Below are positions 1 through 64,000 of a stretch of 64,000 nt of DNA, piece after piece. The translations under genes were made by a program, and so were the position numbers. Source of the DNA: Aquipluma nitroreducens (GTDB taxonomy: Bacteria > Bacteroidota > Bacteroidia > Bacteroidales > Prolixibacteraceae); NCBI RefSeq assembly GCF_009689585.1, contig NZ_AP018694.1, forward strand, positions 2,557,001-2,621,000, given 5' to 3'. Each line of letters starts with the position of its first letter. The stretch's first letter is position 1. A model generated the notes under the pieces. It saw only the letters and a list, made by a program, of their open reading frames with translations. It did no database searches and had not been told where the DNA came from.

Positions 1-838
1 TTACACCCAATCCCCACATGCAAAGGTCGGTTTCGTGGATTCCCTGGTTGCCCACATCGCCGTTGCCATAATTCCAATGCCAGTGCCAGTTGTAGTGAAC
101 CAGGTTTTTGGTAAACGGGCGCATTGGAGCTGGTCCGCACCACAAATCGTAATCGACCCCTGCCGGAATTTGGGAAATACCTTTGTTACCAATGTCGGGA
201 CGCCAGCGATATACCAACCCGCGCGACATGTAAACGCGACCAATCAGCCCTTCTTCAAGATGTTTAACTGCTTCGCGAATCGCAACCGAGCTTCTGAGTT
301 GAACTCCGTGTTGTACAATGCGATTGTATTTGTAAGCAGCTTCAATGATTTTTCTTCCTTCTGAAATATTGTGTGTTGCCGGTTTCTCAACGTAAACATC
401 TTTTCCGGCCTGACATGCCCAAACTGTTTGAAGTGCATGCCAGTGATTTGGTGTTGCCAATGTTATCGCATCAATTGTTTTATCGTCAAAAACCTTACGG
501 AAATCTTGTTCGATGGCAATTTTTCGCCCGTATTTCTTTTCGAATTCAGCAGCACGCTCCTGAAGAATATTCAGATCCGGATCGCTCAAGCAAACCAATT
601 CAACATTGGCTTTTTCGGCTAATCCCATAATGACTTCGATATGTGTTTTACCTCTGCCGTTAATTCCCAGCACTGCAACACGAAGTCGGTCGTTGGCGCC
701 TTTTGCTCCGGCAGGAATAATTACTGGTTTTTTAACCGATTCACTTGCAAATGCAGCAGGAGTTACCGCAGCCAGAACAGCACCGGTTGCAGCAGTTCTC
801 AAAAAATTCCTTCTTGAGTTTTTTTCTTCTTTTTCCAT
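1..838 (-). CDS. Gfo/Idh/MocA family oxidoreductase, Tat-exported (3' end beyond window)
   Basis: The frame is open from an ATG at 838 to the window edge, about 279 codons, and is the N-terminal part of a Gfo/Idh/MocA NAD(P)-dependent sugar-type oxidoreductase. The start carries a twin-arginine signal (SRRNFLRTAATGA) followed by a hydrophobic Ala-rich stretch, so export in folded form is likely. A Rossmann fold follows (VAVLGINGRGKTH), then the family's EKPATHN motif and the HWHWNYGNGDVGNQGIHE segment near the edge. It lies 21 bases upstream of the PmoA-like gene on the same strand and is probably its operon partner. The substrate cannot be read from the sequence; polyol or sugar-derivative oxidation is the usual role. 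The family is secure; the C-terminus is not in the window. Confidence 0.9.
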   Translation of the reverse strand, partial: MEKEEKNSRRNFLRTAATGAVLAAVTPAAFASESVKKPVIIPAGAKGANDRLRVAVLGINGRGKTHIEVIMGLAEKANVELVCLSDPDLNILQERAAEFEKKYGRKIAIEQDFRKVFDDKTIDAITLATPNHWHALQTVWACQAGKDVYVEKPATHNISEGRKIIEAAYKYNRIVQHGVQLRSSVAIREAVKHLEEGLIGRVYMSRGLVYRWRPDIGNKGISQIPAGVDYDLWCGPAPMRPFTKNLVHYNWHWHWNYGNGDVGNQGIHETDLCMWGLGV

Positions 839-859
839 TGGTAATAGCGTTTATGTTGG

Positions 860-1879
860 TTATTTAAAATTCTTAGAAAGGTTATTCAATGTAGCATCAG
901 TCAGGTCACCACCAATTACAATTTTGTGTTTAAAGGTGATGGTCTCTCCCGGTTTCAGTACAATTTTTACTTCGGCTGCATTTTTATCGAAAATACGACC
1001 ACCCAGATTATTGGTTGCAAACAAGCCGTAACCACGGGCATGCGACCAAGCCGGATAGTTGGGATTGGCTTTATTGTCAAGAATAGCCACCGTCATGACT
1101 TCGCCGTCTTTAACTCCACGAAGGGCTACCCAAGGACTCCGCTTGCTCCAAACATCACCACCTTTAACTCCTTCGGCATTACGGTACACTCCATTGACTC
1201 CGTTATTATTCATAACCGGAACTTCAGTTTCAATACCATTGGCATCGAGAAATTTTTCGGGTTTTGTTGATGGCTCTTCAAACGTGCGGTCAAGACGCAA
1301 ACCAATAAGTCCTTCCTTGTTTTCGTTAAAAGTAACAGTTTGTTTAGCTGTTAATTTGGTTATCCGTTCGATGGTACGGGTACTTCCGTCGCCCTCAAAA
1401 ATATAAGTTGCTTCCTCATTTAAAAGTACATTGCCTTTCACATCAACCCAATCAGCATTGGTAACCAGCGTTCCCTTTGCCGGGTTTTCGCTAAGAATTT
1501 TCCTGAATTTAATGGTTCCGTATTTCGGCTTATCTTCGGCTTTAATGGCATACGAATTGTTCCAGAAATCGAGTCCGTTTACATCGCCAAAATTAAACCA
1601 GAGACCAACATGGTGAGGATGGTCGGTCCGTTCAAATGGCCTTGGATTTAATGGGAAACCTCGGGTAATAAATTTTCCGGAGGCACTCATAATTGGGTAA
1701 AGCGATTGCTTCTCCATGTTATCCGGATAAATGTAGGCTGTGAAAAGTTTCCCACTTAGGTAAACTTCCACTTTTTTACCACTCTCGTCGTTCTTAAATT
1801 CAACTTTCTCCTTTTTCGCCGCCTGGGTAATTGTAACAGCCAATAACAGTACAATGGCTGTAATGCAAAATGTCTTCAT
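860..1879 (-). CDS. PmoA/DUF6807 family secreted protein
   Basis: This 339-residue protein starts with a clear Sec signal peptide (about residues 1-20, ending ITQA). The body matches the PmoA-like family now called DUF6807, including the conserved TDHPHHVGLW segment near residues 85-94 and a following FGDVNGLDFW block. Despite the old family name there is no reason to infer methane oxidation. These proteins are common beside Gfo/Idh oxidoreductases in Bacteroidota saccharide-use loci. It is followed on the same strand by just such a gene. A periplasmic role in breakdown of a carbohydrate or related compound is inferred from context only. Family call fairly firm, function unknown. Confidence 0.8.
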   Translation of the reverse strand: MKTFCITAIVLLLAVTITQAAKKEKVEFKNDESGKKVEVYLSGKLFTAYIYPDNMEKQSLYPIMSASGKFITRGFPLNPRPFERTDHPHHVGLWFNFGDVNGLDFWNNSYAIKAEDKPKYGTIKFRKILSENPAKGTLVTNADWVDVKGNVLLNEEATYIFEGDGSTRTIERITKLTAKQTVTFNENKEGLIGLRLDRTFEEPSTKPEKFLDANGIETEVPVMNNNGVNGVYRNAEGVKGGDVWSKRSPWVALRGVKDGEVMTVAILDNKANPNYPAWSHARGYGLFATNNLGGRIFDKNAAEVKIVLKPGETITFKHKIVIGGDLTDATLNNLSKNFK

Positions 1880-2014
1880 TCGTTTATAAGTATTAGTTAA
1901 AATCTATTTTGACTCAATGTAAGGACGGATTTATAAAATTAGAAAAAATTTAAACTTTATTGCGTAATATTGGCGTAAAGAAAAGAATTAACGGTACTCA
2001 TTCAGAACGATTTA

Positions 2015-3187
2015 ATGACCGATCACCGGAAGATATCACAAACACTGGAGAAGTTACTGAGTAGCAAAACATTCTCGAAGCCGGGGGTGTACCGCGACTT
2101 GTTAAATTACCTCGTGAATTGCTCTCTTAAAGGAGAAACACCAAAAGAACAGCAAATTGCTTTGGATGTTTTCGGGAAGAAAGCAGATCAGGAAAAGGAA
2201 TTAAATGTAAGGGTTTACATTCTGAATCTCCGAAATAAACTTAAGGAGTATTATCAAAATGAAGGAAAGGATGATACGGTTATTCTTCAAATCCCCAAAG
2301 GAAAATACCTGGTTGAATTCAAATTCCAGACCTATAAATCGTTTAAACGGTCACTCGAAAAATATAGCCTGGGACTTTTTATTTCAGGATTTGTATTGAT
2401 CATTATCGCATTTATTTTGATCCTGAATACGGATAAATTTCGTCAGCCAAAACAAGCAATCTGGAAGGGATTTCTGAAACCAAATTACCCGATCCTGATT
2501 GTTTTAGGCGATCATTATTTTTTCACCGATTCGATAGCTACTGGCCGGCTTGGAGCTTCGCGGGATACCCGAATAAATTCGAACGAAGATCTGGATGACT
2601 ACCTGAAGATTCATCCGGAACAAATCGATAAGATCAGGAAAAGCAATACAACTTACATCAACAGGCAAGCTCCATTAGGTTTGTTTACAATCATGAAAAT
2701 GTTCGGGGGTGGTGTAGCCAATGTTGAAATGAAATATTCGTCGCAATTGCGGTGGGAAGACACCCGAAATAAGCATCTGATTTTTATAGGCTCCATTAAA
2801 ACATTACAATTCCTGAAACCAACACTTGAGCGGGTTGGTCTGAAATATGATTTGCAACATTCTTCATTTACCTACCAGACAGCAGACAGTACCTTGTTTT
2901 TTGATAATCGTTCGGAGAATTACCTCGATCACGAATATGCAAGTTTGATTCATTTCTGTGCTAAAGATGGCCGAAAGGTTCTGTTCCTGCTTTCGGATGC
3001 CGATGTTGGAAACATTGCCGCCATGAAGTACTTAACTGATAAGAAGAATTCAGATTTTCAGGAAAAGGAAAACGAGCAGAATTACAAAGCCGTTTTCGAG
3101 GTAAAAGGTCAAGATCTGACCGATTTTAAAGTTGATTTGATCCGAATTGATCCGATCAAAGAGAACATTTCGGAAATATGGCCCTGA
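2015..3187 (+). CDS. Membrane protein with winged-helix-like N-terminal domain
   Basis: The protein has 390 residues. Residues 1-105 are soluble and contain the pattern RVYILNLRNKLKEYYQNEG...IPKGKYLVEF, which I recognise from the N-terminal, probably DNA-binding, segment of many bacterial membrane-anchored TPR/adenylate-cyclase-like proteins. One transmembrane helix follows at about 117-138. A C-terminal domain of about 250 residues has no family I can name; by topology it should lie outside the inner membrane. The gene is divergent from the PmoA/Gfo-Idh pair with a 135-base shared intergenic region, so a one-component membrane-bound regulator of that pair is a reasonable guess. Regulatory function is inference. 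Confidence 0.6.
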   Translation: MTDHRKISQTLEKLLSSKTFSKPGVYRDLLNYLVNCSLKGETPKEQQIALDVFGKKADQEKELNVRVYILNLRNKLKEYYQNEGKDDTVILQIPKGKYLVEFKFQTYKSFKRSLEKYSLGLFISGFVLIIIAFILILNTDKFRQPKQAIWKGFLKPNYPILIVLGDHYFFTDSIATGRLGASRDTRINSNEDLDDYLKIHPEQIDKIRKSNTTYINRQAPLGLFTIMKMFGGGVANVEMKYSSQLRWEDTRNKHLIFIGSIKTLQFLKPTLERVGLKYDLQHSSFTYQTADSTLFFDNRSENYLDHEYASLIHFCAKDGRKVLFLLSDADVGNIAAMKYLTDKKNSDFQEKENEQNYKAVFEVKGQDLTDFKVDLIRIDPIKENISEIWP

Positions 3188-3225
3188 AAAAAAGTTATCA
3201 GTCTCAGTAATTCAGTAAGCAAAAA

Positions 3226-3263
3226 AAAATCCTTCAAGGCATTTGAAAACCTTGAAGGATTTT
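3226..3263. terminator. Bidirectional hairpin terminator
   Basis: AAAATCCTTCAAGG at 3226-3239 pairs perfectly with CCTTGAAGGATTTT at 3250-3263 around a 10-base loop, with an A-run on the left and T-rich sequence on the right. It sits between two converging genes, the membrane regulator (ends 3187) and pirin (ends 3291), and can serve both. Confidence 0.85.
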
Positions 3264-3290
3264 GTATAAATCTAGTATCAGCTATCTGTC

Positions 3291-4001
3291 TTAACCCGGA
3301 ATTTCCATCAAAAGAACCTTCGATTCTCTCGTTATTTTCATGTCTATTGCTGATGCAATTTGCTCGATGCACAATCCATCGCGCTGATTCAGGGTTTCTG
3401 AACCGATTTTAAGTTCTCCTGAAATCAGGAACACATAAACCAGACTATCTGCCTTTTTCAGCTGATAACTGATTTTTGCATCTGCTTCAAAGTTCCCAAG
3501 CGAAAACCAGGCCTGCTGGTGAATCCAAAGCATATTGTCAGCACCATCGGGCGATACAACAGTTCGCCATTTACCATTCATTTCTTCATCCGAAAATTTG
3601 GCCTGACCGTATCTGGGTTCCACATTTTTCTTATTCGGAAAGACCCAGATTTGAAGTAAGCTTACTTCATTTTTATTGGAATGGTTAAACTCGGAATGTT
3701 GAATACCTGTTCCGGCCGACATTACCTGTACTTCGCCCGGCCGGATAACCGATCCGTTTCCCATACTGTCCTTGTGTTCGAGTTCACCATCCAGCACAAT
3801 GGTAATGATTTCCATATTATCGTGCGGATGAGTGCCAAAACCCATTCCGGCCTGAACAGTGTCATCATTAAGCACACGCAAAGCACCAAAATGCATCCGA
3901 TCAGGATTGTAATAACTGGCAAAACTAAACGAATGCCAGGTATTCAACCAACCGTGATCTGCATGTCCTCTGCATCCTGCCCTATGAACCGTAAGTTTCA
4001 T
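3291..4001 (-). CDS. Pirin family protein
   Basis: A bicupin protein of 236 residues. The N-terminal cupin carries the metal-binding set expected of pirins: His58 and His60 in THPHDNMEI and His102/Glu104 in GIQHSEF. The opening WLNTWHSFSFASYYNP block is also typical. Bacterial pirins bind iron and have been linked to redox sensing or quercetin 2,3-dioxygenase-type activity; which applies here cannot be told. It is monocistronic, ending at a bidirectional terminator, and points the same way as the yceI-like gene behind it but is separated from it by a hairpin-rich gap. Confidence 0.92.
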   Translation of the reverse strand: MKLTVHRAGCRGHADHGWLNTWHSFSFASYYNPDRMHFGALRVLNDDTVQAGMGFGTHPHDNMEIITIVLDGELEHKDSMGNGSVIRPGEVQVMSAGTGIQHSEFNHSNKNEVSLLQIWVFPNKKNVEPRYGQAKFSDEEMNGKWRTVVSPDGADNMLWIHQQAWFSLGNFEADAKISYQLKKADSLVYVFLISGELKIGSETLNQRDGLCIEQIASAIDMKITRESKVLLMEIPG

Positions 4002-4029
4002 GATAAAAAGTTTGAAGTTTGAAGTGCGA

Positions 4030-4091
4030 AGTGCCTAGAGTTCTTATAGGAACAACTTTAGGCACTCCGAACTCTAAGTACTTTAGGCACT
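4030..4091 (-). terminator. Hairpin with repeated arm downstream of the YceI gene
   Basis: AGTGCCTAGAGTT (4030-4042) pairs with AACTTTAGGCACT (4054-4066) with a single G-U pair. The 12-base arm ACTTTAGGCACT occurs again at 4080-4091, so two alternative hairpins are possible. The site lies just past the stop of the YceI gene on the minus strand and probably ends its transcript. No long T-run is present, so efficiency is uncertain. Confidence 0.5.
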
Positions 4092-4094
4092 TAT

Positions 4095-4667
4095 TTACTC
4101 GGCAACAACCAGGCTGAAGTTGAGGGTAAACTCGTCGTAAATTACTTTGTCGCCTAAGTTATCGAAGAAGGATTTAGAACCGTATTTAAGACCATATTTA
4201 CTCCGGTCGATGGTAATCGTTCCTTTGTAAACTGTACTTTTCCCATCTTTTGTAGCAGTAGCAGTAAATGTATTGGGAAGAGTAACTCCTTTAATCGTCA
4301 AATTTCCGGAGAAATTATCGCCATCAACTTTGGTTATAACAAGATCGGCAGTTGGATAAGTTGCAACACCAAAGAAATCGTCTGATTTCAAATGACCAAT
4401 TAACTTGGCATTCCATGCTGGATCAGTCAAATCGGTATCTGTAATTGAATTCATGTCAATTACAACTTTTCCACCTGTAACTTTACCATTCGTAACGTCC
4501 AGAGCACCCTCTTTAATGCTAATTGTTCCGGAATGTTCCCCAGTAACTTTTTTACCCAGCCATTTTACCGAACTTTTTGCAACATCTACTTTTTGTGTTC
4601 CGGCAAATACGGCTGTTGTAAGTGTAAGAGCCAACACCAATAATCCAAATAATTTAATCGTTTTCAT
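4095..4667 (-). CDS. YceI family periplasmic protein
   Basis: A 190-residue protein from the ATG at 4667, with a Sec signal peptide (residues 1-22, ending AVFAG) and a lipocalin-like YceI domain filling the rest. Typical features are the start VDVAKSSVKWLGKKVTGEH, the middle SDDFFGVATYPTA and the end NLGDKVIYDEFTLNF. An upstream in-frame ATG at 4712 would put 15 charged residues in front of the signal peptide, so I prefer 4667. The family binds amphiphilic molecules such as isoprenoid lipids; a role in lipid transport or stress is inferred from relatives. Confidence 0.92.
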   Translation of the reverse strand: MKTIKLFGLLVLALTLTTAVFAGTQKVDVAKSSVKWLGKKVTGEHSGTISIKEGALDVTNGKVTGGKVVIDMNSITDTDLTDPAWNAKLIGHLKSDDFFGVATYPTADLVITKVDGDNFSGNLTIKGVTLPNTFTATATKDGKSTVYKGTITIDRSKYGLKYGSKSFFDNLGDKVIYDEFTLNFSLVVAE

Positions 4668-4819
4668 AATTCTTAATTTTAATTGATAATTGATTTTTTC
4701 TGTTTCAAGCAACTCCCCTCCATAGTGGTTTACTTTATAACTGATTAATTTTTAATTGTTTTTATACAGTTACAAATGTATGGTGAAGAAACAATGTGAA
4801 AAATGGACTAAAAAAGGAT

Positions 4820-5698
4820 TTAATGGTATTTTTTTCTGCTAACATCACGAAACTCCTTCAAAGTAGTACCGGTGTACTTCTTAAAGAAACGGCTAAAATA
4901 GGCCGGGTCATCAAAACCCAGTTCATAGGCAATCTCTTTTCCTGACATGCTACTAGAATAAAGCAATTTCTTGGTTTCGTCAATTACCCTGTTGCGGATG
5001 AGTTCTCCGGCGGTAATTCCAGTCGTTCGTTTGGTCAATTCATTCAGGCACGAAGGATTCATATTCAGCATTTCTGCGTACAACGAAACATTCTTCTCTT
5101 TCGCAAAATTTTCTTCGATCAACTGTTTAAACTTGATAATAGTGGTATCCGGAGTTGTTTCTGATTCCTCTTTGGGTACCTGATTCTGCTGGTCGAAAAT
5201 TCGGCGTGATTCGAGCAGGAACAGATGCAGCAAATTCAAAACAATATCCTGACTGTAATCGTCAGAGTTTTTAAGCTCCTCAAAAATCAGCCCTGTAATA
5301 TTATTTAGCTTTTCACGCTTCTCCGGAACGACAGTTATCAGGCTTTTAAAGTCCGAATTATTGAACAAGCGGTATTCCTTTAACGGAACATGGTTTGTGC
5401 GGTTATACTGGATAAACTCTTCATTAAATAGAATATATGTTCCTCCAACCGACTTGTCAATGTACATCCGGTGCTTTAAGCCCGGTGGAACAAATAAAAT
5501 AGTATCAGCTTTGAGGCTGTATTCAACAAATTCGGTAGCGTGTATGGCCTCTCCTGATTCGATCCAGAAAATTGAATAAAAATCGTGTAAATGAGGTATA
5601 AGGTTATGCTCTATTTCCTCATCATTGAAATCACAGATCTTCCTGATAGTAAAGATCTTTTCACTTTCTTCATCAAATAGGCGGACGTTCTTCTTCAT
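4820..5698 (-). CDS. AraC family transcriptional regulator
   Basis: A 292-residue protein with an N-terminal cupin-like sensor (HLHDFYSIFWIESGEA near residues 36-51) and a C-terminal double helix-turn-helix of the AraC/XylS type. The last 60 residues show the signature GKEIAYELGFDDPAYFSRFFKKYTG (split here only for description: helix at GKEIAYELGF, recognition region PAYFSRFFKK). The start is 4 bases after the stop of the OsmC gene on the same strand, so the two are co-transcribed, with osmC first. The ligand is unknown. It may control the osmC-like gene and itself. Confidence 0.92.
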   Translation of the reverse strand: MKKNVRLFDEESEKIFTIRKICDFNDEEIEHNLIPHLHDFYSIFWIESGEAIHATEFVEYSLKADTILFVPPGLKHRMYIDKSVGGTYILFNEEFIQYNRTNHVPLKEYRLFNNSDFKSLITVVPEKREKLNNITGLIFEELKNSDDYSQDIVLNLLHLFLLESRRIFDQQNQVPKEESETTPDTTIIKFKQLIEENFAKEKNVSLYAEMLNMNPSCLNELTKRTTGITAGELIRNRVIDETKKLLYSSSMSGKEIAYELGFDDPAYFSRFFKKYTGTTLKEFRDVSRKKYH

Positions 5699-5702
5699 TT
5701 TA

Positions 5703-6119
5703 TTATTTCACAACACGAATTTCAAGCGATAGATCCATGGCTAGCCGATAGGCAGCTGAGACGCCACAATATTTCTCTTCTGAAAGTTTAACCGCCTTTT
5801 CGAGCTTATCCATTGGCAAATCCTTACCCTTAAACTGATAAATTACTTTCATTTTGTTGTACCTAATCGGATGTTCTTCTGTTAAATCGCCTTCAACAAT
5901 TACATTGAATTCTTCAGGAACGACCTGCATTTTTTTCAGGATCATAATCACATCAATGCCCGTGCAACCAGCTAGAGCGGTTAGCATTAATTTCTTTGGA
6001 CGTGGGCCTAAATCGTCGCCCCCACCCTCTTTCGATGCGTCAATTACAACACGATGACCATCCATATCACACTCGAATGCTAAATTTTGTTTCCAGGCTA
6101 AATCAAGTACATGCTTCAT
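5703..6119 (-). CDS. OsmC family protein
   Basis: A 138-residue OsmC/Ohr-fold protein. The two redox cysteines of the fold are visible, in LTALAGCTGIDV (about residue 52) and in SEEKYCGVSAAY (about residue 118). OsmC proteins reduce organic hydroperoxides with thiol cofactors. Bacteroidota versions of this short type are usually annotated only as OsmC family, and the exact peroxide substrate is not evident. It heads a two-gene operon with the AraC regulator and is divergent from the Crp/Fnr gene across a 279-base region. Confidence 0.9.
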   Translation of the reverse strand: MKHVLDLAWKQNLAFECDMDGHRVVIDASKEGGGDDLGPRPKKLMLTALAGCTGIDVIMILKKMQVVPEEFNVIVEGDLTEEHPIRYNKMKVIYQFKGKDLPMDKLEKAVKLSEEKYCGVSAAYRLAMDLSLEIRVVK

Positions 6120-6316
6120 TTGTATAAATTTTCATTTAAGGGTTCTACAATCTTGTTTTTTATGATATCCACAACGAAAGGAATTAAGCAAATAAATGTT
6201 AATATTTTTTCGGTTTGCCCGACCCTCGGGTCGCATGTCTATATCATTCGAATACTTCTATATTGTGATTTGAATAATTAAGCTAATTTTACGTTTAAAT
6301 TCTATGATTTAAGTTT

Positions 6317-6324
6317 TACATTTG
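6317..6324 (+). promoter_or_regulatory. Candidate -7 box of the Crp/Fnr gene
   Basis: TACATTTG fits the Bacteroidota -7 consensus TAnnTTTG, 75 bases before the start codon. I see no convincing TTTG -33 element at the right distance. The 279-base intergenic region (6120-6398) is AT-rich and otherwise shows no gene; it must also hold the promoter of the divergent osmC-araC pair. Confidence 0.35.
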
Positions 6325-6398
6325 ATTTTGTTAAAAAAAACTTCAATGTATATTAAATTCTGATTGTTCTTTAATCATTTAACAAACAAAGCAACTCA

Positions 6399-7103
6399 AT
6401 GAGAAGTTCAATTAAAAGGCCGACAGATGACGAATGCGATCTAAATGGATTTCAATTGTTCAAAAAATTGACCGAACAGGAAATGGCTCAATTGAATTAT
6501 GACAAGACCTGTTCGTTGTATAAAAAAGGAAGCATTATCTACAGAGAAGGCAGTCGGTTAACGGGTTTTTACTGTGTTACGCGAGGTATTTTGAAAATAT
6601 TCAAAACCGGTATCGACGGCAAAGAACAGATTATCCGCTTCGCTAAAAAAGGCGATATTGTAGCGTATCGTTCGCTTCTAAGTCAGGAACTAGCCTGCAC
6701 CACTGCCAAAGTAATTGAAGAAACCGTGCTGAGCCATATTCCGTACCAAACACTTTTATACCTGATACAGAACAACTGGCAGTTCTCGCACCACATGCTG
6801 CAAATTGTGTGTAAAGAATTACGCGAAGCTAACGACTATATTACAGATATAGCCCAAAAAACAGTGCGCGAACGACTTGCAGAAGTTCTATTGCTCCTGA
6901 AAGATGAATTTGAGCTCGACAATGCCAAAACTCTACAGATTTCGCTCACTCGCGAAGAACTGGCCAACATGGTTGGAACCGCTACCGAAAGTGTAATCAG
7001 GCTGCTATCCGAATTCAAACAAGACGGACTGATTGATTTACAGGGGAGAAAGATAAAATTTATTAATGTTCCGGGATTGACCAAAGTTGCCAATCTGCTT
7101 TAG
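6399..7103 (+). CDS. Crp/Fnr family transcriptional regulator
   Basis: A 234-residue regulator. Residues about 25-130 form a cyclic-nucleotide-binding-type beta roll (YKKGSIIYREGSRLTGFYCV, IRFAKKGDIVAYRSLL). Residues about 165-215 hold the Crp-type winged helix, with LTREELANMVGTATESVIRLL as the recognition region. Only a few scattered cysteines are present near the N-terminus and they do not form the four-cysteine FNR pattern, so direct oxygen sensing by an iron-sulphur cluster is not supported. The gene stands alone, ending in a hairpin terminator. Ligand and targets unknown. Confidence 0.93.
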   Translation: MRSSIKRPTDDECDLNGFQLFKKLTEQEMAQLNYDKTCSLYKKGSIIYREGSRLTGFYCVTRGILKIFKTGIDGKEQIIRFAKKGDIVAYRSLLSQELACTTAKVIEETVLSHIPYQTLLYLIQNNWQFSHHMLQIVCKELREANDYITDIAQKTVRERLAEVLLLLKDEFELDNAKTLQISLTREELANMVGTATESVIRLLSEFKQDGLIDLQGRKIKFINVPGLTKVANLL

Positions 7104-7121
7104 CAAAGGTTTCTATAATTC

Positions 7122-7160
7122 AAAAGAGGTCGTTTCAGTGAATGAAGCTACCTCTTTTTT
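7122..7160 (+). terminator. Rho-independent terminator of the Crp/Fnr gene
   Basis: AAAAGAGGT at 7122-7130 pairs with ACCTCTTTT at 7150-7158 and is followed by more T residues. An inner TTTCA/TGAAG pairing extends the stem. It lies 19 bases after the stop codon. Confidence 0.8.
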
Positions 7161-7327
7161 AGCTACCACTTCCATAAACACATCCGATCGGTCAACGGAT
7201 AGAAACAAACGCTATTTTCACGAATATTTTGTTTAATTAACTCCTTTTCTTATTAACTTGGTAGCGTTAAGTTGTTTGCCTGTTAAAAAAATTTAAACTA
7301 TAGAACAAATTTTTAAAACTTAATTTC

Positions 7328-7675
7328 ATGAAGACTAATAAACCATATCTGAGCTTAAGTAAAAAAAACGAAAAGTATGAACTATCGGTGATTGTTAACG
7401 CCGTAAAAGATCAGACAATCGCGAGTATCCGTCAGGAAGAAGTAAAAAGTGGTAATGACAAATATTGGGGAGTTATCTTCACGCTTTCGGATGCAACCCA
7501 ACTAGTCAATGGTCCTGAAAATCCAATTTTCTCGACTAATGTTGAAATTGCCATAGATAAATCGGTAAACTACAAGAAAATTCTGTGCATCACTGAAATA
7601 TCAGTTTCAGGTGGCAAATATGGCCCAGCTGCAGGAGACAGTTCGTCCATAGATTTCAGCGATACAAATCCATAA
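7328..7675 (+). CDS. Hypothetical protein, 115 residues
   Basis: I do not recognise this protein. It has 115 residues, is rich in Lys, Ser and Asn, and lacks a signal peptide, transmembrane segment or cysteine pair. It looks like a small beta-strand-rich cytoplasmic domain (SLSKKNEKYELSVIVNAV, KYWGVIFTLSDAT) with a flexible Gly/Ser/Asp-rich tail. It sits 145 bases before the TPR histidine kinase on the same strand and 224 bases after the Crp/Fnr gene. Codon use resembles the neighbours, and the long open frame with clean flanks suggests it is real. Confidence 0.6.
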   Translation: MKTNKPYLSLSKKNEKYELSVIVNAVKDQTIASIRQEEVKSGNDKYWGVIFTLSDATQLVNGPENPIFSTNVEIAIDKSVNYKKILCITEISVSGGKYGPAAGDSSSIDFSDTNP

Positions 7676-7819
7676 CCAATATTTTGGACAATGGTTAAAT
7701 GGTGCTTTTAATCAAAGGAATTTATTGGGAATCACCTTTTAATAATTTATAATTTAAACCATCCTTTTTTATAACTTTCCGTCGAATTAACTTCTATTGA
7801 CTTCAAATTAAAAGCCAAT

Positions 7820-9925
7820 ATGCAAAAGCTCTTTTTTGCATTTATATTCCTTTTTTGCGGACTTATCAGTAAGGACAGTCTTTCGCAAGTAACTACTAAG
7901 GTTGATACACTTATTATCCAACACATCCTTGGTAATTTGCAACAGTTGTTAAACAGCAATCTGGACAGCACGCTTATTGTAAGCAAAGAAACAGAGCAAA
8001 AGGCTGCTCAAGTTAATTACAGAAATGGTATTTGGGAAGCACAAATGTATCGTGGAAAGGCTTTATTTAGGCTGGGGTTCCCCGACTCTTCCAAGTTACT
8101 ATTAAACAATATTTTAAAAGAAACGCAAGAACAAAAGTGTCGCCTGGAAGAAATAAAAGCGCATTTAGCTCTTGCTGATGTATCGCAGGAGGATTACAAT
8201 TTTACTTCAGCAGTTGAGAATTTACTTCAGGCAGAAAAATTACTAAAAGATAGTGATCCCTTTGATTTAAAATTTGAAGTTCTAAATCAGCAGGCAACTA
8301 CTCACCGTAAAATGAAAGATTACACCAGTTCGTTAAAATACTTCAACATTCTAGAGAACAGATATTTTAGCCAAATGAACACCGTACAACGGTATACGCT
8401 TTTTCAAAACACAGGAAATGTTTATGCCGATATGAAAGAATACGATAAAACCGAAATATTATTTAAGAAAGCTTACAAATTAGTAAGCGATACTAATTCT
8501 CCGGACAACAAGGCTCAAATTACATATAATTTAGGAGCTCTTTTTTTTAGGCAAAAACGATATAAAGAAGCTGAGGATTATATTACAAAATCGTTGGAGA
8601 CTAACTTAAAAATTGGTAACCAGATAAAAATAGAGCGCTGTTACAGGGTTTTGGGCTCCATCTGTTTTGAGCGGAGAGATTACCCCAAGGCTAAAGAATA
8701 CGGAAACTTAGCCTTGGAAATTGCCCGAAAAATAAAGAATTCGCAAGCTATTATGGGCAATTATAACAACCTTTATTTAGCCCATTGGAATTCGGGTTAT
8801 TACAACAAAAATATCACTGATCTGGATAAAGCATTGAGCTATTATCAGAAATACAACGTATTAAAGGACAGTCTCTATAAGATTGAAACAACAGCAAAAG
8901 TTCTGGAGCTTGAAAAAAAATACGAAACCGAAAAAAAGAACACCCAGATTGCTTTACTGCAGAAGGAAAACCAACATCAGGAAGATCAGATTCTGGTTCA
9001 AAAGACACAGCGCAATCAATTGATAATAGGTATTTTGCTGGTCATTGGTATTCTTGGCATATTCGTTTATTTCTTTTACTACTATAAAAAAGTAAACAAA
9101 CTGTTACGCCTTCAACGCAAAAGAATTCTAAAGCAAAAAAGTCAAATCTCGGAACAGCATAACAAACTTCAAAAATCATTGAACACCCAGAATAAGTTAT
9201 TCAGTATTATTGCTCACGATCTTCGAAGTCCACTGGCTTCCATTTCAAATATTTCAAGTTTGATTGGTTTCTATATTGAAGACAAAAATTATGCTGCCCT
9301 TGAATCAACCCAAAGAATGATGGATCAGAAGACCGATCAGATACTTGATTTGACCGACAACCTGCTAAATTGGGCCAGAAGCCAGACCGAAAGGTTGCAA
9401 CCCTTGTTTATACCATTGAATATCAATGACATCTTTAAGGATTGTCTCCAACTTTATCAACCGATTGCATCTGATAAAGGCATCACAATTGATTGTTTAA
9501 AGCAAGAAGACCTTCAGATTTGGGCCGACCAGAATATGATAAAGACAATATGCCGGAATTTGATTAACAATGCCATTAAGTTTACACAAAAAGACGGACA
9601 TATTAAAGTTTGGTGCGAATCCAGAGACACATCTGTCCTAATCTCAATCAAAGATTCAGGAATCGGAATTGAAAAAGACAGGATTGAATCCCTGTTTGAA
9701 ATCGGCCATAAAAAAACAACCTGGGGCACAGCAGGTGAAAAGAGTACCGGATTAGGACTTTCGGTCTGCAAAGAATTCGTCGAAGCAATGAATGGAAAGA
9801 TTTGGGTGGAAAGCGAAACAGGCATAGGAAGTCAATTCACTCTTGAACTTAAATTGTATAATCCTGAAATTCATTCGTCGATGCAAACAAAAAGAACGAT
9901 CATGTCTGCTCCTATTTTAAACTGA
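7820..9925 (+). CDS. TPR-containing sensor histidine kinase
   Basis: A 701-residue membrane kinase. It has a signal peptide (residues 1-23), periplasmic tetratricopeptide-like helical repeats (about 60-360), a Lys/Glu-rich coiled coil (about 365-395), one transmembrane helix (about 399-421), and then a cytoplasmic HisKA domain with phospho-acceptor His466 in FSIIAHDLRSPLAS. The HATPase_c domain follows with N box RNLINNAIKFT, G1 IKDSGIGIE and G2 TGLGLSVCKEF. No receiver or output domain is attached and no response regulator adjoins it, so its partner is encoded elsewhere. This architecture is common in Bacteroidota. Signal unknown. Confidence 0.93.
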   Translation: MQKLFFAFIFLFCGLISKDSLSQVTTKVDTLIIQHILGNLQQLLNSNLDSTLIVSKETEQKAAQVNYRNGIWEAQMYRGKALFRLGFPDSSKLLLNNILKETQEQKCRLEEIKAHLALADVSQEDYNFTSAVENLLQAEKLLKDSDPFDLKFEVLNQQATTHRKMKDYTSSLKYFNILENRYFSQMNTVQRYTLFQNTGNVYADMKEYDKTEILFKKAYKLVSDTNSPDNKAQITYNLGALFFRQKRYKEAEDYITKSLETNLKIGNQIKIERCYRVLGSICFERRDYPKAKEYGNLALEIARKIKNSQAIMGNYNNLYLAHWNSGYYNKNITDLDKALSYYQKYNVLKDSLYKIETTAKVLELEKKYETEKKNTQIALLQKENQHQEDQILVQKTQRNQLIIGILLVIGILGIFVYFFYYYKKVNKLLRLQRKRILKQKSQISEQHNKLQKSLNTQNKLFSIIAHDLRSPLASISNISSLIGFYIEDKNYAALESTQRMMDQKTDQILDLTDNLLNWARSQTERLQPLFIPLNINDIFKDCLQLYQPIASDKGITIDCLKQEDLQIWADQNMIKTICRNLINNAIKFTQKDGHIKVWCESRDTSVLISIKDSGIGIEKDRIESLFEIGHKKTTWGTAGEKSTGLGLSVCKEFVEAMNGKIWVESETGIGSQFTLELKLYNPEIHSSMQTKRTIMSAPILN

Positions 9926-9926
9926 T

Positions 9927-11180
9927 TTATCTCGCAATCCAGTCTTCCGGATCCATTTTTACGTTTTCCTTCCAGATTTGGAATTTAAGAACTGTCTTCT
10001 CATCGTCACCATCAGTTCCAATGGTTCCAATGGTTTGCTTTATGGCCACCTTATCGCCCGATTTAACCTGAACATTCACCAGATTGGAATAGACAGTCAG
10101 GTATTTTCCATGACGTATAATAACAGCCATATTACCTCCTGTAACCATAAACACGCGGCTCACCTCACCAGCAAATACGGCACGTGCTCTAACTCCCTGA
10201 GCCGTCGAAATATCTATTCCATTGTTCTTGACCTGAATATTTTTCAGTACCGGATGCTCATGAATACCAAAGTGATCGGTAATTACCCCACGCTCAACCG
10301 GCCACGGCAACCGACGTTTATTCTGTTCAAACTGACCTGATGCTAATTTTTCCTCCGGAGTCATCTCATAACCTGTCGATGCAGGTGATTTTGCTGAGGG
10401 TTTCCCTGTCTTATTCGTGGCTTCTTTAGCCCGGGCCAATTCACGCGCCCTTTCTCTGGCTTTTCGAACCTCTTCTTCAACAATCTTTTGAATCTCGTTG
10501 CTTAACTGAGCTTCAATCTGCTGTTGTTCTCTCAGCTTTTTCTCAAATTCCTTTTGTTTTTTCTGAAGTGTGGTCAGATACTGTCCCTGTTGCGTTTTTT
10601 CTTTCGTCAATTGGTCGGCCTCCCGCTTTTTCGATTGAAGAAGGGTTTCCTTCTCGGCTCGTTGCAGTTGTAACCGGCTCACTTTTACTTGTATCAGATC
10701 GCGAATCCATTGAATCAACTCGGCTTGACGTTTCCGGTATTCGGTATATTGCCGAAGATACATTATGCGCTTGTAGGCCTGATTAAAGCTATTTGAGGAA
10801 AGTACAAAAAGTAACTTATCGTAATTGGTTTGATTCCTTTGAGCATAAACGATCATTCGGGCATATTCACTTTTTAGCTCTTCCAAATCGGCATTGAGTG
10901 AGGCAACCAACCAAGCATTTTGATCGATAAAATCGGCCAAAACACCAACTTCTGAGTTAATACCGGTAATCAGGTTGGTACGGAGTTCGATTTGCTTGTT
11001 TAGTATTTTAAATTTATTGAGGGTCTTTGTTTGATTCTTTTTAGCTTCTTCAAGTAATTTTGTGGTGTATTTGATCTGCTCGTTTGTTTTTTGTTTTTTC
11101 TTGCGCAGTTCGTCAAGTGACTGGCCATTAACCAATATTGCCAGCATCAAAAACACAATAAGAAGTAAAAAGCTCCTCAT
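9927..11180 (-). CDS. EnvC-like murein hydrolase activator (LytM/M23 fold, degenerate site)
   Basis: A 417-residue exported protein: signal peptide (residues 1-19), a long coiled coil rich in Lys, Glu and Gln (about 22-270), then an M23/LytM domain (about 300-415). Two expected zinc ligands look lost: the first His of the HxxxD motif is Asn in NNGIDIS, and the HxH region reads VYSNL where a catalytic enzyme has a His. This matches EnvC-type factors, which activate amidases during septum splitting rather than cut peptidoglycan. It is the last gene of a minus-strand run with the DUF4292 gene, 4 bases before it. Confidence 0.88.
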   Translation of the reverse strand: MRSFLLLIVFLMLAILVNGQSLDELRKKKQKTNEQIKYTTKLLEEAKKNQTKTLNKFKILNKQIELRTNLITGINSEVGVLADFIDQNAWLVASLNADLEELKSEYARMIVYAQRNQTNYDKLLFVLSSNSFNQAYKRIMYLRQYTEYRKRQAELIQWIRDLIQVKVSRLQLQRAEKETLLQSKKREADQLTKEKTQQGQYLTTLQKKQKEFEKKLREQQQIEAQLSNEIQKIVEEEVRKARERARELARAKEATNKTGKPSAKSPASTGYEMTPEEKLASGQFEQNKRRLPWPVERGVITDHFGIHEHPVLKNIQVKNNGIDISTAQGVRARAVFAGEVSRVFMVTGGNMAVIIRHGKYLTVYSNLVNVQVKSGDKVAIKQTIGTIGTDGDDEKTVLKFQIWKENVKMDPEDWIAR

Positions 11181-11184
11181 ACTC

Positions 11185-12075
11185 TTAACGATTAATCTGG
11201 GTATATCTTTCGGGAACTCTAAACCTTATTTCCTTTTCTTCTTCAGTCGAGAAGCCTGCAAATTTGATGTTAAGTTTCATTGAACTTTCAGGACTGGTAA
11301 AATTGAGCGACATTTCGCCCGGATACAATTGCTTTTCAACAGGCACAAAATCGGAGAAATCAATATTCAGATTACGGGAATTGGCAACATCTACCATTTT
11401 GATCTTCCGTAATTTATATGTCACCGGATCAACATAGATTGTTTGTCGAACGGGCGAATTAGGAATGATTTTATGCGATTTACGAGCCAGTTTCCTATCG
11501 CTCATCTTCTGATTTTCTTTCCGGGGTTTCAGTTTTTTTTCCGACTCTAAAACGTACATTCCCGAATCGATTTTGGCTTCATAATCTTTGATTTCCTTGT
11601 CGCGCTTTTCTGCGCCCAACGAGAAAATATTATTGGAAACAATGGCATGAATGGTCTCAAAATCAAGATCCATATCGAGCATTGAACTCAGGTAGCTATA
11701 ATCATCCAAAAAATAATTCTTTTCGAGGTAATTGATGAATTTTACACTATCCGGAGTTAACCAAAGCCGACCGACCGGAATGTTCAATTTACTCAACATG
11801 ACGATTATCTGCTTGTCTTTTTCGGCCATAATACTAGCCCTGAAAGAGGTTTTGGTCTTTCCGTTATCGAACTGGCAATTTATTTTTTTAATCGATAAAT
11901 GCTTATAATCAAAAGCATTATTTTCAATATTCCTGATCAGTTTGTTGGTACCTATTGGTTTAACAACCACTGATGAAGGTGTTGCAACCCGTGTTGTTTT
12001 ACAAGAAGAAAAACCTATAAAAACAAGGCAAACTAAACCAAAAATTGAAAATTTTATTGAATTCGTTCTTATCAC
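11185..12075 (-). CDS. DUF4292 family lipoprotein
   Basis: A DUF4292 family protein, usually found between a TPR gene and an EnvC gene in Bacteroidota, as here. I place the start at GTG 12075, giving 296 residues: it lies 7 bases past the upstream stop, follows an AAAGG sequence, and gives a normal lipoprotein signal with lipobox FIGFSSC, Cys at about residue 25. An ATG at 12120 is also in frame but would overlap the upstream gene by 38 bases and lengthen the signal peptide to 40 residues. The body resembles LolA/LolB-like beta folds (YKLRKIKMVDVANSRNLNIDFSDF region), so lipoprotein or lipid handling at the outer membrane is a possible role. Confidence 0.82.
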   Translation of the reverse strand: MIRTNSIKFSIFGLVCLVFIGFSSCKTTRVATPSSVVVKPIGTNKLIRNIENNAFDYKHLSIKKINCQFDNGKTKTSFRASIMAEKDKQIIVMLSKLNIPVGRLWLTPDSVKFINYLEKNYFLDDYSYLSSMLDMDLDFETIHAIVSNNIFSLGAEKRDKEIKDYEAKIDSGMYVLESEKKLKPRKENQKMSDRKLARKSHKIIPNSPVRQTIYVDPVTYKLRKIKMVDVANSRNLNIDFSDFVPVEKQLYPGEMSLNFTSPESSMKLNIKFAGFSTEEEKEIRFRVPERYTQINR

Positions 12076-12082
12076 TGTACCT

Positions 12083-13837
12083 TTATTTATCGAGATAGCG
12101 TTCCTGCTTAATTTTTTCACCTAAAAACTTGGTTCCTTCACCCAATTCCAAGGCTTTTTTCCACTCTTCAATGGCTTTTTCCTTTTCTCCAAGCATGATT
12201 AAAATATCGCCGTAATGTTCAGTAATTACTCCACTTTTATCACCACCATTTTTCATAGCTGTTTCCATGTAAAATTTAGCCAGCGAATAATCTTTCCGCA
12301 TAAACAAAACCCAGGCATAAGTATCCAAATAAGTCGAATTCTCTGGATTTGCACGAACAGCTTTACTGCTCAATTCCTCTGCCTTAGCCAGATTTTCGTT
12401 TCGTACAGAAAGGTAATAGGCATAATTATTCATGGCCATCCAATTTTCAGGATCAAGGGTAATCACCTCATCAAAAGCTTTGAAGGCCTCTTCTACCCGA
12501 TTTAATTTGTAATAAGCTTCGGCCTGATACAATGCAAACTGTATTTTCATGATTTTATTATCAAGCAAATAAGGTTCTCCTTCTTTCAGGATTTCAAGCG
12601 CCTCGTCATATTTTTCGAGCTGAAGGCAGGCTACCGCCTTTAAACCATACAAAGTAACCTGATTGGGAAATAAAGTGAGCGCTTTTTCCGAGTCGGTATA
12701 AATGCTTTTAAAATCAAGCAAATCATTACTTATCAGAATCATCCGTTCCCAAATCATGTAGTTGTCTTTTTGGGTCTCAAGCACCTTCCGGAGTTGTTCG
12801 CGCGCTTCAACCAATTTGCCTTTGCTGATCAGGTATTCGGCGTAAACGGTATAAACACGGAAATCGTCGGGATTTGTTTTTACCAAAATATCAACCAATT
12901 CCGAAATCTGGTCATCAGTAAAAAAGGGCTTATCCGGACCGGCTGTTATCATCAGGTAGAATTGAATTTTGGTATCAACCTCTGCCGTTTTATTCTCAAA
13001 AGCTTTGCGGGCATATTCCCATGCCTTCTCTTTATCTTCTTTTTCCCGGTAAAACGATGTCAGCGAAAACAGTACAAATCCATTATTCGGGTCGATTTCC
13101 AGAATTTTCATGTAATATTTCAGCGCATTTACCTCTTCCTTTTCCGAAAGGTAATAATCGGCCATTAACCCATAATAACGCGGTTCCTGTGGGTTAAAAT
13201 CAATCAGTTTCTGGAGTTCAGCAAGCGCTTCCTTTTTCTTTCCGGCAGCCTGATAAATCTGCTCTTTCTCAACGGCAATCTGATCATTGATTCCAACTTT
13301 TTTTTCCAGTGTATTATAAACTTCAATTGCCTGATCGTACTCCTTTGCCGACGAAAGCAAAGCTGCATTCATGTAAAGATATTCCAGATTATCAGGGTTA
13401 AGCTGATAGAGTTGCTGGTATAATTCGGCGGCTAGTTTGAATTGCTTTCCCTGCTCGTAAATCTGTGCCAATAAAACTTTGTACCACTTATTTTCGGGTT
13501 CAATTTTAATGGCCTTTTCGAGCAAAAGCGATGAGCTTGTCATATCTCCATTGCCGCTGTGTATTTTGGCCAGTTCGAACATGGCCGAAGACGAATTTGG
13601 ATTGATCGTCAGACACTTCGAAAACAGCGAAATGGCAGCTTGCTGATTGCCTATCATTTTCTGCTTCAGGCCTTCAATAAAAGTGTATTCAAACTCATTT
13701 TTATCATCTTCAGAAATGGAATTTTCTTCCACTGCCGGCTTTGACGCAACTGCTGATTTTACACGCTTTTGAGCCGTTGCACATGATATAGACAGCACTG
13801 AAATGACGGCAAAATATGCCAAATATCTGTTTCTCAT
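12083..13837 (-). CDS. TPR-repeat lipoprotein
   Basis: A 584-residue protein from the ATG at 13837, 4 bases after the stop of dut. The signal peptide ends in a lipobox (VLSISC), so it is probably lipid-anchored. The rest is a solenoid of about a dozen tetratricopeptide repeats (for example FELAKIHSGNGDMTSSSLLLEKAI, described here by its first and last residues only). A longer frame extends upstream to 13963 but overlaps dut and lacks a signal peptide. The order dut, TPR, DUF4292, EnvC suggests a conserved envelope-assembly cluster; the partner proteins are not known. Confidence 0.87.
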   Translation of the reverse strand: MRNRYLAYFAVISVLSISCATAQKRVKSAVASKPAVEENSISEDDKNEFEYTFIEGLKQKMIGNQQAAISLFSKCLTINPNSSSAMFELAKIHSGNGDMTSSSLLLEKAIKIEPENKWYKVLLAQIYEQGKQFKLAAELYQQLYQLNPDNLEYLYMNAALLSSAKEYDQAIEVYNTLEKKVGINDQIAVEKEQIYQAAGKKKEALAELQKLIDFNPQEPRYYGLMADYYLSEKEEVNALKYYMKILEIDPNNGFVLFSLTSFYREKEDKEKAWEYARKAFENKTAEVDTKIQFYLMITAGPDKPFFTDDQISELVDILVKTNPDDFRVYTVYAEYLISKGKLVEAREQLRKVLETQKDNYMIWERMILISNDLLDFKSIYTDSEKALTLFPNQVTLYGLKAVACLQLEKYDEALEILKEGEPYLLDNKIMKIQFALYQAEAYYKLNRVEEAFKAFDEVITLDPENWMAMNNYAYYLSVRNENLAKAEELSSKAVRANPENSTYLDTYAWVLFMRKDYSLAKFYMETAMKNGGDKSGVITEHYGDILIMLGEKEKAIEEWKKALELGEGTKFLGEKIKQERYLDK

Positions 13838-13841
13838 TGTT

Positions 13842-14276
13842 CTAATTTTTACCGGTATGTCCGAAACCACCGGCTCCACGATCGGTTTCATCCAACACTT
13901 CAACCGCTTCCCATCCAATATGTTCATGTCTGGCGATAACCATTTGACAAATACGCTCACCATGTTGAATCACAAATTCTTCGTTCGACAGATTAATCAG
14001 GATAATTCCAACTTCGCCACGATAGTCGGCATCAATTGTTCCCGGAGAATTCAGAACGGTAATTCCTTTCTTCAAGGCCAGCCCACTTCTTGGACGAATC
14101 TGAGCCTCGAAACCTACTGGTAATTCGATAAACAGGCCGGTCGGAACCAAGACCCGTTCGAGAGGTTTTAATACGATTGGCTCAGTAAGATTGGCTCGAA
14201 GATCCATTCCTGCAGAATGTACCGTGCTATATTCAGGTAGCGGATTATTGGATTTATTGACAATTTTTACGATCAT
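13842..14276 (-). CDS. dut: dUTP diphosphatase
   Basis: A trimeric-type dUTPase of 144 residues, the usual length. All five motifs are present: [44 protein letters not shown] and the C-terminal [11 protein letters not shown]. It hydrolyses dUTP to dUMP and pyrophosphate, keeping uracil out of DNA and feeding dTMP synthesis. It starts the dut, TPR, DUF4292, EnvC run, whose gaps are all under 10 bases. Confidence 0.97.
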
Positions 14277-14362
14277 TTTGCTTTCAGTTTTTGAAGCTGC
14301 TAAGATATGGATTTAAAGTTTGAATGAATCATATCGGCCTTGTACGTTAACAATATTTAGCA

Positions 14363-15493
14363 TCATTCAACTATCATGAAATCAGCCATAATCTGATCCG
14401 AAATAAATAAACCAACCGGACTTAAGCCTACTATTCCTGAATTTTCAATAACATGACCTGAAGTTAAATATCGATCTCTTGTCTCCTGAAAATGTGCAAG
14501 ATAAATATCAGAAAATTCGGTTTGGATCAACTCTTCTGAAATACCCCAAATGGTTCGTAGTCCCGTAATGATGTAGTCGTTAAAGCGATCCTGTTCGGTC
14601 AGAATTTCGGATTCGCTGTATGGTTTATTGTTTTCTACTCCGTCTAAATATCCTGAAACAGAAGAAACATTCCAGCGACGGGTCACCAAATCGAACGAAT
14701 GCGCCGATGGCCCGATGCCCAGGTATTTTTTGCTTTTCCAATACGACGAGTTGTGCTGCGAATAAAGGCCTGGCTTGCAGAAATTAGAGATTTCGTAATG
14801 TTCAAATCCGGCATCTTTCAGTATGCTGATTAGTAATTCAAATTGCTGAAGACTAAGCTCATCAGGCAATTCCTTCAGAATACCCTTTTTGAGCCGATCG
14901 TAAAAAACGGTGCCTTCATGATACGTCAGATTGTAGGCCGAAATATGCTGAACATCAAGCTCAACGGCGATGCGAACGTTCCTCTCCCACTCTTCCAGCG
15001 TTTGGTTTGGTAAGCCGTAAATCAAGTCGATACTGATGTTCGCGAATCCGGCTGTTTTGGCCCATTTCACCGATTGAACGGCTTGCATAACACCATGTCG
15101 GCGGTTCATCAGCTTAAGGTCTGATTCAGAAAACGATTGAACTCCCATGCTCAGGCGGTTAAACCCAACTTCTCTTAATGCTGAAAGAATGGCCTGGCTC
15201 AAGTCGTCGGGATTGGCCTCCATGGTTATTTCAGCATCCGAGGCAACGTTATAATTCTGCCGGATGGTCTGTAAAATATCTTTTAACTCGTCAATCAACA
15301 AAATCGAAGGCGTCCCTCCTCCAAGATAAATGGTATTAATTTCTTCGGAAGCCAACTCCGATGCACGACTCTCAAGTTCCTTTCGCAAGCCTTCCAGCAA
15401 CCGGGCTTTCTGACTCAAATCTGTCGATTTATAAAAATCGCAATAATGGCAACGTTTCCGACAAAAAGGGATATGAAGGTAGATTCCGGCCAT
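14363..15493 (-). CDS. hemW: HemW-like radical SAM protein
   Basis: A 376-residue radical SAM protein with the cluster motif CRKRCHYCDFY (CxxxCxxC) near residue 11. It lacks the extra N-terminal region of true HemN. Older annotation calls this family oxygen-independent coproporphyrinogen III oxidase; HemW is now thought to be a heme chaperone without that activity. The block GGGTPSILLIDELKDIL and the HHR-type C-terminal domain fit. It lies between an Rrf2 regulator and dut on the same strand, with a gap of 86 bases to dut. Confidence 0.9.
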   Translation of the reverse strand: MAGIYLHIPFCRKRCHYCDFYKSTDLSQKARLLEGLRKELESRASELASEEINTIYLGGGTPSILLIDELKDILQTIRQNYNVASDAEITMEANPDDLSQAILSALREVGFNRLSMGVQSFSESDLKLMNRRHGVMQAVQSVKWAKTAGFANISIDLIYGLPNQTLEEWERNVRIAVELDVQHISAYNLTYHEGTVFYDRLKKGILKELPDELSLQQFELLISILKDAGFEHYEISNFCKPGLYSQHNSSYWKSKKYLGIGPSAHSFDLVTRRWNVSSVSGYLDGVENNKPYSESEILTEQDRFNDYIITGLRTIWGISEELIQTEFSDIYLAHFQETRDRYLTSGHVIENSGIVGLSPVGLFISDQIMADFMIVE

Positions 15494-15547
15494 TAATGAT
15501 GACTGAATTGTTGATTTACGAGGACTAAATATTAAAAAACAAATGCT

Positions 15548-15991
15548 TTATAGCTTGATCAGATCCTCGAATCCAGTCATATCTCCCAGAATTCCCGTAA
15601 GGGTTGTTTCCTGATAAAATTGCAGCATTTGTGCGCGAATAGATCCAAAAAGGGCATGAACCGGGCAGGGTTTTTCTTCAGCCTCGTGAGTTGCACAAGT
15701 ATGGTGACCAATGAGGCACATGTCGAAAAAATCATCTCCGTCAACAATACGAACAATATCGTACAGTGAAATTTCATCGGTTTTTCTTCCCAGACCAAAA
15801 CCTCCATTGGGTCCTTTGGTTGAAACCAAAATCTTTTGTTTAACCAGATTCTGAAGAATTTTTCCTAAAAATGGGGTAGGGATAGTAAGGTCAGCTGAAA
15901 TCTTCTTGATGCCTATTTTTGTTCCGTCAGCAGAGTATTTACCTAAATAAATGAGTGCCCTAACGGCATATTTACATGTATTGGATAGCAT
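15548..15991 (-). CDS. Rrf2 family transcriptional regulator
   Basis: A 147-residue Rrf2 protein: an N-terminal winged helix (YAVRALIYLGKY, then GIKKISADLTIPTPFLGKIL) and the usual dimerisation helix. Three cysteines in MCLIGHHTCATHEAEEKPC form the spacing used by IscR/NsrR-type members to hold an iron-sulphur cluster, so redox or nitric oxide sensing is plausible. The gene starts 5 bases after the LutB-like gene, which it may regulate. Confidence 0.9.
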   Translation of the reverse strand: MLSNTCKYAVRALIYLGKYSADGTKIGIKKISADLTIPTPFLGKILQNLVKQKILVSTKGPNGGFGLGRKTDEISLYDIVRIVDGDDFFDMCLIGHHTCATHEAEEKPCPVHALFGSIRAQMLQFYQETTLTGILGDMTGFEDLIKL

Positions 15992-15996
15992 AGGTT

Positions 15997-17367
15997 TTAT
16001 TTTTTAGATGTCCATTGTTTGCTAAATGATCGGTCGGCCAGTTTTGGTATTTGCTTCTTATCACCCAAGGCATTAGCACCCAACAAAGCAAACGTATTTT
16101 TTGTTTTTCCTCCCATTAAATCGAGTCTACTACGTTTAGAAAAAGCAAATTCATATCCTTTCATTCCTGAATTCCAAATAAATCCACCTGCTCCGGCTCT
16201 CACCGCATCTCGTCGGTTAATGAGCAGCATATGGTGCAGTGGAATTTTTACCGGACAAACTTCAGTGCATTTTCCACAAACCGAACAAGCCGAACTCAGG
16301 TGATTGTATTCTTTCAATCCTTTGAAAAATGGCGTAATAACCGAACCTATTGGTCCGCTGTAAGTTGCGTCGTAAGTATATCCGCCAATGTTCCTGTAAA
16401 CCGGGCAAGCATTCAAACAAGCGCCGCAGCGAATACACTTTAAAACGCTGTATTGTTCATCGTTTTGGTAAAGCTCCGAGCGCTTATTATCCAGAAGGAT
16501 CACAAACATTTTTTCGGGCCCGTCAACTTCCGATGATTTTTTAGGCCCGGTGATCAGTGAATTATATACCGAAATTTGCTGTCCTGTTCCGTGTGCAGCC
16601 AGAATTGGCCACATCAGACCCAAATCCTGCATCCGCGGAATCACTTTTTCGATACCGGCAATCACAATATGAATTTTAGGAAATGAAACCGACATCAGTG
16701 CATTTCCTTCATTTTCAGTCAAACAAATTCCGCCAACATCGGCAACCAGAAAATTTGCTCCTGTAATTCCCACATCAGCAGTCGTAAATTTGGCGCGCAG
16801 TTTTTTCCTGACCCACGCCGTCAGATATTCAGGAGCACTTCCTTCCGGAGTATTAAACTTTTCAGTAAAAAGCTCAGCAATATCTCCACGCGATTTGTGC
16901 ATGCAGGGGGTAACAATGTGGTAAGGTTTTTCACCGGCTAATTGCACAATGTATTCGCCCAAATCAGTCTCAAGCGATTCAACTCCAATCTCTTCCAGAT
17001 GATCGTTCAAATCAATTTCTTCGGTGGTCATCGATTTACTTTTGACCACTGTTTTCGAATTGTTTTCGATCATGATTTTCTTTACCGCCTCAATGGCTTC
17101 ATCTGTATTTTCGACCCAAATCACAGATGCTCCATGGGCAGTTATATTTTTCTCGAACTGAATTAAATAATCGTGCAAATGATTTATTGCCTGCGATTTA
17201 ACAAACGATGCCCTCGTTTTTGCCAAATCCAGATTTGAATATCGTTTCATGCCACGATCAACAGCAGCATCGTATTTCGACATGTTGAATTTAATGATTG
17301 CCCGATGTTTCTTATCGAATGCAATCTCTTCTGATTTTTGTAGGAATATTTCTTTTTGTTCCGACAT
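15997..17367 (-). CDS. LutB/LldF family iron-sulphur protein
   Basis: A protein of 456 residues from ATG 17367 (an ATG at 17376 would overlap rpiB). It has the LutB arrangement: a LUD domain (EAVKKIMIENNSKTVVKSKS, then TADVGITGANFLVADVGGI) followed by two 4Fe-4S motifs, CIRCGACLNACPVYR and CSVCGKCTEVCPVKI. LutB works with LutA and LutC in L-lactate oxidation to pyruvate. Neither partner gene is nearby, so it may act with unlinked subunits or another electron-transfer partner. It is flanked by rpiB and an Rrf2 regulator with gaps of only 2 and 5 bases. Confidence 0.88.
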   Translation of the reverse strand: MSEQKEIFLQKSEEIAFDKKHRAIIKFNMSKYDAAVDRGMKRYSNLDLAKTRASFVKSQAINHLHDYLIQFEKNITAHGASVIWVENTDEAIEAVKKIMIENNSKTVVKSKSMTTEEIDLNDHLEEIGVESLETDLGEYIVQLAGEKPYHIVTPCMHKSRGDIAELFTEKFNTPEGSAPEYLTAWVRKKLRAKFTTADVGITGANFLVADVGGICLTENEGNALMSVSFPKIHIVIAGIEKVIPRMQDLGLMWPILAAHGTGQQISVYNSLITGPKKSSEVDGPEKMFVILLDNKRSELYQNDEQYSVLKCIRCGACLNACPVYRNIGGYTYDATYSGPIGSVITPFFKGLKEYNHLSSACSVCGKCTEVCPVKIPLHHMLLINRRDAVRAGAGGFIWNSGMKGYEFAFSKRSRLDLMGGKTKNTFALLGANALGDKKQIPKLADRSFSKQWTSKK

Positions 17368-17369
17368 TT

Positions 17370-17807
17370 TTAACAAGGTATCTTGTTGATTCTGTTCAAA
17401 TGACGACCACCTTCAAAGCCTGTTGAAAGGAAGATTTTTACAATTTCAATGGCTTGTTCATCGGTAATATATCGAGCAGGAAGTGCACAAATATTTGCAT
17501 CGTTATGCAGGCGAGCCAGTTCAGCAATTTCGGGTAACCAGCAAATTGCCGAACGTATTCCCTTATGTTTGTTCGCAGTCATATTGATGCCATTTCCGCT
17601 TCCACAAAGTGTAATTCCTTCGTCGAATTCACCTTTACTTACAGCGGCTGCAAGTGGATGCGCAAAATCGGGATAATCGCTGCTTTCTGCCGAATAAGCA
17701 CCAAAATCTTTGTACTCAATTCCCTGCTCCTGAAGGTATTTCAACACGGTTTGTTTGCGCTCGAAACCTGCATGATCTGAGGCTACGGCTATTTTCATCT
17801 TTTTCAT
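17370..17807 (-). CDS. rpiB: Ribose 5-phosphate isomerase B
   Basis: A 145-residue RpiB/LacAB-type sugar-phosphate isomerase. The signature GSGNGINMTANKHKGIRSA, the early ASDHAGFERK and the catalytic Cys in TLCGSG are all there. It interconverts ribose 5-phosphate and ribulose 5-phosphate in the non-oxidative pentose phosphate pathway. A second in-frame ATG 9 bases in (MKIAVASDHAG) could equally be the start. It heads a tight group with lutB and rrf2. Confidence 0.95.
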   Translation of the reverse strand: MKKMKIAVASDHAGFERKQTVLKYLQEQGIEYKDFGAYSAESSDYPDFAHPLAAAVSKGEFDEGITLCGSGNGINMTANKHKGIRSAICWLPEIAELARLHNDANICALPARYITDEQAIEIVKIFLSTGFEGGRHLNRINKIPC

Positions 17808-17856
17808 TTCTATTCAATTATTTTTCAAAAATAATACTAAATAGTATTTTATCGGT

Positions 17857-19329
17857 TTATCGTTTGATTAATCTTTTAATTTCTTTCTTCTCGGCAAAAA
17901 ATACAACGATTAAAAATGCAGCAAATAGACTGATATTGAGTGCATATTGAGCTACTGCCATCGAAAAATGTACCGTTCCGGAGATCGAATAAAAACCAAT
18001 TGCAACTGCAAAATAAAGGAGGATTCGTTTTAAATCGTAGTCAACGCGGTAATACTTCTGGCCAACTACATATGAAATAATGGTCATCAGTACGAAGCAT
18101 AACAGTACCGCATAAGCTGATCCCATGTAACCCATGGTCGGGATCATCATCACATTGAAACCAATCGTTAAAACTGCGCCAATGCCGCCAATAAGAGCTC
18201 CCATCCATGTTTTGTCTGATAGTTTATACCACAACGATAAGTTAAAATAGATTCCCAGAAACAAATTGGCCATCAAAACTGACGGAACAACCTTTAATCC
18301 GGAATGATACTCAGCGCCAATCACAATTTTGAAGAAATCAATAAACAATGTAATTCCTAAAAATATTAGCAGCCCGAAAATGATGAAATACTTCATTACC
18401 TGAGCATAAACAATACGCGAATCACTGTTTTGTTTCTGACTAAAAAAGAAGGGTTCGAACGAATAGCGAAAAGCCTGAATAAACATATTCATTAATACGG
18501 CGAGTTTGTAATTGGCGCCGTAAATACCAAGCTGTTCCATAGGTTTTTGATCGGTTGGTATCAACTTCGGAATCAAAATTTTATCGATATTCTGATTGAT
18601 CATTCCTGCAATTCCAACCAATAGAATAGGGAAGGAGTACCAGAACATTTCACGGAAAAGTCGCCAGTCAAAAATCAGTTTTATCTTTCGGATTTCAGGA
18701 ATAAGCATGATGAGCGTAATTACCGAAGCCAGCAAGTTGGCAACAAATACATACCCTACGCCAAATTCAGGATGATAAATGAAGCTGACAAAACTTTCGG
18801 GATCAGACTTTAAAATACGAGGGCAAATCGTAAGAAAAAAGACATTGAAGAAAATATTAAAAAAGATATTGACCATTTTCAGTGTTGCGAACCGGATAGC
18901 TTTTCCTTCGAGTCGTAAATTGGCAAACGGAATGGCAGTACCTGCATCAAGAGCAACTATAACAGCCAGCCATTGAATGTACTTTTCACTGTTGGGATAA
19001 TCTAAAAATTCAGCAAAATTTCCGGAGAAAATGAATGCTATAATAACGAAAAGTATTGAGCTTCCGAAGAGTGAAAATGCACTGGTTGAATAAATTTTGT
19101 CGTTCTGTTGCGACTTATTGGCATACCTGAAAAAACCGGTTTCCATACCAAAAGTTAGTATTACCAACAAAAAAGCCACGTATGAATACAAATTGGTTAC
19201 TACGCCATACTCTTCAGGAAGAAAAATACGTGAATAATAAGGTACCAGCCACCAATTAAGGAATCGGCCGATAATACTACTCATGCCGTAAATAGCCGTT
19301 TCACCCGCAAGTTTTTTTAACGCACCCAC
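17857..19329 (-). CDS. Polysaccharide/oligosaccharide flippase, Wzx-like
   Basis: A MATE/MOP-superfamily membrane protein with 12-14 predicted transmembrane helices. I choose GTG 19329, giving 490 residues and the family-typical opening MGALKKLAGETAIYGMSSI. An ATG at 19374 would add 15 residues not seen in relatives. The conserved FLNWWLVPYYSRIFLPEEYG region follows immediately. It probably moves lipid-linked oligosaccharides across the inner membrane. No glycosyltransferase genes adjoin, which is usual for this housekeeping-type copy. It is 49 bases upstream of rpiB. Confidence 0.9.
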   Translation of the reverse strand: MGALKKLAGETAIYGMSSIIGRFLNWWLVPYYSRIFLPEEYGVVTNLYSYVAFLLVILTFGMETGFFRYANKSQQNDKIYSTSAFSLFGSSILFVIIAFIFSGNFAEFLDYPNSEKYIQWLAVIVALDAGTAIPFANLRLEGKAIRFATLKMVNIFFNIFFNVFFLTICPRILKSDPESFVSFIYHPEFGVGYVFVANLLASVITLIMLIPEIRKIKLIFDWRLFREMFWYSFPILLVGIAGMINQNIDKILIPKLIPTDQKPMEQLGIYGANYKLAVLMNMFIQAFRYSFEPFFFSQKQNSDSRIVYAQVMKYFIIFGLLIFLGITLFIDFFKIVIGAEYHSGLKVVPSVLMANLFLGIYFNLSLWYKLSDKTWMGALIGGIGAVLTIGFNVMMIPTMGYMGSAYAVLLCFVLMTIISYVVGQKYYRVDYDLKRILLYFAVAIGFYSISGTVHFSMAVAQYALNISLFAAFLIVVFFAEKKEIKRLIKR

Positions 19330-19454
19330 AATTGAAAATTTTGCGCAAAGATAATAAACCAAATACTTTACCAATCGCTAAAACTAATGCCGAGACTCAA
19401 TTGATTTTTATTTTGTTTTATCTTTGAAGCCAGTTTTTGCTTAAAATAATTCGA

Positions 19455-20525
19455 ATGAATATCCGACTATTCTCCACTTTCATTGTACTATCTGTTTTTA
19501 TAAGCTCATTTTCGTGCTCAAACAAAGCAAACCGATCACGAAAGCCGGCTGTTCGCATCAACGCTGAATCGGTTCATAAAAAAATCGTTTATGGCGACGA
19601 TATTAATATTTCTATAGCAGTGAAAGTAAAAGATGGCGAACTTAAAGAAACCAATATTTTTGTTGATTCTGTTTTGGTAACTACCAATAAAAACACCGAA
19701 TTTAATTACACTTTAAAGGGTTTTAAAAGCCTTGGCAAGCACACAATAAAAGCACAAGCCGTGAAAGCTGATGGGGTAGAGGGTGTTTATTTTAAAACCT
19801 TTGAGGTTCTATCGGATGTAATACCCGAAAAATATGGCTATGAGGTGGTACAAACCTATCCACATAATGAAACATCTTTTACTGAAGGTTTGGAAATTCA
19901 TGACGGATTTATTTATGAAAGTACGGGTGAAAACGGCAAATCGTTTCTTTACAAAAACAACCTGAAAACCGGTAAAACAGTAAAATCGGTGAAACTTGCT
20001 GATAAATATTTTGGCGAAGGAATTACCATTTTCAATAATAAGATTTACCAATTAACTTATAAAACGAAGGTTGGATTTATTTACAATCTTGAAAATATGG
20101 CTCTTATTGACAGTTTTCATTTCGAATCTACAGAGGGTTGGGGAATGACTCACGATGAAAAATACCTGATTATGGATGATGGTACAAATATTCTAACTTA
20201 TCTCGACCCAACGACATTGAAAGCTGTTAAAAAGCTTCAGGTTTACGACGATAAAGATCAAGTTTTATATTTGAATGAACTTGAATATTCTGACGGATTC
20301 ATCTACGCTAACTTATGGACTACCAACTTAATTTTAAAAATTGATCCGCAAACAGGCAAAGTTCTAGCTAAAATTGATTTAGAAGGCATTCTTACTTTAT
20401 CAAATACAGACAAGCAAGTTGATGTTTTAAATGGAATAGCTATCGATCCGGTAACAAAAAAGATGTATGTCACCGGAAAACTATATCCAAAATTATTTGA
20501 AATAAAACCGATTAAAAAAGAGTAG
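19455..20525 (+). CDS. Glutaminyl-peptide cyclotransferase (beta-propeller type), lipoprotein
   Basis: A 356-residue protein from ATG 19455, which gives a signal peptide with lipobox ISSFSC; an ATG at 19437 adds six residues without improving it. After a beta-sandwich segment, residues about 120-350 form the glutamine cyclotransferase propeller ([26 protein letters not shown], cited by its start [27 protein letters not shown] start [22 protein letters not shown]). The activity converts N-terminal Gln to pyroglutamate on exported proteins, which suits type IX-secreted cargo. It overlaps the convergent ruvB end by 14 bases. Confidence 0.9.
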
Positions 20526-21534
20526 GGGAGTCGCCGTAATGAATTTTGCCTAAGTGCTTATAGGCTAAATCGGTAACTTCACGTCCACGCGGTGTACGTT
20601 TCAAAAAGCCTTCCATAATCAGGAATGGTTCATATACTTCTTCAATTGTACCGGTATCCTCACCAACAGCTGTAGCAATTGTTGATAAACCAACAGGTCC
20701 GCCTTTAAATTTATCGATAATGGTCAGCAGAATTTTATTGTCCATTTCGTCCAGTCCAAATTTATCGATATTCAGCGCATCAAGTGAGTATAAAGTAATT
20801 TCAATATCAATACTTCCATTTCCCTTTACCTGGGCAAAATCCCTGACACGACGCAACAATGCATTTACAATTCGGGGAGTTCCACGGCTGCGGGTTGCTA
20901 TTTCCACAGCTGCCTGATCGCTTATTTTTACATTCAAAATAAAAGCCGAGCGTTTTACTATTTTAGTAAGTACATCAACATCGTAATATTCCAGATGCGC
21001 TTTAATGCCAAAACGAGCCCTTAGGGGACTGGTTAGTAAACCTGAGCGCGTAGTTGCACCAATTAATGTGAAAGGGTTTAATTCGAGCTGTATTGACCGT
21101 GCACTGGGTCCTTTGTCAATCATGATATCAATCTTGTAATCCTCCATTGCCGAATACAGGTATTCTTCAACGATAGGACTTAAACGATGAATCTCATCAA
21201 TGAAAAGAACGGAATTTGGTTCAAGATTGGTTAATAATCCGGCTAAATCACCTGGCTTATCTAAAACTGGTCCTGAAGTTAATTTTAAGGAAACTCCAAG
21301 TTCATTGGCAATAATGTTTGAAAGTGTTGTTTTTCCAAGTCCGGGTGGGCCATGAAGCAAAACATGGTCTAAAGCTTCGCCTCGCATTTTAGCAGCTTTG
21401 ACAAATATTTTCAGATTTTCAACAATTTTATTCTGGCCACTAAAATCGTCAAAATCAAGTGGCCTTAACTGTTTGTCAATATCTTTTTCATTATCTGAAA
21501 AGGATTCATCTCTGAAATCAAAATGTTCGCTCAT
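20512..21534 (-). CDS. ruvB: Holliday junction branch migration helicase RuvB
   Basis: A 340-residue AAA+ ATPase with full RuvB motifs: Walker [10 protein letters not shown], Walker [11 protein letters not shown], sensor 1 GATTRSGLL, arginine finger region PLRARFG, and the C-terminal winged helix ending [15 protein letters not shown]. It drives branch migration with RuvA, whose gene is not in the window. The 3' end overlaps the convergent cyclotransferase gene by 14 bases. Confidence 0.98.
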
Positions 21535-21604
21535 TTTTAGCTTTTAAACCTAGCCAAAAGTAAAAAAATTAAGATGGAAGTTTTAAATTAAATCAGTGAT
21601 AAAT

Positions 21605-22003
21605 TCAGGAAGGAATTTTAAGCTCATCAAATATTGAATTAAGCTTTTCAATATCAAAAGGTTTAGCCATAAACTCATCCATTCCGTATGAAATACATTT
21701 ATCGCGATCATTATCCATTGTATTGGCAGTAAGGGCAATTATAGGAGTTCTTTTTTCTATCTTATTCTTGTTTTCAAACTCTCGTATTTTGACTGTAGCT
21801 TCGATTCCGTCCATGACTGGCATCATTATATCCATCAAAATTACATCAAACTTACGTTGACAAAAGTGTTCAATTGCTTCAACACCGTTGTTGGCAATAA
21901 CCACTTCATGATTAAACTTCTTTAAACTAAACGTAACTATACGTTGGTTTAAAAGATTATCTTCCACAAGTAATATAGCTAAACTCTCTCCCATACCATT
22001 CAA
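21605..22003 (-). CDS. Single-domain response regulator
   Basis: A 132-residue stand-alone CheY-like receiver. The acidic pair is in LLVEDNLLNQ, the phospho-acceptor is Asp58 in VILMDIMMPVMDG, the conserved Thr/Ala in ALTANT and Lys in MAKPFD. The sequence is closest to receivers found at the end of hybrid kinases, so it may be a phosphorelay intermediate or a remnant of a hybrid kinase. No kinase gene adjoins it. A second start (MGESLAILL, 21994) is possible. Confidence 0.9.
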   Translation of the reverse strand: MNGMGESLAILLVEDNLLNQRIVTFSLKKFNHEVVIANNGVEAIEHFCQRKFDVILMDIMMPVMDGIEATVKIREFENKNKIEKRTPIIALTANTMDNDRDKCISYGMDEFMAKPFDIEKLNSIFDELKIPS

Positions 22004-22504
22004 TCAATTCAACGAATATAGTATATTCTATGAAACATTAAAAGGAAACCCTAATCTTTAATTTATTTTCAATCAGTATTTATATTATTTATTTTCTAAA
22101 TCTAATTAAAAAGAATGAATATGTATATGTCCTGTTCATACACTTGATATCTTTTTAAAGTTAAACTTGCTTATCTAAAAAATGTGTTTTTATCTTATTT
22201 TTTAAACGGGTTGTTAACATCATAATATTTTGATTTTAAAGTTAGTCTGTTCTGTATTAACAACTGTTAATTTCTGTGTTTTTCAATAAAAGCTGATTTT
22301 AAATTGATCATATTTTTGTTGAAATGTAGGGTGAATAGAATTAATTAATTTGTCTTGTATGTACGGGAAAAATATTTAATACAATTTTCAAACTATATCT
22401 TTGTTCGATTTTATAAATTATTTAGATGAACTTATAAACAAGTAAATTTTTAGGATGTTTAAAAAGTAATATTTTAATCGTCTAAAAATGAATTTATTAT
22501 AAAG
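22004..22504. other. 501-base AT-rich intergenic region
   Basis: I see no gene or RNA here. It separates divergent genes and must contain both promoters. TATCTTTG at 22396-22403 fits the -7 consensus TAnnTTTG for the rightward DUF4175 gene. A short inverted repeat, TTAACA-AC-TGTTAA, lies at 22257-22270 and could be an operator. Confidence 0.6.
22396..22403 (+). promoter_or_regulatory. Candidate -7 box of the DUF4175 gene
   Basis: TATCTTTG matches TAnnTTTG and lies 101 bases before the DUF4175 start codon. I see no good -33 TTTG at normal spacing. Confidence 0.35.
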
Positions 22505-25500
22505 ATGAATAAAAACTATAAACAGTTTGTTGATAAGCTGAATTCCTACATCAGAAAATTTTATCTCTATCACTTGATAAGGGGTATAATACTGTTTATA
22601 CTCTTAATTATAGCTTATTATAGTTTAGTATCTATCCTTGAATTTATCAATTACTTTAATCCTAATATTAAATTGTTGATTGTTGTTGTTACTTTTCTTT
22701 TTACTCTTTTTATACTTATTTATTTTCTGATATTGCCTGGAATAAAACTCTTAGGAATTGGTAGGCGTTTAACTTATTATGATGTTTCTAATCAATTAAG
22801 TAGCACATATCCTGAAATTAAAGATAAGCTGATTAATATAATAGAACTGGAAAATGAATCAAGCTCAATTTATTCACCTGAACTAAAGGAAGCCAGTATT
22901 GATCAGAAAATTAATGAATTAAAAATCTTTAGTTTTTCTGATTCTATTAAATTTAAAGATTTAAAGATTGTATTTACCCTGTTAGTAAGTGTATTTATTT
23001 TGTTTCTAACAGTTTTTTTGTGGACTCCTGATTTTTTTAAGGAAAGTTCGGTTAGGCTCATTCATTTTCAGCAAAAATTTGAGAAGCCCGCTCCTTACAG
23101 TTTTGATCTTGAAAATAAGGATATGGAAATTGTAACCGGAGAGTCTGTTGAACTGAAATTACGTTGTTCGGGAAAAGATTTACCAGAAATGATGTACATC
23201 AATTTTAGTGGTAATAATTATTTAATGACTCGCGAGGATGGATTATATAAATATACTGTGGAAAATGTGAATAGTTCCATTTCATTTTATTTTACTGATA
23301 AAAAATATGTGTCTGAAATTTATAAGATAATAGTACTTAATAAACCCTTTATTTCATCATTCAGTGTTGATATTCAACCGCCATCGTATACCAATCTTAG
23401 TTCAGAGAATATAAAGAATATTGGCGATTTAAAGATTGCTTCCGGAACTACTGTCAAATGGAATTTTACTACTGTTGATACCGATAGCTTGACCGTACTT
23501 TTTAATGATAGCACTCGATTAGAAGGAAAAAAGACTGGAAATATTTTTGAAATTTCGAAGACATTTTATACTGATGCAGAATATAGGATATCGATTCGAA
23601 ATTCGAAACTTAAGGATGAAAATAACCTGGTTTATAAAATTCAGACTATTTCAGATCTGTATCCTGAAATAAAAGTTGTTCAGGTAAGCGATTCTGTCGA
23701 TTTCAAAGTTTTTCATTTTAAGGGGAATATCGTTGATGATTATGGGTTTAATAAGCTTGATTTTAACATTAGCGCCGAAGGAAGGGATAGTTCGATTAGT
23801 ATACCGTTTACTCCATTTCTGTTAAGTCAGGATTTTTATTATACTTTTGATTTTGAATCGGTTAAATTTTTTGGAAAATCAATTAAGTATTACTTTTCTG
23901 TGTTTGATAATGATTTCGTTAGTCATTTTAAGAAAACGATTAGCGAAACCTATACTTTTACTTTTCCAGATTACAAAGAAATTTTAGCCAAAGAAAATTC
24001 TGATCAAAATTCTATAGATCAATTGTTTAAAAAGAGTGCCAAACTAACTGAAGAAATTCAACAGGAGTTCAAAGATTTTAAAATGAAGCAGATTAATTCT
24101 GAATTGTCTGAATGGGAAAAATTTCAGACAGTAAAGGATATAATGAGCAAGAAAACTGATCTTGAAAATGTACTAAATCAAATTAAGCAGCAGAATAAAG
24201 ATGCCAATAATTTTCTGAATTCTTTTTCGGAAGAGAAAAGTGAGATATTGAAAAAGCAACAACAAATTGATGAGCTTTTGAAAGATGTATTTAGCGATGA
24301 TTTGAAGAAGCTTTTTGAGCAGTTTAATGAGTTGGCTAAGCAATTTGATCCGAAAAAGTTTGATCAGTTGTCAAAAGAAATGGATACAAGTTTGGATGAT
24401 CTGGCTAAACAATTGGATAAAAATGTTCAATTGCTTAAAAAAATGAAGGTTGAACAAAAAGTTGAACGTGTAATTGAGGAGTTGAAGAATTTGGTCATTT
24501 CGGAAAAAGCTAATTTGGAAAAATTGGAAAAGCGCTCTGATTTGATACAGATTAATCAAGAGGAAAGGGAAAATGATTCTCTTTTGAAAAATCTTGAAAA
24601 TGATTACAATGGAGCTCTTGAAATTAACAAAACGCTTGAAAAACCACTTAATTTATTCAATTTTGATAAGGAGTTTTCTACAATTAAAGATAATTACTCT
24701 AAAGTTTTAGATGATTCAGAAAGGGGAAATAAACGTAAAACTTCTACAGGAATTGAAAAGAATAGTAAAAGTATTGATCAGCTTGTATTTGCATTGAATC
24801 AAATGCTGCAGAACAACAAGAGTAAGCAAAACAAGGAAAATATTGAGGATATTAAGCAAGTTCTTGATAATCTTATCCTTGTTTCTTTTGATCAGGAGAA
24901 GATTTTAAATAAATTCAGCTCAATTGATTTTAATAATCCATTAGTCAACGATATAAAAATCAAGCAAAAGAATCTTCAGTCTCAGGTAGTGTTTGTCAAG
25001 GATTCTTTATATGCTTTAGCAAAACGTACTCCTGAAATTGGTTCAGTGATTAATAAGGAAATTATCGGTCTTGAAAATAGTGTTGGTTCAGCTTTCGATA
25101 ATTTAGAATTAGGGAATATTGGTGCTTCACGCATGTACCAGCAATACGGAATTACGGCTGCAAATAATCTGGCTCTATATTTAAGTGAGGCACTGGAGAA
25201 TATCAAGGAGCAGGAAAAGAATTCGATGCCTGGCGATGGTGATTGTGATAAACCTGGAGGTAAAGGAGCAAAACCTGGCATGAAGAGCTTAAAGGACAGT
25301 CAAAGTTCCATCAAGGAACAATTGCAGCAGATGATTGACCATATGAAGAAAGGAGATATGGGTAAATTGAGCAAAAGTATTGGACAAACTCTTGCTCAAC
25401 AGGAAATTATGCAGCAATTAATTCGCGATATGGTGAATAGTGGTTCTGTTGGATCTAAAGCTTCAGATCAGCTTAAGGCAATTGATCAGTTACTCGAGCA

Positions 25501-25789
25501 ATCAAGAAAGGATCTAATCAATAAAAATGTTACCAACGAATTAATTAACCGGCAGAATTTAATTTTATCGAAGTTACTTGATGCAGAGAAATCTGAAATT
25601 GAACGCGATTTTGAAGACAAAAGGGAATCAAAAACGGCAATCGACGTAAAGAATGGAAACCCTGAAGGTTACTTTGAGTATAATACAAAGTTTAAAAATG
25701 AAAATGAGTTGATAAAAAGAAGCAATTATAAGTTGCGTAATTTTTACGATCAGAAATATAGTAATTTTTTAAACCGCATAAAGAATTAA
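22505..25789 (+). CDS. DUF4175 family membrane protein, 1094 residues
   Basis: A large Bacteroidota-specific membrane protein. Three hydrophobic helices lie near residues 24-46, 53-77 and 150-172, with the family-typical LGIGRRLTYYDVSNQL after the second. Beta-rich extracytoplasmic domains follow (about 190-490). A very long Lys/Glu/Gln coiled coil then runs from about 495 to 780, and a Gly/Lys/Pro-rich hinge (GDGDCDKPGGKGAKPG) sits near residue 915. The function is unknown to me; relatives are often near mnmG or DUF58/MoxR genes. It opens a strand-consistent run leading to mnmG. Codon use is AT-rich like the next genes. Confidence 0.8.
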   Translation: MNKNYKQFVDKLNSYIRKFYLYHLIRGIILFILLIIAYYSLVSILEFINYFNPNIKLLIVVVTFLFTLFILIYFLILPGIKLLGIGRRLTYYDVSNQLSSTYPEIKDKLINIIELENESSSIYSPELKEASIDQKINELKIFSFSDSIKFKDLKIVFTLLVSVFILFLTVFLWTPDFFKESSVRLIHFQQKFEKPAPYSFDLENKDMEIVTGESVELKLRCSGKDLPEMMYINFSGNNYLMTREDGLYKYTVENVNSSISFYFTDKKYVSEIYKIIVLNKPFISSFSVDIQPPSYTNLSSENIKNIGDLKIASGTTVKWNFTTVDTDSLTVLFNDSTRLEGKKTGNIFEISKTFYTDAEYRISIRNSKLKDENNLVYKIQTISDLYPEIKVVQVSDSVDFKVFHFKGNIVDDYGFNKLDFNISAEGRDSSISIPFTPFLLSQDFYYTFDFESVKFFGKSIKYYFSVFDNDFVSHFKKTISETYTFTFPDYKEILAKENSDQNSIDQLFKKSAKLTEEIQQEFKDFKMKQINSELSEWEKFQTVKDIMSKKTDLENVLNQIKQQNKDANNFLNSFSEEKSEILKKQQQIDELLKDVFSDDLKKLFEQFNELAKQFDPKKFDQLSKEMDTSLDDLAKQLDKNVQLLKKMKVEQKVERVIEELKNLVISEKANLEKLEKRSDLIQINQEERENDSLLKNLENDYNGALEINKTLEKPLNLFNFDKEFSTIKDNYSKVLDDSERGNKRKTSTGIEKNSKSIDQLVFALNQMLQNNKSKQNKENIEDIKQVLDNLILVSFDQEKILNKFSSIDFNNPLVNDIKIKQKNLQSQVVFVKDSLYALAKRTPEIGSVINKEIIGLENSVGSAFDNLELGNIGASRMYQQYGITAANNLALYLSEALENIKEQEKNSMPGDGDCDKPGGKGAKPGMKSLKDSQSSIKEQLQQMIDHMKKGDMGKLSKSIGQTLAQQEIMQQLIRDMVNSGSVGSKASDQLKAIDQLLEQSRKDLINKNVTNELINRQNLILSKLLDAEKSEIERDFEDKRESKTAIDVKNGNPEGYFEYNTKFKNENELIKRSNYKLRNFYDQKYSNFLNRIKN

Positions 25790-25791
25790 TT

Positions 25792-26190
25792 TTGGAACGT
25801 GAATTGATTATAGCTTCTGAACTCAAAGAGTTGAATAATTTGAGGTTATTTTTGAATCAGATTTTTACTGATACAAATTTAAATCGCGAGTATTTCAATC
25901 GTGTTTTATTAGGGTTATGCGAAGCTGTTAGTAATTCAATTGTTCACGGAAATAAAAGTGATTGTTCTAAAAAGGTTTTTATCAGTTTTCTGTATGATGA
26001 AAATAAATTGGTTTTAACTGTGAGAGATGAAGGATCTGGTTTTTCTTTGGATGATGTTGGAGATCCAACTCAGCCTGAAAACCGGAAGAAGGAAAATGGC
26101 AGAGGTCTTTTCCTGATACAACAGATTGCTGATGAAGTTTATTTTTATAATGGAGGAAATAAAATACAGATTTTATATAGTTTAGTTTAA
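25792..26190 (+). CDS. Anti-sigma-type serine kinase-like ATP-binding protein
   Basis: A 132-residue GHKL ATPase of the RsbW/SpoIIAB-like type. N box: GLCEAVSNSIVHGN; G1: VRDEGSGFSLDD; G2: ENGRGLFLIQQIAD. The start must be TTG at 25792, two bases after the DUF4175 stop, because no ATG or GTG fits nearby in frame. Such proteins bind and phosphorylate anti-anti-sigma factors, but no STAS or SpoIIE-type partner is visible in the window. The stop overlaps the ybeY start by one base, so the two are translationally coupled. Confidence 0.88.
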   Translation: MERELIIASELKELNNLRLFLNQIFTDTNLNREYFNRVLLGLCEAVSNSIVHGNKSDCSKKVFISFLYDENKLVLTVRDEGSGFSLDDVGDPTQPENRKKENGRGLFLIQQIADEVYFYNGGNKIQILYSLV

Positions 26191-26633
26191 TGAGTGTGCA
26201 TTATTTTAACGAAGATATAGCTTTTCCAAAAATCAAGAAACGTATTGCTTCGGGTTGGATTAAGCAAGTCATTTCAATTGAAGGAAAGCGGGTGGGGGAC
26301 ATCTCCTTTATTTTTTGTTCCGATGAGTATTTACTTGACGTGAATAGAAAATATTTAAATCACGATTATTATACTGATATCATTACTTTCGATAATGTAG
26401 AAGGGATTGTGATTAATGGAGATATCTTTATTAGTGTTGATCGGGTTAAAGAGAATTCAAAAGTATTTGAAACTAGTTTTGACGATGAAGTTCATCGAAT
26501 TCTGATTCATGGAGTGCTTCATTTATTGGGATATAAGGATAAGACAAAAAAAGATAAACTTTTAATGACAGAAAAGGAAGATTTATACCTTAAACTGTTC
26601 AACGATAGTTACTTAATTATTAAAAATGTTTAG
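26190..26633 (+). CDS. ybeY: Endoribonuclease YbeY
   Basis: A 147-residue YbeY metallo-RNase, used in 16S rRNA maturation and ribosome quality control. The zinc motif is HGVLHLLGYKD, with Asp in place of the usual third His, a variant seen widely in Bacteroidota. Its ATG overlaps the preceding stop (TAATG) and its stop abuts the mnmG ATG with no gap. Confidence 0.95.
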   Translation: MSVHYFNEDIAFPKIKKRIASGWIKQVISIEGKRVGDISFIFCSDEYLLDVNRKYLNHDYYTDIITFDNVEGIVINGDIFISVDRVKENSKVFETSFDDEVHRILIHGVLHLLGYKDKTKKDKLLMTEKEDLYLKLFNDSYLIIKNV

Positions 26634-28511
26634 ATGTTACCGTTTTACGATGTTATTGTAGTTGGAGGTGGTCATGCGGGATGTGAAGCGGCTGTGGCAG
26701 CGGCAAATTTGGGTTCAAGAACATTGTTAATTACAATGGATATGACCAAATATGCGCAAATGTCTTGTAATCCCGCTATGGGAGGAATTGCGAAAGGTCA
26801 AATTATTCGTGAAATTGATGCGCTTGGAGGTTTTTCCGGAATAGTTACTGATATGTCTAGCGTTCAGTTTCGTATGCTCAATAAATCGAAAGGTCCCGCA
26901 ATGTGGAGCCCAAGATCACAAAGTGATCGTGCAAGATTTACTGAAAACTGGAGAAATATTTTAGAGAATACCGCTAATTTGGATCTTTGGCAGGATGTAG
27001 TTGTTTCTCTTCATATAAAAGACAATGTGGTAGGTGGAGTGAAAACTAAGATAGGTGTTGACTTTTATTCTAGTTCTGTTATCCTTACAAATGGTACTTT
27101 CTTGAATGGTTTGATGCACATTGGCCGTTCGCAGATGGAAGGTGGTCGTATTGGCGAAAATTCTTCGTATCATATTTCAGATCAGTTATTTAATGTTGGT
27201 TTTAAGACTGGGAGGCTGAAAACAGGTACTCCTGTTCGGATTGATGGCAGATCTATTGATTTTTCGAAAATGGAGGAACAGAAGGGTGATGAAATCAGTT
27301 CTAAATTTTCATTTCTTCCTGAAATAAAAACTGAGTTGAAGCAGAAAAGTTGTTGGATTACCTATACAAATTCTACTGTTCATTCCATTTTAGAAACTGG
27401 GTTTGCTGATTCTCCCATGTATAATGGAACTATTGTTGGCAGTGGTCCACGGTATTGCCCAAGTATTGAATCCAAGATTGTTACTTTTGCCGAACGCACT
27501 TCTCATCAGCTTTTTCTGGAACCAGAGGGAGAAAAGACGATAGAATATTACCTTAACGGGTTTTCTTCAAGTCTACCTTGGGATATTCAGTTGAAAGCTT
27601 TAAAAGAAGTTCCTGGATTGGAAAATGTTAAGATTTTTAGACCAGGTTACGCCATTGAATATGATTATTTTGATCCTACTCAGTTGACACATACTCTCGA
27701 AACAAAATTAATTGAGAATCTTTTCTTTGCAGGCCAGATTAACGGAACCACTGGGTATGAAGAGGCGGCTGCGCAAGGTATTGTTGCAGGGATTAATGCA
27801 AGCTTAAAAGTAAAAGGATTAGAACCCTTTATTTTGAAACGTGATGAGGCTTATATTGGCGTTTTGGTTGATGACTTGGTTATGAAAGGAGTTGATGAAC
27901 CCTATCGAATGTTTACATCAAGAGCTGAATACCGAATTTTATTACGACAAGATAATGCTGATTTTAGACTTACTCCTCGTGCATATGAGATCGGATTAGC
28001 TACAAAAGAGCGCTTCGATTTGTATGTTGAAAAGCGAATTTGGGTTGATAAAATTGTTGAATTTGTCTCAAATTTTTCAATTAAACCTCAATTTGTGAAT
28101 CACATCCTAGAGCAAAAAGGTTCTTCAAGTTTGAAGCAGGGAGTAAAGTTTATTGACGTTATTCTTCGTCCTCAGATTTCGATCTTCGACTTGATTGAAG
28201 ATATCAAACCTTTTTCTGTGTTTTTGAGTGATGTTCCGAAGGATCGATTTACTGAGATTTTAGAGTCAGCCGAAATTGCGATAAAATATTCAGGGTATAT
28301 TGATCGTGAAAAATTAGTGGCTGATAAGTTTAGACGACTTGAAAATATAAGTATTACTGGTAGATTTGATTATCATCAAATTCATACAATTAGTACCGAA
28401 GCTAGACAAAAACTTACTGAAATTCAACCAGATACTATTGGTCAGGCTAGTCGGATTTCTGGGGTAAGTCCATCTGATATAAATGTGTTGTTGGTGTTGT
28501 TAGGAAGATAA
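26634..28511 (+). CDS. mnmG: tRNA uridine-5-carboxymethylaminomethyl modification enzyme MnmG (GidA)
   Basis: A 625-residue FAD protein, normal length. The FAD-binding motif [16 protein letters not shown] starts at residue 9, followed by [13 protein letters not shown], and the C-terminal helical domain ends [18 protein letters not shown]. With MnmE it places the cmnm5 group on wobble uridine of several tRNAs. It starts right after ybeY and precedes apt, separated from it by a parS-like palindrome. Confidence 0.98.
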
Positions 28512-28527
28512 TGTTCCACGTGGAACT
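28512..28527. promoter_or_regulatory. parS-like palindrome (candidate ParB site)
   Basis: The 14-base perfect palindrome GTTCCAC/GTGGAAC at 28513-28526, preceded by T, gives 15 of 16 matches to the parS form TGTTCCACGTGGAACA. It occupies the 24-base gap between mnmG and apt, immediately after the mnmG stop. ParB-family proteins load at such sites for chromosome segregation. No parA or parB is in the window. Confidence 0.75.
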
Positions 28528-28535
28528 CTTAAAAA

Positions 28536-29060
28536 ATGATTATGGAATTAAAAAAATATGTTCGGACGGTGGAAGATTATCCAATTGAGGGTATAAGTTT
28601 TAAGGATATTACAACATTGTTAAAAGAGCCGACGGCTTTTAAAGATGTTGTCGATCAGATTTCAGAATATTGTCAGGGCAAGGGAATTACCAAAATTGTA
28701 TCGCTTGAGTCGCGTGGATTCATAGTGGGTGGTGCTGTAGCTTATTGCGTTAATGCAGGTTTTGTTCCGATTCGAAAAAAAGGAAAATTACCATCGCTTG
28801 TTATTAATGAGTCGTATGAATTGGAATACGGAGTCGATTCTATTGAAATGCATGTGGATGCTTTGACTGAGGATGATGTGGTATTAATTCATGATGATTT
28901 GCTCGCGACTGGCGGAACGGCTCTCGCCGCGCTTAATCTGGTTAAGCAAATGAATGTGAAGAAAATTTACTTCTCTTTTATTTGTGACTTGACATTCATT
29001 CAGACTGAAAAGAAAATTGAATTAGCGAATTACGAAACACATTCTGTAATTCAATATTAA
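28536..29060 (+). CDS. apt: Adenine phosphoribosyltransferase
   Basis: A 174-residue type I phosphoribosyltransferase. The PRPP loop is VVLIHDDLLATGGTA, and the N-terminal EDYPIEGISFKDITTLL and SLESRGFIVGGAVAY are specific to Apt. It salvages adenine to AMP. A second ATG six bases downstream (MELKKYVRT) is an equally good start. It sits between mnmG and uvrC in one run. Confidence 0.97.
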   Translation: MIMELKKYVRTVEDYPIEGISFKDITTLLKEPTAFKDVVDQISEYCQGKGITKIVSLESRGFIVGGAVAYCVNAGFVPIRKKGKLPSLVINESYELEYGVDSIEMHVDALTEDDVVLIHDDLLATGGTALAALNLVKQMNVKKIYFSFICDLTFIQTEKKIELANYETHSVIQY

Positions 29061-29084
29061 TCGCCTAAGTTTAGTTTATTTCTG

Positions 29085-30893
29085 ATGGTTTCAAAAAATG
29101 CTGAATATCTGCGGTCTTTAGTTTCTGTTCTTCCTGACCAGCCTGGAATATATCAGTATTTTGATCAGAGTGGAAAAATCATTTATGTCGGAAAAGCAAA
29201 GAACTTAAAAAAACGGGTTAGTTCGTACTTTAAGAAAACACAGGAGAACCGCAAAACAGAATTGCTTGTTCGAAATATTGCCGACATTAGGCACATGGTT
29301 GTTGAAACCGAACAAGATGCTTTATTGCTCGAAAATAATCTGATCAAGAAATATCAGCCTCGATATAACATCAGGCTGAAAGATGACAAGACTTATCCTT
29401 GGATTGTTATCAAGAACGAGCGCTTTCCACGAGTATTTCAAACCCGAAATGTGATCAAAGATGGATCAGGTTATTTTGGTCCATACACCTCCATACTTAC
29501 AGTTCGTACACTTTTGGAGTTTTTTCGCAAACTTTATAAATTGCGTAATTGCAAACTAAATTTAGCTGAGGAGCAAATACGCCAAGGAAAATTTAAGGTC
29601 TGTTTGGAGTATCATATAGGAAATTGTTTAGGTCCTTGTGTCGGAAAGTTGGATCATGATCAATACATGAAAAGTATTGATCAAATAAAGGAGATATTGA
29701 AAGGAAATATTTCAGGAGTTATTAAATATCTCAAGGATTTGATGCGACAATATTCTTTGGAAATGAAATTTGAAGACGCAGCTCTTATTAAGGAGAAACT
29801 TGATTTGCTTGAAAAATTTCAATCTCGCTCAACGGTTGTGAGCAATTCAATAAGTGATGTAGATGTTTTTTCGATTGATCAGGATGAAAATTTTGCGTAT
29901 GTCAATTATCTGAAAATAATGAGTGGAGCCATCATGCAAACTTACACCATGGAAATTAAGAAGGTGCTTGATGAATCTCCGGCAGAATTACTCGAATTTG
30001 CGATCATTGATATTCGACAGAAAATATTCAGCAATGCAAAGGAAATTCTTGTGCCATTTAAATTAGATTTTAATTTAGAAGGAGTGAAGCTGCAAATTCC
30101 GAAGCAGGGAGATAAAAAGAAACTTCTCGATTTGTCTGAACGGAATGCTAAATATTTCCGATTAGAGAAAATGAAACATGTAGTTATTTCGAAGGCCGAG
30201 CAGAATGCAAATCGGATTCTGGAAACGATGAAGAAAGATTTGCAACTTAAAGTTCAGCCAACTCATATTGAATGTTTCGACAACAGTAATTTGCAAGGCA
30301 CAAATCCTGTTTCTTCGTGTGTGGTTTTTCGTGATGCTCGTCCTTTCAAAAAGGACTACCGGCATTTCAATGTAAAAACAGTAGTGGGGCCAGATGATTT
30401 TGCGTCAATGGAAGAAGTGGTTTATCGTCGTTACAAGCGATTGCTCGAAGAAGAAAAATCGTTACCGCAGTTAATTGTGATTGATGGAGGAAAAGGACAA
30501 CTTGGAGCTGCTCTGAATTCGTTGGAAAAATTGGGACTTCGTGGAAAGGTTGCAATTATTGGAATTGCCAAACGCCTTGAGGAAATTTATTTCCCTGGCG
30601 ATTCGGTTCCGCTTTATCTTGACAAAAATTCGGAAACCTTAAAATTAATTCAGCACTTACGAGATGAGGCACATCGGTTCGGAATTACTTTTCACCGAAA
30701 TAAAAGATCAAACGAATTTATAAAATCTGAACTTGAAAGTATATCTGGAATAGGAGAGAAGACCCGAACTGCGCTTTTGACGCGTTTTAAGAGTGTCGAG
30801 AATCTCAAAAACCAAGGCTTCCGTGAGGTTGCAGATGAAATAGGCGATTCTAAAGCACGTTTGATATTTGATTTTTACAAGCTAACCTATTGA
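29085..30893 (+). CDS. uvrC: UvrABC system protein C
   Basis: A 602-residue nucleotide-excision-repair endonuclease. Domains in order: GIY-YIG nuclease (GIYQYFDQSGKIIYVGKAKN, residues about 21-40), a cysteine-containing region (CKLNLAEEQ...CLEYHIGNCLGPC), UVR motif (about 205-240), RNase H-like second nuclease (ECFDNSNLQGTNPV, IVIDGGKGQL-type) and C-terminal helix-hairpin-helix (SISGIGEKTRTALL). It makes the 3' and 5' cuts beside UvrB-marked damage. It ends 25 bases after apt began the same transcript and finishes at a hairpin terminator. Confidence 0.98.
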   Translation: MVSKNAEYLRSLVSVLPDQPGIYQYFDQSGKIIYVGKAKNLKKRVSSYFKKTQENRKTELLVRNIADIRHMVVETEQDALLLENNLIKKYQPRYNIRLKDDKTYPWIVIKNERFPRVFQTRNVIKDGSGYFGPYTSILTVRTLLEFFRKLYKLRNCKLNLAEEQIRQGKFKVCLEYHIGNCLGPCVGKLDHDQYMKSIDQIKEILKGNISGVIKYLKDLMRQYSLEMKFEDAALIKEKLDLLEKFQSRSTVVSNSISDVDVFSIDQDENFAYVNYLKIMSGAIMQTYTMEIKKVLDESPAELLEFAIIDIRQKIFSNAKEILVPFKLDFNLEGVKLQIPKQGDKKKLLDLSERNAKYFRLEKMKHVVISKAEQNANRILETMKKDLQLKVQPTHIECFDNSNLQGTNPVSSCVVFRDARPFKKDYRHFNVKTVVGPDDFASMEEVVYRRYKRLLEEEKSLPQLIVIDGGKGQLGAALNSLEKLGLRGKVAIIGIAKRLEEIYFPGDSVPLYLDKNSETLKLIQHLRDEAHRFGITFHRNKRSNEFIKSELESISGIGEKTRTALLTRFKSVENLKNQGFREVADEIGDSKARLIFDFYKLTY

Positions 30894-30895
30894 AA

Positions 30896-30932
30896 TAAAA
30901 AAGCTTAAACCAGTAAGATTTAAGCCTTTTTT
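30896..30932. terminator. Bidirectional terminator between uvrC and rsgA
   Basis: GCTTAAA (30903-30909) pairs with TTTAAGC (30919-30925), flanked by six A residues on the left and a T-run (30927-30932) on the right. It serves the converging uvrC and rsgA transcripts. Confidence 0.8.
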
Positions 30933-30957
30933 GTGTCATTTATTCTGTTGAAATAGA

Positions 30958-31902
30958 TCAATTTCGATATTTTTCCTCTCCTTCGAGCAGTCCAAGGTAC
31001 GAAGTGTATCTACTAAGTGCAATTTTTCCTTCTTCAACTGATTTTTTCACTGCACAATGAGGTTCGTGAGTGTGGGTACAATTGTAATACTGACATTCAT
31101 TCAAAAGTCTGAAAATTTCAGGAAAGTAGTGTGAGATTTCTTCTTTTTCCATTTCGAGAACGCCGAAACCTTTTATCCCAGGAGTATCAATGATGTAACC
31201 GCCAAAATCAAGTTCATACATTTCAGAATTGGTAGTGGTGTGTTTTCCTGAAAAATGTGCTTCAGAAATTTCTCCGGTTTTCAAAACGATGTTCGATAGC
31301 ATCGAATTGATGATTGTCGATTTTCCAACTCCTGAATGACCTGAAAAAACATTTGTTTTATTGGTCATCATTTGTCTGAGGTTATGAATTCCAATCTCTT
31401 TTTTTGCTGAAATTTTCAAACATTGGTATCCTGCCATTTCATAAATTTCGATCAGTGAATTCATCGCAGCCGTTTGCTCATCGTTGTAAAGATCAATTTT
31501 GTTGAAAATGAGGTGGCAGGGAATTCGGTAGGCTTCAGCAGAAACCAAAAAACGATCGATGAAAGTTGTAGTTGTAACCGGAAATTGAATGGTCACGATC
31601 AAGAATGCCTGATCGATATTTGCTGCTATAATGTGTGATTCTTTGGATAGATTGGGTGATTTGCGTATGATGTAATTGTTTCTTGGCCAAATTTTATGAA
31701 TTAGACCAACTACCTGACTGCCAATATTATTGTCTTCGTTTGATTCAATAATTTCAACATGATCACCAACAGCAATAGGGTTCGTACTTCTGATTCCTTT
31801 TAGTCGTAAATTTCCTTTGATTCTGCTTTCAATCAAGTTGCCTTCTTCTGTTTTTACCGTGTACCAACTACCGGTTGATTTAATAACAATACCTTTTTTC
31901 AA
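30958..31902 (-). CDS. rsgA: Ribosome small subunit-dependent GTPase A
   Basis: A 314-residue circularly permuted GTPase. The order is OB fold, then G4 (NKIDLY), then G1 (GHSGVGKST) and G3 (DTPGIKGFG), which defines RsgA. The C-terminal zinc region is CQYYNCTHTHEPHC. It acts in late 30S assembly. It is divergent from xth with a 74-base gap. Confidence 0.97.
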   Translation of the reverse strand: MKKGIVIKSTGSWYTVKTEEGNLIESRIKGNLRLKGIRSTNPIAVGDHVEIIESNEDNNIGSQVVGLIHKIWPRNNYIIRKSPNLSKESHIIAANIDQAFLIVTIQFPVTTTTFIDRFLVSAEAYRIPCHLIFNKIDLYNDEQTAAMNSLIEIYEMAGYQCLKISAKKEIGIHNLRQMMTNKTNVFSGHSGVGKSTIINSMLSNIVLKTGEISEAHFSGKHTTTNSEMYELDFGGYIIDTPGIKGFGVLEMEKEEISHYFPEIFRLLNECQYYNCTHTHEPHCAVKKSVEEGKIALSRYTSYLGLLEGEEKYRN

Positions 31903-31976
31903 TGTATATTTTTGCTTTAAATTAATTCGTTATACTTTCGCAATTCATTTAATATGAATCAAAAGTAGTAAAATTT

Positions 31977-32744
31977 GTGAAAAGGATTTTAAGCTATAAT
32001 GTAAATGGAATCCGTTCGGCAATCGGGAAGGGATTATTCGATTTTTTAGTGGAAGTTAATCCTGATATTGTTTGTTTTCAGGAAACTAAGGCTCAACTTG
32101 GTCAAATGCACGAATTGGAATTTGAAAAACTGGGCTATCATCCTTTTGCTTTCTCTGCGGAAAAAAGGGGCTATAGCGGGGTCGCAATCTTTTCAAAACT
32201 GGAACCTGATCTGGTGGTTTACGGTATGAATAATGAAAAATATGACAGTGAAGGAAGGGTTATTCGTGCTGATTTTGGTGATATTTCTGTGATTAGCGTA
32301 TATTTCCCTTCCGGAACAACAGGTGGTAACAGGCAGGCTTTCAAAATGGATTTTCTTTCAGATTTTCAAAATTACCTTACTGAATTGAGAAAAACGAGAA
32401 GTAAATTGATTATTTCGGGTGATTACAATATCTGTAGGTTGTGGATTGATATTCATAATCCTGAAAAACAACAAGATACATCTGGTTTTTTGCCTGAGGA
32501 ACGGGAATGGTTTGCTAATTTTGTGGAGGACGGCTATGTGGATAGTTTTCGTGAATTCAATCAGGAAAAACATCAATTTTCGTGGTGGAGTTATCGGGCT
32601 GGAGCACGACAGAACAACAAAGGTTGGCGAATTGATTATCATATGATCACCAGCAACTTAAAAGATAAATTAGTAAATGCTAAAATTTTACCGATGGCTG
32701 TTCATTCTGATCACTGTCCGGTTTTAGTTGATGTAGATTTTTGA
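31977..32744 (+). CDS. xth: Exodeoxyribonuclease III (Xth-type AP endonuclease)
   Basis: A 255-residue endonuclease/exonuclease/phosphatase-fold enzyme. Catalytic blocks: SYNVNGIRSA, CFQETKAQ, SGDYNICRLWIDIHNP and HSDHCPV. It cuts AP sites and trims 3' ends in base-excision repair. The start is GTG at 31977 (VKRILSYNVNG); no ATG lies in a suitable place. It is followed after one base by the DUF4421 gene. Confidence 0.95.
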   Translation: MKRILSYNVNGIRSAIGKGLFDFLVEVNPDIVCFQETKAQLGQMHELEFEKLGYHPFAFSAEKRGYSGVAIFSKLEPDLVVYGMNNEKYDSEGRVIRADFGDISVISVYFPSGTTGGNRQAFKMDFLSDFQNYLTELRKTRSKLIISGDYNICRLWIDIHNPEKQQDTSGFLPEEREWFANFVEDGYVDSFREFNQEKHQFSWWSYRAGARQNNKGWRIDYHMITSNLKDKLVNAKILPMAVHSDHCPVLVDVDF

Positions 32745-32745
32745 C

Positions 32746-33762
32746 ATGCGTAAAATTTTAATTGTCTTTTGTTTCTTGATTTTATATTTTTCTGCTGAAT
32801 CCAAATCATTGAAGGGTTATTTAAAAGCAAAAAAGGATACAAATTACATCGAGAGTTATTATAATGATTTGATTATTAGAATGTATTCAGGAGAAAAGAC
32901 TCATTCACTTGATTTGAGTGATTTAAATAGTTCTTATCATTTGAAATACCTTCCTAACGGTTATTTCAACTTGGGTGCTGGTGTTAATTTCAGATCATTC
33001 GGTCTTAGTTTGGCAACAAAAGTTCCTATATTTCAAAACAGTGAGTTTAAGCATGGTGAGACCAAACGAATTGGAATTCAGAGCTATATTTACTCAAGTA
33101 AGTTTACGATTGATCTTTTAACTTCCTTTTTGAAAGGATATTATTTGGTTAATTCCTCATCTCATCTATCTTCATACACGAAAGATAAGGATTACCAACG
33201 TCCTGATATTTCGTCAGCAAACATCGGGATAAGTGTAAATTACATTTTTAATAACTCTCGTTTTTCATATCGCGCGGCTTTTAGCGATACCGAACGACAG
33301 AAAAAAAGTGCAGGTTCATTATTAGCTGGTGGAAGTATCATTTCTTATCGAACTAAGGCTGATTCTTCAATTGTTCCACGTGAAATTGATCCTAAGTATT
33401 TTTTAAAATCAAGAGAAATATCAAAATCTGGTGTTTTAGCTTTTAATGCAAACATTGGATATGCCTATTCTCTGATATTTCTTCGGAATGGAATATTTAC
33501 ATTGTCGTATATTTTAGGTACTGGTGTTCAGGACAATACGTTTGGTGGGGAAGTGGATAGTGAGATTAATCGGTGGCGATTCAGTATGAATCATTCCGGC
33601 CGAATAGGAATTGGTTATCGGTTTAATCGGTATTACCTGCGAATAGGAATTATTCGTTCTACTCAATATACTAATTTGAAATACAATGATTTGGGTATTG
33701 GTAATGGAACTAATTTTATGCAAATTTCTTTGGGAAAAAGATTTACACTGCGAAAAGAGTAA
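32746..33762 (+). CDS. DUF4421 family outer-surface beta protein
   Basis: A 338-residue protein with a Sec signal peptide (about residues 1-19) and a beta-strand-rich body with aromatic-ended strands (GYFNLGAGVNFRSFGLSLA, GIGYRFNRYYLRIGI), ending in a strand closing on Phe/Leu. I assign it to DUF4421, a Bacteroidota family thought to form outer-membrane barrels. Function unknown. It follows xth with a one-base gap and ends at a bidirectional terminator. It contains the second parS-like site inside its coding region. Confidence 0.78.
   Translation: MRKILIVFCFLILYFSAESKSLKGYLKAKKDTNYIESYYNDLIIRMYSGEKTHSLDLSDLNSSYHLKYLPNGYFNLGAGVNFRSFGLSLATKVPIFQNSEFKHGETKRIGIQSYIYSSKFTIDLLTSFLKGYYLVNSSSHLSSYTKDKDYQRPDISSANIGISVNYIFNNSRFSYRAAFSDTERQKKSAGSLLAGGSIISYRTKADSSIVPREIDPKYFLKSREISKSGVLAFNANIGYAYSLIFLRNGIFTLSYILGTGVQDNTFGGEVDSEINRWRFSMNHSGRIGIGYRFNRYYLRIGIIRSTQYTNLKYNDLGIGNGTNFMQISLGKRFTLRKE
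33372..33387. promoter_or_regulatory. Second parS-like site, inside a coding region
   Basis: TGTTCCACGTGAAATT matches the general parS form TGTTNCACGTGAAACA at all but the last two positions. It lies within the DUF4421 gene (codons for IVPREI), 4.9 kb from the site after mnmG. Two related sites this close are less likely to be chance than one. Confidence 0.55.
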
Positions 33763-33765
33763 TAA

Positions 33766-33793
33766 AAAAGGCCTTCAATGATGAAAGCCTTTT
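33766..33793. terminator. Bidirectional terminator
   Basis: AAAAGGCCTTCA (33766-33777) pairs with TGAAAGCCTTTT (33782-33793) with one mismatch and a 4-base loop. It lies between the converging DUF4421 and tdh genes. Confidence 0.8.
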
Positions 33794-33815
33794 CTGTAAA
33801 TGTTATGTTAATATT

Positions 33816-34844
33816 TTATTCCCAATCCAGAATGATTTTTCCGCAATTTCCTTCTTCCATTATCCTGAATGCTTCCTGATAATCATCTGCTGGAAACCGG
33901 TGAGTTATCACTGGGGCAATATCTAATCCGTGTGAAAGCATCATTTCCATCTGGTACCAGGTTTCGTACATTTCTCGGCCATATATTCCTTTCATTGTCA
34001 AACCTTTAAATATAAGTTTGCTCCAATTAATTTGGGTTGAAGATGGTAGAAGGCCTAATAATGATATTTTACCTCCGTTGTACATATTCTCGACCATGTC
34101 GCCAAATGCAGCAGAAGATCCGCTGCATTCAAGACCAATATCGAAACCGCCTACCATTCCCAGCGATTTCATGGCATCTTTTATACTTTCAGTGCGAGGG
34201 TCAATAACTTTCGTGGCACCCATTTTAAGGGCCAAATTACGGCGATATTCGCTTAAATCGGTACCAACTATATAACGGGCCCCTGCGTACTTACAAACGG
34301 CTGTAGCCATCGCTCCGATGGGTCCACCGATTCCGGTAATTAAAACATCTTCTCCAAGAAGTGGAAAAGACAGTGCCGTGTGGGTTGCATTGCCCAACGG
34401 ATCCATTATCGACATTAATTCGTCTGATATCCGATCATCAACTTTCAACACATTTGAAGCTGGAACCGCAACATATTCAGCAAAACCACCGTCGCGGTTA
34501 ACGCCAATTCCAACTGTATGATCACAAATATGTTGCCGTCCACGCCTACAGTTTCGGCAAAAACCGCATGAAATATGTCCTTCTACGGTAACCCTATCCC
34601 CGATAAAAACTCGCGATACTTCCGAGCCTTTTTCAACTACGGTTCCCATGTATTCGTGTCCGATAACAAGTGGGGTTTTGATGGTATTTTGTGCCCATTC
34701 GTCCCATTTGTATATATGCAAATCGGTTCCGCAGATTGCTGATTTTTTGATTTTGATTAAAACATCGTTTGGACCAATAACGGGCATTGGAACATCCGTC
34801 ATCCAAATTCCTTTTTCAGGTTTGATTTTTACAATTGCTTTCAT
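33816..34844 (-). CDS. tdh: L-threonine 3-dehydrogenase
   Basis: A 342-residue zinc-dependent medium-chain dehydrogenase from ATG 34844 (MKAIVKIKPEKG); an ATG nine codons upstream adds a non-family tail. Catalytic zinc region: AICGTDLHIYKWDEWA and GHEYMG. Structural zinc cysteines: CGFCRNCRRGRQHIC. Rossmann motif: GIGGPIGAMATAV. Tdh oxidises threonine to 2-amino-3-ketobutyrate, normally followed by Kbl, which is not here. The TDH-specific YKWDEWA makes the assignment better than a general alcohol dehydrogenase. Confidence 0.92.
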   Translation of the reverse strand: MKAIVKIKPEKGIWMTDVPMPVIGPNDVLIKIKKSAICGTDLHIYKWDEWAQNTIKTPLVIGHEYMGTVVEKGSEVSRVFIGDRVTVEGHISCGFCRNCRRGRQHICDHTVGIGVNRDGGFAEYVAVPASNVLKVDDRISDELMSIMDPLGNATHTALSFPLLGEDVLITGIGGPIGAMATAVCKYAGARYIVGTDLSEYRRNLALKMGATKVIDPRTESIKDAMKSLGMVGGFDIGLECSGSSAAFGDMVENMYNGGKISLLGLLPSSTQINWSKLIFKGLTMKGIYGREMYETWYQMEMMLSHGLDIAPVITHRFPADDYQEAFRIMEEGNCGKIILDWE

Positions 34845-34940
34845 TGTTCTAGTATGATAAATGTGATACAATATTAGTGGGTTCAGAAATTATAATATAG
34901 AATGAAAATCATGTTTATTTACGACCCAGTAACTTATCAT

Positions 34941-34981
34941 AAAAATAGCCGCAGATAGATTAAATATCTGCGGCTATTTTT
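34941..34981 (-). terminator. Strong hairpin terminator of the GH32 gene
   Basis: A perfect 17-base stem: 34941-34957 (AAAAATAGCCGCAGATA) with 34965-34981, loop GATTAAA. It is just past the GH32 stop and reads into T-rich sequence on the minus strand. Confidence 0.85.
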
Positions 34982-34997
34982 CTTGATGTGGAGCGAA

Positions 34998-36449
34998 TTA
35001 TTTTTCTTTCTGCCAAATTGATTTCATGGGATATACCTCAAGTTTTTCAACAAATAGTTCGCCTCCTGTATTGTAAAGGTATAGGCCGTAAGCTTTATCG
35101 CTTGGTGTAAAGCAAGAACTCATGGCTACTTTTCCGTCGTTTGCAAAAATTTCAATCGAACTTCTGTCCAATAGAATATCAAGCTTTAACATGCCGTCAA
35201 CTGGCTCAACTACAGCCGATTTTCCTAAGCACGTAAGAGTGTTTGTTTTTGTTGTGTAAGTAATTTCAGTTCCGTTGTTTTTCTTATCCAGACGAACTAC
35301 AAATCCAAAACTATCAGCAGTTTTAACTTTAAAGCTACCAATGATGTGTAAACAATCGTCTTTTACTCCATGGGCAAGGTTTTTATTGATTCCCGGAATA
35401 AGGTTTTTATTCTGCCAAATTTCTCCCTTTGAGTGCAGAAGTTCTATTTCTTTAATGGGTTTTCGAACCAATTTAATACCATCAATGTATTTTTTTAGTG
35501 AAAGTTCGCATGGGAAAGTCATTTGGCCTTTAAATGGCATCCCCGGAAATTCGCCGCCTCTCATCCAGGCAATCTGGATTGTTCTTCCATCGCTTTCCGG
35601 AATATTGCTCCATGTTTGTGTGGCGTAATAGTTTGCCCCGTAATCACTTTTCATTTTCGATGATTCGGCAGTAAATTTTTCACCATCAAATGAGCCAATT
35701 AAATAGCTGCCATCGCCATCAAATAGAACCCACTTTTTATCATCGGCTCTGCGGTTAACCGATAATTCAACTAAATCGGGGCATTCGAAAAAGCCCGGAA
35801 TATGATTTTTAAATTGCCAATCAATCAGGTTTTTTGAAGTATAAAATGAAACTCCTTTTTGCGAATCATCGTTATTTGGCTTTCGGTAAATAACCAAGAC
35901 ATATTGCTTGCTTCCTTCGTGCCAGAAGACTTTGGGGTCGCGGGCATCGTCGGTTGCATCGTACGCAATAATCGGATTTTTATCATACTTTTTCCATGTT
36001 CTTCCTTTGTCGTTACTGTAGGCAAGGCGTTGTCCGCATTTAGGACTGGTATAAAACAACAAAATGGTTTTTTCTTCTCCTGATTGCAGGCCAGTTACAT
36101 TATTCAGATCGACCAAACCGCTCCCCGAAAATTCAGTACAATCTACCGAATCTTTCGAATCATTATCAGGAAAAAGCGCTATTGGCAAGTGTTCCCAGTG
36201 CACCAAATCGGGGCTTACGGCATGCCCCCAGTGCATGAATCCCCATTCATTCCCGAAAGGATTGTACTGATAGAACATGTGATATTCACCCTTGTAATAA
36301 ACCAATCCGTTTGGATCGTTATGCCAGTTTTTTTCAGGTGTAAAATGAAATTGGGGACGATAAATTTCATCGAATAATTTAACTGGTTTTTCGGCTGAGA
36401 CTGTAAATGAGGCAATAAAAATAATGAAAAGTAAAAAAGGAAACTTCAT
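34998..36449 (-). CDS. Glycoside hydrolase family 32 (levanase/invertase-type)
   Basis: A 483-residue exported enzyme with a signal peptide (about residues 1-19). The GH32 five-bladed propeller carries the nucleophile motif WHNDPNG, the ARDPKVF transition-state motif and the acid/base motif FECPDL. A C-terminal beta-sandwich ends with DRSSIEIFANDGKVAM. It hydrolyses fructosyl bonds in sucrose, inulin or levan; specificity is not clear. There is no SusCD pair or fructokinase beside it, so it is not in a classic fructan locus. Confidence 0.93.
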   Translation of the reverse strand: MKFPFLLFIIFIASFTVSAEKPVKLFDEIYRPQFHFTPEKNWHNDPNGLVYYKGEYHMFYQYNPFGNEWGFMHWGHAVSPDLVHWEHLPIALFPDNDSKDSVDCTEFSGSGLVDLNNVTGLQSGEEKTILLFYTSPKCGQRLAYSNDKGRTWKKYDKNPIIAYDATDDARDPKVFWHEGSKQYVLVIYRKPNNDDSQKGVSFYTSKNLIDWQFKNHIPGFFECPDLVELSVNRRADDKKWVLFDGDGSYLIGSFDGEKFTAESSKMKSDYGANYYATQTWSNIPESDGRTIQIAWMRGGEFPGMPFKGQMTFPCELSLKKYIDGIKLVRKPIKEIELLHSKGEIWQNKNLIPGINKNLAHGVKDDCLHIIGSFKVKTADSFGFVVRLDKKNNGTEITYTTKTNTLTCLGKSAVVEPVDGMLKLDILLDRSSIEIFANDGKVAMSSCFTPSDKAYGLYLYNTGGELFVEKLEVYPMKSIWQKEK

Positions 36450-36643
36450 AGCTAAATTGTTAATGACATCGTAGTTCAGGCAAATATAGATTAAAAAATG
36501 TGAATATTTCTGATACTTTTGATTTCAAATTATCCTGAAAATGTCACTATTTAGTAGGGTTTGCTCTAACTTTTTCGGATATATGACAGCATTTTTTTTC
36601 TTTTTGAAGTGTATAAAACATTGGTATTTAATCGACTTGTAAT

Positions 36644-39100
36644 ATGAAACAATATCTGGTTTTAATTGCATTCCTTATGTCGGTGAAGGTGAGTTTGGGA
36701 CAGGAATTGTGGAAGAAAGAAGCCATTAAAATGCCACCGTCGGTTTGTTATGCCTCTCCGGAGATTCACAAGTCATTTGTAAAACCGCCGGAAAGACTGA
36801 AAGCTGGTTCAACAAAAAGAGCTACAATTATGGTTGATTTTGTTGGTTTTCCGGAGGATGCAAAGGTAGCTTTTCAATACGCAGTAACGATCTGGCAAGA
36901 TTTAATTTATTCACCTGTTCCGATTCATATTCAGGCGACCTGGGAGAGCCTTGCTTCGGATGTTTTAGGAAGTTGTTCGCCATCTGATTACATTCCTAAT
37001 TTTAACTCGACTCAAATTTGGAATTGTTATTACCCCATTGCATTGGTTGAAAAAATGCTTGGTCAGGAAGTTAATTCTCCGACCGGTTACGAGATAGAAG
37101 CCTCATTCAATAAAGATTTTACAAACTGGTATTTTGGCGTTGACGGCAATACGCCTATTGACAAATATGATTTTGTTTCAACGGTTTTGCACGAACTGAC
37201 TCATGGATTGGGTTTTCACGGTTTCTTTTATTCGGATGGGAGGGGTCGCGGTGGATATGGTACCGATGGTCTGAGCGCTGCATTTGACCAATATGTAATC
37301 AATCAAAATGCAGAAAAACTGGTAAACACAAAGATCTTTACAAATCCATCAGTTAAATTGTATCAAACTTTTACTTCCGGATGGCTTAATTTTAGTACGA
37401 AATTAGACCTGGATTCTTTGCCCAGGCTTTACGCACCAACGACCTGGGATAGCGGTTCGAGCATTTACCATTTGAACGATGATACCTATCCAGCGGGTGA
37501 TTCCAACTCACTAATGACACATGCAATGGGGAAGGGTGAGGCCAATCATAATCCGGGACCCAATACTCTTGCAATTATGTATGATATGGGATGGAAATCG
37601 GTTTCAATTAAACATACGCCGATTAAAGATATTGAATATGTTACTGACCCAATCAATTTTGAAGCGAAAATTGAGAGTGATTACGATCTGGATTCGACCA
37701 AATTATACCTGATTTACTCATCAACCAAATTTGTGAAAAAAGATTCTGTTCGCTTGATGCCAACAAGTAACTCCGCCATTTTCAATGTAAAAATAAAACC
37801 TACCCAAACAGGCGAAATTCAGTATTATTTTTCGGCCAGGGATGTGAAAAAGCGGACATTTGTATTTCCATCCAATTCGCCAACAAGGTATCTGGCTTTT
37901 ACAATTGGAATTGATAAAACCGCACCAGTCATAACGCACGATCCAATTAAGTTTCTTTTGTCATCAAACCCAACGGCAAAAATTACTGCTTTTGTAACTG
38001 ATAATATTGGAATAAAGTCAGTTAAGGTGGCTTACTTTGTTAACGGTGGACTAATCCAGGAGTTAGCATTGGCCAATGATTCAGCAGAGCGGTACATCGG
38101 AAACCTGACTTTCCCCAAAGGATCAGTTAAAGGTGGAGATATTGTCAGTTACCGGATTGTAGCCACCGATATTTCTTCGCAAAGCAACATCGGGTATTTG
38201 CCTTTAACTGGATATAACACCTTTAAAATTGAAGAAATTAAAGATCCCGTCGAGCGGTATATTACAAATTTTGATGCCTTGAATCCCGATTTTATTGGTT
38301 CCGATTTTACTATTTCGAGCGTTACCGGATTCGACAGTCCGGCGTTGAATTCAGCGCATCCGTATTTGAGTCCCGATACCGATAATGAAGAGTTTAATTT
38401 CAGTACAATTTTGAAATTCCCGATCATCCTAAAAAATGGAAAGATGACTTTTGATGAAATTGCATTGGTTGAACCAGGCGAAACGGGTTCTAAATTTGGT
38501 GATGAAAATTTCTGGGATTACGTGATTGTTGAAGGTTCAAAGGATGGTGGAATCAGTTGGAAGCCTTTTGCTGACGGGTACGACAGTAATTTTCAGCCCT
38601 CGTGGCTCAAGTTATGGAACAGTTCAATGTCGGGAAATAATAGCACTGCAGTACCCACCAAAGATTTGTTTGTGAAACATCCTACAATTGATATGCTGGA
38701 AAATGGAAATTTCAGCGTGGGCGATGTTGTTTTGGTTAGGTTTCGGCTATTTTCCGATCCATATTCGCATGGTTGGGGCTGGATTATAGATAATCTGGCC
38801 ATTCAGGATTGGGAAACGGCTGTCAATCCTACGCTTTTATCTTCAGGAGAAGTAATTTGTTTCCCTAATCCGGTAAAAGATCAGTTGAACATCGAGATTA
38901 GTGCAAAAAATACAATCCAGAAGTTGATTCTGAGGGCTTATAATTCGTCAGGAAAGCAGGTTTATATTCAGGATTTCCCCGTCAGATCTAATTTGTTTGA
39001 AACTGCAATTGATGTGAGTAGTTTTATACCTGGCTTATATTTATTTACTTTCGAACCTGAAAAAGGAGAGGTAATTACCCGGAAAATATTAGTTCAATAA
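36644..39100 (+). CDS. Secreted metzincin-like metalloprotease with T9SS sorting domain
   Basis: An 818-residue secreted protein: signal peptide (1-19), then a catalytic region with the zinc motif HELTHGLGFH at residues 183-192, fitting the HExxHxxGxxH metzincin pattern. Downstream are two or three beta-sandwich domains (about 325-560) and a jellyroll-like region with GDVVLVRFRLF and GWGWIIDNL. The C-terminus (about 735-818, starting CFPNPVKDQLNIEI and ending RKILVQ) is a type A type IX secretion sorting domain, so the protein should be exported and anchored or released outside the cell. Preceded by a 194-base AT-rich gap with no gene. Confidence 0.9.
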   Translation: MKQYLVLIAFLMSVKVSLGQELWKKEAIKMPPSVCYASPEIHKSFVKPPERLKAGSTKRATIMVDFVGFPEDAKVAFQYAVTIWQDLIYSPVPIHIQATWESLASDVLGSCSPSDYIPNFNSTQIWNCYYPIALVEKMLGQEVNSPTGYEIEASFNKDFTNWYFGVDGNTPIDKYDFVSTVLHELTHGLGFHGFFYSDGRGRGGYGTDGLSAAFDQYVINQNAEKLVNTKIFTNPSVKLYQTFTSGWLNFSTKLDLDSLPRLYAPTTWDSGSSIYHLNDDTYPAGDSNSLMTHAMGKGEANHNPGPNTLAIMYDMGWKSVSIKHTPIKDIEYVTDPINFEAKIESDYDLDSTKLYLIYSSTKFVKKDSVRLMPTSNSAIFNVKIKPTQTGEIQYYFSARDVKKRTFVFPSNSPTRYLAFTIGIDKTAPVITHDPIKFLLSSNPTAKITAFVTDNIGIKSVKVAYFVNGGLIQELALANDSAERYIGNLTFPKGSVKGGDIVSYRIVATDISSQSNIGYLPLTGYNTFKIEEIKDPVERYITNFDALNPDFIGSDFTISSVTGFDSPALNSAHPYLSPDTDNEEFNFSTILKFPIILKNGKMTFDEIALVEPGETGSKFGDENFWDYVIVEGSKDGGISWKPFADGYDSNFQPSWLKLWNSSMSGNNSTAVPTKDLFVKHPTIDMLENGNFSVGDVVLVRFRLFSDPYSHGWGWIIDNLAIQDWETAVNPTLLSSGEVICFPNPVKDQLNIEISAKNTIQKLILRAYNSSGKQVYIQDFPVRSNLFETAIDVSSFIPGLYLFTFEPEKGEVITRKILVQ

Positions 39101-39112
39101 CGGTGAAATGGA

Positions 39113-39250
39113 GTCCACTCCGAAAGGTCAAAAAACCCCTAAATCCCCTGAAGGGGACTTTAAAGGTTCATTGGTTTTCAACGAGTTCCCCTTTAGGGGT
39201 CAGGGGTGAGGAAGTTGAAAATCAATGAACTCAGAACTTTCGGAGTAGAC
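39113..39250. repeat. MITE-like hairpin repeat, 138 bp
   Basis: The ends are 14-base inverted repeats, GTCCACTCCGAAAG (39113-39126) and CTTTCGGAGTAGAC (39237-39250), differing at one base. Inside, 39166-39182 pairs with 39214-39230 over 17 bases with one G-U pair, and CCCCTTTAGGGG forms a further hairpin at 39188-39199. The nested structure with imperfect terminal repeats looks like a small non-autonomous mobile element or REP-type repeat. No coding capacity. Confidence 0.7.
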
Positions 39251-39367
39251 TTATGAATTGGATATCGCAACTTTAAATATTTGTTAAGCTTCGGAACGTA
39301 AAAATCAGTTTATTAATGGTTTATTGAAATTAATTACGGATATGCAGTTCTTTTTCTTTCCTGAAAT

Positions 39368-39396
39368 TTTGATTTGAAATAAAAACTCTATATTTG
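39368..39396 (+). promoter_or_regulatory. Promoter of the aromatic amino acid operon
   Basis: TTTG at 39368-39371 and TATATTTG at 39389-39396 match the Bacteroidota -33 and -7 elements, spaced 17 bases (usual 19 or so). Transcription would start near 39403, just ahead of the leader peptide ATG at 39416. Confidence 0.7.
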
Positions 39397-39415
39397 CCAA
39401 CATATTGAAAGCAAA

Positions 39416-39490
39416 ATGAAACGTACAGGTAACAACAGTTTTTATTATTGGTTTTATTACTTCTGTTCTCAAATCGGGATCGGCTGGTAA
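39416..39490 (+). CDS. Aromatic amino acid leader peptide (24 residues)
   Basis: A short frame opens with ATG at 39416 and stops with TAA at 39488-39490. Residues 9-16 read FYYWFYYF, eight aromatic residues in a row (three Phe, four Tyr, one Trp), and the last residue is again Trp. A strong terminator follows 30 bases later and the next genes make aromatic amino acids. This is the pattern of a transcription-attenuation leader: a ribosome stalled on scarce charged aromatic tRNA would expose an alternative pairing. Chance is very unlikely. Confidence 0.9.
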   Translation: MKRTGNNSFYYWFYYFCSQIGIGW

Positions 39491-39517
39491 TGTCTTGTTG
39501 TTACAAAAAGATATTTT

Positions 39518-39553
39518 ACAAAAGGGTCCCGTGTTAAACGGGGCCCTTTTTTT
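39518..39553 (+). terminator. Attenuator terminator of the aromatic operon
   Basis: GGGTCCCG (39524-39531) pairs with CGGGGCCC (39539-39546), extended by A-T pairs on both sides, and is followed by seven T residues (39547-39553). An alternative pairing can occupy its left arm: CGGGATC (39475-39481, inside the leader peptide) with 39525-39531. A second pairing, GTAACAACA (39429-39437) with TGTTGTTAC (39495-39503), could switch according to ribosome position. Confidence 0.88.
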
Positions 39554-39554
39554 A

Positions 39555-39681
39555 TTTAGCCCCCTTCCCGTTCCCACAAATGGGGGAAGGCTTTGGGAGG
39601 TAGTTTGATAAAATATAACTGAAATAAGCAATTGCCTTTTTTAAGCCTCCCCTTTTGGGGGAGGTTTGGAGGGGGCTTAAA
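39555..39681. repeat. Hairpin-rich repeat between attenuator and prephenate dehydrogenase
   Basis: The ends, TTTAGCCCCCTTCC (39555-39568) and GGAGGGGGCTTAAA (39668-39681), are near-perfect inverted repeats. Inner hairpins include CCTTCCC with GGGGGAAGG and CCTCCCC with GGGGGAGG. This G/C-block composition differs sharply from its surroundings. It resembles the short mobile intergenic repeats common in Bacteroidota. It ends 10 bases before the prephenate dehydrogenase start and would be in its mRNA leader. Confidence 0.65.
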
Positions 39682-39691
39682 ATATACGTAT

Positions 39692-40585
39692 ATGAAACTT
39701 ACAGTTATTGGTTTGGGATTGATTGGAGGCTCGATGGCAATCGATCTTCGGAAAGCCAGATTTACGCAAGAAATTACCGGCGTGGATGCCAATCCTGAAA
39801 ATGCTCATGAAGCGTTGCGTTTGGGAATAATTGACCGTATTGATTCGCTTGAAGGTGCTGTAGAGAAAGCCGATATGGTAATTATTGCCATTCCGGTTGA
39901 TAAAGTTTTGAATACTTTGACTACAGTCCTTGATTTGATTTCAGACCAGACTACTGTAATTGATGTGGGTTCGACTAAAAAGCTGATTGCCCAGGCTGTC
40001 GAAAATCATCCGAAGCGTAGAAATTATGTGGCTGCACATCCAATGTCGGGCACCGAAAATTCAGGTCCAACAGCTGCTTTGGAAGGTTTGTTCGAAGGTA
40101 AAATCAACATCATTTGCGATCAGGAAAAATGTGGCCCGCAGCATTTGGCCTTTGCTGAAAAGGTGTTTCAGGTGTTGGGAATGGACATAGCTTACATGAC
40201 TTCCGATGAGCAGGATCACAGCACAGCTTTTATCTCGCATCTTCCACATGCTGCTGCTTTTGCCCTGGCCAATGCTGTACTCGATAAAGAAGACCGCGAA
40301 ATTATTTTCGATCTGGCAAGTGGAGGTTTCAACTCAACGGTTCGTTTGGCCAAGAGTTCTCCTGAAATGTGGGGTCCAATTTTTCAACAAAACAAGCAAT
40401 ACATTGTTGAATCGCTCGATGTTTACATCAAACACCTGAAAGCATTCCGGAAAAGTATTGAATCTGATCCTCAGGAAATGATGGCTTTGATGAAAAATGC
40501 CAACCGAATTCGTGGAATTTTAGCTGGCGACAGCGATTCGCTCGTAAAAAATGAAAAGACAATAGTTAAACTTTATACCAAATAA
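39692..40585 (+). CDS. tyrA: Prephenate dehydrogenase
   Basis: A 297-residue NAD(P)-dependent dehydrogenase. Rossmann motif: VIGLGLIGGSMAIDL; active-site region: AAHPMSGTENSGP; helical C-terminus: SHLPHAAAFALANAV. It converts prephenate to 4-hydroxyphenylpyruvate for tyrosine. The ATG at 39692 starts right at the conserved strand; an upstream ATG at 39632 would read through the repeat and is rejected. It is the first structural gene of the attenuated operon, two bases before the DAHP synthase gene. Confidence 0.95.
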   Translation: MKLTVIGLGLIGGSMAIDLRKARFTQEITGVDANPENAHEALRLGIIDRIDSLEGAVEKADMVIIAIPVDKVLNTLTTVLDLISDQTTVIDVGSTKKLIAQAVENHPKRRNYVAAHPMSGTENSGPTAALEGLFEGKINIICDQEKCGPQHLAFAEKVFQVLGMDIAYMTSDEQDHSTAFISHLPHAAAFALANAVLDKEDREIIFDLASGGFNSTVRLAKSSPEMWGPIFQQNKQYIVESLDVYIKHLKAFRKSIESDPQEMMALMKNANRIRGILAGDSDSLVKNEKTIVKLYTK

Positions 40586-40587
40586 TC

Positions 40588-41679
40588 ATGGCGTTAGAAT
40601 TAGAAATTAATCCAATTAAGCACTGGTTGCCACAAATTAACAACCCGCTTATTATTGCTGGTCCTTGCAGCCTCGAAACCGAAGAGCAGGCCATGGATAC
40701 AGCCAAGCAACTTGCAAAAGATCATCGTGTATTTGTATATCGTGGTGGAGTTTGGAAACCACGCACTCGTCCCGGAAGCTTCGAAGGTATCGGAAGCATT
40801 GGCCTGAAATGGTTGCAAATGGTTCGCGAAGAAACCGGAATGCCTGTTGGAACTGAAGTTGCCAATGCGCAACATGCCGAAGAAGCCCTGAAAGCTGGGT
40901 TGGATGTTCTGTGGATTGGTGCCCGTTCAACGGCTAGCCCTTTTGTGGTTCAGGAAATCGCCGATGTTGTCAGAGGTACCGATGCGGTAGTTATGGTGAA
41001 AAATCCGGTTAATCCCGATGTTCAACTTTGGGTTGGAGCGTTCGAACGGCTTAGTCAGGCCGGAATTAAAAATCTGGTGGCCATTCACCGCGGTTTTACG
41101 CCTTTCCGCGAAACCGAATACCGGAACTATCCAAACTGGAAAACCGTAATCGAATTGCGCCGTATCATGCCGAATTTGCCAATTATCTGCGATCCGAGTC
41201 ACATTGGTGGCAAACGCGAATATTTGTACGACATTAGCCAGAAAGCATTCGATATGGGCATGGAAGGGCTGATGATCGAATCGCACCGCGACCCGTCGTG
41301 CGCGCTGAGCGACAAAGAGCAGCAACTTACACCAACCGATTTGGCTAAATTACTAGATCGTTTAATCATCCGTAACGTAAAAACCGACAATAAACTGTTC
41401 GAAAATCAACTCGAATTGTTGCGTAACCGCATTGATGCGCTCGACCGTGAATTGCTCGAAACCCTTTCGTCGCGAATGGAAATTGCGCGCCAGATTGGTC
41501 AGTATAAAAAAGAGAATAACGTCACTGCGTTTCAGGTTGGCCGTTTTGCTGAACTGATGGAAAAACGCATGAAACTGGGCGAAAGTCTCAACCTGGACCG
41601 GAACCTGGTTCAATTGCTATTCCAGCACATCCACGAAGATTCGGTGCGTATGCAAACCGAGATCATGGACAAAGAATAG
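40588..41679 (+). CDS. Bifunctional DAHP synthase / chorismate mutase type II
   Basis: A 363-residue fusion. Residues about 1-255 are a KDO8P-type (Ibeta) 3-deoxy-7-phosphoheptulonate synthase, with IIAGPCSLE, RGGVWKPRTRPGSFEG and DPSHIGGKREY. Residues about 265-355 are an AroQ-type chorismate mutase (LELLRNRIDALDRELLETLS). It catalyses the first step of the shikimate pathway and the branch step to prephenate, so with the dehydrogenase before it the operon covers entry and tyrosine exit. Fusion of this order is standard in Bacteroidota. The gene is noticeably more GC-rich than the genes 10 kb upstream. Confidence 0.96.
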   Translation: MALELEINPIKHWLPQINNPLIIAGPCSLETEEQAMDTAKQLAKDHRVFVYRGGVWKPRTRPGSFEGIGSIGLKWLQMVREETGMPVGTEVANAQHAEEALKAGLDVLWIGARSTASPFVVQEIADVVRGTDAVVMVKNPVNPDVQLWVGAFERLSQAGIKNLVAIHRGFTPFRETEYRNYPNWKTVIELRRIMPNLPIICDPSHIGGKREYLYDISQKAFDMGMEGLMIESHRDPSCALSDKEQQLTPTDLAKLLDRLIIRNVKTDNKLFENQLELLRNRIDALDRELLETLSSRMEIARQIGQYKKENNVTAFQVGRFAELMEKRMKLGESLNLDRNLVQLLFQHIHEDSVRMQTEIMDKE

Positions 41680-41703
41680 ATAAGAAGTCAAAAGACCTAA
41701 ATT

Positions 41704-41745
41704 GAAAGCCGGTTGGGAATATTTTCCTGACCGGCTTTCTTTTTG
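41704..41745 (+). terminator. Terminator of the aromatic operon
   Basis: GAAAGCCGGT (41704-41713) pairs with ACCGGCTTTC (41730-41739), with extra pairing inside, followed by a T-rich tract. It ends the prephenate dehydrogenase / DAHP synthase transcript. Confidence 0.88.
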
Positions 41746-41832
41746 AATCTAATCTTTCAGATATTTACGAAATTCCTGTAACCTTTTCGTTTTACCAAGG
41801 TTAACAGATTAAGCAAATAAACACATCGATAA

Positions 41833-42384
41833 TTGGAGACACTCTCGGATAATGCGCTAATGCAGAAGGTAAAAAATGGTGACATTGATAAAATGGGCCT
41901 CCTCTATGAACGTTATCATCGTCATTTATACCGGTTTCTTTATAATATGACGCGTCAAAAAGAGTTAAGTGAAGATTTGGTTCAGAATGTTTTTATCCGG
42001 ATGTTGAAATATAACGATGGATTTCAGGGCTATGGTGAATTTAAGACCTGGATGTATCGGATTGCCAGAAACACCCTGTACGATCATTTCAAAAAGGTGA
42101 AAAGTACGCCGGTTCATACCGATGTGAAGGATTATGAAACAAAAATAGCAGGGGAGCAGTTTTCTGATGCACAAATTGAAAAGGAGCAGGAGTTAAAATT
42201 ATTGGAGGTGGCAATGGAAAAATTGAGTACAGAAAACAGGGAACTACTGTTTTTATGCCGTTTTGAGGAGTTGAAATATAATGAAATTGCGAAAATACTG
42301 AACACGACTGAAGGTGCAATAAAAGTTAGAATTCATCGTGCATTGAACCAGTTGAAAAGCAATTATTTGGAAATTGATCATTAA
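41833..42384 (+). CDS. ECF-type RNA polymerase sigma factor
   Basis: A 183-residue sigma-70 family ECF factor: region 2 (about 22-90: LYERYHRHLYRFLYNM, GYGEFKTWMYRIARNTLYDHF, cited in parts) and region 4 (about 125-175: EELKYNEIAKILNTTEGAIKVRI, cited by its start). The start appears to be TTG at 41833, because family members begin a dozen residues before the first ATG. The next gene, 11 bases on, is its probable anti-sigma factor. An upstream GTAACCTT/AAGGTTAAC dyad (41778-41805) may be an autoregulatory site. Confidence 0.93.
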   Translation: METLSDNALMQKVKNGDIDKMGLLYERYHRHLYRFLYNMTRQKELSEDLVQNVFIRMLKYNDGFQGYGEFKTWMYRIARNTLYDHFKKVKSTPVHTDVKDYETKIAGEQFSDAQIEKEQELKLLEVAMEKLSTENRELLFLCRFEELKYNEIAKILNTTEGAIKVRIHRALNQLKSNYLEIDH

Positions 42385-42394
42385 AATAACAAAC

Positions 42395-43213
42395 ATGGAA
42401 TGCAAAGAATACAGAGAACAATTTACTTCACTACTGACGGATTCAATTCCGCAGGCGCAGCGAAGTGAGATTGAAAGCCATCTGGAAGGTTGTGCAAATT
42501 GCCGGGAAGAATTTGAGTCAGCCCAAAAGATTTGGTATCTCATGGGAGAAATGACCCAGCCTGAACCTTCTGCGACTATGCAGTCTGATTTTAATGCTAT
42601 TCTTTCTGAATTCAAAAAAGAACAGAAGATTCGAAAAAATCTTTTGGATGAATGGATGAACAAGCTTCGTGAGTTTTTGTATCTGCAGGTACAGCCTCGT
42701 CTGGCTTATAGCCTTCTGTTGGTTGCATTTGGCTTGGTTGCAGGATATTTTTTACATCAACCCGGGCAATCGGCAATAGCTTACAACAAACAGATTGATT
42801 CGCTCACATCTCAGGTTTCAGAAATGAAGCAGGTTATGATGTTCTCTCTTTTGCAGGATCCTTCGGCTTCGCAGCGTATGCGCGCCGTTGCCTATACTGA
42901 AGAGATCGACAATGTTGATCTTAAAGTGATCAATGCTTTGTTTACGACACTGAACGAGGATCCGAATGTGAATGTACGGCTTGCAACCCTTGACGCTCTG
43001 GTAAAATTGGCAGATGAACCGAAAGTCCGTGAAGGTCTTGTGCGGAGTATTGACCTCCAGGATTCGCCCCTGATGCAAACAGCTATAGCCGATGTTATGG
43101 TTCGGTTGCAAGAGAAAAGTTCAGTTCGATCTTTAAAGAAGTTACTGGATAAAAAAGATCTGAATGAGATGGTTAAGTTCAATATCGAAAAAAGTATTCA
43201 AAGACTGATCTAA
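42395..43213 (+). CDS. Zinc-finger anti-sigma factor with HEAT repeats
   Basis: A 272-residue membrane protein from ATG 42395 (MECKEYREQF). The N-terminal cytoplasmic domain is a zf-HC2/ZAS anti-sigma finger, H-x3-C-x2-C in SHLEGCANCREEF. One transmembrane helix lies near residues 105-123 (AYSLLLVAFGLVAGYFL). Outside the membrane the chain ends in HEAT-like helical repeats (about 165-270: VRLATLDALVKLADEPKVR, cited by start). It should hold the preceding ECF factor. The HEAT domain as sensor is inference. Confidence 0.85.
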   Translation: MECKEYREQFTSLLTDSIPQAQRSEIESHLEGCANCREEFESAQKIWYLMGEMTQPEPSATMQSDFNAILSEFKKEQKIRKNLLDEWMNKLREFLYLQVQPRLAYSLLLVAFGLVAGYFLHQPGQSAIAYNKQIDSLTSQVSEMKQVMMFSLLQDPSASQRMRAVAYTEEIDNVDLKVINALFTTLNEDPNVNVRLATLDALVKLADEPKVREGLVRSIDLQDSPLMQTAIADVMVRLQEKSSVRSLKKLLDKKDLNEMVKFNIEKSIQRLI

Positions 43214-43235
43214 ATCTAAAATTCAAAAAAAAATT

Positions 43236-44102
43236 ATGAAAACAGTTATAGTTGCCTGTTTAATGGGATTGGGAATGCTATGCTCCATTCCAAAGGCAAA
43301 TGCCAAAGAATTTAAAGAACATTTGAGTAAGGAATTCACTGCTTCAGGTAATGTATCCCGAACATATTTATTCATTTACAACATATTTGGATTTATTAAA
43401 GTGGAGGGATATGCCGGAAATAAAGTGCTGCTCGAAATGGACAAAAGCATATCAGCCGATGATGACAAAACGTTAGAATTAGGCAAAAAGGAATTCAAGC
43501 TTGGCTTCGACCAGAAAATGGATACTGTTATGGCATATATTGCAGAACCCTTTGATTCGCGTCCTAGGTCAATCAGACAACATGGTGAAAATCAACGCAA
43601 TATTGAATACAGTTACAAAGTGAATTTTACCGTGAAGGTGCCATATGGAACCAATCTTCATATCTCAACGGTGAATGATGGCGTAATTACGGTTGAGAAT
43701 GTCAGCGGAACACTGAATATCAGTAATGTGAATGAAGGTATATCAGTTAAAAATGCAAAAGGGACAACCATTGCTCATACGGTAAACGGTAATATTTCAG
43801 TTAATTACCTTAGCAATCCACCAGAAGCATCCTCTTATCATACAATTAATGGCGATATCCGGGTTAGCTATCAGCCCGACTTTTCAGCCGACCTTACTTT
43901 TAAAAGTATGCATGGTGATTTTTTTACCGATTTTACCGAGGCCAAAATGCTTTCGCCAACGACCACAAAAATTCAGGATTTGAAAGGCCACGAGGCCGTT
44001 TATAAACTGAATACAATTACCACCGTTCGTTTTGGAAAAGGTGGGAAAACATTCAAATTTGAAACACTTAATGGCAATGTTTACATTAAAAAGCAATCTT
44101 AA
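43236..44102 (+). CDS. DUF4097 family beta-repeat protein
   Basis: A 288-residue exported protein (signal peptide 1-23, ending ANAK). It has a right-handed beta repeat with units such as TVNDGVITVENVSG, NVNEGISVKNAKG and HTVNGNISV, typical of DUF4097 putative adhesins. It belongs to the sigma/anti-sigma operon. It is a paralogue of the next gene, sharing the TVNDG-x-I-x-VENV and TVNG motifs in the same order. Role unknown. Confidence 0.83.
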   Translation: MKTVIVACLMGLGMLCSIPKANAKEFKEHLSKEFTASGNVSRTYLFIYNIFGFIKVEGYAGNKVLLEMDKSISADDDKTLELGKKEFKLGFDQKMDTVMAYIAEPFDSRPRSIRQHGENQRNIEYSYKVNFTVKVPYGTNLHISTVNDGVITVENVSGTLNISNVNEGISVKNAKGTTIAHTVNGNISVNYLSNPPEASSYHTINGDIRVSYQPDFSADLTFKSMHGDFFTDFTEAKMLSPTTTKIQDLKGHEAVYKLNTITTVRFGKGGKTFKFETLNGNVYIKKQS

Positions 44103-44112
44103 TATACAGATT

Positions 44113-45003
44113 ATGAAAAAAATGAAAATTACGGGCTTGTTAATTCTAAGCCTTATTATCGGATCAAATTCCTTTGGACAATCAACAGAACAGTTAACAG
44201 TTCCACTGAGCAGTCCGGGTAAACCCTACTCTTTAAAAATCCAGTTAGTAACCGGATCAATTAAAGTAGTAAGCTATGACGGAAAAGATATCCTTATCAA
44301 TGCGACTCCCAGGAGTGACGATGAAACCAAAGGATCGAAGACCAATGGTAATTTTAACGTTAATATCAATTTCAGGAAAGGTGACAAGGATAAAGAAGAC
44401 GAATCTGATTTTGATAAAAGTGGAATGAAGCGTATTGCATCATCCGGAGGTTTTGAAGTTACAGCCAAGGAGGCTGATAATAACGTCACGGTGAATACCG
44501 GCAATCCGAACAAAGCCGTTGATCTCGACTTAAAAATTCCACAGGATGTGAAACTAAAGATTGGCACAGTAAACGATGGTGAAATTAGCGTTGAAAATGT
44601 ACGGGGCGAACTGGAAGTCAGCAATGTGAACGAAAAGATTACCCTTGATAAGGTTTCAGGTTCTGTTATGGCCAATACTGTAAATGGTGATATTGTTGTG
44701 AATTTCAGTAAGGTGGATCCAAATGCTCCAATGGCATTTTCAACTTTAAACGGTGATATCAAGGTAACTCTTCCGATTGATACCAAAGCCAATCTGAAAT
44801 TAAAATCTGATAACGGAGAAATATTTAGCGATTTTGATGTGGTGGTTGACAAAACACCGGGCAAAGTCGATAAAATCAGTACCCCGGGTATGTATAAGAT
44901 TAAAAAAGACGATTGGGTTTATGGAAAAATAAATGGCGGTGGAGCAGAAATGCTAATGAAAAATATGCAGGGAGATATTTATTTAAAAAAGGCCGCTAAG
45001 TAA
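44113..45003 (+). CDS. DUF4097 family beta-repeat protein, second copy
   Basis: A 296-residue paralogue of the preceding protein, with its own signal peptide (ending NSFGQ). Repeat units: TVNDGEISVENVRG, NVNEKITLDKVSG, NTVNGDIVV, STLNGDIKV, SDNGEIFSDFD. The ATG at 44113 is chosen because an earlier in-frame ATG (44032) lies inside the upstream gene. It is the last gene of the ECF operon. Tandem duplication of these proteins is common in Bacteroidota sigma loci. Confidence 0.83.
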   Translation: MKKMKITGLLILSLIIGSNSFGQSTEQLTVPLSSPGKPYSLKIQLVTGSIKVVSYDGKDILINATPRSDDETKGSKTNGNFNVNINFRKGDKDKEDESDFDKSGMKRIASSGGFEVTAKEADNNVTVNTGNPNKAVDLDLKIPQDVKLKIGTVNDGEISVENVRGELEVSNVNEKITLDKVSGSVMANTVNGDIVVNFSKVDPNAPMAFSTLNGDIKVTLPIDTKANLKLKSDNGEIFSDFDVVVDKTPGKVDKISTPGMYKIKKDDWVYGKINGGGAEMLMKNMQGDIYLKKAAK

Positions 45004-45041
45004 TAAAACATGTCCGTTTCGCAAATCTCAGGAGATTAGAT

Positions 45042-45422
45042 TTAAACTTTTGCCAATATCTTTTTAAAGGCCGAAATCATGGCTTTTTCGACAATGGCGA
45101 ATTCAATCATATCTTTGGCAATAAAAACAAACATCACGGCAATATGGAGTTCTTTGGCGGCTAATTCGGTGTATAGGCCAGGTTTGTTCAGCCGGTAAGC
45201 TTCGCGCATGCGCCGCTTCAGTAGATTTCTCTTAACGGCACGCTTAAAATTCCGTTTCGAGACAGTAAATGCAGCTTGCACCGGGAACGGTTGTGTTGAT
45301 TCGGTTTTCTGGAAAACAACTTTGAGCGGATACGCCAAAAAAGATTCTCCGGAGGAAAACATTTCCCCGATTATCTTTTGGCTGCAAAGCCTTTCTTCTT
45401 TCTTAAGCGTGAATTCTTCCAT
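45042..45422 (-). CDS. rnpA: Ribonuclease P protein component
   Basis: A 126-residue RnpA from ATG 45422 (MEEFTLKKEERLCSQK). The RNR signature is KRNFKRAVKRNLLKRRMREA, and the start helix fits. It assists the RNase P RNA in tRNA 5' maturation. No rpmH adjoins it, unlike the classical order. A perfect 21-base hairpin begins nine bases upstream of the start codon. Confidence 0.93.
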   Translation of the reverse strand: MEEFTLKKEERLCSQKIIGEMFSSGESFLAYPLKVVFQKTESTQPFPVQAAFTVSKRNFKRAVKRNLLKRRMREAYRLNKPGLYTELAAKELHIAVMFVFIAKDMIEFAIVEKAMISAFKKILAKV

Positions 45423-45430
45423 CGATCTAA

Positions 45431-45477
45431 AATACAACAAAAAAGGGGAAATCAATTTTCCCCTTTTTTGTTGTATT
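45431..45477 (-). terminator. Perfect 21-bp hairpin abutting the rnpA start
   Basis: 45431-45451 (AATACAACAAAAAAGGGG then AAA) is exactly inverted at 45457-45477 with a 5-base loop. On the minus strand it reads AAAAAAGGGG / CCCCTTTTTT and looks like the terminator of the hemD gene, ending 12 bases before it. It also lies within 9 bases of the rnpA ATG, so it may hide or attenuate rnpA. Confidence 0.8.
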
Positions 45478-45489
45478 GCGTTGTTTTGG

Positions 45490-46239
45490 TTATTGTCCTT
45501 TGTTGTGTTTTTTGATGAACTGCTCCAACGCCATTGTCATCGATGGGGCTTCGGCAGTTGGTGCTTCAATGTCGAGTCGTAAACCAGCTTCATGAACTGC
45601 TTTTGCAGTTGCCGGTCCGAAACAGGCAATCTTGGTTTCATCCTGTGCAAAACCGGGAAAATTCTGCATCAACGACTGAATTCCTGAAGGGCTGAAGAAC
45701 ACAAGAATGTCGTAATTAACTTCTTTCAGGTCAGATAAATCGCTACTAACGGTCTGGTAAATAATAGCCTTGGTATAAGTGTATCCGGCTTTGTCAATCA
45801 GAGATGTAATCTCAGGCTGACCAACTTGCGACAATGGCAAAAGAAATTTTTCTTCTTTGTGCTTCTTCATCACGTCAATCAAGTCCGAAAATTTACCTGC
45901 GCCATAAAATATCTTTCGTTTGCGGTAAACGATGTATTTCTGAAGATAAAACGCCGTGGCTTCTGAAATGCAGAAGTACTTCATGGTATCAGGAATGGTC
46001 AGGCGCAGTTCAGTACTGATTCTGAAAAAATGATCGATAGCAGTACGGCTGGTGAAGATAACCGCGCCATGATCTAATATCTGAACTCTGGTCTGTCTGA
46101 ACTCTTTAGCTGATACGCCTTCAACTTGTATGAAAGGGCGGAAATCAACCTGAACGTTATTTTTCTCAGCCAGATCAAAATAAGGCGATTTGGCCGTTTC
46201 AGGCTTGGGTTGCGAAACTAAAATTCTCTTGATCTTCAA
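45490..46239 (-). CDS. hemD: Uroporphyrinogen-III synthase
   Basis: A 249-residue HemD-family protein. Recognisable blocks are MKIKRILVSQPKPE at the start, IFTSRTAIDHFF and the C-terminal DILVFFSPSGIQSLMQNF. It closes hydroxymethylbilane to uroporphyrinogen III in tetrapyrrole synthesis. HemD is poorly conserved, so I rely on length, fold order and the DUF4271 neighbour, a common Bacteroidota pairing. It ends at the hairpin upstream of rnpA. Confidence 0.88.
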   Translation of the reverse strand: MKIKRILVSQPKPETAKSPYFDLAEKNNVQVDFRPFIQVEGVSAKEFRQTRVQILDHGAVIFTSRTAIDHFFRISTELRLTIPDTMKYFCISEATAFYLQKYIVYRKRKIFYGAGKFSDLIDVMKKHKEEKFLLPLSQVGQPEITSLIDKAGYTYTKAIIYQTVSSDLSDLKEVNYDILVFFSPSGIQSLMQNFPGFAQDETKIACFGPATAKAVHEAGLRLDIEAPTAEAPSMTMALEQFIKKHNKGQ

Positions 46240-46272
46240 GGTAATTGTTTTTATATTAATTCCTCTCTACAA

Positions 46273-47241
46273 TTAAATCAACACTAGGTTATAGATCAGA
46301 AATAACGGTAAAAATTCAAGGGTACAAAGGTATAAAATCAAATATGAAATTGAAAATTGTTTTTTCAGGAAAATTTTTGCCCCTCTAATCAACGACATTA
46401 AATACGAAATGACAATGATTCCCAAGCCCACAAACAACAGTGGTTCAACCTGAGATAGCGGTATAAAGGATATTATTGCTGAGACAGGAAGTAAAAATAA
46501 TCCCAGAACCCGATTAAAAACAGTTATGCTGAATAAGTATTCCTGGATCTCCTGTTTGCTCTCGGTCAGAATTCCTATGATGTAGTAAATGATTCTTTTT
46601 GCAGTGAAATAGCCCATTACAATTCCCAGACAAGCCAGATAAACGTAATACGATTTCGTAAATCCAAGGTTGATTTTATACAGCGATAAAAATTGATAGC
46701 CAAAAAGTGCCAAGGTCATGTTAAAAATCACATCAAGCCTGAACGACGCATGAAAAAGGTTAAAATAACGCTCACGGAAAGTTCTTGTAAAGGTTGAATA
46801 GTTAATCGTTGATTGAATCAATTGACTCAAATACTTATTGAAAATTAGCTTGACTGTGGCAAATAACAGAAACATCATGACCAAAAGGCCAATCAACCAA
46901 TCGGGATTTGTTCGTGTCACTTTTTTGCCGGTGAAAACAACTTCAACACCCTTCAATACAGTATGAAGCGAATCATATGGAAGTGGTCTGACGAGATCTT
47001 TTTGGTAATTAAATTTGGGAACGTATGCATTGTGAAACTGCGACCATTCAGGCCTGAATCCAAAGCAGATCACACTGTCTGGTGCAATGTAATTAACACT
47101 TAATGAGTCATTAAATGAAGGGTCAAGTAGGCTGAGTGTCGGCTTTACTGAGTCGGTTTGAATCGTTTGGTCACCTAAATTAGCCGGATTCAAAGTCAGG
47201 TTTGAGTTTAAAGTGTCTGATTTGAATTGATTAGATTGCAT
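46273..47241 (-). CDS. DUF4271 family membrane protein
   Basis: A 322-residue integral membrane protein with about seven hydrophobic helices in the last 220 residues (for example LLVMMFLLFATVKLIF, YLACLGIVMGYFTA). The first 100 residues are polar. I choose ATG 47241: a good minus-strand -7 box lies at 47273-47280, inside a longer frame that starts at 47292. It is the gene before hemD on the minus strand, as usual for DUF4271. Function unknown. Confidence 0.83.
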   Translation of the reverse strand: MQSNQFKSDTLNSNLTLNPANLGDQTIQTDSVKPTLSLLDPSFNDSLSVNYIAPDSVICFGFRPEWSQFHNAYVPKFNYQKDLVRPLPYDSLHTVLKGVEVVFTGKKVTRTNPDWLIGLLVMMFLLFATVKLIFNKYLSQLIQSTINYSTFTRTFRERYFNLFHASFRLDVIFNMTLALFGYQFLSLYKINLGFTKSYYVYLACLGIVMGYFTAKRIIYYIIGILTESKQEIQEYLFSITVFNRVLGLFLLPVSAIISFIPLSQVEPLLFVGLGIIVISYLMSLIRGAKIFLKKQFSISYLILYLCTLEFLPLFLIYNLVLI

Positions 47242-47272
47242 ACCGATTGCCAATTGTATAAGTTTGTGGCCG

Positions 47273-47280
47273 CAAAAGTA
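47273..47280 (-). promoter_or_regulatory. -7 box of the DUF4271-hemD operon
   Basis: On the minus strand this reads TACTTTTG, a perfect TAnnTTTG, 32 bases before ATG 47241. It decides against the longer upstream start. Confidence 0.55.
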
Positions 47281-47306
47281 ATGATTAATCACCTTTATTC
47301 TGCCAC

Positions 47307-47314
47307 TACGTTTG
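47307..47314 (+). promoter_or_regulatory. -7 box of the tRNA-dihydrouridine synthase gene
   Basis: TACGTTTG matches TAnnTTTG and lies 19 bases before the ATG at 47333. With the opposite box at 47273-47280 it makes a compact divergent promoter pair. Confidence 0.6.
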
Positions 47315-47332
47315 GCTTAATAATTAAATTTA

Positions 47333-48292
47333 ATGACTATGTCACAAAATGCAATAAAAATATATCAGGCTCCACTTCAGGGAGCAACCGATTTTGACTT
47401 TAGAAAGGCTTTGGCAGAATCGTTTGGCGGAATTGATAAGTACTTTATTCCTTACCTGTCGTATGGCAAGGGTCGCGAAATAAAAAAATCGCAGTTACGC
47501 GAAGTCTTCCCCGAAAACAATGAGTCGTTACCTGTTGTTCCGCAGGTTTTATTTTCCGATCATGCTGAGTTATTTGATTTGGTTAGCATCCTGATTGACT
47601 ACGGATACGAGGAAATTAACCTGAATCTGGGTTGTCCGTATCCAATGGCAACGAACAAGGGCAGGGGAGCGGCATGGCTCGAAAAGCCGGAAGCTTTGAG
47701 TGAAATACTTCAGCAACTTTACGCAAAAGCGTTTCCGGCGAAATTTTCGGTAAAAATGCGTGCCGGAATGAAGGATGATCAGGATGCCAAAGCCATTTTC
47801 AGCGTTTTAAATCAATTTTCGCTGGAAGAAATTATTTTTCATCCGCGTACCGCCAGCCAAATGTATGATGGAAAAGCCAATCCGCAGCTTTTTGCCGAGG
47901 CCATTTCTGAGGTGAAACACCCAATGGTGTATAATGGCGACATCTCTTCAGCAGCCGATTTTCAGGAAATTCAATCGCTTTTGCCTGAACAAGATAGCTG
48001 GATGATTGGTCGTGGCTTAGTGACAAATCCAGCACTGGCGGCTCAATTAAAGGGCGAAGTTTTTGAGCCCAAAGCACTTCGGAAACAGATGCGTGAATTT
48101 CACGATCAGTTGCTCGAAGGATATTCTGCCCGCCTGCAAGGCGATGGCCATATTGTGATGAAGATGAGTCAGTTTTGGGCATATTTCAGCCAGTCGTTCG
48201 AGAATCCGCACAAAGCAATGAAACTGGTTACGAAATCGAGCAGTTTACTGAAGTACAATGCCGCGGTGACCGAGATTTTCAAAAATTACTAG
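47333..48292 (+). CDS. tRNA-dihydrouridine synthase
   Basis: A 319-residue FMN-dependent Dus-family enzyme with APLQGATDFDFRKA, LNLGCPYPMATNKGRGAA, KFSVKMRAG and MVYNGDISS. It reduces uridines of the tRNA D-loop. A second ATG six bases on (MSQNAIKIY) is an alternative start. The catalytic Cys lies in LGCPYP. Which uridine is modified cannot be told. Convergent with the small gene and polA. Confidence 0.93.
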   Translation: MTMSQNAIKIYQAPLQGATDFDFRKALAESFGGIDKYFIPYLSYGKGREIKKSQLREVFPENNESLPVVPQVLFSDHAELFDLVSILIDYGYEEINLNLGCPYPMATNKGRGAAWLEKPEALSEILQQLYAKAFPAKFSVKMRAGMKDDQDAKAIFSVLNQFSLEEIIFHPRTASQMYDGKANPQLFAEAISEVKHPMVYNGDISSAADFQEIQSLLPEQDSWMIGRGLVTNPALAAQLKGEVFEPKALRKQMREFHDQLLEGYSARLQGDGHIVMKMSQFWAYFSQSFENPHKAMKLVTKSSSLLKYNAAVTEIFKNY

Positions 48293-48348
48293 TAGACTGT
48301 ATGAATTGAAGGATTGATTAAAACCGAAAACTGCGACTGAATACTTTT

Positions 48349-48501
48349 CTACGAGCAGTTTTCCTGTTCATAGATTTCCATGACAGTCATCAACATTTCC
48401 AATTCTTCAGCTTCGGCTGTATTATCTGGTTTGTCACATATCTCCAAGAACCTTTTTAGCGCTTCCCGGTATTCATCCTCGGTAAAAATTGCCTCCATCA
48501 T
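48349..48501 (-). CDS. Small acidic protein, 50 residues, HigA-N-like
   Basis: A 50-residue open frame from ATG 48501 to TAG 48349. It is acidic and helical (MEAIFTEDEYREALKRFL, then NTAEAEELEMLMTVMEIYE) and resembles the N-terminal helix pair of HigA-type antitoxins (COG5499), but has no helix-turn-helix domain. It lies 45 bases downstream of polA on the same strand. No toxin gene adjoins. It may be a degenerate antitoxin or a stand-alone small protein. Confidence 0.55.
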   Translation of the reverse strand: MMEAIFTEDEYREALKRFLEICDKPDNTAEAEELEMLMTVMEIYEQENCS

Positions 48502-48546
48502 CAGTTAATCAATTCGTTGTTGAAGATGCGGGCAAGCTGGCAAAAA

Positions 48547-51342
48547 TTAATGCGCATCGAGCCAGTTATCGCCTGCGTTCATTTCAACAGTCAGCGGTAC
48601 GCCAATGTTTACATCGTTTTCCATTTCATGTTTTACAATAGCTTTCATTTGCTCCAATTCGGGAATCCAAACATCAAAATTCAACTCATCGTGTACCTGA
48701 AGAATCATTTTTGAGCGTAGTTTTTGTTCGTTCATTGCTTTCCAGATGTTCACCATCGCAATTTTAATGACATCGGCAGCCGAACCCTGAATGGGCGCAT
48801 TGATGGCGTTCCGTTCGGCGACCCCACGCACAACGGCATTCGACGAGTTGATGTCGTTGAGGTAGCGTTTGCGGCCTTTGATGGTTTCCACAAAACCCAC
48901 ATTCCGTGCATTTTCGATGCTCGAATCCATGAATTTTTTAATATCCGGAAAGTTTTCGAAATAGCCGTCGATCAGTTGTTTGGCTTCGGTACGCGGAATA
49001 TTCAGCCGTGCCGACAAACCAAAAGCAGAAATGCCGTAGATAATTCCGAAGTTCGCTGTTTTGGCTTTCCGGCGCATATCGGAGGTTACTTGATCAAGCG
49101 GTATTTTATAAATTTTGGAGGCGGTAATCGAGTGAATATCCTGATTGTTCCGGAAGGCTTCCATCATTTGGGCGTCCTTGCTTAGCGCGGCCATAATGCG
49201 CAATTCAATTTGTGAGTAGTCGGCAGAAAGGAAGGTGTGCTCACCGTCGGATGGAATAAAGGCTTTGCGCAATTCGCGGCCATTTTCGTCGCGAATCGGG
49301 ATATTTTGCAGGTTCGGATTCGTAGAACTCAAACGACCCGTGGCTGCAATGGCCTGATTGTAATTGGTATGTAATTTTTTAGTTTTCGGATTGATCAGCA
49401 ATGGTAGCGCTTCTACATACGTTGAGAGCAGTTTTTTCAGTCCCCGGTAGTCGAGAATTTTGGCAATAATCGGGTGTTTGTCTGAGAGTTTTTCAAGCGT
49501 TTCTTCGGCCGTTGAGTATTGCTTGGTTTTTGTCATTTTGGCGTTCGGATCGATTTTTAGTTTTTCGAACAGAATGACTCCCAATTGTTTGGGCGACGAA
49601 ACGTTGAATTCTTCGCCTGCCAGTTGTATAATTTCACGCTCAATTTCGATGATCTGTTTACTTAAAACCCCGGCGTAAATCTTTAATTCCGAAGTGTTTA
49701 AATTCACCCCCGCAATTTCCATATCGGCCAGCACATAAATCAGCGGCATTTCAACTTCATCGAATAGTTGACGAGTGCCATTTTTGTCAAGGTCTTTTTC
49801 GACGGCATATTTCAACTGTAAAGTCAGGTCGGCATCCTCGCACGAATAGTCGCGCAATTGCTCCAGATCCGCATCGCGCATGGTTTTCTCGAATAAGCCT
49901 TTGCCGCCAATCAGCGTGTCGGTGGTAATTTTCTGGAAATTGAGGTATTGTTCGCACAAATAATCGAGGTTGTGCTTCATTTCGGGCTGAATCAGGTAAT
50001 GCGCAATCATGGTATCGAAAAGCGGACCGCGAATCTCAAGTCCGTAATTTTTCAGGATCGAAAGGTCGTATTTGATGTTCTGCCCGATTTTCACGATTTT
50101 TTCGTCGCCAAAAACTAATCGGAATTCATGTACAATTTCGGTGGCTTGCTGTCGGTTGGCGGGCAAAGTCACGCAATAAGCTTCGTGGCTCCGGAAGGCA
50201 AACGACATGCAAACCAGTTCGGCAGTCATGGTATCCAATCCTGTCGTTTCGGTATCGAAACAAAATTCTTTTTGTACCGAAAGTTCGGCACGCAAACTGG
50301 CGCGTTGCTCGGCAGTTTCAATCAGGTAATATTGGTGCGGAATGGTATTTATCGAGTCAAGATTTTTGGCTTCAACCGGTTTTTCTTCCGGAGTCGTAAT
50401 TGGAGATCCAAACAAAGTACCTTGTTCAAACTGGTTATCGTTTGTAGTTTGAGGTTTTGCCTCCTGTTTCTTAATCAGTTGGCGGAATTCCAGTTCAGTA
50501 TAAATTTCGTTGAGCTTCTGAAAATTAGGTTCTTCCATCACAATTTTATCCTCGTCGAAATCTACCGGAACGTCCAGGATAATTTCCGCCAGTTTGCGCG
50601 ACATGCGAACCTGTTGCTCAAATTCGACCAGGTTTTCTTTCAGTTTTCCCTTCTGTGAGTCAATGTTTTGGTAAAGTCCGTCAACCGATTTAAATTCTGA
50701 AATCAACTTCATGGCTGTTTTCGGGCCAACGCCGGGGCATCCCGGAATGTTATCGGCGGTGTCACCCATCAGTCCAAGCACATCGATTACCTGCCATGGC
50801 TCGTCAACCAGAAAATTTTCCTGTACCTGCGGAATTCCCCAAATTTCAGGAGCTTCACCACCTTTAGATGGCTTGTACATGAAAATATTTTCGGACACCA
50901 GCTGTGCATAATCTTTGTCGGGCGTCATCATGTAGGTGGTATAGCCCATCGTTTCAGCCTTTTTGGCCAAAGTTCCGATCACATCGTCGGCCTCGAAACC
51001 AGCTTTTTCAAGCATCGGTATGTTGTAGGCTTCTATTATTTTCCGGATGTATGGAATTGATTTTTGGAGATCTTCAGGCATCACTTCGCGGTTGGCTTTG
51101 TAAGCTTCGAACATTTCGTGGCGGAAAGTAGGAACATTCAGATCGAAAACCACGGCAATGTGTGTTGGTTTTTGTTCGCGAAGCAATTGTTCCAGAATAT
51201 TCACAAAACCTAGCATGGCCGAGGTATTCAGTCCTTTTGAATTAAAGCGTGGATTTTTGATGAACGCGAAATACGAACGATAAATCAACGCATAGGCATC
51301 AAGCAAAAAAAGTCGTTTATCAGTGTTGTTGTGTGCAGTCAT
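48547..51342 (-). CDS. polA: DNA polymerase I
   Basis: A 931-residue family A polymerase with all three domains. 5'-3' exonuclease (1 to about 300: FLLDAYALIYRSYFAF, GDTADNIPG), 3'-5' exonuclease with an intact DxE (CFDTETTGLD, about residue 355) and polymerase (SADYSQIELRIMAAL, RRKAKTANFGIIYG, QVHDELNFDVW). It serves Okazaki-fragment processing and repair. Long reverse-strand frames within it are shadows. Intergenic sequence upstream contains short ATTAACGATT repeats. Confidence 0.98.
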   Translation of the reverse strand: MTAHNNTDKRLFLLDAYALIYRSYFAFIKNPRFNSKGLNTSAMLGFVNILEQLLREQKPTHIAVVFDLNVPTFRHEMFEAYKANREVMPEDLQKSIPYIRKIIEAYNIPMLEKAGFEADDVIGTLAKKAETMGYTTYMMTPDKDYAQLVSENIFMYKPSKGGEAPEIWGIPQVQENFLVDEPWQVIDVLGLMGDTADNIPGCPGVGPKTAMKLISEFKSVDGLYQNIDSQKGKLKENLVEFEQQVRMSRKLAEIILDVPVDFDEDKIVMEEPNFQKLNEIYTELEFRQLIKKQEAKPQTTNDNQFEQGTLFGSPITTPEEKPVEAKNLDSINTIPHQYYLIETAEQRASLRAELSVQKEFCFDTETTGLDTMTAELVCMSFAFRSHEAYCVTLPANRQQATEIVHEFRLVFGDEKIVKIGQNIKYDLSILKNYGLEIRGPLFDTMIAHYLIQPEMKHNLDYLCEQYLNFQKITTDTLIGGKGLFEKTMRDADLEQLRDYSCEDADLTLQLKYAVEKDLDKNGTRQLFDEVEMPLIYVLADMEIAGVNLNTSELKIYAGVLSKQIIEIEREIIQLAGEEFNVSSPKQLGVILFEKLKIDPNAKMTKTKQYSTAEETLEKLSDKHPIIAKILDYRGLKKLLSTYVEALPLLINPKTKKLHTNYNQAIAATGRLSSTNPNLQNIPIRDENGRELRKAFIPSDGEHTFLSADYSQIELRIMAALSKDAQMMEAFRNNQDIHSITASKIYKIPLDQVTSDMRRKAKTANFGIIYGISAFGLSARLNIPRTEAKQLIDGYFENFPDIKKFMDSSIENARNVGFVETIKGRKRYLNDINSSNAVVRGVAERNAINAPIQGSAADVIKIAMVNIWKAMNEQKLRSKMILQVHDELNFDVWIPELEQMKAIVKHEMENDVNIGVPLTVEMNAGDNWLDAH

Positions 51343-51390
51343 TTCGGTTTGAATTTTCTATAAAATTAACGATTAACGAACAACGATTTG

Positions 51391-51440
51391 AGATTAACGA
51401 TTTTTTCCTTCTGCAATCGTCGATCTTTAATCGTTAATCT
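51391..51440 (-). terminator. Inverted repeat after queD, probable terminator
   Basis: AGATTAACGATT (51391-51402) pairs with AATCGTTAATCT (51429-51440). It lies just past the queD stop on the minus strand, between queD and polA. The motif ATTAACGA also occurs twice more nearby (51365-51377). Confidence 0.5.
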
Positions 51441-51444
51441 GCAA

Positions 51445-51891
51445 TTAATTGTCTTCGGCATACCACTCTGCAAACGAACTGCTCGTTTCGTATAACCGAA
51501 CGCAGAATAGCTCAAGATGTTCAGGCAAAAGCGGTTTCACTTTTTCGGCAATATACACGACCATATTTTCGGAAGTGGGTTGAAAGGGTACCACATGGTG
51601 GCGTTCGTACATTTGTCCCAAAGCATCGAGTTTATCGGTTGGTGCGCTTTCGTTGATCATGAGCGAATGATCTAACTTGCTTATAATCTGTTCCTGAATA
51701 AGTTTTTTCAGGATACTAAAATCGATTACCATTCCGTCTTTTGGACTTCCGGGAGCCTGCATGGGTTCGCCCGCAACGGTAATCTGTAATTTGTATGAAT
51801 GGCCGTGAATATTGCGGCAAAGCCCGTCGTAGTTGAGCAGTGCGTGCGACATTTCGAAGCCAAATTGCTTGGTAACTCTAATTTTTGCCAT
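51445..51891 (-). CDS. queD: 6-carboxytetrahydropterin synthase QueD
   Basis: A 148-residue tunnelling-fold enzyme of the QueD/PTPS family. Zinc histidines are in MSHALLNY and NIHGHSYKL, with the catalytic Cys in GLCRNIHGH and Glu in the C-terminal LYETSSSFAEW. It converts dihydroneopterin triphosphate to 6-carboxytetrahydropterin for queuosine. QueE and QueC are not in the window. Same strand as polA. Confidence 0.93.
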   Translation of the reverse strand: MAKIRVTKQFGFEMSHALLNYDGLCRNIHGHSYKLQITVAGEPMQAPGSPKDGMVIDFSILKKLIQEQIISKLDHSLMINESAPTDKLDALGQMYERHHVVPFQPTSENMVVYIAEKVKPLLPEHLELFCVRLYETSSSFAEWYAEDN

Positions 51892-51980
51892 TTTGTAAAT
51901 TTCTGGAGGTCGAAATTAGGAAAGAAGTTTAAATAATGGACTAAACTATTTGTTTGAATCTGCATACAGGAATAAAAAAT

Positions 51981-52014
51981 AAAGATCCGACCTTTGTGAC
52001 GAGATCGGATCTTT
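51981..52014 (-). terminator. Terminator of the ArsR-type gene
   Basis: AAAGATCCGA (51981-51990) pairs with TCGGATCTTT (52005-52014). On the minus strand it is followed by ATTTTTTATT. It lies 22 bases past the regulator stop. Confidence 0.8.
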
Positions 52015-52035
52015 AAAATGAGATGAACGATTAAC

Positions 52036-52341
52036 CTATTCTTCGCAGGTACATCGTTGTAAGCAGTCGACAATCTGACTTAGAATGTCGTGTTTTAGGT
52101 AATAATAAGTGTTTTTCCCTTCACGGCGCGAGCAAAGAACTCCTTTGTCTTTCAGTATTCCTAAATGATGGGAAGTTGTTGATTGTTCAATTCCAAGCAG
52201 TTCGTGGATTTCAGTAACAGTGAGCTTTTTACCGCCTTCCAAATGCTTTAAAATTGCGATTCGTACGGGATGGGCAATGGCTTTAAGCATGCTTGCTGCC
52301 ATCTCCAACTTGTCGGAATCTATTTCCTGAATATTCATCAT
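52036..52341 (-). CDS. ArsR family transcriptional regulator
   Basis: A 101-residue ArsR/SmtB winged helix: AHPVRIAILKHLEGG, LTVTEIHELLGIEQSTTSHHL (cited by its core EIHELLGIEQSTTSHHLGIL). Cysteines occur at the C-terminus (DCLQRCTCEE) and in VLCSRR, so metal or thiol sensing is possible, though the recognition helix lacks the ELCVCDL motif of arsenic or cadmium sensors. Stand-alone gene divergent from the polyprenyl synthase. Confidence 0.9.
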   Translation of the reverse strand: MMNIQEIDSDKLEMAASMLKAIAHPVRIAILKHLEGGKKLTVTEIHELLGIEQSTTSHHLGILKDKGVLCSRREGKNTYYYLKHDILSQIVDCLQRCTCEE

Positions 52342-52361
52342 GATAATAATTTTAACAGATG

Positions 52362-52376
52362 CAAATATATGAATAT
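52362..52376 (-). promoter_or_regulatory. Promoter/operator of the ArsR-type gene
   Basis: The minus-strand box TATATTTG (52369-52362) fits TAnnTTTG, 21 bases before the start. It overlaps the dyad AATAT-ATGA-ATATT at 52363-52376, of the kind ArsR proteins bind. Autorepression is a fair inference. Confidence 0.5.
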
Positions 52377-52457
52377 TTAAGTTTTAATTAAACCTTCTTT
52401 TAACTTAGTATAGTTTAGAACGTTTTCAAATAAGTGAAGACAGGATTATTCCGAATG

Positions 52458-52465
52458 TAAATTTG
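52458..52465 (+). promoter_or_regulatory. Candidate -7 box of the polyprenyl synthase gene
   Basis: TAAATTTG matches TAnnTTTG, 78 bases before the start codon. No clear -33 element. Confidence 0.35.
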
Positions 52466-52542
52466 AAAGTTCATCAAACGAATCGATTTTCAGGATAAAG
52501 TCAATATATTTTTTAATTTTGAACCATTCAAAAAAAGCCTGA

Positions 52543-53517
52543 ATGACCTCTTTGGACATTATACAATCGCCGATAAAGGAAGAACTAAAAAGTTTCGAAA
52601 GCTACTTCAAAGAAGCCATTAAAAGTGACATCCCATTTTTACAAATCATCATCAAATATATTCTCCGGAAAAAGGGGAAGCAAATGCGTCCGATGTTTGT
52701 TTTTTTGTCGGCTAAAATGTGCGGAGAATTCAATGAATCTACCCATCTGGCGGCCTCATCCATCGAATTGTTACATACAGCAACCTTGCTTCATGACGAT
52801 GTGGTGGACGAATCGTACGAACGACGCGGAAGTTTCTCAATCAATGCCTTATGGAAAAATAAAATTGCCGTTCTGGTTGGTGACTTTATTTTGGCAAGGG
52901 GTTTTTTGAATACACTCGATAAAAAGGAATATCGTTTCTTACACTTGATTTCGCGTGCTGTGAAAGACATGAGCGAAGGAGAAATTCTCCAAATGCGTAA
53001 GAGCCGGAAACTGGACATCGACAATGAAACTTACTACGAAATCATCCGGAAAAAAACAGCTTCATTGATTGCAACCAGCATGGCCATTGGAACTGCCTCG
53101 GTTACCAAGGATGATGAAATTGTTGAAAAAATGTTCAGCATCGGGCTCGATGTTGGCATTGCTTTCCAGATTAAAGACGACATTTTTGATTACCAAAGCA
53201 AAGGAATATTGGGCAAACCTACCGGAAACGACATCAAGGAGAAAAAAATTACCTTGCCTCTGCTTTATGTTTTAAATAATTGCGAACCGGGCGAACGCAG
53301 CCGGATTTTAAGGTTGATCAAGCGCAAAAATAAGAATCAGGCCAAAGTGAAAGAGCTTGTCGATTTGGTGGTTAGCCGAGGTGGGCTGGAATATGCTGCC
53401 CAAATGATGAACGAATTTCGCGAAAAAGCCATCGCCGGAATCATGGAATTTCCTGAATGTGAATCAAGAACTGCGCTGATAGAGTTGGTAAATTATACCA
53501 CGACCCGGCAGAAATAA
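52543..53517 (+). CDS. Polyprenyl diphosphate synthase family protein
   Basis: A 324-residue trans-isoprenyl diphosphate synthase. The two aspartate motifs are LLHDDVVDESYERRG (DDxxD) and FQIKDDIFDY. The conserved GKQMRPMF and KTASLIATS segments are present. Length and lack of bulky residues before the first motif suggest a long-chain product such as octaprenyl diphosphate for menaquinone. Chain length not proven. Confidence 0.92.
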   Translation: MTSLDIIQSPIKEELKSFESYFKEAIKSDIPFLQIIIKYILRKKGKQMRPMFVFLSAKMCGEFNESTHLAASSIELLHTATLLHDDVVDESYERRGSFSINALWKNKIAVLVGDFILARGFLNTLDKKEYRFLHLISRAVKDMSEGEILQMRKSRKLDIDNETYYEIIRKKTASLIATSMAIGTASVTKDDEIVEKMFSIGLDVGIAFQIKDDIFDYQSKGILGKPTGNDIKEKKITLPLLYVLNNCEPGERSRILRLIKRKNKNQAKVKELVDLVVSRGGLEYAAQMMNEFREKAIAGIMEFPECESRTALIELVNYTTTRQK

Positions 53518-53524
53518 AGCCGAA

Positions 53525-53584
53525 AAAAGTCATTAGTCATTTGGAAATAATCGAACCCAACTTTTCTAATGACCAATGACTTTT
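53525..53584. terminator. Hairpin between converging genes
   Basis: AAAAGTCATTAGTCATT (53525-53541) pairs with AATGACCAATGACTTTT (53568-53584) with one mismatch. It separates the polyprenyl synthase and the LCIB-like gene, and can terminate both. Confidence 0.75.
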
Positions 53585-53592
53585 CCCTTTTT

Positions 53593-54288
53593 TTATCTCA
53601 CCTTCCGAAATACCTTTTGCGAGAAATAATTGGGCAAACTTTCATCCGTATTAATTACAATGCCTCCCAAAATATACACCGGAAAATTAGCCTGAAGCTT
53701 TTTGTTGTTAATGATCAGCTTGAGTATTTCGTTTTCAATCTGGTCGTAAACCAAATGTGTGGTTTTCAGAATCGGAACCTCAGCTTTCCTGATTTCGTTA
53801 GCCATTGGCAATAATCGGAGCGCCAGAAATTCAGGCTGAAATTCGGAATAATCATCTGAGTCAATTTCGTGTATTTCCGAAGATAGAACATGATTCTGAA
53901 CCATCATCAATGCCCCGCAGGTATTGGTGTGCCGGTGCTGGCCAACCCGCTTGATTTTACCAACTTCGCCTGTACGCGAAATGCCGATATGCGACCCGAA
54001 AATAAACAAAGCTGCACCTTCGTCGGGAATGTGGTCGACAAATGCAGTTAGCCCGATATCGCCAACAAATGGATAACCGGCCAACCCACCCATTATAAAG
54101 GTTCCCTGTGGCGATGGAAGATTCATTTTTGCTGGCTGATGGTTCAATTCGTCGAAACAAAACGAGGTGGCCACGATAATTTTATTCATCTCAATTTCTT
54201 CGCGATTGGCAATTTCGAGTACTGCATTGTGCGAAGCTTCCGACATGGTCGAGAATTCGTCGAAATATTTGCTGATTATTTTTTGCAT
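53593..54288 (-). CDS. LCIB-type (theta-class) carbonic anhydrase-like protein
   Basis: A 231-residue protein that I assign to the limiting-CO2-inducible LCIB/C family of theta-class carbonic anhydrases. The order of blocks fits: SFCFDELN, GTFIMGGLAGYPFVGDIGL (a glycine-rich segment), FIFGSHIGIS and NTCGALMM. This gives the putative zinc set Cys44, His100, Cys124 with Asp46 near the first Cys. I cannot place the Arg partner of the Asp with confidence. No signal peptide, so it should act in the cytoplasm. It lies 40 bases downstream of PEP carboxylase on the same strand, which consumes bicarbonate. Family call good; activity unproven. Confidence 0.75.
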   Translation of the reverse strand: MQKIISKYFDEFSTMSEASHNAVLEIANREEIEMNKIIVATSFCFDELNHQPAKMNLPSPQGTFIMGGLAGYPFVGDIGLTAFVDHIPDEGAALFIFGSHIGISRTGEVGKIKRVGQHRHTNTCGALMMVQNHVLSSEIHEIDSDDYSEFQPEFLALRLLPMANEIRKAEVPILKTTHLVYDQIENEILKLIINNKKLQANFPVYILGGIVINTDESLPNYFSQKVFRKVR

Positions 54289-54328
54289 GTTTAAGTCTTA
54301 AATATCATTTTTTGAGTTGTTTCAATTT

Positions 54329-57115
54329 TTATCCGGTTGAACCCAGTGCATTAGCCACAGCATTAACGGTTTTTAGTAAAATAATATTCTGCTGATTGGC
54401 AATTTCCGGATCTTCCGAATCTTTCTCATTTCGCCAGTGACGTAAGGTGTTTACCTGTACCTGATGCATTAAATCCAAAGCCACAGCTCTCAGCCGTGTT
54501 GAGTAATAGTGGTTCTTTCTTCTTTCCTCGAACGGCTTTTCGAGCAATTCGGCCAACAGGCTTTTTGTAAGCTGAAACTCAGATAAAATTAGTGGCAAAA
54601 TGTCGTTTTTAACTTGTTCCTCATTGACCAGCGAAGCATAAAGCTCAATAATTTCCGGATCGGTTGCTGCCAAACCAGAGTCAACATTGGTTAAAATATA
54701 CCGCAGCAGAGGATGCGAAATCAATAGCTGCTTTAACAAAGCATACTTTTCAGGATATTGTTCTTTCAGGAGTAAAAGCGTGCTGCCAACTCCGTACCAA
54801 CTGGTAATATTTACCCGGCTTTGTGTCCAGCTGAAAACCCATGGAATGGCACGCAAATCGTTCAATGTGCGTTGATTTGTTCGGCGCGATGGGCGTGAGC
54901 CGATTTTGCTGGTTTCAATCACATCGATGGGTGTTGCCTGTTCGAAAAACCGGATAAAGCTCGGGTGGCGGGTAAGTGCGTTGTAAGTTGTAAAACTTTC
55001 GTGTGCCATAAACCCAACCAGTTCAAATAATTCAGGATCAAACGGATGAGTATTTAGCATCGCATTCCGCAAAGTTCCTGAAGTCAACAATTCCAGATTA
55101 AAAGCGGCATTAACCTTGTTCGCGTATTTTCGTTCGATGGTTTCGCCCTGCTCGGTGAGCCGTAATTTGCCGCACAATGATTCCGGCGGAAGGCTTTTCA
55201 GGAACCAGTGAATCGGGCCAGCCCCCCGACTGATACTTCCACCCTTTCCGTGGAAAAAACGGATGTCAACGCCGTGTTTTCGCCCAATTTTCGCCAGTTC
55301 GTGCTGTGCTTCGTATAAGTGCCAGAGGCTCGACAAAATGCCCCCGTCTTTATTGCTGTCGCTGTAACCAATCATTACTTCGGCTACAGGCCTTGAATAG
55401 CCTTTGCGCTGAGCTTGCAACTGAAGCGTATTTTGGGTTACCGGATGCGCTAAAAACTCATCCAGAATGGCTGGCGCCCGATGCAAATCGTCGATCGTTT
55501 CAAACAGTGGTACAACCGGCAATTGACAAGCCGGTCCCGACTCGGTTTTCACATATAATCCGGCTTCGCGGGCAAGCAGGTAAAACGTGAATAAATCGTC
55601 CACCTTTTTGGTCATACTTACAATCATCGAACCCAACGCATTGGTGCCGTAATTCCGGATATGCCCGGTCAATACGGATAAATAACCCAATGCATTCGCT
55701 GTTTCAGAAACATTTCCGGAGTAACTATAAGTAAAAGGCCGGTAGAGGTTTAACTCCTGAAGTAGAAATTGTTTATCAACCTGATGATGGTCAGTATTTA
55801 TGGAAAAGCTGGATGTGTCGACATCTTCCAACAGACCAAGAAATGCTTTCTGGTAAAATTCGCTATTCTGCCTGATGTCCAGATGTGCAAGATGAAAACC
55901 AAAATTCTGCACAAAACGCAGCGCTTTGTTTACTTCGTTGATGGCCAGCATAGGCGCGCCCCAGTTGGAAAGTGCCTGAAGCAACAGTTCCAGGTCGGTA
56001 ATTAACTGGCCCGAATTGGAGTAGCTCCAATTGGTGGGTGACAGTTGAATATTTCCTCCTGAATGGTTGTGCTTCACCGGAAGTTTTTCGATGAGCAGAA
56101 GCACAAATTGCCTGAATGGCTCGCGCGATGCCGAACTGAATTGAATATTCTCTGAAATATCAGGAATCTGCTTTTCCAGTTCCGATTTTCGCTCCTGAAT
56201 TTCAACTGAAAGTGTATTTTCAGAAGTGTAAATACTGAGACTGTCGGCCAATAGATTCAGGCGTTGACTGGTCAGGTTCAGTGCCTCTGTTCGCAATCGC
56301 TTCAGGGTAAATTGTGTAATTTCAGGAGTTACAAGTGGATGTCCGTCGCGGTCGCCACCGACCCACGATCCCAGGCTTATTTTTGGCATTGACTGGTAAT
56401 TTTGCAACGACTCGGGTTGAAATCCAGCTTCATTCCAGGCTTGCACCAAAGTTCGGTCGTGCAGTTCAAATACGTCAGGAAAAACCTTGGTGAGGTAGTG
56501 TAAAACATTTTCGAGTTCGGTTTCCACTTGCGGCTTTTCGAGGTAAATATCATCGATGAACCAGAGCCTGGTTAGCAATTCCTTGATACCAGACCGGATC
56601 TGATCACGCTCAAGAACGGTATAAACCGGATTTTCGAGCATAACCAACTGGAGATAAAGTTCGCGGTAATATTTCAGCACAACGGTTCTTTTAGCCTCGG
56701 TTGGATGCGCGGTCATCACCGGCTCAATTTCGAGTTGTGAAAGTGCGGCAACAATTTTTTCCTGCGGAATTCCCGATTGTTTTAATTCTGAAAAAGTATG
56801 TGCCCAGCTTCCGTTAATGCTTTGAGATCCCTGATGTTGCTGTTTATTGCGCCGGCTTTGAACGGCCCAATTCACTTCACATAAATTAAGCAATTGAAAA
56901 CAAATGGAATACAGATGAATTGCTTTTTGTTCGTGTTCTGGTTTTGGAGTTGAAACCTTTGTGTTGAGCCAGGGAATATAGGTTACGAGTTCTTTTTCGT
57001 TGTTTGCTTCGAGAACCTCGGCAAAGCATTCGAGCAGAAAATGAAGATCGGAATAGGGTTTGCCTATTTCCTGAATGTTTTCCTTTAAAACAGGGTGCAT
57101 ATTAGTTATTTTCAT
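54329..57115 (-). CDS. ppc: Phosphoenolpyruvate carboxylase
   Basis: A 928-residue bacterial-type PEPC of normal length. Catalytic His137 is in TAHPTEAKR, with the GSWVGGDRDGHP, GYSDSNKDGG, FHGKGGSISRGAGP and GSRPSRR motifs. It fixes bicarbonate onto PEP to give oxaloacetate. The Bacteroidota usually rely on PEP carboxykinase, so its presence with an LCIB-like partner is notable. It is followed by that gene after 40 bases. Confidence 0.97.
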   Translation of the reverse strand: MKITNMHPVLKENIQEIGKPYSDLHFLLECFAEVLEANNEKELVTYIPWLNTKVSTPKPEHEQKAIHLYSICFQLLNLCEVNWAVQSRRNKQQHQGSQSINGSWAHTFSELKQSGIPQEKIVAALSQLEIEPVMTAHPTEAKRTVVLKYYRELYLQLVMLENPVYTVLERDQIRSGIKELLTRLWFIDDIYLEKPQVETELENVLHYLTKVFPDVFELHDRTLVQAWNEAGFQPESLQNYQSMPKISLGSWVGGDRDGHPLVTPEITQFTLKRLRTEALNLTSQRLNLLADSLSIYTSENTLSVEIQERKSELEKQIPDISENIQFSSASREPFRQFVLLLIEKLPVKHNHSGGNIQLSPTNWSYSNSGQLITDLELLLQALSNWGAPMLAINEVNKALRFVQNFGFHLAHLDIRQNSEFYQKAFLGLLEDVDTSSFSINTDHHQVDKQFLLQELNLYRPFTYSYSGNVSETANALGYLSVLTGHIRNYGTNALGSMIVSMTKKVDDLFTFYLLAREAGLYVKTESGPACQLPVVPLFETIDDLHRAPAILDEFLAHPVTQNTLQLQAQRKGYSRPVAEVMIGYSDSNKDGGILSSLWHLYEAQHELAKIGRKHGVDIRFFHGKGGSISRGAGPIHWFLKSLPPESLCGKLRLTEQGETIERKYANKVNAAFNLELLTSGTLRNAMLNTHPFDPELFELVGFMAHESFTTYNALTRHPSFIRFFEQATPIDVIETSKIGSRPSRRTNQRTLNDLRAIPWVFSWTQSRVNITSWYGVGSTLLLLKEQYPEKYALLKQLLISHPLLRYILTNVDSGLAATDPEIIELYASLVNEEQVKNDILPLILSEFQLTKSLLAELLEKPFEERRKNHYYSTRLRAVALDLMHQVQVNTLRHWRNEKDSEDPEIANQQNIILLKTVNAVANALGSTG

Positions 57116-57202
57116 ACATAAACACCGCTGACGAAATTATTGTTGAGATGATTGGTTTAAAAGAGCAACTTGATAGTTCCTTACTTGTAGTTTATGCAAA
57201 AA

Positions 57203-57233
57203 AAAAGCTGTCTGCACCAGGCAAACAGCTTTT
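57203..57233 (-). terminator. Terminator of the thiol peroxidase gene
   Basis: AAAAGCTGT (57203-57211) pairs with ACAGCTTTT (57225-57233). On the minus strand it runs into nine T residues. It lies between the tpx stop and ppc. Confidence 0.88.
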
Positions 57234-57257
57234 GAGAAAAGATGTAAAGTTTACTTT

Positions 57258-57758
57258 CTATTTTAATGAAGCTAAAGCTGCATCATAATTGGGTTCGTCC
57301 ACAATTTCAGGAACTTGCTGGGTGTAAATTACCTGATGTTTTTCGTCCAATACCACAACCGAACGTGAATGCAAATTGGCTAATGGTCCGGTTGCAATTT
57401 CCAACTGATAATCTTTGCCAAATTTGCCGGTTGCAAAATCTGAAACAGTGATTGCATTTTCGATGCCTTCGGTACCGCAAAATCGAGCCTGTGCAAAAGG
57501 TAAATCGCGTGAAATGCAAAGTACAGTTGTGTTTTCGAGGCCAGCAGCCAGTTTGTTGAACTGACGGACAGAGGCCGCGCAGGTTCCGGTATCCAAACTT
57601 GGGAAGATGTTGAGAACCAAACGTTTTCCGGCGAAATCTTTCAGCGAAACTTTAGATAAATCGTTTTTAATCAATTCGAAATCGGGAGCTTTTGTTCCTT
57701 TAGCAGGCAGTTCACCTATGGTTTGAATTGCGTTTCCTTTTAATGTAATTTGTGCCAT
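57258..57758 (-). CDS. tpx: Thiol peroxidase
   Basis: A 166-residue atypical 2-Cys peroxiredoxin. Peroxidatic Cys60 is in SLDTGTCAASVRQF and resolving Cys94 in FAQARFCG, exactly the Tpx spacing. It reduces hydrogen and organic peroxides using thioredoxin. It follows deoC on the same strand with a gap of 56 bases and has its own terminator. Confidence 0.96.
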   Translation of the reverse strand: MAQITLKGNAIQTIGELPAKGTKAPDFELIKNDLSKVSLKDFAGKRLVLNIFPSLDTGTCAASVRQFNKLAAGLENTTVLCISRDLPFAQARFCGTEGIENAITVSDFATGKFGKDYQLEIATGPLANLHSRSVVVLDEKHQVIYTQQVPEIVDEPNYDAALASLK

Positions 57759-57814
57759 AATTTTAAAAATGTATTAATTAAATTTTGGGTTTTGCTCATT
57801 TAAACAGCTTCGCC

Positions 57815-58669
57815 TTAAAAATGTTTTACGGTTTTGCCTGTAATTTTTTCGAGCAGGTTATTGGCCAGGCGGCTGGCACCAATTCGAAATAATTCAGGAG
57901 TTAACCATTGATCGCCCAGTATTTCCTGAACGATAGTCAGATAGAGGATGGCATCTTCCGGAGTTACAATTCCTCCGGCAGGTTTGAACCCGATTTTTTG
58001 GTCGGTTTCTTCGAAGTGCTGTTTAATGGCCAGGCACATCACAAAAGCGGCTTCGGGCGAGGCTGCCTGTGGTAATTTTCCGGTTGAGGTTTTAATGAAA
58101 TCGGCACCGGCACCAATGGCCAAAATGGATGCCTGCCAGATTTGATCTACGTTCAGTACTCCGGATTCCAGAATAACTTTTAAATGGGCATCGCCAATCG
58201 CTTTTTTTATGCCTGAGATTTCGCTGATACAGGTTTCGAAATGACCTTCAAGAAAAGCCCATAAAGGCAGGACAATGTCGATTTCGTTGGCGCCGGCAGA
58301 AACAGCTAACTGTGCCTCCTCAATTTTAAGTTTTGTAAATGTCATCGACGAAGGAAAACCTCCGGCAACAGCGGCAATTTTCACGTTGGAAACTTTCAGG
58401 GAACTTTTCACGGTATGGGCCATGTTTGGATAAACGCATATGGCGGCTACATTGCTGATTCCCGGAAATGCTGCCGGAAATTGGTTCACTTTTTCGGTAA
58501 ATGCTGCAACTGAGCTAACAGTATCAGTTGAATTTAGAGTTGTCAGGTCAATAAGCGAAAGCGCTTTTTCGAACATTTTCTTTGTATTGTTTTTAGCAGC
58601 AATTTCGCGGATTTCTTCCAGTTCAGATTGGATATCTTCGATGGATAATGGGCAGGTTTCGATGGACAT
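57815..58669 (-). CDS. deoC: Deoxyribose-phosphate aldolase
   Basis: A 284-residue class I aldolase. The Schiff-base Lys lies in ADFIKTSTGKLP and the second active-site region in GFKPAGGIVTPE. It cleaves 2-deoxyribose 5-phosphate to glyceraldehyde 3-phosphate and acetaldehyde. It is longer than the E. coli enzyme by an N-terminal helical extension, typical of Bacteroidota. It is the third of the dtd, mazG, deoC group but separated from mazG by a palindromic repeat. Confidence 0.95.
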   Translation of the reverse strand: MSIETCPLSIEDIQSELEEIREIAAKNNTKKMFEKALSLIDLTTLNSTDTVSSVAAFTEKVNQFPAAFPGISNVAAICVYPNMAHTVKSSLKVSNVKIAAVAGGFPSSMTFTKLKIEEAQLAVSAGANEIDIVLPLWAFLEGHFETCISEISGIKKAIGDAHLKVILESGVLNVDQIWQASILAIGAGADFIKTSTGKLPQAASPEAAFVMCLAIKQHFEETDQKIGFKPAGGIVTPEDAILYLTIVQEILGDQWLTPELFRIGASRLANNLLEKITGKTVKHF

Positions 58670-58704
58670 ATCTTTATGTTTTAATGTTATGTTTTTTGTT
58701 CAAT

Positions 58705-58732
58705 GTAGAGACGCAATGCATTGCGTCTCTAC
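58705..58732. repeat. Perfect 28-bp palindrome
   Basis: GTAGAGACGCAATG at 58705-58718 is followed directly by its exact reverse complement at 58719-58732, with no loop. It lies in the 72-base gap between mazG and deoC. Its form matches repeated extragenic palindromes built on GTAGAGACGC. No T-run, so a terminator role is doubtful. Confidence 0.8.
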
Positions 58733-58741
58733 CCGAATTGG

Positions 58742-59083
58742 TTATTTCAATTTTTCATTATTTTGATGCCGGTCTTTGTCGCGACTGGTTTTTTTCTCGA
58801 TGTTTTTCAGGAAGGCTTCGTTCAGGTCAACGCCGGTTTGGTTGGCCAAACAAATCAGAACCCAAAGCACATCAGCCATTTCGTCGGCCATATCTTTCCC
58901 TTCGTCCGATTTTTTGAACGACTGATCACCGTATGTCCGCGCCATAATCCGCGCCAGCTCTCCCACTTCTTCAGTTAGAATAGCCAGATTGGTCAGCTCG
59001 CTGAAATAGCGCACGCCAATGGTTTTGATCCAGTGGTCAACCATTTGCTGAGCTTCGGGGAGGGTGACTTCGTTTGAGTTCAT
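58742..59083 (-). CDS. MazG-like nucleotide pyrophosphohydrolase
   Basis: A 113-residue all-helical MazG-family enzyme. The metal-binding motif EEVGELARI, with DMADEMADVLWVL as the second ExxD part, is intact. It hydrolyses (d)NTPs and is shorter than double-domain MazG of E. coli. The run dtd, mazG, deoC is conserved in Bacteroidota as I recall. Confidence 0.92.
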   Translation of the reverse strand: MNSNEVTLPEAQQMVDHWIKTIGVRYFSELTNLAILTEEVGELARIMARTYGDQSFKKSDEGKDMADEMADVLWVLICLANQTGVDLNEAFLKNIEKKTSRDKDRHQNNEKLK

Positions 59084-59113
59084 ATCTTAAGAATTTGTAA
59101 TGAAATTAAAATC

Positions 59114-59191
59114 AGTCATTTGTTGACATTCATAGTCATTTGTTGTTGAAAGCGGCGATTAATGACGCGAAGTAAATGACCACAAATGACT
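59114..59191. repeat. Repeated AGTCATTTGT motif between dtd and mazG
   Basis: AGTCATTTGTTG occurs at 59114-59125 and 59134-59145, and the inverted ACAAATGACT at 59182-59191 overlaps the dtd stop. Either copy can pair with the inverted one. The role is unclear; a weak terminator of dtd is possible. Confidence 0.4.
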
Positions 59192-59648
59192 AAAAATCCC
59201 TATTCTTCGAATCCAAAATAATCGTTACCGGTCCGTCGTTCACCAGGTAGACTTGCATATCGGCGCCGAAAATACCGGTTCCAACTTTTTTATTGCCAAG
59301 TACTTTTTTGAAAGCATCGATCAGTTGTTCGTAAAGCGGAATCGCTGTTTCGGGTCGTGCTGCCCGAATGTACGATGGCCGGTTACCTTTTTTGGTTGAG
59401 GCGTGCAGGGTAAACTGGCTAACCACGATAATTTTTCCACCAATTTCCTGAACATCAAGGTTCATTACACCTTCCGCATCGTTGAAAATCCGAAGCTGGC
59501 AGGTTTTTTTAACCAAATATTCAATATCTTCTGTAGTATCAGCTTCTTCAATTCCGGCCAAAATCAATAGTCCGGTTTCAATTTCAGAAACAACAAATTC
59601 TTCTACTTCTACCGAAGCCGAGCTTACCCGTTGAATGACCAATCTCAT
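59190..59648 (-). CDS. dtd: D-aminoacyl-tRNA deacylase
   Basis: A 152-residue DTD enzyme with the two catalytic motifs VSQFTLHAS (the SQFTL motif) and NDGPVTIIL (the NxGPVT motif), and KGNRPSYIRAA. It removes D-amino acids mis-attached to tRNA. A minus-strand -7 box, TAAGTTTG at 59666-59673, lies 18 bases upstream. Divergent from the TonB-dependent receptor. Confidence 0.97.
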   Translation of the reverse strand: MRLVIQRVSSASVEVEEFVVSEIETGLLILAGIEEADTTEDIEYLVKKTCQLRIFNDAEGVMNLDVQEIGGKIIVVSQFTLHASTKKGNRPSYIRAARPETAIPLYEQLIDAFKKVLGNKKVGTGIFGADMQVYLVNDGPVTIILDSKNRDF

Positions 59649-59665
59649 AAACTTACATTTTCAAG

Positions 59666-59673
59666 CAAACTTA
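59666..59673 (-). promoter_or_regulatory. -7 box of the dtd gene
   Basis: On the minus strand TAAGTTTG, a full match to TAnnTTTG, 18 bases before the dtd ATG. The intergenic region is shared with the divergent receptor gene. Confidence 0.5.
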
Positions 59674-59768
59674 TAAAAAACAAATGGGACGATTAAACTT
59701 TGACCGGTATATCTTGTTTAAGTTTACATTTCAACAATTAAACAAAATCGATTAATTTCAAGCAAGAT

Positions 59769-62150
59769 ATGAGAAAGTGGATTTTTATAAGTCTCCTGAT
59801 TTTGGGTTGTGAAGCTAGCCTGTTGGCTCAGCAGGCGGTGCTGAAGGGACGTGTGATAGAGGCTGTGAGTAATGACCCGATGCCTTTTGTGAATGTAATT
59901 GTTTCGGGAACTTCGGTTGGAGCAGTTACCGACGACGGTGGTAATTTTCAGATCAATGGCCTGAAGCCCGGATTTGTGCGTGTTCAGGCTTCGTTTATTG
60001 GTTATCATTCTGCACTTTCGTCGGAGATTGAAATCAGCAATGCCAAAGCGGCCTTTGTCGAAATCAGGATGGAGAAGCGGGATGCCGAAATCGAAGAAGT
60101 GACCGTAAGTGTTTCGCCATTTCGTAAAACCGAAGAAAGCCCGGTTTCGCTAAAGACTATTGGTATTGCCGAAATTGAAAAAAGTCCGGGAGCCAATCGT
60201 GATATTTCCAAGGTCATTCAGTCTTATGCAGGGGTTTTATCGTCTCCATCTTTCCGAAACGACATTATTATTCGTGGTGGAGGTCCATCGGAAAGCCGGT
60301 TTTACCTCGATGGCGTTGAGGTTCCAAACATCAACCATTTTGCTACGCAGGGCGCTTCCGGAGGGGCTGTTGGTATCCTGAATGCCGACCTGATTCGCGA
60401 AGTGAATTATTATTCCGGAGCATTTCCATCTGACCGGGGAAATGCGCTGAGCGGTGTTTTCGAGTTCGCGCAGGTTGATGGAAATGCCGACAAAATGAAA
60501 TTCAAGGGAAGCTTGGGAGCTTCGGAAGTTTCAGCTACGGTTGACGGACCTTTGAGCGATAAAACAACTTTTATTGTTTCGGCACGGCGGTCCTACTTGA
60601 AGTTCCTTTTCACAGCGCTTAAACTGCCATTTTTGCCAACATTTAACGACATGCAGTTCAAGGTCAAAACTAGATTTGATGCTAAAAATGAGCTCACTTT
60701 TATCGGATTGGGCGCCATTGATCAAAATGAATTGAATCTGGATATTAAAAATCCTGACGATCAGCAAAAGTATATTTTGAGCCAGTTGCCAACTAATAAT
60801 CAGTGGAGTTACACGCTGGGCGCGGTTTACAAGCACTTCAGGGAGAAGAGCTACCAAACAATGGTTGTTAGTCGAAGCCAGTTGAGCAACACAGCAACCA
60901 AATATTTCGATAACGACGAAACTTCGCCGAACAACAAAATATTGGATTACACTTCACAGGAAGCGGAAAACAAAATCAGGTTCGAAAACAACATGCGGAT
61001 GGATGGTTTTAAGGCGAACATTGGTGCAAATATCGATTTTGTGCGGTATAGCAATGCCACTCTGCAAAAACGTTTTTACGACGGAAATATCCAGAACGTG
61101 AATTATGACACGAAGCTGAACCTGATGAAATATGGACTTTTCGGGCAGATCAGTCATGAGTTTTTAGCTGAGCGGTTGACTCTTTCTGCAGGGTTCCGAA
61201 TGGATGCCAACAACTATTCATCCGGAATGAATAACCCGCTGAAACAGTTTTCTCCACGGGCTTCTGCTTCGTACCAACTCTCTCCTGAATGGAGCCTGAA
61301 TTTGAATTCGGGACGATATTTTCAGTTACCGGCCTACACTACTTTGGGGTATCAACAGAACAACCAGTTTGTGAATAAAGATAACCTGAAATATATTTCT
61401 GTCGATCATTTCATTGGTGGACTGGAATTTAAACCGGCAACTGCAATGCAGTTTTCGCTCGAAGGATTCCTGAAAAATTACCGTGATTATCCGTTTTCGG
61501 TTAACGACCAAATTTCGCTCGCCAACAAAGGTGCCGATTATGGTGTGATTGGCGACGAGGAAGTGACTTCTACTTCAAAGGGAAGAGCCTTTGGAGCCGA
61601 GTTTCAGGCACGAATCAGTTCAGCGAAAGGATATAACCTGAACTTGTCGTATACGCTGGTGCGCAGTGAGTTCCAGGATGGTACTGGAAAATATATTGTT
61701 TCGGCATGGGACAGCAAACAAATTTTAAGTCTCACCGGAAGCGCTGCACTCAAAAAAGGGTGGCAAGTCGGAACACGTTTCCGGTTTGTGGGTGGATTGC
61801 CATACACACCCTACGATCTGAATCGTTCATCGCTCATTTCGGCATGGAACCTGACTGGTGGCCCATATCTGGATTATTCACAGTTGAATACCAAACGGTT
61901 CGGGGTATTTCATCAGTTGGATGTTCGGGTCGACAAAGCTTATTACCTGAAAAATATGACCTTGAAGTTTTACCTCGATATTCAAAACCTGTATAATTTT
62001 CAGGCACAATCCACCGATATTGTTGTGCGCGAAACCGATGCCAACGGAAATTTCCTGACTACCGATAATGGCACCCGATATGCGCTGCGAAGCGTCAAAA
62101 ATCCATCGGGAACAGTACTCCCAACGATTGGGGTGCAAGTTGAATTTTAA
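59769..62150 (+). CDS. TonB-dependent outer-membrane receptor
   Basis: A 793-residue outer-membrane barrel. Signal peptide (1-21), then a carboxypeptidase-regulatory-like beta domain (22-105: AVLKGRVIEAVSNDPMPFVNV, cited by its start), a TonB plug (about 125-230, RNDIIIRGGGPSESRFYLDGVEV in part) and a 22-strand barrel ending in FQAQ...VGVQVEF, with terminal Phe. It imports a substrate using TonB energy. No SusD or siderophore genes adjoin, so the substrate cannot be assigned. Confidence 0.92.
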   Translation: MRKWIFISLLILGCEASLLAQQAVLKGRVIEAVSNDPMPFVNVIVSGTSVGAVTDDGGNFQINGLKPGFVRVQASFIGYHSALSSEIEISNAKAAFVEIRMEKRDAEIEEVTVSVSPFRKTEESPVSLKTIGIAEIEKSPGANRDISKVIQSYAGVLSSPSFRNDIIIRGGGPSESRFYLDGVEVPNINHFATQGASGGAVGILNADLIREVNYYSGAFPSDRGNALSGVFEFAQVDGNADKMKFKGSLGASEVSATVDGPLSDKTTFIVSARRSYLKFLFTALKLPFLPTFNDMQFKVKTRFDAKNELTFIGLGAIDQNELNLDIKNPDDQQKYILSQLPTNNQWSYTLGAVYKHFREKSYQTMVVSRSQLSNTATKYFDNDETSPNNKILDYTSQEAENKIRFENNMRMDGFKANIGANIDFVRYSNATLQKRFYDGNIQNVNYDTKLNLMKYGLFGQISHEFLAERLTLSAGFRMDANNYSSGMNNPLKQFSPRASASYQLSPEWSLNLNSGRYFQLPAYTTLGYQQNNQFVNKDNLKYISVDHFIGGLEFKPATAMQFSLEGFLKNYRDYPFSVNDQISLANKGADYGVIGDEEVTSTSKGRAFGAEFQARISSAKGYNLNLSYTLVRSEFQDGTGKYIVSAWDSKQILSLTGSAALKKGWQVGTRFRFVGGLPYTPYDLNRSSLISAWNLTGGPYLDYSQLNTKRFGVFHQLDVRVDKAYYLKNMTLKFYLDIQNLYNFQAQSTDIVVRETDANGNFLTTDNGTRYALRSVKNPSGTVLPTIGVQVEF

Positions 62151-62164
62151 CTGGACGTGAATAC

Positions 62165-62229
62165 ATAGACACATAGAACACATAGTTTTTTAGTCTAATT
62201 CGTTTTTTCTATGTGACCTATGTGTCTAT
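62165..62229. repeat. Inverted repeat of ACATAG units
   Basis: ATAGACACATAGAACACATAG (62165-62185, cited in part: ATAGACACATAG) is matched by its inverse at 62209-62229 at 19 of 21 positions. The internal ACATAG unit repeats. It lies between the receptor and the lipoate ligase genes and could form a terminator-like hairpin. The simple-repeat nature suggests a remnant of a repetitive element. Confidence 0.55.
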
Positions 62230-62258
62230 TGTGGTTCAAAAACTATATTATTGCTCTT

Positions 62259-63242
62259 ATGATCACACTCTGCATTAATCAAACCAGCACCGATCCGTAT
62301 TTTAACCTGGCGGCCGAAGAGTATTTCCTGAAGAACTTTGAGGAAGATTTTTTTATGCTTTGGCGCAGCCGTCCTTCGGTGGTGGTTGGAAAGCACCAGA
62401 ATGCATTGGCCGAAATCAACCACGAATTTGTGCGAACTCATCAGATTCCAGTTGCACGACGGCTTTCGGGTGGTGGAACCGTTTTTCACGATCCGGGGAA
62501 CGTAAATTTTACCTTTATCCGGAATGTGAAAGATATTTCGGAAGTAAACTTCAAAGTATTTACTGTTCCGGTAATTGAAGCTCTGAAAAAACTAGGAATT
62601 GAGGCTTACACAACCGGAAGAAATGATTTGCTGATTGATGGCAAAAAAATCTCTGGAAATGCCGAGCATGTTCACCGAAACCGTGTTCTGCACCACGGAA
62701 CTTTGTTGTTCGACAGTCATTTGGAAGCCCTGAAAGGTGCGCTGAAAGTAGATTTATCGAAGTACGAAGATAAAGCGGTACAATCGAATCGCAGCGAAGT
62801 TACCAACATTGCTGATTACCTTCCAAATCCGATTTCGGTTGAGGAATTTACTGATTTTCTTTTCGGAAAAATCAGCAAAAACTATACGGAATTTCAGGTT
62901 TATGAGCCGACTCTGGAAGATATAGAAGCCATCCAAAAGCTCAGTATAGAAAAATACCAAACCTGGGACTGGATTTTTGGTTACTCGCCACGCTATTGTT
63001 TCACTAACTCGATGAATACAGCAAATGGAGCGATTTCTGTTAGTTTGCTGGTTGAAAAAGGTTATCTAGCTGAAGCTTCGTTTTCGGGCGCTATTTCGGC
63101 TGAAATCAGCCAAAAAATTGCAGAAGTGTTGGCTGGTTGTCGGCACGATTATGAGGCTGTGAAAGCAGCGCTATTGGGTTTGGAAGACGAATTTCAGCAA
63201 AACGGATTGTCGTTTGATGAGTTAATGAATGGAATGTTCTAG
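62259..63242 (+). CDS. lplA: Lipoate-protein ligase A
   Basis: A 327-residue ligase from ATG 62259 (MITLCINQTSTDPYFN). The biotin/lipoate fold carries RRLSGGGTVFHD, NVNFTFI and the Lys motif KISGNAEHVHRNR. A C-terminal accessory domain is present. It activates free lipoate and attaches it to 2-oxoacid dehydrogenases or GcvH. An earlier ATG at 62220 lies in the inverted repeat and is rejected. Confidence 0.93.
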   Translation: MITLCINQTSTDPYFNLAAEEYFLKNFEEDFFMLWRSRPSVVVGKHQNALAEINHEFVRTHQIPVARRLSGGGTVFHDPGNVNFTFIRNVKDISEVNFKVFTVPVIEALKKLGIEAYTTGRNDLLIDGKKISGNAEHVHRNRVLHHGTLLFDSHLEALKGALKVDLSKYEDKAVQSNRSEVTNIADYLPNPISVEEFTDFLFGKISKNYTEFQVYEPTLEDIEAIQKLSIEKYQTWDWIFGYSPRYCFTNSMNTANGAISVSLLVEKGYLAEASFSGAISAEISQKIAEVLAGCRHDYEAVKAALLGLEDEFQQNGLSFDELMNGMF

Positions 63243-63257
63243 AAATATTATCAAAGG

Positions 63258-63926
63258 ATGAGAATAATAACATGGAACTGCAATATGGCATTCAGAAAAA
63301 AGGCTGACTTTATTCTGACCTACAAACCAGATATCTTAATTGTTCCTGAATGTGAGCATCCAGACAAATTGAAATTCAATCCCGATATTCCTGAAGCAAA
63401 AGATATTTTATGGTTTGGAACTAATCAGAACAAAGGACTTGGCATTTTTTCATACAGTAATTTTCGTTTTAAATTACTTGACAATCACAATCCAGAATTA
63501 AAAATGATCATTCCAATTGGGATAACCGGTGGCAATTATGATTTTACGCTTTATGCAATCTGGGCAAATAATCCGAAAGACCCTGATGGCAGCTATATTG
63601 AACAAGTTTGGAAAGCGGTTCTTTTTTATGACCAATATTTGAACAACAAGAAAACGATGTTGGTTGGCGACTTCAATAGCAATACAATTTGGGATAGAAC
63701 TCACAGAGTTGGGAATCATTCTACTGTCGTAAAGCGGTTAGAAGAAAAGGAAATTTATAGTTCGTACCACTTATTTCATAATCAGATACAAGGGAAAGAA
63801 CAACATCCTACCCTTTTCATGTATCGTCATAAGGACAAGCCTTACCATATCGATTATTGCTTTGCGTCTAAAGACCTAATAGATAAACTTAAATCGGTGG
63901 AAGTCGGTGAATATGATTTTTCCTGA
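63258..63926 (+). CDS. Endonuclease/exonuclease/phosphatase family protein
   Basis: A 222-residue EEP-fold protein. Visible catalytic blocks: TWNCNMAFRKK, IVPECEHP, LVGDFNSNTIWD and YHIDYCFASKD. The terminal SDH motif expected in this family (usually in a stretch after VEVGEYDF) is missing, as the frame stops soon after EYDF. It may be truncated or its last residues diverged. Starts 15 bases after lplA. Substrate unknown. Confidence 0.75.
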   Translation: MRIITWNCNMAFRKKADFILTYKPDILIVPECEHPDKLKFNPDIPEAKDILWFGTNQNKGLGIFSYSNFRFKLLDNHNPELKMIIPIGITGGNYDFTLYAIWANNPKDPDGSYIEQVWKAVLFYDQYLNNKKTMLVGDFNSNTIWDRTHRVGNHSTVVKRLEEKEIYSSYHLFHNQIQGKEQHPTLFMYRHKDKPYHIDYCFASKDLIDKLKSVEVGEYDFS

Positions 63927-64000
63927 CTTGTGACATTTAGTGCGGTAGCAGATTCCATTTGGTAATAAGGTTTGCAAGTTGGCTATTCATGATTTCCTTT
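63927..64000. other. Right-edge sequence without a recognised gene
   Basis: The last 74 bases after the EEP gene show no coding frame or hairpin that I can support. Confidence 0.5.

Follow-up and report, generated by a model that had tools for sequence, protein, structure and literature searches.

The DNA leading into the tyrA operon of Aquipluma nitroreducens very probably encodes a ribosome-mediated transcription attenuator that senses the supply of charged tRNA for the aromatic amino acids (probability roughly 0.93), and classical attenuation of this kind is by far the best of the readings considered. The element lies on the forward strand of the window, the whole 64,000-nucleotide stretch of contig NZ_AP018694.1 that was analysed and to which coordinates refer unless the contig is named. 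An earlier note, made from the letters of the window, had proposed an attenuator at this place, and conserved aromatic runs together with compensatory changes, in the family and in the phylum, support that interpretation at the level of sequence comparison. The reading is carried by what computation shows, namely the small frame itself, selection for aromatic residues in it, helices that exclude one another, covariation within the antiterminator helix and the spacing of the leader.

The leader peptide frame, MKRTGNNSFYYWFYYFCSQIGIGW, occupies 39416-39490 (+ strand) and comprises 24 codons plus stop. It opens with ATG AAA CGT ACA GGT AAC AAC AGT, runs on with TTT TAT TAT TGG TTT TAT TAC TTC and closes with TGG TAA. 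The aromatic control codons are codons 9-16 (Phe Tyr Tyr Trp Phe Tyr Tyr Phe; 39440-39463, + strand), so that the frame and its FYYWFYYF are present exactly as first described. A Bacteroidota-type -7 promoter box, TATATTTG, stands at 39389-39396 (+ strand) and conforms to TAnnTTTG, which we take to be the -7 consensus of the phylum. The proposal of such a promoter just upstream also holds among relatives, since 43 of 44 homologues have a TAnnTTTG box that begins 26-33 nt 5' of the leader ATG; it reads TATCTTTG in loci L024 and L027, and locus L026 has only TAATTTTG, at -39. No -33 promoter element is found in the window at the spacing searched. Transcription of the leader would start at about 39400-39404. 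The first gene of the operon is tyrA, for prephenate dehydrogenase (39692-40585, + strand; NF006307 above cut-off, PF02153 and PF20463), with a start codon at 39692 that was chosen in this analysis, and the second encodes DAHP synthase fused to chorismate mutase (40588-41679, + strand; PF00793 and PF01817).

Chance as the origin of the frame was rejected on 3000 dinucleotide shuffles of a 441-nt region: ATG frames 12-45 codons long that reach six, seven or eight aromatics per eight residues occur in 34, 2 and 0 of them, respectively. The leader also folds better than expected (z = -4.2, with an equally good fold in 0 of 200 shuffles). A genome search with a profile of 21 family leaders, which itself contains the leader of this window, returns this leader as the sole place (E 7e-12, with E up to 10 allowed).

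An intrinsic terminator, recognised from sequence and fold at 39520-39553 (+ strand), lies between the leader and the first structural gene. Its stem, at 39520-39550, has 13 pairs, seven of them GC, with a loop of 5, and its T-run covers 39547-39553, so that the T-tailed terminator ends where the earlier note placed it. The 5' arm of the antiterminator, CGGGATC (39475-39481, + strand), starts 11 nt past the last aromatic codon. Its 3' arm, GGTCCCG (39525-39531, + strand), is shared with the 5' arm of the terminator, and the two structures are thus mutually exclusive; these coordinates were already exact. The competing long-range stem exists as proposed, with arms one base off from 39429-39437 and 39495-39503: arm A covers 39429-39438 (+ strand), inside the leader frame, and pairs with arm B at 39495-39504 (+ strand). 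This A:B stem is less certain than the antiterminator in the sequence comparison. Between arm B and the terminator, at 39510-39519, a GATATTTTAC-like stretch is kept by eye in many relatives; it lies outside both helices and may serve in pausing or timing.

Loss of the small frame in close relatives, which had been set against the attenuator interpretation in advance, is not what is seen, and the leader is present at 44 of 46 related tyrA loci, with L002 and L046 having no upstream DNA. The 46 loci come from a sequence search and are mostly titled Prolixibacteraceae, Bacteroidetes/Bacteroidota, Draconibacterium or Maribellus. A second draw from the family yields a TyrA match in 40 of 41 genomes, and leader plus terminator occur at 30 of 30 loci read, which are the best-scoring 30 of the 40 matched, include L216 as a weak case and overlap the first draw (at least six leaders are identical). 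Of the 356 gap-free codon cells at codons 9-16 in an alignment of 45 sequences, 355 are aromatic, with TGT as the sole exception, and TTT, TTC, TAT, TAC and TGG interchange often among Phe, Tyr and Trp. This pattern points clearly to selection of the frame for aromatic residues as a class. The run of end-product codons in a short frame is accordingly conserved by class, and the frame would be translated.

The same arrangement is found well beyond the family. Using a fold-based terminator finder, 104 units of leader and terminator are counted in 97 of 117 sources, comprising 71 loci from order- and phylum-wide searches, 45 family loci and the window. At E up to 0.001, the order-wide search gives TyrA matches in 51 of 149 genomes, roughly one in three of these being weak, and the phylum-wide search gives synthase matches in 66 of 247; 31 and 40 loci, respectively, were read outside the family, and the occurrence stated holds for the loci read rather than as a rate. 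A strict terminator finder, which misses mismatched stems, detects units in 66 of 116 loci. A strict scan of these 116 loci (1.80 Mb, both strands counted) returns 79 matches, 77 of them upstream of aromatic biosynthesis genes: 69 are followed within 700 nt by a recognised pheA, tyrA or synthase gene, eight lie further upstream of tyrA (L101, L103, L104, L106 and L107), and two are elsewhere. Among the loci of these eight, an aminotransferase gene is confirmed for L101, L103 and L106. Operon order varies: pheA, tyrA or an aminotransferase gene (L099, L101, L103 and L106, the four checked) can come first, and at L143 and L150 the unit directly precedes the synthase gene. Despite these differences in gene order, the unit remains at the head of the genes that it precedes.

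The 20 sources of the 117 in which no unit is counted are of several kinds. Some or all upstream DNA is absent from L002, L086 and L097, and a leader frame is visible on a looser reading at L079, L096, L104, L134, L136 and L150. No unit is found at the tyrA locus L102 or at ten loci in which a synthase/mutase homologue alone was recognised (L119, L123, L125, L128, L139, L140, L142, L145, L146 and L147); at L125 there is an aromatic frame, but a clear hairpin is absent. The unit of L120 is counted despite a doubtful terminator. The prephenate dehydratase gene of the window's own genome lies elsewhere (L047 and L110, the sole PF00800 match) and, as read from translations, adjoins an ACT-like frame and a CoA-ligase-like frame; the strict scan finds no aromatic leader in this pheA region.

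The attenuator in the window is a single unit, and two units stand in series at 8 of the 71 loci from the wider searches (L090, L095, L098, L101, L106, L107, L109 and L135); at L090 and L109 the second unit is a weaker case. L103 has two serial units in a separate scan. Serial units stand at the head of tyrA or pheA operons. A -7 box is found at five of the eight serial loci, where it always precedes the first unit and never lies between the two.

The alignment of related leaders that the earlier note had put forward as a check, for conserved aromatic runs and compensatory stem changes, is positive in the family and in the phylum. In alignment A1 (45 sequences), 97.5% of the cells of the antiterminator helix are paired, a value as high in 9 of 500 shuffles. 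Alignment A3 consists of 41 rows chosen from 72 leader rows (45 from A1 and 27 further), with the doubtful L216, rows nearly identical to one another and some further rows omitted. In A3, 96.9% of cells are paired, 12 cells are changed on both sides (CG to GC or AU, GC to AU) and the covariation score is 0.269, each of which is reached in 0 of 500 shuffles; the number of pairs with a both-side change, three, is equalled by 139 of 500. Sliding the partners in A3 leaves at most 61.3% of cells paired, and the +2 slide has 13 doubly changed cells at 28.6% paired. The antiterminator is therefore both exclusive with the terminator and kept by compensatory change.

An alignment-free swap test compares pairing of an arm with its own partner and with the partner of another unit. 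For the antiterminator, 0 of 5000 permutations reach the observed value in the 45 family units and in the 59 units of other families, with means for own versus swapped partners of -10.5 versus -10.0 kcal/mol in the family and -10.2 versus -7.4 kcal/mol elsewhere; the sequences tested are related, so the permutations are not independent. The swap test was also used for the A:B stem because arm B is shifted, by eye, in the Draconibacterium-like rows of A1, and it gives 0 of 5000 permutations in the family units and 2 of 5000 in the others; the stem is weaker outside the family. On A1, a MAFFT alignment, 75.7% of A:B cells are paired (as high in 16 of 500 shuffles), and four of five measures do not set the stem apart from shuffles. 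This count stands against a simple claim for the A:B stem.

The spacing of the leader is suited to control by a ribosome. The distance from the last aromatic codon to the start of the antiterminator arm has a median of 11 nt in the 45 family units and 10 nt in the 59 others. In the fold models, a ribosome is represented by an assumed 31-nt mask, which covers the first base of the A-site codon with 17 nt on its 5' side and 13 nt on its 3' side, and the transcript of the window is folded before the 3' arm of the terminator exists. Under this model, the antiterminator has a probability of 0.96-0.99 as long as the ribosome stands between the start codon and codon 16; the value falls to 0.53 at codon 17 and is 0 for every position between codon 18 and the stop. 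In the model the switch point is thus the end of the aromatic run, and with the assumed footprint the position of a stalled ribosome would select the structure. When the ribosome is placed on the last run codon, upstream pairing of the terminator arm exceeds a probability of 0.5 in 103 of the 104 units, and when it is placed at the stop, in 27; mean upstream pairing is 0.94, versus 0.65 with a shuffled spacer. This measure counts any upstream pairing and therefore overstates pairing at the stop codon, where the window itself scores 0.57; the specific antiterminator helix is tracked in the model of the window. In the truncated transcript without a ribosome, the antiterminator is favoured over A:B. 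The full-length terminator is always the more stable structure at equilibrium in the model, and readthrough would therefore need kinetic persistence of the antiterminator.

In the proposed mechanism, a ribosome would trail RNA polymerase through the leader. When Phe-, Tyr- or, here, also Trp-tRNA is short in its charged form, the ribosome would stall at codons 9-16. A ribosome stalled on most codons of the run would cover arm A wholly or partly and leave 39475-39481 free to pair with 39525-39531 as it emerges, so that the terminator would come too late and polymerase would continue into tyrA and the DAHP synthase/chorismate mutase gene. When the supply is good, the ribosome would pass codon 17 toward the stop and cover the antiterminator arm, and the terminator would form. 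After release of the ribosome, pairing of arm A with arm B may keep the antiterminator arm within a closed loop.

The alternative that survives best accepts attenuation and limits the signal to Phe and Tyr, with the single Trp codon incidental; it is possible and the less likely of the two. The run includes Trp in only 27 of the 45 units from the family and in 18 of the 59 others, the first gene of the operon serves tyrosine, and the trpE-like gene of the same genome (Chorismate_bind) has separate Trp leaders. These lie in series at about 1618870-1619130 of the contig, MIQNTNTIWLPWWGLLSKK (the IWLPWW type, with a hairpin seen by eye) and then MKNIWWWHRNFSQYRGRK (the WWW type, with a terminator found by script). 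Both occur in 19 of 30 family loci read, or 18 of 29 without the own genome, the 30 being the best-scoring of 39 matched genomes; an automatic count of 20 includes false upstream frames at L164 and L165 and misses the own genome. Against the limitation to Phe and Tyr, the Trp codon is always kept in the near relatives (L001, L003-L020 and L041), and a ribosome at codon 12, the Trp codon, is permissive for the antiterminator in the fold model. In general pathway terms, moreover, DAHP synthase supplies the tryptophan pathway as well. Sensing of Trp at this locus is plausible from the sequences. The claim that the leader senses all three aromatic amino acids therefore fits the leader of this clade and does not extend to the element in general, because the run has only Phe and Tyr codons in many relatives. 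On balance, we lean toward a broader form of the attenuation reading, in which a pan-aromatic attenuator spread across Bacteroidota would follow the rearranged terminal shikimate operon, would occur in a single form and in a serial form with two leader-terminator units per transcript, and would read the aromatic pool as a class and not one amino acid.

It is highly improbable that the leader acts through a nascent peptide or by binding a ligand, as a riboswitch does, instead of sensing tRNA codon by codon. Residues outside the run are conserved, NN before it and GS..GI after it, as a sensor of that type might show. These flanks overlap arm A and the antiterminator arm, however, so that RNA pairing can explain their conservation, and within the run it is the aromatic class that is kept rather than the identity of the residue. 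Rfam likewise has no family at its gathering threshold in the window, where the permissive matches at the leader all score far below theirs, and none matches at the leader in 16 other loci, among which there is one Flavo-1 match away from it. A small RNA or an Rfam riboswitch was rejected as a candidate on this absence of any family at threshold in the window. Least probable of all, at the edge of what need be considered, is that the terminator is the ordinary transcript end of the upstream gene (36644-39100, same strand), behind which a terminator would be unremarkable, and that the small frame is untranslated: this was rejected because a conserved promoter box separates the leader from that gene, the frame is under selection for amino acid class, the antiterminator covaries and a like element precedes operons of varied gene order across the phylum.

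Codon-by-codon attenuation of this layout is classic in Proteobacteria, where the pheA (pheL), pheST and trp leaders each encode a short peptide with many residues of the amino acid under control, can form either an antiterminator or a terminator, and precede the cognate operon. The leader in the window is like the Phe and trp leaders in each of these respects, and differs from them in belonging to another phylum, in its mixed Phe/Tyr/Trp run, in an operon of prephenate dehydrogenase and DAHP synthase/chorismate mutase, and in an antiterminator arm that begins about 11 nt after the control codons. The Rfam Phe_leader family (RF01859) scores 21.2 bits at the leader, below its gathering threshold of 55. 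Bacteroid-trp RNA is linked to trp operons and leader peptides, and serves Trp, unlike the mixed aromatic leader described here. Its family, RF01692, has no match at threshold in the window and three weak matches elsewhere in the genome, the best of which (30.7 bits, threshold 49) lies upstream of the trpE-like gene. According to the accessible part of its source, Bacteroid-trp is an RNA motif of Bacteroidetes (PMC2864571).

Closest to the present element is a report from the same phylum. The accessible text of a Flavobacterium psychrophilum transcriptome study (2021) gives strong clues that amino acid operons are attenuated through leader peptides and describes, at pheA, a structured 5' element that is conserved in other Flavobacteriaceae genera and has no Rfam hits (PMC9723704). 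The likeness to the leader in the window is one of description, sequences apart, and for that element the text sets out neither the sequence of a leader peptide nor a scheme of pairing or covariation (PMC9723704). It is probably the same type of element, at the pheA-first form of the operon. In Bacteroides thetaiotaomicron, a transcript map notes small frames in 5' UTRs that are reminiscent of leader peptides, as far as the accessible text goes (PMC7366714). For the serial units, the accessible part of a 2012 article offers Salmonella mgtCBR, whose tandem attenuators in one leader it calls singular; as here, two leader frames lie in one mRNA and one, mgtP, senses charged tRNA, but the two respond to different signals, whereas the serial units described here concern one amino acid class and have a terminator each (PMC3641672). 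Within the literature covered, which leaves most subscription papers outside, no title or beginning of an abstract describes the present leader in Bacteroidota. To call such a leader little described, as the earlier note did, is fair in that sense, and it is not undescribed given the leader-peptide clues and the pheA element in the accessible text on F. psychrophilum (PMC9723704).

With the mechanism already classic, what is added is an explicit leader, covariation, the geometry of the ribosome edge, the reach across families and the serial forms. The attenuator offers a concrete, testable control point for aromatic amino acid synthesis in Bacteroidota. In many families the antiterminator arm starts about one ribosome edge past the control codons, and a ribosome would therefore have to follow RNA polymerase closely. 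If true, a pan-aromatic attenuator implies close coupling of transcription and translation in the phylum, which becomes directly testable through these leaders. The serial form raises the question of what is gained from two attenuators for the same amino acids in series.

Some features of the surrounding DNA were noted in passing. Between the attenuator and tyrA (39556-39690), and again 5' of the promoter (39127-39215), the DNA is C/G-rich and palindrome-like by eye; a repeat finder raises no flag at either place, and a 19-base core is single-copy in the window. The distance from leader to tyrA is longer in the relatives L003, L004, L012, L013, L018 and L033, which would fit a tolerance of inserts at this place. 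Upstream of the promoter region, an 18-nt inverted repeat (39112-39129 and 39234-39251, 89% complementary) encloses a stretch of 104 nt.
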